DNA from: a virus
Strand: one strand, 5' to 3'
Length of the DNA: 23,461 nt
IMG/VR virus record: IMGVR_UViG_3300028027_002039
Coordinates: 1-23,461 of that record
The notes beneath the pieces were generated by a model. It was not told the origin of the DNA, ran no database searches, and was given only the letters and a program-made list of their open reading frames with translations. Position numbers and translations under genes: made by a program. Positions 1-23,461 of this stretch are shown here, in pieces. Position 1 is the first letter of the stretch. Each line of letters begins with the position of its first letter.

Positions 1-237
1 GGGGTTCTAGGTGTCTTCTAGGTGGGGTAAAGGCCCACCCCCCACGGGGGTCCATATCCATTCAATATACGAGGTCACTTTTTTATATAGAATTTTCATA
101 TATATGAAAATCCCTTTTTCTATATATACTTTTTCATACTATGCCCTTTATTTTTTGAAAAAAACACGGGGCAATTTTTCGCTATCAACTTTTTGTATAT
201 ACAGTTTTGATATATACACTCTATATCTCTCTTATAC
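1..237. other. AT-rich non-coding stretch at window edge
   Basis: No convincing gene is seen. The first ~55 bases are G/C-rich, with a tandem 9-mer TTCTAGGTG at 5-13 and 16-24 and a GGTGGG/CCCACC inverted repeat (21-26 with 34-39). The rest is very AT-rich and holds a perfect 18-bp palindrome at 93-110. A plus-strand reading frame (11-328) crosses the region but runs antisense into the dioxygenase gene and is rich in Tyr, Phe, Ile and Ser, as expected of untranslated AT-rich DNA. The stretch may hold the transcript end of the minus-strand gene, but I see no classic GC hairpin followed by a T-run. Confidence 0.5.
93..110. repeat. perfect 18-bp palindrome
   Basis: TTTTCATATATATGAAAA is its own reverse complement. 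It lies about 130 bp beyond the stop codon of the minus-strand dioxygenase gene and is followed on the plus strand by a pyrimidine run. It could act as a weak bidirectional terminator or a protein-binding site; its pure A/T core makes a chance origin possible in this AT-rich DNA. Confidence 0.4.
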
Positions 238-1143
238 TCAGCACACTAGTCCTATTTTACCATCTATTCCATGCCCAGTTGGATTTTCTCCAATCCATCT
301 AGAGTCTATAGGCTCGCTGGCTTTTTGATATCGCGAGTCACTAGATATGCGATACATATTTTGAGTTTGATTATCCAGTGAAGCATGTACTGTAAACATC
401 CCAAATGTGATAAAATCGCCTATCTCATATTCGCCTACTAGCCATCTGCCCTCAAACTTGTTTCTTATTTGTGGTGGATTTTGAGAAAGCGTTCCGGTAA
501 ACGTCCATTTACCCTCTTTAGCATTCTTCGCTTGCGTAGCGTTATTCTCGCAATAAGAGTCTACATCTCTATATACATAATTTTCTAATAGGTCCATTCG
601 CTTATGTGAGTTTTCTAGTATCATCAAACCACCTAGTGTATATGATATATCGCCATATGGCACCCAACAGGTCATATGTTTATGTGTGCCTCTGCCCATA
701 TACGGCAAATCACAATGTGGATTAGTTCCTTTACCTGGCCCTATAGCGCGAAGCCATGTATAGTCATAATGGCGTATATCTTCATTATAGAATTTTTTAT
801 AAAACTCTGTTAGCTGCCCGCTATATAACAATTTTTTTACGCTAGGGCACTTGTTTATGATTTCTGGCTTAAACACATATCCTGCATCTTTTTTTGCCGC
901 AGCATATATATTTGGATAGCTGGTATCTATTAAATCAAGATGTGCTAGTTGATCTGTGATTTGTCCGCGACATTCTTGCACAAGATCTTTGTTTAAATAA
1001 TTTTTGATATACAAATAGCCGTCGTTAATATATCTGTTTCGTAATTCATCAAAATCATTTATAGCATCACTTGAGTTTTTTAAGTAGCCAAGATCTTTAT
1101 GATCATTGCTTAATTCATGTCCAAACGATAATAGTTTTTCCAT
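238..1143 (-). CDS. PhyH-family Fe(II)/2-oxoglutarate dioxygenase
   Basis: A 301-residue protein, a usual length for phytanoyl-CoA dioxygenase (PhyH)-like oxygenases. The iron triad is visible as H143-x-D145 (in NPHCDLPYMGRG) and H253 (in FTVHASLDN). Arg265 and Arg271 in RISSDSRYQ fit the 2-oxoglutarate-binding position. The family couples decarboxylation of 2-oxoglutarate to hydroxylation of small molecules, nucleobases or proteins; the substrate here is not evident. PhyH-like genes are common in marine T4-like phages. It is one of only two minus-strand genes and diverges from the Pro-Thr fibre gene across 75 bp. On the minus strand the 1201-1208 element reads TATAAATA, the T4 late-promoter sequence, about 58 nt before this start. 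The context suggests hydroxylation of a virion protein or glycan, which is inference; a metabolic or DNA-modifying role is possible. Confidence 0.88.
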   Translation of the reverse strand: MEKLLSFGHELSNDHKDLGYLKNSSDAINDFDELRNRYINDGYLYIKNYLNKDLVQECRGQITDQLAHLDLIDTSYPNIYAAAKKDAGYVFKPEIINKCPSVKKLLYSGQLTEFYKKFYNEDIRHYDYTWLRAIGPGKGTNPHCDLPYMGRGTHKHMTCWVPYGDISYTLGGLMILENSHKRMDLLENYVYRDVDSYCENNATQAKNAKEGKWTFTGTLSQNPPQIRNKFEGRWLVGEYEIGDFITFGMFTVHASLDNQTQNMYRISSDSRYQKASEPIDSRWIGENPTGHGIDGKIGLVC

Positions 1144-1200
1144 ATATATTCATAAATATTATGTGCTATTTAAAATTTTGATATATAGTAAGCGAGATCA

Positions 1201-1208
1201 TATTTATA
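1201..1208 (+). promoter_or_regulatory. TATTTATA element upstream of fibre gene
   Basis: An exact TATTTATA ends 10 nt before the start of the Pro-Thr fibre gene. Read on the other strand it is TATAAATA, the T4 late-promoter consensus, placed suitably for the divergent dioxygenase gene. It is one of five identical copies noticed in this window, all in intergenic DNA on the coding strand of the following gene. Confidence 0.45.
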
Positions 1209-1218
1209 TATAAGAAAT

Positions 1219-3054
1219 ATGCCATCTCCGACGCCAACTCCTACACCCGAACAAATTATTCTTGATGCAATCTTGAACCAAGATGGCGAGTATATTGATT
1301 TGGGCAATGGAGAATATTTGAAGTATTATGATTCGTCTGTTTTGCCTACGCCAACGCCGAATCCAACAGAAACACCAACACCTACACCAACGGAGACGCC
1401 ATTGCCAACAGACACACCAACGCCAACAGCAACAGAAACGCCATTGCCAACTGATACACCCGTACCAACCGCAACGGCTACTCCGGTTCCGACGGCAACG
1501 CCTGTTCCAACAGATACACCAACGCCAACGCCGACCAGTACACCTACACCAACTCCAATGCCAACATCATGCCACGTCAGCGAAAGCTTATCACTTTATT
1601 ATGATACAACCGATTCGCTGTCTTATAGTGGTTCTGGTTCTGTTGTATATGATTTAAGTGGAAATGCATTAACTGGAAGCTTAAGTAATGTTTCATATAC
1701 AAATCCATATTTTAATTTTAACGGTAGTAGTTCGCAAATTACTATATTAGACAATGCTAAACTAGAACCTGGTAGCGGCGATTGGACCATGGAAGCATGG
1801 TTTAATACCACCGCGTTTAAGACTGGTGGCTCCGGTGTTATATTAGGAAAATTTGATCCGGGTGGATTGGCTGCTGATGTCGCATACTCAATAAGAACCA
1901 ACAGTGTTGGCGGATTGTTTGCTCAAATGGGCGACGGTAGCGGAGCTTTTATAAACAGTACAATATATCAAACAGCGTTGAACACTTGGACTCATGTTGT
2001 ATATGTTTGGAAAAATACTTCTGTAAATTCTTTAGAAACTTATATCGACGGAACAAGTATAGGCACTGTTTCTCATACACTATCTTCTATACTAAACACT
2101 CCAGCAAACTTGTATATTGGTTCATATAACAATGGAGAATATCCTCAATATTTCAATGGCAAGATTGGTACGGTGAGATTATATAATACGGCATTGTCGT
2201 CTTCTCAAATAGTTAGAAACTACAATTGCGGAACATCTTATTTTTACAACGGAGCACCTCCAACTTCTACGCCGACTCCTACATCAACGGCAACACCTAC
2301 ACCAACTCCAACGGCAACGGAAACTCCGCTGCCAACAGCAACTGCTACTCCGGTTCCGACGGACACGCCTGTTCCAACGGATACACCGACGCCAACGCCA
2401 ACACCGACGGATACACCAACGCCAACGCCGACTCCTACCGAGACGCCATTGCCGACAGATACTCCGGTTCCTACAGACACACCATCTCCCACACCGACGG
2501 AAACTCCGTTACCAACGGATACACCAACACCGGCTCCTACAGACACCCCATCTCCTACGGATACACCAAGCCCAACGGACACTCCGACTCCAACGCCCAC
2601 ACCGACGGATACACCCTCTCCTACGGATACACCAACGCCAACTCCTACCGAGACACCCGTTCCAACGGATACACCTACACCAACGCCGACGGAAACACCT
2701 GCTCCTACACACACGCCAACGCCCACACCTACGCCGACTCCAGTTGGTCCAATAATCAACGCATCTCCTGTATTATATGGTGACGCTCAATTTTATCTAG
2801 GTCCAGAAATAATCAGTCCAGTAAGTTATAGTTTCAACTATGGTGAAATTGTAACATTAAGCGCAAGTCAAACTTATTATGCATTTGATTATTATGAAGT
2901 ACACGAGCCAGCGGTAGTAGTAGAGTCTTCATTCTTTTATAAAACATACAAAGGATTTGTAGCATCATTTGACCCCCGCACCAAAGTACAATTAAATTAT
3001 GACAGCAGTATTACTGGATCAAATGGTTTAATTATCGCAAGATATCGCCAGTAG
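1219..3054 (+). CDS. Pro-Thr-rich tail fibre/adhesin with LamG-like domain
   Basis: A 611-residue multidomain protein. A short PTPTPTP start and a 30-residue segment lead into a Pro-Thr tract (about 42-117). A LamG/concanavalin-like beta-sandwich follows (about 119-340; note [17 protein letters not shown] and [12 protein letters not shown]). A second, much longer Pro-Thr-Asp/Glu tract (about 347-510) leads to a unique C-terminal domain. LamG-type domains bind glycans or proteins, so a receptor-binding or decoration role on the virion fits. There is no signal peptide. The Pro-Thr tracts are rigid, extended spacers and plausible O-glycosylation targets (inference). The tract DNA is a degenerate repeat prone to recombination or slippage. 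The start is the only ATG before the PTPTPTP and is preceded by TATTTATA. The gene diverges from the dioxygenase. Virion location is inferred from architecture. Confidence 0.75.
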
Positions 3055-3072
3055 TCGTATATATATCAATAT

Positions 3073-3270
3073 ATGATTAACCCAAATATATCTGAAATCG
3101 GTAAGATTGTTCGCGACATGACCAAAGACGTTACATCTGCTCCAAACTATAATGCGGCTGCGGCTGACATAGTTAAGCAAGGTATTGTTGATAAAACCAA
3201 CGCTCGTCTTGGTTATCAAACGGTGCTAACAAAGCCACTTGGTCGCGTTACTCCGCCAAAGACATTATAA
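3073..3270 (+). CDS. small protein of unknown function
   Basis: Not recognised. A 65-residue soluble protein with an amphipathic N-terminal half (ISEIGKIVRDMTKDV) and a basic, Pro-containing C-terminus; no Cys and no membrane segment. It starts 19 nt after the fibre gene in an AATATATG context and is transcribed the same way, so it is probably cotranscribed. Codon use looks like that of its neighbours. It could be a minor structural or assembly protein, but nothing in the sequence shows this. Confidence 0.6.
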   Translation: MINPNISEIGKIVRDMTKDVTSAPNYNAAAADIVKQGIVDKTNARLGYQTVLTKPLGRVTPPKTL

Positions 3271-3302
3271 AGTTGATGCGATATAATCGCGGTATGGGCA
3301 TA

Positions 3303-3310
3303 TATTTATA
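3303..3310 (+). promoter_or_regulatory. TATTTATA element upstream of 293-residue protein
   Basis: An exact TATTTATA ends 3 nt before the start codon at 3314. If it is a late-promoter -10 element, transcription would begin at or inside the start codon and give a leaderless or near-leaderless message; otherwise it may act at the RNA level as part of the initiation context. Confidence 0.4.
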
Positions 3311-3313
3311 TGT

Positions 3314-4195
3314 ATGAGCAAACCTAGACTGCCATTAGACATAGAGTTTTTATTAGAAAGCGTTTTAGATGAAACGCCGGACACTGTATATAATCAAGAT
3401 GATTTTGAAGTCGCCGATTTTGAGGACCGTGATAGTGTTGCGTTTATGCTGACTCCAAATTTTTCTGCTATATGTCCACGCGGAGTTCATTTTGACATTG
3501 TTGATGCTTTAAAATTTGCATATAACAATTTAGATAAACTAGAAAACGATGTTGCATTAAAAGACGAATTGAAATTAAGATTTGTAAAAGTGGCAAACTT
3601 AAAAGGGTTGCGTAACGATTTAAAATCCGGACCAATGGCTGATTATTTTAGCAAACCAAAAAGTTCCGAAGAAGTTTCTGTTAGAAAAATTCCGGGTACA
3701 ATCTCGGGTCGTCTTTGGACTAATAGAAAAATAATTTCATTTTGGAACGCCTCAAAAACAGTTGTAAAAAACTGGGATATGGTAAAGGATCTTTTTATTG
3801 AAAATGGTGTCACGGTTGGAAAATTAGAAAATTACAAAGTTGATTGGATAGAACGAGCTTCAAGTAGTCAAGGCAGTCCTATGACACCGGCTGGCAGTGT
3901 GACCAGTGATACTAAACAAGACGATCCAAACCAAGGTGATTTTATAGCAAAACTTTTTGGAGATAAAGATAAACTGCAATCACTTTCACAAGAAAAGCTT
4001 GACAAGATTGTTGATAAACTACATATATTGCCACCTGAGAAAAAAAGAGAAGCGTTGTTGGCTATGGGATATAAAAATATTAAGGCTATAGAGATTGCTG
4101 AAATACTTGGTATGACCGTGGCAGAGTTCAATAATATAATGAACGTCAACGAGTCAATCAAGTTGAGCGAGATTGTTAAAAAATTACAAAAATAA
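3314..4195 (+). CDS. hypothetical protein with two-part architecture
   Basis: Not recognised. A 293-residue, soluble, mostly helical protein. Residues 1-180 form one region with many acidic residues near the start (about 20-40). A Ser/Pro/Asp-rich linker follows (about 183-208). A Lys-rich helical C-terminal region (210-293) contains [16 protein letters not shown] at 261-276, which resembles a helix-turn-helix segment of the sigma region 4/LuxR kind. That resemblance is weak, and a structural role is just as likely given the two flanking Pro-Thr fibre genes. Its start at 3314 follows a TATTTATA element. The stop lies 4 nt before the next start, so the two genes are probably cotranscribed. Confidence 0.65.
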
Positions 4196-4199
4196 ATTT

Positions 4200-5141
4200 A
4201 TGTCAAAGTATATAAGACCATATGGCAATCCAAACGGAAATGTGTTTGGCAAACTCGGTGAAACATTATATACCGACGACGGAAAAATTTATTACAAAGC
4301 AGACAATGATGCTACAAACATTGGATGGGTACAAACATATCCAGTAGTTCCGACGGCAACACCAACTCCGACGCCAACACCAACCGTGACGCCTATTCCG
4401 GCATATGTTACGCCGACACCCGCGCCAACCGGAACGCCGACACCAGCCCCGACGCCAACAGTAACTCCAGCCGGTCCAACAGCGACTCCAACACCGGGAC
4501 CATCGGCAACACCAACACCAACCGGTGCTCCGACATACACCCCAACACCAACACCAAGTCCAACGGCGGTTCCTGTATTCAAATTTACGTCGGCAACATT
4601 GATTGGTGCAACATACTATAACGACGCAAACTCGTTGATAATTGGGTTTACTATGAACGGGTCCGCGTTTATATTACTTGCGGCAAATTGGACCAGAGCT
4701 GCGACCAGTGATGATCCAGTGATTATAAAAGTGGATGGTAGTACAGTTGCAACACTTACTTCTTCCGAAACATCGTATAGTACATATTACTCTTTAAGTT
4801 CAAACACAACATTCCAATTTGTTAGAAATAGTCTGACGGGAGATACTGCAACACTTACTGTTTCTAAAATATCAGGTTCTGGAAATATGATCAATGTATC
4901 TGGTAGATGTTTGACGACTGCATACACCGCAATGGATTTAAATGTGTCCGGTATAACAAGTACATACGATTATAACATAAGAAATTGTACAACTGGTACA
5001 AACACATCGTATACATCTTTATCAAATAGTTCACAATCAACAACAACGGGAACAATAAATCCGTCGGCAATATCATTTATTGAATTTGTAAATACCGGTG
5101 CTGGATTCTCCTCGCCGTCATTGTCCCCCGTACTTCCATAA
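4200..5141 (+). CDS. Pro-Thr-rich fibre protein with C-terminal domain shared with the 783-residue fibre
   Basis: A 313-residue protein. Its N-terminal ~48 residues ([20 protein letters not shown] onward) look like a virion-attachment module. A Pro-Thr-Ala-Gly tract (about 52-128) and a beta-rich C-terminal domain (about 130-313) follow. The C-terminal domain clearly matches residues ~499-685 of the 8220-10571 fibre: both start with FxFTxxTxIGAT-like sequence and carry DLNxSGITxxYxYxxRxCTT and TGxIxPxxIxFIE. The start at 4200 is chosen over an in-frame ATG at 4173, which would overlap the previous gene by 23 bp; 4200 also has the usual TATG context. It is probably a tail fibre or decoration protein (inference). 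A hairpin with a T-run follows at 5144-5176. Confidence 0.72.
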
Positions 5142-5143
5142 AC

Positions 5144-5176
5144 TATACACTAAATTTGTGTATATGCTATTTTTTT
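5144..5176 (+). terminator. possible intrinsic terminator
   Basis: TATACAC (5144-5150) pairs with GTGTATA (5158-5164) around a 7-nt loop, and a run of seven T ends at 5176. The stem is AT-rich and the T-run begins 5 nt after it, so termination would be weak. It follows the stop of the 313-residue fibre directly. Confidence 0.45.
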
Positions 5177-5223
5177 CTAGAAAGTACTTGACATTTTATA
5201 TAATGTTGTTCAATATTGTTCGC

Positions 5224-5418
5224 ATGATGAATAAAACATCCGAACTAAAGACTCAAAAACGTGGCCGTGGTCGTCCGCGTAAGGTTGTGCTTGAAGTTGA
5301 ATCCAGCGTCGAAGAAAAGACGGTGGCTATTCCTGCATTGCTTGAGCCAAACATCCACGACCTGCACGATGAACTGTCTAGACTTGACAGTTATGCTTAT
5401 GCTCAATATAATGAGTAA
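5224..5418 (+). CDS. small AT-hook DNA-binding protein
   Basis: A 64-residue protein with a classic AT-hook core (KRGRGRPRK) at residues 12-20, followed by an acidic C-terminal half. AT-hooks bind the minor groove of A/T-rich DNA, which suits this genome. The reading frame is open further upstream, but that part is hydrophobic and covers the terminator of the previous gene, so the start is placed at the tandem ATGATG (5224 or 5227). A TTGACA at 5188-5193 could be a -35 box, but no good -10 follows. The stop overlaps the next start by one base (TAATG). It may be a transcription or nucleoid-type factor; the exact role is unknown. The late sigma factor at 20175 carries a similar hook. Confidence 0.65.
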   Translation: MMNKTSELKTQKRGRGRPRKVVLEVESSVEEKTVAIPALLEPNIHDLHDELSRLDSYAYAQYNE

Positions 5419-5636
5419 TGAATAAAAATACATTTATGTATAATACTACAGAAAATAATAAAACCGACGTTGCAATGTATGCCGTTTTTAGGAACGGGGT
5501 ACGAGTCTCTGACTCTGAATATGACTCCAAGGCTGGGGCACAAGGAGAATATATGTATTGGGCTGGAATCGTTTCACGTTTTCCAGATGGTTCTAAACTA
5601 GAAGTTCGTCAGCTTAATCAATATTACAAGCGTTAA
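5418..5636 (+). CDS. small protein of unknown function
   Basis: Not recognised. 72 residues; the core MYAVFRNGVRVSDSEYDSKA and RFPDGSKLEVRQLN look like a small beta-rich domain. It is translationally coupled to the AT-hook gene (TAATG overlap) and 5 nt from the next gene. An in-frame ATG at 5436 is an alternative start that would drop the Asn-rich first six residues. No Cys pairs, signal or membrane segment. Confidence 0.62.
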   Translation: MNKNTFMYNTTENNKTDVAMYAVFRNGVRVSDSEYDSKAGAQGEYMYWAGIVSRFPDGSKLEVRQLNQYYKR

Positions 5637-5641
5637 ATTTT

Positions 5642-5851
5642 ATGACAGGACTACGACAAAAAATCCTATCAGCTACTTCTGAGGCGGAAGTATCCAAGCT
5701 GATGGCAGAAGGTAAAACATACGAGTTCGCTAGTGTTCAAACTAGAAACTCATGGAAAAGCGCCGCTAATCGCGTGAATAGCGGGCAGAAATATACAGCA
5801 ACGACCACCGAGGGTGGTACAGCTAAAAAGAAGGCTCGCAGAAGCCGATAA
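5642..5851 (+). CDS. small basic protein of unknown function
   Basis: Not recognised. 69 residues with a helical N-terminal half (LRQKILSATSEAEVSKLMAE) and a strongly basic tail ending KKKARRSR, which suggests nucleic-acid binding. It is the third and last gene of a compact run (5224-5851) and is followed at once by a strong intrinsic terminator, so the three are probably one transcript. The start has the usual TATG context without a Shine-Dalgarno site. Confidence 0.65.
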   Translation: MTGLRQKILSATSEAEVSKLMAEGKTYEFASVQTRNSWKSAANRVNSGQKYTATTTEGGTAKKKARRSR

Positions 5852-5857
5852 AAAACG

Positions 5858-5881
5858 GGGGAGAGAAATCTCCCCTTTTTT
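5858..5881 (+). terminator. intrinsic terminator with GAAA tetraloop
   Basis: GGGGAGA (5858-5864) pairs perfectly with TCTCCCC (5869-5875) around a GAAA loop, followed by six T (5876-5881). This is a textbook rho-independent terminator closing the small-gene run. The GNRA loop is the same as in the terminator at 17449-17479. Confidence 0.9.
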
Positions 5882-5887
5882 ATTGTT

Positions 5888-6346
5888 ATGAAAAAAATTT
5901 CCAAAAAAGATTTTGGTTGGCTGTCACTGAAACTTCATTGTGTCAATCCATTGTTCGATGGAATGTGGAAAACATTCGAACCTGTGGTTTTTGATAAAGA
6001 TGCCGAAAGTGTTGAGTTGGAAATATACAACAACAATTTTAGGATTGTTGCCAATCCAACTTTTTGGAAAAAATGTAACGATACAAAAAAAGTATTTGTT
6101 ATCTGCCATGAAATGTGTCATGTGATGTTTGCACATTGGCTAATCAATCCCAGTCATGACAGAGAATTGGCAAACATCGCACAAGATATTGTAGTGAATG
6201 AATATCTATCAACAATGTTTGATTTGGAAAAAATTGGAGACGACTTTGTTACTATAAAAAGCGTGTTCAAGCACAAATCCGGCAGCATTGCGCGCAGAAT
6301 GGATTATACTTATTATTATAATATATTAGTCAAGTGCTCAACTTGA
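5888..6346 (+). CDS. putative metallopeptidase N-terminal domain (DUF2201-like), short form
   Basis: A 152-residue protein with a zinc-peptidase signature: HEMCHVMFAHW at 74-84 gives HExxH, followed by NIAQDIVVNEYL (96-107), the AxDxxVN-type motif of the DUF2201/VWA-like metallopeptidase family. Family members usually continue for some 200 residues into a VWA-like domain. This one ends just after the peptidase half with YYYNILVKCST, so it is a natural short form or a truncated copy. Its stop overlaps the stop of the convergent minus-strand gene by 9 bp, which fits loss of the C-terminal part when that gene arrived (inference). The start is 7 nt after a strong terminator, so the promoter must lie within or upstream of that terminator, or read-through occurs. 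Substrate unknown. Confidence 0.7.
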   Translation: MKKISKKDFGWLSLKLHCVNPLFDGMWKTFEPVVFDKDAESVELEIYNNNFRIVANPTFWKKCNDTKKVFVICHEMCHVMFAHWLINPSHDRELANIAQDIVVNEYLSTMFDLEKIGDDFVTIKSVFKHKSGSIARRMDYTYYYNILVKCST

Positions 6347-6613
6347 TGTTATAGCTGTCCATCTTGGCGGGTTATCTGGACAGTTTGCACTAGGTATATA
6401 TAGTTTCATAACACTGCATCCACAGCGTCCGCACGCTCCGAGGTTATTATAACCGTCCGGCTTCCAATATGGACATGCTACGCATATTTCTTTGCGTTTA
6501 GAGAACTGTTCGTCGGTTACTTTTGTGAATTTATCCTGCACTGCCCAGTTGGCTACAGACGTGCTTAAATTTTTTACTTTATTTAACAAATCGGGTTCTT
6601 TCGGTAGTTCCAT
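6338..6613 (-). CDS. Cys-rich putative zinc-binding protein
   Basis: A 91-residue protein with six Cys in a metal-binding layout: CVAC (44-47), CGRCGC (61-66) and C78 in ANCPDNPPRW. This pattern (two knuckles, then CP...W) recurs in small phage proteins of unknown function. The start at the ATG on 6613-6611 (MELPKEPDLL) is preferred to an upstream in-frame ATG at 6649 that would overlap the divergent gene. It is on the minus strand inside a plus-strand block: the 3' end overlaps its neighbour by 9 bp and only 14 bp separate its start from the GTG at 6628. Its promoter must therefore lie inside the next gene. Possible roles include protein or RNA binding; nothing specific is shown. Confidence 0.72.
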   Translation of the reverse strand: MELPKEPDLLNKVKNLSTSVANWAVQDKFTKVTDEQFSKRKEICVACPYWKPDGYNNLGACGRCGCSVMKLYIPSANCPDNPPRWTAITSS

Positions 6614-6627
6614 AATACTTATATGTA

Positions 6628-7020
6628 GTGCTATACTCGGAAAAAACATTAACTATTCCGACAGAATTTACCCTATTTGGGCACAAGTATAAAATTGTAC
6701 TTGAAAAAGATTTAATTACAACCGAGGCAGCATATGGAACAGCGTCGGAAGATTTAAAATTAATAAGAATACAAGACGTTGGACAGGTATTAAAAACATA
6801 TACCGACGAGGACGGTAAAGAAGAAAAAGTTATGCTTACAATCACCGACGAAACGGTGATAGAAACTTTTTTTCACGAAATCACTCATATAATATTAGAT
6901 GCTATGGGAGAAGATTCTATGTCTGAAAATGAAAAGCTTGTGAATATAATGGGAAAAGCTTGGTTGGAAATATATTTATCTTTAAAGTATGAAAAAGACT
7001 CCAACAAAAAAGAAGTCTGA
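6628..7020 (+). CDS. HExxH metallopeptidase-like protein
   Basis: A 130-residue protein with ETFFHEITHIILDAMG (residues 79-94), an HExxH site in a helix, followed by NEKLVNIMGKAWLEI, as in small ImmA/IrrE-like or SprT-like phage metalloproteins. The N-terminal half is beta-rich (FTLFGHKYKIVLEKDL). No other catalytic element can be assigned. The only usable start is GTG at 6628, the one non-ATG start in the window; it is 14 bp from the divergent minus-strand start and has no visible ribosome site. The 3' end overlaps the next gene by 32 bp, suggesting coupling. Peptidase activity is inferred from the motif only. Confidence 0.65.
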   Translation: MLYSEKTLTIPTEFTLFGHKYKIVLEKDLITTEAAYGTASEDLKLIRIQDVGQVLKTYTDEDGKEEKVMLTITDETVIETFFHEITHIILDAMGEDSMSENEKLVNIMGKAWLEIYLSLKYEKDSNKKEV

Positions 7021-7366
7021 GTCAAAGTCCAAAAAAAGTAAGTATCAATATGCTGTTGTAGAGTTGCCGTCTGATAACAGTGCGATGGAAAATTATATTC
7101 AAAAGCACCGCGAAGAAATAAATGAAAAAATTGTTGATGCTATAGAATATGCTATGCACAACAGATTGGGCGGCGTTGAAATATTTTGCTTCAAGGGTTC
7201 TAGTTTCGTTGTTGTGTTAAATAGAAAAGACTTTAAAGATAGTCTTGAAAATATTTTTGAATTTGGGATGGAAAAAGAAAAATTTGAAATTTGCGCAAAG
7301 GTTAAACAACTCATACGTCGGATGGACAGATTGAGCCATATATCGACGTACAAAAAAATAAAATAA
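6989..7366 (+). CDS. hypothetical protein with Lys-rich N-terminus
   Basis: Not recognised. 125 residues: a Lys/Ser-rich tail (1-18), a helical segment (MENYIQKHREEINEKIVDAI), then a beta-containing core (VEIFCFKGSSFVVVLN) and a charged C-terminal helix. It overlaps the upstream metalloprotein gene by 32 bp and ends 2 nt before phoH, so all three are probably cotranscribed. Nucleic-acid binding is possible from the basic tail but is not shown. Confidence 0.62.
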   Translation: MKKTPTKKKSESKSKKSKYQYAVVELPSDNSAMENYIQKHREEINEKIVDAIEYAMHNRLGGVEIFCFKGSSFVVVLNRKDFKDSLENIFEFGMEKEKFEICAKVKQLIRRMDRLSHISTYKKIK

Positions 7367-7368
7367 AT

Positions 7369-8139
7369 ATGTCTAAAAATAAACGTCTTAAAAATAAAAA
7401 GATAAAGTTCCAAGAAAAACCGATAGACCAAACTCAAAAGAAAGACCAAAGCCCAACCGTTCATCAGCGCAATAAAATCGCCGCTCCATTAACAATAATC
7501 AATAGAGAATTAACAGAGAAACAAAAAAAGTTTATAGATTTAGCAATGGACAAGCAAGTAAAGTTGTTACTTGTATCTGGTCCAGCCGGTACAACAAAAA
7601 CATATTTGTCTGTGCTTGCTGCTTTGATGCTAATGAATGAAAAGAAAATCAGCGATATATTGTATGTTCGTAGCATCGTTGAAAGTGCCGATGTAAAGAT
7701 GGGAACATTACCAGGCGAAGCTGATGACAAATTGTCACCATACAAACGCCCACTCATTGACAAACTTGACGAGTTGCTACCAAAAGAATGTGTGCAATAT
7801 CTAATCAAAGATAATCGCATAGAAGGATTGCCAGTTGGTTATTTGAGAGGATTAAATTGGAACGCCAAGGCAGTTATTGGTGACGAAATGCAAAACTGCA
7901 CAAAGAAGGAGCTTATTACTCTTATGACTCGTACTGGAGAATTTAGCAGAGTATTTCTTTGCGGCGACCCTCAACAATCAGACATAGGTACACGTTCGGG
8001 CTTTCGCGATATATTCAATCTATTCAATGATGACGATAGCAAAGCTAACGGCATATATACGTTTGAATTTACCGAAGATGACATATTAAGAAGTGCTCTT
8101 GTCAAATTTATCGTCCAAAAGATCAAAAGTTTGAGTTGA
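7369..8139 (+). CDS. phoH: PhoH-like P-loop ATPase
   Basis: A 256-residue protein. After a basic ~45-residue N-terminus comes the PhoH ATPase domain: Walker A GPAGTTKT (71-78; the usual penultimate Gly is Thr), LYVRSIVESADVKMGTLPGE (98-117), Walker B VIGDEMQN (169-176) and the GDPQQSD motif (199-205). PhoH-like proteins are NTPases related to superfamily I helicases. They are widespread in marine phages and often called phosphate-starvation auxiliary genes, although an RNA-related role is also proposed; no Pho-box is visible here. It follows the 125-residue gene with 2 nt spacing. A long AT inverted repeat begins at its stop codon. Confidence 0.93.
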   Translation: MSKNKRLKNKKIKFQEKPIDQTQKKDQSPTVHQRNKIAAPLTIINRELTEKQKKFIDLAMDKQVKLLLVSGPAGTTKTYLSVLAALMLMNEKKISDILYVRSIVESADVKMGTLPGEADDKLSPYKRPLIDKLDELLPKECVQYLIKDNRIEGLPVGYLRGLNWNAKAVIGDEMQNCTKKELITLMTRTGEFSRVFLCGDPQQSDIGTRSGFRDIFNLFNDDDSKANGIYTFEFTEDDILRSALVKFIVQKIKSLS

Positions 8140-8160
8140 TATAATAAGTGATTATTATAT
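8139..8160. repeat. AT-only inverted repeat after phoH
   Basis: ATATAATAA (8139-8147) and TTATTATAT (8152-8160) are perfect inverted copies around a GTGA loop, starting at the last base of the phoH stop codon. No T-run follows, so it is not a classic terminator. It may protect the transcript end or bind a protein. Confidence 0.4.
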
Positions 8161-8198
8161 AAACACAAGATTTGGTATATATTTTGCCTTTATATTGA

Positions 8199-8206
8199 TA
8201 TTTATA
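8199..8206 (+). promoter_or_regulatory. TATTTATA element upstream of 783-residue fibre
   Basis: An exact TATTTATA ends 13 nt before the fibre start codon. This spacing would suit a late-type -10 element with a very short leader. Confidence 0.45.
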
Positions 8207-8219
8207 ATGAAAAGATATC

Positions 8220-10571
8220 ATGTCAAACCAGAAAATATCACAGCTTAGAGGACTAGAATTTAACAAAGTTGTTAGCGGCAACTTGATTCCTATCGTTGAC
8301 CGCAACGAAATAACCAGTGCTCAAGGTGAAACCAAAGCAATCACGGTTGGTGATCTTGTTCAATATATCGTATCCGGTGGATTCTTAGAAATTTGTACAC
8401 CTGTACATGGATTTCAAACTGCCAATGGATTGGTGTTTGACCAAAATGTTACGGCATCGAGTGATTTGAATTTACGTTGCTATTCTGATTTTCCAGCGGC
8501 TGGCACAGAGTTTAGTTTGATGTTAAGAGCCGTTGTACCAAACACGATTGTTACTCAATCCAGCGCAAGAACATTATTCGGCGTTGGTACAAGTCCAGAG
8601 AATGTTGTTGCCAGCGGACATTCGGCATATGTTGGAATTGAGGGTGTTGATTTGATTGGATTTACGGACGATGGAATAACAACAAAGAAAATTCCATTCT
8701 TGAATTTCTTTGAGAACTATATGGATCGTCCATTTGAAGTTGTATTAACACGCGACGTTACAGGTTCATTAAGTTTGTTTCTAAACAGCACATTGGTTGG
8801 TAAGCTATACGGAGCAACAACAGCAATTTCTAGTTCATATGTTGTTATGGGCAATGGTAATTTAACTTTGCCAAACATAGACTGCACAATTTACGAAGCG
8901 CATGTATTCAACAAATCTTTGTCTGAAAACGAAGTAAATAGTATTTTCTACAACGGTGTAACCAATTCTAATCCAAAATTAATTGCGTCATATACATCTG
9001 TAAATTTGAATCCCGGCCCAACTCAATGGCTAGATTCCAAAGGATCTCGTCATATATTGCTACCGATCTCTGGAGCAAGAGCAAGTAATCCAGACAAAGA
9101 ATTTAGTTTAAGATTTAGAAACGACGGAACATCTGGTTATCTAGGAAACGGAACCAAACGCGATATATTGCCAGACAATTATGTATTGACTGATGCGTTT
9201 ATGTATTCAACGGGTTCTCCATTACTTTCTATTGGTTCATCTGCATCAGTTGCTGGACCTGGCGACCTTGGAATATATTCATGGAACAACAACAGAGTTC
9301 CATTGACCAATGCTGTGTATAGCAGAAACAATTTAGGTTTGATTGATTTGGGAGTAGCACACACAGACAAGTCTATTTATGTATTTTACAGTGCAAGTGC
9401 CGCACCATGTACGTTTAGTTTTGAGGGATATGTTTCAGAGTATGGACCGGTTGTATATGTACCACCAACACCGACTCCAACGCCTACTCCGACACCTACA
9501 CCGACCCCAACCCCGACAACAACTCCGGTTGGCCCAACACCTACACCTACGCCTACGGCAACTCCGGTTCCTACCGCAACTCCAGAACCTACGCAAACAC
9601 CGGGCGGTCCTACGGCAACACCTACTCCAGATCCGACAGCAACTCCAACACCGGAGCCAACTGGTACGCCAACCCCAACAGCAACGCCAACCCCAACAGC
9701 AACGCCGGTTCCATTTGAGTTCACAGGATTGACTGCAATCGGAGCAACAAAGTGTTCCGACAATAACGCAGTTGTTGCCGGTTGGACAAGTGCGGCGTCT
9801 CAACAAGTTGATGTAACTGTAAGTTGGAACAATCCTGCTACGGTTGCCGATCCGGTTAATATTTATTTGAGTTGGTTTGGATGGATCGCATTGACTGACA
9901 ATTCTACAAGTGCAACATACAACGACCAAGGTGTTCTAAGTGGAAATCATACAGTAAGATTCTACAGAGAAACTGACACAATTGATGTTGGTACAATCAA
10001 TGTTGTATACAACTTGGGTGGTAAGATGACCAATGCATCTGCTCTATCATGGGCCGCTTCTACAAACGCTCTAGACTTGAATCTATCTGGTATTACTGGA
10101 AACTATAAGTATAGAGTTCGCGATTGTACAACTCCGTCGAATAGTGATTCCGGTACTCTATCCGCGTCATCCGAGAATATATCAACGGGAGCCATCAGTC
10201 CAACCAGAATTGCGTTTATTGAAGTCATATCAAGTACAGATAGCTTTGCGTCGCCAACGGCAAGTCCAGATTCGTGTGGACCAACCCCAACTCCAACACC
10301 TGTTCCAACCAATACACCAGGTGGACCAACCGCTACTCCAACGCCGGAGCCAACGGCAACACCGGAACCAACGGCAACGCCAACTCCGGAACCGACAGCA
10401 ACACCGGAACCGACGTGCGTAGAATATGAATTTACAGATGCGTTTGCAAATCTATATCTGAATAAATGCTACAGTCCAGGCATTCAAAACGTATACCTAG
10501 GCGACCGATTCTGCTTCACATCTACTCCACCGGGTAGTTATTGGTTGGAAATCGGACCTTGCAATTATTAA
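8220..10571 (+). CDS. large Pro-Thr-rich tail fibre with LamG-like domain
   Basis: A 783-residue, five- to six-part protein. The N-terminal ~55 residues ([14 protein letters not shown], then [24 protein letters not shown]) look like the conserved virion-attachment module found at the start of phage fibres. A LamG/concanavalin-like domain (about 60-250; note [13 protein letters not shown] and [16 protein letters not shown]), a beta-rich segment (250-410), a Pro-Thr tract (about 413-497), a domain shared with the 4200-5141 protein (499-685), a second Pro-Thr tract (about 687-735) and a 48-residue Cys-containing C-terminus follow. It is a likely receptor-binding fibre or adhesin; function is inferred from architecture. 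The large size, repeats and domain sharing point to modular exchange. The next gene starts 8 nt downstream. Confidence 0.8.
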
Positions 10572-10579
10572 AATAATTT

Positions 10580-10831
10580 ATGAAAACCAGAGTCAACATC
10601 ACCGCAGGAAATTGGCACGCTGAAATATTAGCTGCTCTAGAATTGGCGTTTGATTCAAATAAAATTGGATACACAGTTACACTTGAACAAACGGGATACG
10701 AGTCCGTCAGAGTTTACGGTCTTGGTAGAAATTTAGGATCGGATAATTCTATATCATTACTCGTTGAGGAAAGTAGGACGGTGATTTCTTTATTACCAGA
10801 CGGTGTGTTGTATTTAAACACTCCGAACTAA
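10580..10831 (+). CDS. small protein downstream of the large fibre
   Basis: Not recognised. 83 residues with a predicted helix (NWHAEILAALELAFDSNKIG) between beta strands; no Cys and no membrane segment. It starts 8 nt after the fibre stop in a TTTATG context and is the last gene before a 124-bp gap, so it is probably cotranscribed with the fibre. Small genes just after fibres are often fibre-assembly chaperones, but I see no direct evidence for that here. Confidence 0.6.
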   Translation: MKTRVNITAGNWHAEILAALELAFDSNKIGYTVTLEQTGYESVRVYGLGRNLGSDNSISLLVEESRTVISLLPDGVLYLNTPN

Positions 10832-10955
10832 TCCAAGGTTGGGCAAATCCCGTGTAGAGGGATTATATAAAAAACGCCCGCGACAAGATTGTGAAGTAAT
10901 TATTTTTTATAACTTGTATATATAGATTAACCGTCTATATTATTAAAAAAGTTAT
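10832..10955 (+). promoter_or_regulatory. intergenic region with two inverted repeats before the glycosyltransferase cassette
   Basis: It holds AATCCC/GGGATT (10846-10851 with 10859-10864, 7-nt loop) and ATATAGA/TCTATAT (10920-10926 with 10934-10940, 7-nt loop). Neither is followed by a T-run. The second sits about 15 nt before the glycosyltransferase start and could affect initiation or be an operator. No consensus promoter is clear, but this is the only gap before the 10956-15978 cassette, so its promoter is probably here. Confidence 0.4.
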
Positions 10956-12209
10956 ATGAGTAATCAAAAAATATTCGTCCAAATCGCATCATACAGAGAT
11001 CCTGAACTGGTGCCTACCATTCGTGATTGTATTGCCAAAGCAAAAAATCCAGAAAATTTAACCTTTGGTATTTGCTGGCAAAAAGACGACACAGAGTCAT
11101 TGGAAGAATTTGCAAATCATCCAGCATTCAAGATTGCTACATATGACTATACAGAGAGTCAAGGTCTTGGCTGGGCACGTAATATTACCAACCAATTATA
11201 TTCCGGCGAAAAATATACTATGCAGTTGGACAGTCATCATAGATTTGTTCAAGATTGGGACGCTCTTGTTCTGGAAGATTATGCTCAAGCATTAACGATG
11301 GCAAAAAAGCCAATCATTAGTACATATTGCACTCCATTTGATACCAAAGAGCCAGTTGAAAAAGCAAGTCAAGTTCCTTGCCTAATGTCTCAATATGAAT
11401 TTAGCAATGATAAATTGCTCATGAGTATGCCGCATTATATCGGCAACTATAAAGATAAGAGATGTGTTATTCGTTCTAGAACTTTGAGCGGACACTTTTT
11501 CTTTGTTGAAGGCAATTTCATCAACGAAGTTCCATACGATCCAGACATTTACTTTGGCGGATATACCGAAGAAACTACAATGAGTGTTCGTGCATTTACT
11601 CATGGCTATGACTTTTTCAGTCCATACCGCATGATTATGTGGCATGAATATACTCGTAAATATCGCCCAAAACATTGGGACGACCACGGCAAAGAAAGTG
11701 CTACAAAGAAAACGAGCGGCGCAAGAGACGCATATGCCAGAAACAAAACTCGTCAATTGTTTGGTCAAGAAGACCACGGAATTGAAATGGGAATATACGG
11801 ACTTGGCAATGAACGCACATTACATGATTATGAAGTATATGGCGGCTTCAATTTCAAGAAGTGCAAAATTCAAGATTATACTTTGATGGTAAAAGATGCA
11901 CCAAACCCACCAGATTGGGAAGCACAGTTTGACAGAAAGCGTTTAAACATGACGGTAAGCTGGGATGTTGAACATTTCAAGGCAGAAGACATTGGTGATT
12001 ATGAGTTCATCACGCTTGGTATTGTTGACAAGTTTGCTAACAACTTATACAGAATAGATTTCAAGCCAACCACAAATCCAGACGTGTTTAATTATACCCA
12101 AAGTTCATTGAACGTTGATGTAATGACAGACAACAAGCCCGACATGCTTGTAATGTATGCATACAGCAAAAAGAATCTTTGGGGCAAACGCTTTGAGAAA
12201 AAATTATGA
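10956..12209 (+). CDS. GT60-like (Skp1/mucin-type) GlcNAc-transferase
   Basis: A 417-residue GT-A fold enzyme. It opens with IFVQIASYRDPELVPTI (6-22), then GICWQ (38-42), GWARN (72-76), the metal/UDP-sugar motif LDSHHRF (91-97, a DxH in place of DxD), GGYTEETTMSVRAFTHGYDF (201-220) with acidic residues, and WHEY (229-232). This is the pattern of the GlcNAc family (CAZy GT60), which includes the Dictyostelium Skp1 hydroxyproline GlcNAc-transferase and the Trypanosoma cruzi mucin polypeptide alpha-GlcNAc-transferase. Bacterial and viral members are little studied. Residues ~300-417 form an extra beta-rich region. It leads a four-gene sugar cassette and overlaps the next gene by 4 bp (ATGA). The acceptor is unknown; the Pro-Thr fibres are attractive candidates. 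Confidence 0.85.
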   Translation: MSNQKIFVQIASYRDPELVPTIRDCIAKAKNPENLTFGICWQKDDTESLEEFANHPAFKIATYDYTESQGLGWARNITNQLYSGEKYTMQLDSHHRFVQDWDALVLEDYAQALTMAKKPIISTYCTPFDTKEPVEKASQVPCLMSQYEFSNDKLLMSMPHYIGNYKDKRCVIRSRTLSGHFFFVEGNFINEVPYDPDIYFGGYTEETTMSVRAFTHGYDFFSPYRMIMWHEYTRKYRPKHWDDHGKESATKKTSGARDAYARNKTRQLFGQEDHGIEMGIYGLGNERTLHDYEVYGGFNFKKCKIQDYTLMVKDAPNPPDWEAQFDRKRLNMTVSWDVEHFKAEDIGDYEFITLGIVDKFANNLYRIDFKPTTNPDVFNYTQSSLNVDVMTDNKPDMLVMYAYSKKNLWGKRFEKKL

Positions 12210-13384
12210 GAATTGTATTCACCGTTTTAGGAAATAGCCGTCGTAGCAACTATCTTGATGGTGACACGCTTCGTAATGGCAATGGAGGAGGTTCTGGTAC
12301 AGACACCAGTTCTATTGTTGTAGCCGAACAACTTGCCGCACAAGGACACGATGTTGTGCTTGTGTCTGAAAAGCTAGAAGCAAGACTTCAAGAAGAGTAT
12401 GCTAAAAAAGGAATACACTTCAACGCTGGCAAAAAGGTTCGCGGTGTAACGTATACAAACTTTGAGTTTGAAGGCGTTGAGGACAGAAACTTTGATATAC
12501 TTGTCAACAGTCTTTGGTTCAACAAATATAACGAACTTCCTATCAAAGTAAGTAAAGCTGTTATTTACTGGTGTCATATGCAATGGATATATGGCATTTC
12601 GGAGCTATTGAACTATGTTACAACCAACAATCTCAAGTTGGGATTTGTGAATATATCTCAGTGGGAGAAAGACATGAATACTCCTATTATCAATGATACT
12701 ATTCGTAAGATTGCCGGAACTAAGACGGCAATGATTCCAAATCCAGTAATGGATGATGTTATAAACGAAGTGTTGGCGACCAATCCAGTAAGAAAGCCGC
12801 ACAAGTTTGTGTTTCACGCTGCTTGGGCACGCGGTGGAAACGTAGCGGTCAAAGCTGTAAAAGAGTTGGATCTTCCAGACAGCGAATTACACGCATTTGA
12901 TTATTTGATGGCAACTCACGACCATAAAGATTCATTCTTTCATCGTCACAACGGAGTTGACAAAAAGACATTGTTTACAAACATTGCAGAAAGTGAATAC
13001 TTTGTGTATCCATTATACACGCCATATCAAGATGTTCACAAAGACACATTCTCTTGTGTAGTTGCCGAAGCAATCGCACTCGGAGCAATCGTTGTAACAT
13101 ATCCACTCGGCGCACTGCCAGAATATTATGACGGATATTGTGCATGGTTGAATTTTCCAGAAAACACCGACCCAGCAAAAATGCAGTCCGAGCCATTGAG
13201 CAAAGACTTAGAAGGTAAATTTACTTGCACGCATAACATCGTTGACAAAATAAAATATCTTGAAGCAAATCCTCAAGTAAAAGAGGAAATTCGCGCCAAG
13301 GGTAAAGATTATATCTTGGACAGATTCAATGCAGCTAAAGTTGGCAATATGTGGAAAGACTTTATTGACGACTTGCTAAAGTGA
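12206..13384 (+). CDS. GT4-like (GT-B fold) glycosyltransferase
   Basis: A 392-residue GT-B glycosyltransferase. The N-terminal Rossmann domain has a Gly-rich donor/acceptor loop (NGNGGGSGTDTSSIVVAEQL, 24-43) followed by GHDVVLVSE. The linker carries IPNPV (177-181). The C-terminal domain has DTFSCVVAEAIALGAIVVTY (280-299), matching the E-x7-E region of GT4 family members, although the first Glu is replaced by Asp or lost. Retaining transfer from a nucleotide sugar is expected. Donor and acceptor cannot be read from the sequence. The start overlaps the GT60-like stop (ATGA), indicating coupled translation, and the next gene begins 4 nt after its stop. Confidence 0.85.
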   Translation: MRIVFTVLGNSRRSNYLDGDTLRNGNGGGSGTDTSSIVVAEQLAAQGHDVVLVSEKLEARLQEEYAKKGIHFNAGKKVRGVTYTNFEFEGVEDRNFDILVNSLWFNKYNELPIKVSKAVIYWCHMQWIYGISELLNYVTTNNLKLGFVNISQWEKDMNTPIINDTIRKIAGTKTAMIPNPVMDDVINEVLATNPVRKPHKFVFHAAWARGGNVAVKAVKELDLPDSELHAFDYLMATHDHKDSFFHRHNGVDKKTLFTNIAESEYFVYPLYTPYQDVHKDTFSCVVAEAIALGAIVVTYPLGALPEYYDGYCAWLNFPENTDPAKMQSEPLSKDLEGKFTCTHNIVDKIKYLEANPQVKEEIRAKGKDYILDRFNAAKVGNMWKDFIDDLLK

Positions 13385-13388
13385 TCGT

Positions 13389-14888
13389 ATGAAGATTGAC
13401 CAATTTTTCCAAAAGGGTTATTATATAAACCTTGATAGAAGAACTGACAGAAAGCAGCAGTTTGAGGAAGAAGTATCGAAGGTTGGATTAAGTCACTTCT
13501 TTGAGCGAGTTTCTGGTCATGATGCTATCAATGAACCAGACCCTATGAAGAAGCACTATTATTGCGGCTCTTCATATATGAGGCTGTTTAACAAGATATA
13601 CGAAGAAGGTCATGAACGGGTATTGATATTTGAGGATGATATAATGTTTTATAACGGCGGCGCAAAGTCTGCTATTGAAATAATTGAAGATGCTCTTGAT
13701 GAAATACAAAACTTTCCAGATTGGGATATGTTATTTCTTGGAGGTCATCCGATAGGAGAAATGGCGCAAGTATCTGAAAATCTGTCTATACCATATAAGA
13801 TATTGGCTATGCACGCTACGGGCTATACACGAAAAGGTATACAAAAAATATTACCATACAAACCATTTGCCGACAGTGCTATTGACGGATGGGTTTCTGC
13901 CAGACCATATATCAAAAAATATATAGTAAACTCACTTGCTGTGTCACAGACGGATGGTATAAGTGATTTAGATGCGACAGGAAAGAGTGTGGGGTTGGAT
14001 GGATTTCTTGATAGCTACAACAAAGTAAAAAGGACTATAGCAATGCAACCAAAAAAACAACAAATGGTATTATCTAAAAATTATATTACACCGAGACTAC
14101 AAGGCAGAACAGGAAACATAATGTTTCAAGTTGCTCATGCATATGTCAAGTCGCTTGAGCACAATCGGCAGTTTGTTGTTCCTTCCGAAGAATCTTCTAC
14201 AAAACATTTGGAAAAAGGTTTGTTTAGAAAATTTGATTTTAGAATAGAAAAAATACCAGACGCCGCAGAAGCAAAACATATTTGGGGACCATTCACATTT
14301 GGTAATTATCCAGCACCAGCAGACGACCAACCGACGGTATATGCTGGCTGGTATCAATCTGAAAAGTTCTTTGGCAAATATAAAGAAGTTATTAGAGATG
14401 TATTCTCGCCGCCCCATGAATTTATAAAGAAAGCACTAACCGATTTTCCTATGCTAACAAACTCCGTTGTTGCAGCAATCAATGTAAGACGTGGAGATTA
14501 TTTGACACAACCAAGAAGACACCCGGTTGTAACATTACCATATATTCAAGAAGCAATCAAACGATTGCCAAAACACGATGTTATATTAGTTGTAAGTGAC
14601 GACATTGCTTGGTGCAAAGAAAACATCAAAGAAAGCAATATTGTGTTTGCAGAAAAGTATTTTGACCAAGAAGCATTATGGCTATTGTCTTTGTGCGACC
14701 ATTATATCATTTCTAATTCAACATTCAGTTGGTGGGGAGCATATCTTTCTCGCAATCCAAATAAAGTTGTTGTATCGCCTTCAACATGGTTTGGTCCAGA
14801 TGTAGCCGAGAATCCACAAGACATATGGTGTGATGGTTGGATAAAGATTGACACGAAGTGGGAAGACGGCTATATAGTATTGAAATAA
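13389..14888 (+). CDS. GT25-GT11 fusion: predicted galactosyl/fucosyl-transferase
   Basis: A 499-residue two-enzyme fusion. Residues ~5-215 are a GT25 (LPS/collagen-type) domain: KGYYINLDRRTDRKQQFEEE (9-28), the FEDD metal site (81-84), WDMLFLGG and ATGYTRKG. Residues ~228-499 are a GT11 alpha-1,2-fucosyltransferase-like domain: GRTGNIMFQVAHAY (239-252; family GGxGNQMFQYA), INVRRGDYL (364-372, the GDP-fucose HxRRGDY motif with Asn for His) and ISNSTFSWWGAYL (441-453). GT25 enzymes commonly transfer galactose, for example to collagen hydroxylysine or LPS, and GT11 enzymes put fucose on galactose, so the two could act in sequence (inference). The joint (215-228) is short and in one frame, with no sign of a sequencing artefact. 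Confidence 0.88.
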   Translation: MKIDQFFQKGYYINLDRRTDRKQQFEEEVSKVGLSHFFERVSGHDAINEPDPMKKHYYCGSSYMRLFNKIYEEGHERVLIFEDDIMFYNGGAKSAIEIIEDALDEIQNFPDWDMLFLGGHPIGEMAQVSENLSIPYKILAMHATGYTRKGIQKILPYKPFADSAIDGWVSARPYIKKYIVNSLAVSQTDGISDLDATGKSVGLDGFLDSYNKVKRTIAMQPKKQQMVLSKNYITPRLQGRTGNIMFQVAHAYVKSLEHNRQFVVPSEESSTKHLEKGLFRKFDFRIEKIPDAAEAKHIWGPFTFGNYPAPADDQPTVYAGWYQSEKFFGKYKEVIRDVFSPPHEFIKKALTDFPMLTNSVVAAINVRRGDYLTQPRRHPVVTLPYIQEAIKRLPKHDVILVVSDDIAWCKENIKESNIVFAEKYFDQEALWLLSLCDHYIISNSTFSWWGAYLSRNPNKVVVSPSTWFGPDVAENPQDIWCDGWIKIDTKWEDGYIVLK

Positions 14889-14892
14889 AAGT

Positions 14893-15978
14893 ATGTACGA
14901 TTATATCATAGTAGGTGCGGGATTTTTCGGTGCGATTTGTGCGCACGAACTTCATAAAAAAGGTAAGAAGGTTCTTGTAATAGAATCTCGCAGTCATATC
15001 GCGGGCAACTGCTATAGTGAAAATAGAGACAATATAAATCTTCATGTATATGGACCGCATATTTTTCATACATTAAACGAAGAAGTATGGAAATGGATAA
15101 ATCAATTTGCTACATTCAACAACTTTGTATACACTCCCGTCGCAAACTATAAAGAAAAATTATATGCTCTACCATTCAATATGTGGACATTTTATCAAAT
15201 GTGGGGAGCAACGTCAGAACAAGAAGTAAAAGAGATTATTAAAAAGCAGTCGTCTGTTATAACAGGCGAGCCAAAGAACCTTGAAGAACAAGCAATCAAA
15301 CTTGTTGGCTCGGACGTATACAACACGCTTATCAAAGGTTATACAGAAAAACAATGGAGAAAGCCCGCCACAGAACTACCCAAAGAGATTATCAAGCGGC
15401 TTCCTGTTCGTTATACATTTGACAACAACTATTTCAATGATAAGTACCAAGGCATACCCGTCGGTGGTTATACAAAAATATTTGAGAAGTTGTTAGAAGG
15501 CATTGAAGTAAGACTAAATACAGATTATTTTAATACAGAACTGCCAGAACATAACAAAGTTATTTATACCGGTCCTATTGACAAATATTTTGGTTATAAG
15601 CACGGCAAACTTGAATATAAAACGGTTGAACTTGATCATATGAGAATAGATACGCCAAATTATCAGGGCGTTGCTGTGATAAATCATACAGACAAAGATG
15701 TGCCGCATACTCGTACTATAGAACACAAACACTTTGAGAAATCAGATAGCCCAGTTTCGTGGGTAAGCTGGGAAACTCCAGTTGAATATGTTCCAGAAAA
15801 AACTGAACCATATTATCCTGTGAATGACGCCGCAAACACTGAAATATATAACAGATATAAAGCAGAAGCAGATTCTCAAAGCAAAGTTATATTTGGCGGC
15901 AGACTTGGTGAATATAAATATTATGATATGCATCAGGTGATTGCTAGTGCATTGAATTGCGCCAAAACTTTATTATAG
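14893..15978 (+). CDS. glf: UDP-galactopyranose mutase
   Basis: A 361-residue flavoenzyme, close to the usual 360-390. The dinucleotide-binding motif is at the start (YIIVGAGFFGAICAHEL, 4-20) with the Glu ending the second strand (VLVIESR). The UGM signature HVYGPHIFHT lies at 51-60, and FGGRLGEYKYYDMHQVI near the C-terminus is the family's FAD/substrate motif. It interconverts UDP-galactopyranose and UDP-galactofuranose using reduced FAD in the cytoplasm. It is the last gene of the sugar cassette and starts 4 nt after the GT25-GT11 gene. Its presence implies that one transferase here, or in the host, uses UDP-Galf. Few phages carry this gene. Confidence 0.95.
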   Translation: MYDYIIVGAGFFGAICAHELHKKGKKVLVIESRSHIAGNCYSENRDNINLHVYGPHIFHTLNEEVWKWINQFATFNNFVYTPVANYKEKLYALPFNMWTFYQMWGATSEQEVKEIIKKQSSVITGEPKNLEEQAIKLVGSDVYNTLIKGYTEKQWRKPATELPKEIIKRLPVRYTFDNNYFNDKYQGIPVGGYTKIFEKLLEGIEVRLNTDYFNTELPEHNKVIYTGPIDKYFGYKHGKLEYKTVELDHMRIDTPNYQGVAVINHTDKDVPHTRTIEHKHFEKSDSPVSWVSWETPVEYVPEKTEPYYPVNDAANTEIYNRYKAEADSQSKVIFGGRLGEYKYYDMHQVIASALNCAKTLL

Positions 15979-15979
15979 T

Positions 15980-16007
15980 TTGACAGTATAGGGTTAATGT
16001 GTATGCT
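15980..16007 (+). promoter_or_regulatory. sigma70-type promoter before HD-domain gene
   Basis: TTGACA (15980-15985), a 16-bp spacer and TATGCT (16002-16007) preceded by TGTG, an extended -10 feature. It lies directly after the glf stop and 8 nt before the next start, so the leader is very short. The perfect -35 box suggests use of the host sigma factor and separates this gene from the sugar cassette. Confidence 0.6.
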
Positions 16008-16015
16008 CCTGTTAT

Positions 16016-16693
16016 ATGAGTACAACATTACACTGGGCATCTGAACTAAACGAGTCGCAACTTCAAGAAAACTATGACTATTTCATAGAACTTATAAAAG
16101 CAACTTTCAAAGGTGAGCGACTTGAAGCATTGCTACATATGTATAGCGAGTCTGAACTTGGTGCTGAACTTGTTATGGCACCCGCATCAAGTAAAACGGC
16201 ATATCATTGTGCTTGGGCGGGTGGATATATTCAACATGTTATACACGTTGAAAAAGCATCGCGAGGAGTACAAAATTTGTATAAAGCTATCGGCGGAACT
16301 ATCAATTATACCGATGAAGAGCGTATCTTTGCCGCATTGCACCATGACCTTGGAAAGCTTGGTGATGAAACCGGCGCTCAATATGTTACAAATGATAGCG
16401 AATGGCATATCAAGAATCGCGGCGAGATTTATAAAATCAATCCTAAGATTCAGTTTTTAAGAGTTCCAGACAGAGCATTGTATACACTTCAACGATATAA
16501 TGTAAAAACAACTCTAAAAGAAATGCTTGCGATCAAACTATCAGACGGACTATATGATGACGCTGCTAAAGACTATTTCAAAACATATGATCCAGAAAAG
16601 GGATTAAAAAACAATCTTCCGTACATCATTCATACCGCAGACTTGCTTGCATGTCATGCCGAAAGTGATGCACTGAAAAATAGCAAAGAATAA
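16016..16693 (+). CDS. HD-domain phosphohydrolase-like protein
   Basis: A 225-residue soluble protein. AYHCAWAGGYIQHVIHVEKA (62-81) supplies the first metal-binding His residues, ALHHDLGKLGD (107-117) is the HD motif, and HTADLLACHAE near the C-terminus gives the last Asp. This order (H...HD...D) defines the HD superfamily of metal-dependent phosphohydrolases, which act on nucleotides, cyclic nucleotides or (p)ppGpp. Similar HD proteins occur in T4-like phages without a known substrate. Candidate roles are nucleotide-pool control or degradation of a signalling nucleotide in host defence; neither is shown. It has its own promoter and is followed by a terminator. Confidence 0.82.
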   Translation: MSTTLHWASELNESQLQENYDYFIELIKATFKGERLEALLHMYSESELGAELVMAPASSKTAYHCAWAGGYIQHVIHVEKASRGVQNLYKAIGGTINYTDEERIFAALHHDLGKLGDETGAQYVTNDSEWHIKNRGEIYKINPKIQFLRVPDRALYTLQRYNVKTTLKEMLAIKLSDGLYDDAAKDYFKTYDPEKGLKNNLPYIIHTADLLACHAESDALKNSKE

Positions 16694-16742
16694 AAACCGC
16701 CGACCCAAGCCGTGTCATATTGACATGGTAGTGTGACAGAAA

Positions 16743-16768
16743 GGGACACCCAAAAGGTGTCCTTTTTT
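16743..16768 (+). terminator. intrinsic terminator
   Basis: GGACACC (16744-16750) pairs perfectly with GGTGTCC (16756-16762) around a CAAAA loop, then six T follow. The stem can be extended outward by pairing of the preceding A/G with the T-run. It ends the HD-gene transcript about 50 nt after its stop. The ~105 bp from here to the Hsp20 gene has no clear promoter or ORF. Confidence 0.9.
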
Positions 16769-16873
16769 GCGTCTTCATAGGAGAAAGGTGTGACATAACC
16801 ACTGGCACATAAAATGATATAGTGTAGGTACCGGTGTCCATGGTGGAGCTGGTATAAACAATAAAATAAAGTT

Positions 16874-17329
16874 ATGTACAATATGTCAAAATACAATCGT
16901 GATGAATTCATCACACCGTTTGATTCGTTATTCGATGATTTGCTTGCAAGTCATTTCCCGAAACTAAATTCGGACCTTGGAGGAAACTTCTTTGCTAAAG
17001 GAAGCTATCCACGAGTAGATGTTATAGAAAAACCAGACAAGCTCGTGCTTGAAGCTGAAATTCACGGTCTTACTAAAGAAGATATTACCGTTGAACTTGA
17101 AGGTGAAAACCTTGTTATAAAAGGTTGCAAGCGTCAAAAAGAAGGCAATGGTTCAGAAAAGTATCTATTAAGAGAAATTCGCCGCAGTTCTTTCCAACGC
17201 TCATTTGTTGTTGGTGAAAACATCGACAAAAAGAAAATAAAAGCAGATTTCAAAGATGGACTGCTTACCGTCGATTTGCCAAGACTGAAAGTTGAAGAAG
17301 AAAAACCTACCAAAGTTAAGCTTTTATAA
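16874..17329 (+). CDS. Hsp20 small heat-shock protein
   Basis: A 151-residue alpha-crystallin-type chaperone. The N-terminal arm (FITPFDSLFDDLLASHF) is followed by the crystallin domain (about 45-138), with PRVDVIEKPDKLVLEAEIHG, FQRSFVVGENIDKKKIKADF and the signature GLLTVDLPR (129-137). The tail ends KVKLL, which may serve as the V-x-L (IxI-type) oligomerisation motif. These ATP-independent chaperones hold unfolding proteins; T4-like marine phages often carry one, probably for scaffold or capsid folding. A second in-frame ATG at 16883 (MSKYNRDEF) is as likely a start. The gene stands alone between two terminators. Confidence 0.95.
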   Translation: MYNMSKYNRDEFITPFDSLFDDLLASHFPKLNSDLGGNFFAKGSYPRVDVIEKPDKLVLEAEIHGLTKEDITVELEGENLVIKGCKRQKEGNGSEKYLLREIRRSSFQRSFVVGENIDKKKIKADFKDGLLTVDLPRLKVEEEKPTKVKLL

Positions 17330-17448
17330 TCTTGACAAAGTGAAATAAATGTTACAGAGTGTGTGAGTATCAAAGGTTATATGGGTTCTTCTCCCAATAA
17401 AGAAGATGGTGGAGGGTAAAACGGACTTGTCCAAACTGCCCCTAAATT
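17330..17448 (+). other. intergenic stretch, possible small transcript
   Basis: It begins with TTGACA (17332-17337) but has no good -10 at normal spacing. It then runs 110 nt to a very strong terminator. The only reading frame is a 12-codon one at 17381-17419 (MGSSPNKEDGGG), too short to call. The stretch may be the 3' leader-out of the Hsp20 transcript or a small RNA; no tRNA-like fold was recognised. Confidence 0.35.
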
Positions 17449-17479
17449 CAGCCCCCGAGAAATCGGGGGCTGTTTTTTT
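17449..17479 (+). terminator. strong intrinsic terminator with GAAA tetraloop
   Basis: CAGCCCCCGA (17449-17458) pairs perfectly over 10 bp with TCGGGGGCTG (17463-17472) around GAAA, followed by seven T (17473-17479). It is the strongest terminator in the window. It sits about 120 nt after the Hsp20 stop and insulates the membrane-protein gene downstream. Confidence 0.95.
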
Positions 17480-17492
17480 ATAGTATATACAC

Positions 17493-17500
17493 TATTTATA
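17493..17500 (+). promoter_or_regulatory. TATTTATA element upstream of membrane/coiled-coil protein
   Basis: An exact TATTTATA, 27 nt before the start at 17528 and just after the strong terminator, as expected of a promoter -10 element opening a new unit. The extended 10-mer ACTATTTATA (17491-17500) recurs exactly at 21111-21120. Confidence 0.5.
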
Positions 17501-17527
17501 TGTTACAATTATAACCATTATACAAGT

Positions 17528-19054
17528 ATGAGACTTTTGGCATTTTTCGTGTTACTTTCCGCCATTGCTATAGCAGCATGTGGAGCATATTTTAGTATCG
17601 TAGGCTTGACCCTACTATTCGTCGGGGGTGGCATCTCTATAATAGTTATGGGAACGGCATTGGAGATTGGCAAAATCATCACTGCAACTTTTCTAAAGCA
17701 AAAATGGGATGAAATAACCCTATGGCTTAAAACATACTTGGTGTTGGCCACAATATTATTGATGGTTATAACCTCCGTTGGTATTTATGGTTATTTGAGT
17801 GCGGGGTATACCGCAACATCAATAGCCGTACAGGGCTATGAACGCCAAATAGAGCTAAATACAACGAAGATACAAGAACTTGACAAGGAAATATCGTTCT
17901 TGAAACAGGACACTTATAATCAAAGCGAAATTGAAGCTGTTGATGCTACTAGAAAAAGTTTTGCTGCACAACGCCTCAAACTTATAGATGACCGAAATAA
18001 ACAAATAGAAAAACTAAGATCTGCAACAGACACAAAAGATGCATCCGGCGATATAACAACTGCTAAACAAGCACTTGATGTAGCCAAAGCATCACTAGAC
18101 TCCGATACAGCAAAGGAACTTGAACAAATCAAGTTATATAACTCGCGTTTAGAGATATTGGACCAAGAAGTTAAAAGATGGCTTGATGAAGGTACGGGTG
18201 GCATGTTCAAGAAAAATGGACTGGATAAAGCTAGAACAACCAAAGACCTTCAAAAGAAAGACCGCGACGACATCGACGTTCAGATTAAAAATTCTCAAGA
18301 TAGAATAGAAAAACTGCGTGCTGGTTATGCTGCACAAGTAAAGGAATATAATGACCGTGTTGCAGCAATCGAAGGTCGTGCTAAATCTCAAAGAGGAGAA
18401 ACCGAAGCAAATATCAAGAGTTTGGAAAAAGAAAACGCGGACGCGATAGTATCAATTTCAGCATATAACAAAGAATGTGATGAAAAAATTGCAGCTCTTA
18501 ATGTAAAAAAAGGAGAATTGATAGAACAAAACAAAAAGAAGATAATTGAAGACCAAGCAACCATTCAAGAATTGCACGCACAGAATGATATAAGCAAAGA
18601 AAAAATCGTTCATACAGACGTAGGTACATTTAAGTTTATTGCCAAGAGTCTAAATATTCCATTGGACGATGCTGTAAACTATTTTATATGGCTAATCATG
18701 AGTGTGTTCGATCCATTGGCGATATGTTTGATTCTTGTTTTCAACATGCTAATGGGTAAAAATAAAAAACCAGAGGTATTGGTGGAAGAAACTCCAAAAC
18801 CAACCCCAACGCCAACATCAACTCCCGTTCCAACTTCTACGCCGGAACCAACTTCTACGCCGGAGCCAACGGAAACTCCCACTCCAACTCCAACACCGGT
18901 TGTAGAAGAAACAGTAGCTCCAACTCCAACCGAGTTGATAGAACCCGAACAAGTTTCATTTTCACCGGCAACAGTGGAAGGTGAATTTATTTCACCAGTT
19001 CCACCACCACCAAGAGTTCCACACGGAATCACAAGCGGCAAGCCTCGCGCTTAA
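17528..19054 (+). CDS. membrane protein with long coiled coil and Pro-Thr tail
   Basis: A 508-residue protein. Three hydrophobic segments at the start (about 3-20, 22-44 and 68-92) include VMGTALEIGKIITATFL and a TYLVLATILLMVITSVGIYG stretch. A long Lys/Glu/Gln-rich region (about 100-370) looks like coiled coil. A fourth hydrophobic segment (about 385-409) leads to a Pro-Thr-Glu tract (423-468) and a Pro-rich end. The N-terminal membrane pattern resembles a conserved hypothetical protein of marine T4-like phages. The two membrane blocks around a coiled coil could make a hairpin-like rod reaching out from a membrane. A role in the host envelope, or as a tape-measure-like or injected virion protein, is possible but unproven. 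The Pro-Thr tail links it to the fibres. Confidence 0.75.
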   Translation: MRLLAFFVLLSAIAIAACGAYFSIVGLTLLFVGGGISIIVMGTALEIGKIITATFLKQKWDEITLWLKTYLVLATILLMVITSVGIYGYLSAGYTATSIAVQGYERQIELNTTKIQELDKEISFLKQDTYNQSEIEAVDATRKSFAAQRLKLIDDRNKQIEKLRSATDTKDASGDITTAKQALDVAKASLDSDTAKELEQIKLYNSRLEILDQEVKRWLDEGTGGMFKKNGLDKARTTKDLQKKDRDDIDVQIKNSQDRIEKLRAGYAAQVKEYNDRVAAIEGRAKSQRGETEANIKSLEKENADAIVSISAYNKECDEKIAALNVKKGELIEQNKKKIIEDQATIQELHAQNDISKEKIVHTDVGTFKFIAKSLNIPLDDAVNYFIWLIMSVFDPLAICLILVFNMLMGKNKKPEVLVEETPKPTPTPTSTPVPTSTPEPTSTPEPTETPTPTPTPVVEETVAPTPTELIEPEQVSFSPATVEGEFISPVPPPPRVPHGITSGKPRA

Positions 19055-19080
19055 TATTTTAAATTTTTATTTATTATATA

Positions 19081-19110
19081 TTGACAAATTAAAACATAAA
19101 CATATATATG
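19081..19110 (+). promoter_or_regulatory. sigma70-type promoter before peptide deformylase
   Basis: TTGACA (19081-19086) with TATATA/TATATG at 16-18 bp spacing (19103-19110), about 31 nt before the deformylase start. The -35 box is perfect; the -10 lies in an alternating AT run, so its exact register is uncertain. Confidence 0.5.
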
Positions 19111-19140
19111 TGAGTTGTATATAAGACTATTCACACAAAT

Positions 19141-19755
19141 ATGAGTTACAAAATTGTCAAAAATAAAGATTATCTTCACAAGAAAACAACACCGGTTGCC
19201 TCTATCGAAGAAGGTAATGAGATCGCAAATAAACTAATCGAGACACTAAATGGATTGCCATACGGGTTGGGATTATCAGCCAATCAAATCGGAATACCAA
19301 AAAGTGTGTCTGTGATTCGGGCCAGAAAAGATCGCCCGCCAGTTATACTCATGAACCCAATTGTTACAGAATCTGGTTCAGAAAAGCTTGTATACCTTGA
19401 AGGTTGTTTAAGTTTGCCGGGCAAACAAACCACAACGTTGAGAACAACAAAGGTTACAGTTTCCACTTTAAACCACGCCAATCCAATGCCATTTGGTCCA
19501 GACGTTGAGCCAATGACGCAAGAAAGCACACGAGATGATTATGGTATTTTGGAATCTGTAGTAGTTCAGCACGAGATTGACCATCTAAATGGTATTCTTA
19601 TGACAGACGACGGTGTAAGATTTGTTGCGCCGACTAAATCCGCAGTCAAGCATGGTCGCAATGATAAAGTTGTGGTTGAAAAAGATGGTCAAACGCAATA
19701 TATCAAATACAAAAAAGCTTTAGAACTAATTGGTGAAGGTTGGAAAATTATATAA
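19141..19755 (+). CDS. def: peptide deformylase
   Basis: A 204-residue metalloenzyme that removes the N-formyl group from new proteins. All three family motifs are present: GLGLSANQIG (42-51), EGCLS (87-91, metal-ligand Cys89) and QHEIDHLNG (143-151, metal-ligand His144 and His148, catalytic Glu145). The gap between motifs 2 and 3 is about 13 residues longer than in E. coli, with a Pro-rich insert (NPMPFGPDVEPM). A charged ~50-residue C-terminal extension (GRNDKVVVEKDGQ onward) is also present, whereas many cyanophage deformylases are short. Phage deformylases probably help process phage or host photosystem/virion proteins during infection. It has its own promoter and starts a run of four genes ending with the late sigma factor. 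Confidence 0.95.
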   Translation: MSYKIVKNKDYLHKKTTPVASIEEGNEIANKLIETLNGLPYGLGLSANQIGIPKSVSVIRARKDRPPVILMNPIVTESGSEKLVYLEGCLSLPGKQTTTLRTTKVTVSTLNHANPMPFGPDVEPMTQESTRDDYGILESVVVQHEIDHLNGILMTDDGVRFVAPTKSAVKHGRNDKVVVEKDGQTQYIKYKKALELIGEGWKII

Positions 19756-19756
19756 T

Positions 19757-19915
19757 ATGAACAATATCGATCCTGATAATCTAGAAGAAATTAAAGAATT
19801 ACTTGAACATGCGTTAGAAAGCCGCAATTGGCCAGCGGTTGAAGATGCTTTAATAATATTAAAAGAAGAGTTGGGTTATGAAGCCGACGAATCTTCCGAA
19901 GAAGCCGAGGAATAA
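19757..19915 (+). CDS. small acidic protein
   Basis: Not recognised. 52 residues, very acidic, with a helical body (LEEIKELLEHALESRNWPAVEDALIILKEEL, shown here only by its ends LEEIKELLEHAL and IILKEEL) and a Glu/Ser/Asp tail. The start at 19757 (TAATATG, MNNIDPDNLEE) is chosen over an upstream in-frame GTG-type extension inside the deformylase gene. It begins 1 nt after the deformylase stop and ends 3 nt before the next start, so it is cotranscribed. Small acidic phage proteins are often inhibitors or DNA mimics, but nothing specific supports that here. Confidence 0.6.
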   Translation: MNNIDPDNLEEIKELLEHALESRNWPAVEDALIILKEELGYEADESSEEAEE

Positions 19916-19918
19916 AAT

Positions 19919-20173
19919 ATGTGGATAATAATATCATTGATGGTTCTGTTTTTCATATCAACTTGCTCACTAGCATATGCATGTTTCAATCTTGTAAAGA
20001 AGGTTGAAGTGTACGAAGAGTGGGTAAGTTTTTTCCGTGGAGAAATTGAGAATGTACATGCCAGATTAAAAATGGTAGATGACAAAAATCTTTTTGAAAA
20101 GGACGACGACGTTGGATTTGTTTTTTCCGAAATATTGCGGGTCACAAAAGAATTCAACGAAAGAATAAAATAA
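19919..20173 (+). CDS. small single-pass membrane protein
   Basis: 84 residues. The first ~24 (MWIIISLMVLFFISTCSLAY) are hydrophobic and form a membrane anchor or signal-anchor; the rest is a charged, probably coiled-coil cytoplasmic part (VEVYEEWVSFFRGEIENVHA). Not recognised by name. It lies between the small acidic gene and the sigma factor with 3 and 1 nt gaps. The anchor with a short helical tail resembles small T4-like phage membrane proteins of unknown role. Confidence 0.65.
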   Translation: MWIIISLMVLFFISTCSLAYACFNLVKKVEVYEEWVSFFRGEIENVHARLKMVDDKNLFEKDDDVGFVFSEILRVTKEFNERIK

Positions 20174-20174
20174 T

Positions 20175-21095
20175 ATGAATAAGCGTAAAAAAATTGCCAA
20201 GTCAAAAACGCCCGCCAAAAAGAAAAAGGCTATAAAAAAAGTTTCAAAGAAGCAATCTCCGAAGAAGATTAAAAAGAATAAAGGTAAAATAAAGTTAAAA
20301 GTTATTCAAGTTGAAGACTCCTCACATATAGAAGAAAAGATTTCCAGGCCGCGTGGCCGACCAAAGGGAAAAAAGAAAAAAGTAGAGTCAATTGACGGAG
20401 TTGTGCCAGAAAAGAAAGTATCAAATGTATATTTTACACCAGCCACGGAAGATGCTATTGTAGCATATAACGAAACAGAAGATTCAAGAGAAAAAGATAG
20501 AATCTATAACGAAAGTATTCAGGGTGCCTTTGGAAAGATTGCCGAGAATGTATATAACACATTTAAGTTCAGTTATGCTGATGTAAGTCCGCTAGAAATT
20601 CAAAAGCAAGCCATTTCTCACATGGTTGCTAATATGAGCAAGTATGAAAAGGGTAAAGGAAAAGCATTTAGTTATTTTAGTATTGTGGCCAAGCACTGGT
20701 TTATATTAGATAATAACACCACATACAGACGCTTCAAGAAGCATGTTGAAATATGTGAACAAACAGGTGATGCTGGTGAATTTGTAGTTGAGCCAGAACA
20801 CGAAAAGCAAGAAAGCGAAACCAGAGAGTTTATTAAACTCATGGTTGAGTATTGGGACAAGAATGTTGGCAAGCACTTCACAAAAGAAAGAGATTTGAAG
20901 ATTGCCAATGCCGTTGTTGAGATATTTAGAAACGCTGACAGAATAGATGTGTTCAACAAGAAGGCATTATATCTATATATACGAGAAATTGCCGACTGCC
21001 AAACACAACATATTACCAAAGTCATTAACAAAATGGCCGGGCCTCAATCCGTTATAAAAAGCGAATATCTAGATCGTGGTGTTATTGAGGTATAA
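20175..21095 (+). CDS. 55: late sigma factor, T4 gp55-like, with AT-hook extension
   Basis: A 306-residue sigma factor that would direct host RNA polymerase to late promoters. The core from residue ~85 matches gp55: VYFTPATEDAIVAYNETED (85-103), AFGKIAENVYNTFKFSY, MVANMSKYEKGKGKAFSYFS (150-169; sigma region 2) and VAKHWFILDNNTTYRRFKKH. T4 gp55 is 185 residues. Here an ~80-residue Lys-rich N-terminus carries an AT-hook (SRPRGRPKGK, 57-66), and the C-terminal part is longer, ending in a helical block with TQHITKVINKM. No obvious clamp-binding tail like that of T4 gp55 is visible. The AT-hook tail could add non-specific grip on AT-rich promoters. The gene ends the deformylase run; candidate target elements (TATTTATA) lie nearby. 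Confidence 0.87.
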   Translation: MNKRKKIAKSKTPAKKKKAIKKVSKKQSPKKIKKNKGKIKLKVIQVEDSSHIEEKISRPRGRPKGKKKKVESIDGVVPEKKVSNVYFTPATEDAIVAYNETEDSREKDRIYNESIQGAFGKIAENVYNTFKFSYADVSPLEIQKQAISHMVANMSKYEKGKGKAFSYFSIVAKHWFILDNNTTYRRFKKHVEICEQTGDAGEFVVEPEHEKQESETREFIKLMVEYWDKNVGKHFTKERDLKIANAVVEIFRNADRIDVFNKKALYLYIREIADCQTQHITKVINKMAGPQSVIKSEYLDRGVIEV

Positions 21096-21112
21096 TTATA
21101 TATACAATAGAC

Positions 21113-21120
21113 TATTTATA
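21113..21120 (+). promoter_or_regulatory. TATTTATA element upstream of 127-residue protein
   Basis: An exact TATTTATA inside the imperfect palindrome ACTATTTATAGT, 4 nt before the start codon at 21125. It shares the 10-mer ACTATTTATA with the copy at 17491-17500. Confidence 0.45.
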
Positions 21121-21124
21121 GTGT

Positions 21125-21508
21125 ATGGAAACTCACGAATTTGAATTATACAAGGGAAAAAGCTTTGCTTCTTTGTGTAAGGACATAGTGTCTAACTCGG
21201 AAGAAAAGAAGAACCAAATTGATATATTGATTACAGATTTGCGGGAAATGATAAAAACCGTAAATGATGCCGTTACTATCGTTCCATTGTTAAAAGAATA
21301 TTTTGACATAGGAATTAGAAACGACGAACAACTAATCAAACTTGCCGCCATCGTTCAAAGATTGATGAGCGGCAAGATTGGTCCAGATGGCGAAGGTGGC
21401 GGAACTATATTAACAGACGAAGAAAAGAAACAACTTATGTCTGCTATAGAAGAAACTGCCAAAGCGGTAAAAGAACCAGAAGAAACCGCTAAAGATAAAT
21501 CAAAATAA
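21125..21508 (+). CDS. hypothetical helical protein upstream of baseplate spike
   Basis: Not recognised. 127 residues, mostly helical and charged (KNQIDILITDLREMIKTVND, then LIKLAAIVQRLMSGK), with a Gly-rich turn (GPDGEGGG) and an acidic/Lys tail. It starts after a TATTTATA element and its stop is 1 nt before the gp5-like gene, so they form one unit with a late-type upstream element. Small helical proteins beside baseplate genes may be structural or assembly factors, but this one shows no recognised motif. Confidence 0.65.
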   Translation: METHEFELYKGKSFASLCKDIVSNSEEKKNQIDILITDLREMIKTVNDAVTIVPLLKEYFDIGIRNDEQLIKLAAIVQRLMSGKIGPDGEGGGTILTDEEKKQLMSAIEETAKAVKEPEETAKDKSK

Positions 21509-21509
21509 A

Positions 21510-22940
21510 ATGTCATATACCCACACAGACCGTCGTAGTGATTTGAATATCAAGCAAGACGACTTGCTTGCGTCAAAAAGATTTGTTATTGAACGCAAGC
21601 CAGACAGTTCATATTTTTATGAATTGGAAGAAGCGGTTGTATTAGATGTTATATTAGACGAATCGCATCCAGAATTTTCAAACACAGAACTTGATGTAAT
21701 AGATTGGCCACCAAATATTGATGGAAGCGAGCCAATTGTTGGCGACAAAGATTATAGTTTGATTGGTAGAATAAAGTTTAGATTTCTCAATAGCGAGCGC
21801 GGCAAAGATAAAGAACAACTAGCTTGGGCATTTCCAATAGAAAATACCGGAGTAACCGAGTATCCGTTAATGAACGAAGTTGTTATTGTTGGAAAGTATC
21901 TAAACAAATATTTTTATACAAAGAAGGTAAACTTCAAGTCCGTTGTAAACAGCAATGCTAGTTTTATAACTGAAAGAGTTTCTGGATTTGTAGAACAAAA
22001 TACAAATGAATATACCGGTAAAGAATATACTGGTCCAAAATCTACCATGAATTTTTCTGGTGGAGAAAATTATACAGGAGTTCTTGGAAGTTATTTTAAG
22101 TTTAATCATCATATCCGAACACTCAAAAGATATGAAGGAGATACTATATTAGAATCTCGCTTTGGATCTAGCATACGATTTGGAGCATATGATGACAACA
22201 GAGCCAACGATGCTGGTGCTGGTGGGGAGTATAAAGACGGTGCGGGCAATCCAATGATTTTGTTTAGAAATCGCCAAGCACCTGTTAAAAATGCACAAGG
22301 ATTTACGGCAAAAGGTTATACATCAGAAGATATAAACAACGACGGTTCTTCTATACATTTTACTTCTGGTAAAACAATTTCTAAATTTAAACCAACGACG
22401 ACGCATCCGATAATATACGGAACTTCGCCGGTGCAGTTACCAAAACTAGATGGCGACCAGATTGTAATAAACAGCGACAGATTAGTATTTTCGTCAAAAG
22501 CTAATGAGATGTTCTTCTTCTCAAAAAATAAAATAGGAATGACCAGTGATGATTCAATTTCTATATCTTGCAAGGACAGAATAACACTAACGGCGTTAAA
22601 GACCACGACAATCAATTCTCCAAAAATATATTTGGGAGATCACGGTAAGACATATGAACCGGCATTGCTAGGAAGAAGCACTGTAGCTTGGATGTATACG
22701 ATGTGTGATTGGATGCTACTGAACGTCAACACTCAACTAGAAGTACTCGCCGCCTTACAATTGCACACCCATTCAACAAAGACTGGCCCAACGTTGCTTC
22801 CTATACTTCCACCGGCGTCTGTTATGTGGGCTGATCAAATACTTTCACTAAAAGCACAACAAATCAGTTTGCTTGCACTTCGTTCACAATTAAGTTCGCT
22901 TATGAGTGGCAGAGTGTTTGTTGCTGGCGGGGATGATTAA
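21510..22940 (+). CDS. gp5-like baseplate central spike protein without lysozyme domain
   Basis: A 476-residue protein. Residues ~40-143 have the OB-fold pattern of gp5/VgrG: IGRIKFRFLN, LAWAFPIEN, YPLMNEVVIVGKYLNKYFYT. A middle region (150-315) follows. A repetitive beta region (about 316-380: QIVINSDRLVFSSKANEMFF, IGMTSDDSISISCKDRITLT) has the 8-residue rhythm of a triple-stranded beta-helix needle. A helical C-terminus (390-476) ends SGRVFVAGGDD. T4 gp5 has a lysozyme domain between the OB-fold and the needle; no such catalytic Glu-containing domain is seen here, so a separate lysozyme or none is used. It would sit at the tip of the tail tube and pierce the outer membrane. A late element lies upstream of the two-gene unit. 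Confidence 0.78.
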   Translation: MSYTHTDRRSDLNIKQDDLLASKRFVIERKPDSSYFYELEEAVVLDVILDESHPEFSNTELDVIDWPPNIDGSEPIVGDKDYSLIGRIKFRFLNSERGKDKEQLAWAFPIENTGVTEYPLMNEVVIVGKYLNKYFYTKKVNFKSVVNSNASFITERVSGFVEQNTNEYTGKEYTGPKSTMNFSGGENYTGVLGSYFKFNHHIRTLKRYEGDTILESRFGSSIRFGAYDDNRANDAGAGGEYKDGAGNPMILFRNRQAPVKNAQGFTAKGYTSEDINNDGSSIHFTSGKTISKFKPTTTHPIIYGTSPVQLPKLDGDQIVINSDRLVFSSKANEMFFFSKNKIGMTSDDSISISCKDRITLTALKTTTINSPKIYLGDHGKTYEPALLGRSTVAWMYTMCDWMLLNVNTQLEVLAALQLHTHSTKTGPTLLPILPPASVMWADQILSLKAQQISLLALRSQLSSLMSGRVFVAGGDD

Positions 22941-22945
22941 AATAT

Positions 22946-23461
22946 ATGCCACTATTAGAAGCAACAATTCCTAAATTTACCGCGCCCACTATATCTTTGC
23001 CAAGCGTATCAAGTACAGTGTCAGTTGGCGCAAATTTACCATCTTTTTCATCCGTACCGGCACTTCCTTCGCCAAAATTATCTTTGGGTTCATTAACTCC
23101 GACGGTAAATTTTACAAATACTTCAAATCTATCACTTGGTAGTATTTCTGCCGCAGCTGTGCCAACAAGTATAGGCGGTCTTGCCGCAGCCGTGGGTGCT
23201 CCAACAACATTGGCTGGTGCCGCCGCTGCATTTGGAGCACCAACTTCAATCGGCGGTATATCTGCTGCGTTTGGTGGACCTTCATCTTTAACCGGTGCAT
23301 TAGGAACAGCCGGTCTTCCAAGTTTTAACACGGTATTACCAAAATTGAATTTGCCAGCGATGCCAAAAATTCCAGGACTTGATAAAGCGGGCATTCTTCT
23401 TGGTGCCGGACCAAAATTTATAGCGGACAAAATTACAAAGTATACAACAATAGTTCCACCG
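22946..23461 (+). CDS. Ala/Gly/Pro-rich structural-type protein, partial (runs off window)
   Basis: An ORF of at least 172 codons, open to the window end, starting at ATG 22946 (MPLLEATIPKFTAPTISLPS), 5 nt after the gp5-like stop, in the usual TATG context. It is low-complexity: Pro/Ser/Thr-rich first, then repeating Gly-Gly-(Ile/Leu)-x-Ala-Ala-(Ala/Val) units (SIGGLAAAVGAPTTLAGAAA, SIGGISAAFGG), then Pro-Lys-rich (KLNLPAMPKIPGL). Position after the spike suggests a baseplate or spike-tip protein, but it is not recognised. A 176-residue minus-strand reading frame across the same DNA is rejected as an antisense shadow. Confidence 0.65.
   Translation, partial: MPLLEATIPKFTAPTISLPSVSSTVSVGANLPSFSSVPALPSPKLSLGSLTPTVNFTNTSNLSLGSISAAAVPTSIGGLAAAVGAPTTLAGAAAAFGAPTSIGGISAAFGGPSSLTGALGTAGLPSFNTVLPKLNLPAMPKIPGLDKAGILLGAGPKFIADKITKYTTIVPP

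What the first reader, a model, noticed from the sequence alone, without database searches (positions are those of the whole stretch)
13389..14888. GT25-GT11 two-enzyme fusion
One 499-residue frame carries complete motif sets of two unrelated folds: GT25 (YYINLDRR, FEDD) and GT11 (GRTGNIMFQVA, RRGDYL, SNSTFSWWGAYL). Galactosyl- and alpha-1,2-fucosyl-type activities in one chain would make a Fuc-Gal unit processively. The invariant His of the GT11 HxRRGDY motif is Asn here.
Basis: partly seen in the sequence, partly recalled or inferred. Interest (0 to 1): 0.6.

Follow-up and report, generated by a model that had tools for sequence, protein, structure and literature searches.

The report
Phage two-in-one sugar-transfer enzyme
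A bacterial virus has joined two neighbouring sugar-adding enzymes (probably one adding galactose, one adding fucose) into a single protein; the join is real but one of many in such viruses, and its gene cluster usually sits right after a virion-like protein full of threonine-proline repeats that may be what gets sugar-coated.

Summary
Window 13389-14888 is one 499-aa frame with a GT25 domain (residues 1-212) and a GT11 domain (231-499) joined by a variable linker. A second virus record (L001, 73% identical, same length) has the same fusion, so a sequencing error is very unlikely. In about 20 related cassettes the two genes are separate neighbours. In four of these they lie in one frame with a single TAA and one codon between, so stop loss explains the fusion; both domain trees put the fused pair together. 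The "invariant" His is not invariant: Asn occurs in 22 viral and 8 bacterial relatives. GT11 is a frequent fusion partner in viral contigs, and a Bodo saltans virus protein appears to share the GT25-GT11 layout.

The more interesting result is the neighbourhood. The cassette begins with a PF11397 (GT60-type) GlcNAc-transferase, usually directly downstream of a Thr-Pro-repeat, fibre-like gene. TP repeats and PF11397 co-occur (33/43 records versus 7/50 other GT11 phages, p=1e-9; 19/22 versus 4/24 among backbone relatives). I infer GlcNAc-Gal-Fuc-type O-glycosylation of the phage's own TP-repeat proteins. Acceptor, donors and activities are unproven. Modification of host LPS remains the main rival.

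The parts
13389..14888 (+). GT25-GT11 fusion gene, 499 aa
   Evidence: single frame; PF01755 + PF01531; same fusion in L001
13389..14024 (+). GT25 domain, residues 1-212 (FEDD at 13629-13640)
   Evidence: Pfam; fold match to human COLGALT1 GT25 domain with Mn/UDP-Gal, 9evj; 76% identical to L001, dN 0.16
14025..14078 (+). linker, residues 213-230, with internal ATG (Met226, 14064-14066) where GT11 genes of unfused relatives start
   Evidence: pLDDT <50 at 218-225; 17% identity to L001 linker; L002, L014, L097, L101 have TAA + one codon + ATG in frame here
14079..14885 (+). GT11 domain, residues 231-499 (NVRRGDY at 14481-14501)
   Evidence: Pfam; phrog_2644; fold match to NodZ, FUT8, AtFUT1, POFUT1
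10956..12209 (+). first gene of the cassette: PF11397 GlcNAc-transferase (GT60-type), 417 aa
   Evidence: PF11397 3.8e-59; conserved first or early gene of the cassette
12206..13384 (+). divergent GT-B (GT4-like) glycosyltransferase, 392 aa, overlaps previous gene by 4 bp
   Evidence: weak Pfam/PHROGs GT4-type matches; conserved in 41 distinct cassettes
14893..15978 (+). UDP-galactopyranose mutase, would supply UDP-galactofuranose
   Evidence: TIGR00031 equivalog above cut-off; PF03275 4.6e-73
8220..10571 (+). 783-aa virion-like (fibre-like) protein with Thr-Pro repeats, directly upstream of the cassette; candidate glycan acceptor
   Evidence: TP-rich window 28/30 residues, 384 bp gap to the GlcNAcT; same arrangement in many relatives
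1219..3054 (+). second TP-repeat protein with a laminin-G/ConA-like lectin domain; possible further acceptor
   Evidence: PF13385 9.7e-22; TP-rich

Best explanation
A tailed phage carries a cassette of soluble glycosyltransferases (PF11397 GlcNAc-transferase, GT4-like, GT25, GT11, UDP-Gal mutase). In the ancestor of this phage and L001 the adjacent GT25 and GT11 genes fused, most likely by loss of one stop codon. SHOWN: the fusion, its conservation, its single-clade origin, the conserved cassette and the upstream TP-repeat gene. INFERRED: the chain works as two tethered, independent active sites. The GT-A domain (metal-binding FEDD) adds a hexose, most likely galactose from UDP-Gal, to an acceptor begun by the GlcNAc-transferase. 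The C-terminal GT-B domain then adds a deoxyhexose, most likely alpha-1,2-fucose from GDP-Fuc supplied by the host. Tethering raises local concentration and keeps the two steps 1:1. The most likely acceptor is the phage's own Thr-Pro-repeat fibre-like proteins (mucin-type O-glycosylation), modified on Thr.
For: Domain assignments, folds and purifying selection on both domains but not the linker. Second fused record; fused pair a clade in both trees. Unfused neighbours in the same cassette, often overlapping by 4 bp, with a one-stop separation in four records. PF11397/GT60 enzymes known elsewhere start protein O-glycans: on Thr of T. cruzi mucins, with Gal/Galf extensions, and on Skp1 hydroxyproline followed by a bifunctional GalT/a1,2-FucT (PMC9472816, PMC6939170). 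TP-repeat gene 34-386 bp upstream of the GlcNAcT in 17 loci. TP repeats in 33/43 cassette records versus 7/50 other GT11 phages, p=1e-9. Among relatives sharing the late-gene sigma-like marker, 19/22 PF11397+ versus 4/24 PF11397-. GMD and a second SDR gene lie beside GT11 in related phages.
Against: No activity, donor or acceptor is measured. Cassette phages share ancestry, and the TP gene is physically linked to the cassette, so co-occurrence partly reflects descent and co-sampling on fragments. 10 of 43 cassette records show no TP repeat (some fragmentary). No GDP-fucose synthesis gene (PF16363) was found in most cassette records. The role of the mutase product (UDP-Galf) is unassigned. GT25 and GT11 enzymes also build bacterial LOS/O-antigen. 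The internal ATG could still yield free GT11.
Confidence: 0.5

Rival explanations
1. The cassette, including the fusion, remodels host surface glycans (LPS/LOS, O-antigen or capsule) during infection, for example to block superinfection.
For: GT25 (PF01755) is named for LPS biosynthesis. Adjacent GT11 and GT25 genes also sit next to each other in bacteria, e.g. Polaribacter, and in cyanophage S-SRM01 and ACG-2014f GT clusters. UDP-Galf is a common O-antigen donor (general knowledge).
Against: The first enzyme is PF11397, whose characterised members modify proteins. The cassette lies directly behind a fibre-like TP-repeat gene and ahead of late genes. No flippase, polymerase or lipid-carrier transferase was recognised among the window ORFs searched.
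Confidence: 0.27
2. The fusion is functionally neutral: a chance stop loss between two co-translated genes, with no benefit over separate enzymes; GT11 may still also be made from the internal start. (This concerns the fusion only and can be true alongside the best explanation or the LPS rival.)
For: Separate adjacent genes are the norm and presumably do the same job. One stop loss suffices. The internal ATG is kept at or next to the old start in both fused genes. The cassette shows other fusions.
Against: The fusion has persisted to 73% protein identity with zero gaps. GT-A/GT11 fusions recur in viruses, hinting at some advantage.
Confidence: 0.4
3. Skp1-like pathway: a prolyl hydroxylase makes hydroxyproline in the TP repeats, which the PF11397 enzyme then glycosylates.
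For: A PhyH-type dioxygenase lies at 238-1143 in the window; the Skp1 pathway has the same order of activities.
Against: PhyH occurs in only 2 of 43 cassette records; in the window it is 10 kb away on the other strand. Other oxygenase families were not searched.
Confidence: 0.06
4. Assembly or frame error joined two separate genes.
For: Most relatives have separate genes.
Against: Independent fused record L001 with a gapless alignment; the linker has diverged like real sequence.
Confidence: 0.02

Closest known systems
Bodo saltans virus A0A2H4UUT1 ('alpha-1,2-fucosyltransferase', 494 aa, giant virus)
   Same: Best viral fold match over the whole chain: 529 columns, E=5e-38, 24% identity; by alignment the same GT25-then-GT11 layout and almost the same length
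   Different: Virus of a eukaryote; domain arrangement in the model differs (rmsd 16); its sequence could not be read here; common origin of the fusion not tested
PgtA of Dictyostelium/Toxoplasma (bifunctional b1,3-GalT / a1,2-FucT)
   Same: Works like it: one chain with GalT and a1,2-FucT, acting after a GT60 GlcNAc-transferase (PMC6939170)
   Different: GT2 + GT74, not GT25 + GT11; substrate Skp1 hydroxyproline
T. brucei mitochondrial TbGTX/TbGTZ (GT25) and TbFUT1 (GT11)
   Same: Same two CAZy families proposed to make Fuca1-2Galb1-3GlcNAc (PMC9472816)
   Different: Separate polypeptides; acceptor unknown
Chlorovirus PBCV-1 A111/114R
   Same: Viral multidomain GT with predicted GalT and FucT domains (PMC7826918)
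   Different: GT8-like, XylT and alpha-1,3-FucT (H. pylori FucT-like) domains; three domains
Unfused phage GT25/GT11 cassettes and viral GT2-GT11(-GT10) fusions in IMG/VR
   Same: Same genes in the same cassette, or GT11 behind another GT-A domain
   Different: Separate genes, or a different partner family

Membership tests
CAZy GT25 (PF01755) | Profile match above curated cut-off | tested here: met
   29.5 bits vs 24; N-half alone 32.3 bits
CAZy GT25 (PF01755) | GT-A fold with acidic metal-binding motif | tested here: met
   FEDD: E-D-D invariant in relatives; fold match to COLGALT1, Mimivirus R655 and a b1,4-GalT
CAZy GT25 (PF01755) | UDP-Gal (or UDP-Glc) transferase activity | not testable with these tools
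   needs enzyme assay
CAZy GT11 (PF01531) | Profile match above curated cut-off | tested here: met
   104 bits vs 23.9, residues 217-487
CAZy GT11 (PF01531) | Motif I RRGD(Y) of the GDP-Fuc site | tested here: met
   R367-R368-G369-D370-Y371; the His two before it is Asn, but that position varies across GT11
CAZy GT11 (PF01531) | GT-B fucosyltransferase fold | tested here: met
   NodZ, FUT8, AtFUT1, POFUT1 matches
CAZy GT11 (PF01531) | GDP-fucose donor, a1,2 linkage | not testable with these tools
   only context: GMD plus a second SDR gene next to GT11 in related phages
PgtA-type bifunctional GalT/FucT | GT2 + GT74 domains | tested here: not met
   domains are GT25 + GT11
PBCV-1 A111/114R family | Three GT domains with alpha-1,3-FucT-type C-terminus | tested here: not met
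   two domains, GT11
GT60-initiated mucin-type O-glycosylation | PF11397/GT60 polypeptide GlcNAc-transferase present | tested here: met
   window 10956-12209, 3.8e-59
GT60-initiated mucin-type O-glycosylation | Thr/Pro-rich acceptor protein linked to it | tested here: met
   (association only)
GT60-initiated mucin-type O-glycosylation | Glycan actually on Thr of the acceptor | not testable with these tools
   needs mass spectrometry
Skp1 hydroxyproline pathway | Linked prolyl hydroxylase | tested here: not met
   PhyH in 2 of 43 cassette records; other oxygenase families not searched

The most novel reading that the evidence does not exclude
A widespread lineage of environmental tailed phages encodes its own mucin-type O-glycosylation system: a GT60-type enzyme puts GlcNAc on Thr of Thr-Pro-repeat fibre proteins, and an interchangeable set of downstream enzymes (here a fused Gal/Fuc transferase and Galf supply) builds a variable cap, so that related phages wear different sugar coats.
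Probability: 0.4. Interest if true: 0.75.

Novelty: new variant of a known kind. Interest (0 to 1): 0.5.

Why it matters
The fusion gives one small, testable enzyme that should make a Fuc-Gal unit in two steps, and the unfused sister genes are ready-made controls. More widely, phage glycosyltransferases are usually guessed to act on DNA or host LPS. A GlcNAc-transferase cassette repeatedly parked behind a Thr-Pro-repeat virion-like gene makes a third target, the phage's own virion protein, directly testable.

Tried and rejected
Frame error: rejected (second fused record). His-to-Asn as a sign of changed activity: rejected (common in the clade). Facing active sites: not supported by the model (pTM 0.57, disordered linker). 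Skp1-like hydroxyproline route: PhyH in only 2/43 records. GT25-GT11 fusions in cellular genomes: the scan with the fused protein found no relative; 80 bacterial GT11 loci gave adjacent but unfused GT25 genes. Wider survey: 228 distinct GT11 ORFs, no further GT25-GT11 fusion. Two MAFFT alignments (A7, A8) misplaced half-length rows and were dropped; A9 with full-length rows was used for folding. A viral scan with a bacterial GT11 query found nothing. The GT4-like gene has no relative in named phages. Papers on a GT25-GT11 fusion: none relevant in the held library.

Full report
1. The observation. Window 13389-14888 (+) is one 499-aa frame. Pfam gives GT25 (residues 8-106, 29.5 bits, cut-off 24) and GT11 (residues 217-487, 104 bits, cut-off 23.9). 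Each half alone keeps its assignment and PHROGs agrees. AlphaFold2 on a 23-row alignment gives mean pLDDT 90, pTM 0.57, and one disordered stretch at 218-225. Foldseek matches the N-half to GT25 structures (human COLGALT1 with Mn/UDP-Gal, Mimivirus R655, a bacterial b1,4-GalT) and the C-half to GT-B fucosyltransferases (NodZ, FUT8, AtFUT1, POFUT1).

2. Real fusion, not an error. A scan of IMG/VR found a second record, L001 (IMGVR_UViG_3300043446_004179), with the same 499-aa protein at 73% identity, no gaps and the same operon. The two domains are 76% and 74% identical (dN 0.16 and 0.20, dS saturated), the linker 17%: both domains are under purifying selection and the linker is free.

3. Origin. 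In the same cassette of about 20 other viral contigs the GT25 and GT11 genes are adjacent but separate, mostly with gaps of -14 to +7 bp and often a 4-bp overlap. In L002, L014, L097 and L101 they are in frame, separated by one TAA and one codon, so a single stop loss would fuse them. Maximum-likelihood trees put the two fused proteins together for GT11 (99/94) and GT25 (100/100), with L010 (unfused) as the sister of the pair in the GT11 tree. The old GT11 start survives as an internal ATG at residue 226 or 227, so free GT11 may still be made.

4. How unusual. Among 228 distinct GT11 ORFs (viral and bacterial) only these two are GT25-GT11. GT11 is nevertheless a habitual fusion partner: GT11-UGM in L003 within the same cassette; GT2-GT11-GT10 in L042, L281, L287, L324 and L326, with L299 of like size and layout; L318 with an added GT29-like domain; GT2-GT11 in L279 and bacterial L214; FkbM-GT2-GT11 in L063. 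The cassette's other genes fuse as well: GT4-methyltransferase in L082 and, by sequence, L110. The best whole-chain viral fold match is a 494-aa Bodo saltans virus protein, aligned over 529 columns at 24% identity: the same layout apparently already exists in a giant virus. I could not read that sequence.

5. The His. The position two before RRGD is His in 53 viral and 42 bacterial relatives, but Asn in 22 viral and 8 bacterial ones, with S/T/V/Q/L/C in others. Asn marks this phage clade whether fused or not.

6. The cassette. Order: PF11397 GlcNAc-transferase, GT4-like, GT25-GT11, UDP-Gal mutase (TIGR00031 equivalog). The GlcNAcT-GT4 pair is conserved in 41 distinct viral contigs, with insertions and swaps in what follows. 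Close backbone relatives keep the PF11397 gene and exchange what follows; L426, a near relative, has no GT11 there. GDP-mannose dehydratase (PF16363) is absent from most cassette records, though the 335-kb G006 has SDR matches; GMD plus a second SDR gene sit near GT11 in the L025 and L061 phages, and a GMD and an NAD-dependent epimerase near GT11 in ACG-2014f. GDP-fucose as donor is therefore an inference and would have to come from the host here.

7. The likely acceptor. The gene just upstream (8220-10571) encodes a fibre-like protein with Thr-Pro repeats ('fibre-like' is my reading of its N-terminus; Pfam and PHROGs name no family), and three more TP-rich proteins lie in the window. A TP-rich gene lies 34-386 bp upstream of the GlcNAc-transferase in 17 loci, and the same arrangement is seen in L427, L428 and L429. 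Whole-record scans for four TP units: 33/43 cassette records versus 7/50 other GT11 phages, Fisher p=1e-9; two of those seven also hold PF11397. Within phages sharing the late-gene sigma-like marker: 19/22 PF11397+ versus 4/24 PF11397-, p=4e-6, or 19/22 versus 4/15 among the closer ones, p=4e-4. These tests do not remove shared descent or physical linkage, and many records are fragments.

8. Mechanism. GT60 enzymes elsewhere start protein O-glycans, on Thr in T. cruzi mucins (extended with Gal and Galf) and on Skp1 hydroxyproline, where a bifunctional b1,3-GalT/a1,2-FucT adds the next two sugars. Trypanosome GT25 and GT11 enzymes are proposed to make Fuca1-2Galb1-3GlcNAc. By analogy I propose GlcNAc on Thr, then Gal by the GT25 half, then Fuc by the GT11 half, on the phage's own TP-repeat proteins. 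The hydroxyproline version is disfavoured (PhyH in 2/43 records). Virion glycosylation has precedent in mycobacteriophages (Freeman et al. 2023, as cited in PMC12619734). Host LPS modification is the main rival.

9. Verdict. The fusion is real and conserved but a new variant of a known kind. The association of a GT60-type cassette with TP-repeat virion-like genes is the part most worth a bench test.

Noticed in passing
L281, L287, L299, L324, L326, L318, L042: Viral ORFs of about 790-1080 aa with GT11 between other domains; those tested by Pfam are GT2-GT11-GT10 fusions, L318 adds a GT29-like (sialyltransferase) domain; L299 was not tested but has the same size.
   Followed up: partly
L003:4666-6627: GT11 fused to UDP-galactopyranose mutase (653 aa) in the same cassette: a transferase fused to a sugar-nucleotide enzyme.
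   Followed up: partly
L001:11236-13143: A DnaK-like (Hsp70) ORF of 635 aa in a phage record, next to an Hsp20 gene; the window has the Hsp20 (16874-17329) but not the Hsp70 at this place.
   Followed up: no
window 17528-19054: 508-aa protein with N-terminal hydrophobic segments, a long charged (coiled-coil-like) middle and a TP-repeat tail, conserved in relatives (L001, L426, L427).
   Followed up: no
window 238-1143 (-): PhyH-type dioxygenase, rare in related cassette phages (2/43 records).
   Followed up: partly
L004:7316-9372: Three tandem GT25 genes followed by GT11: expansion of the GT25 step in one cassette.
   Followed up: no
window 2244-2759 (-), 9386-9763 (-), 18679-19041 (-): Gly-Val-repeat antisense ORFs are shadows of the TP repeats, not genes.
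   Followed up: no
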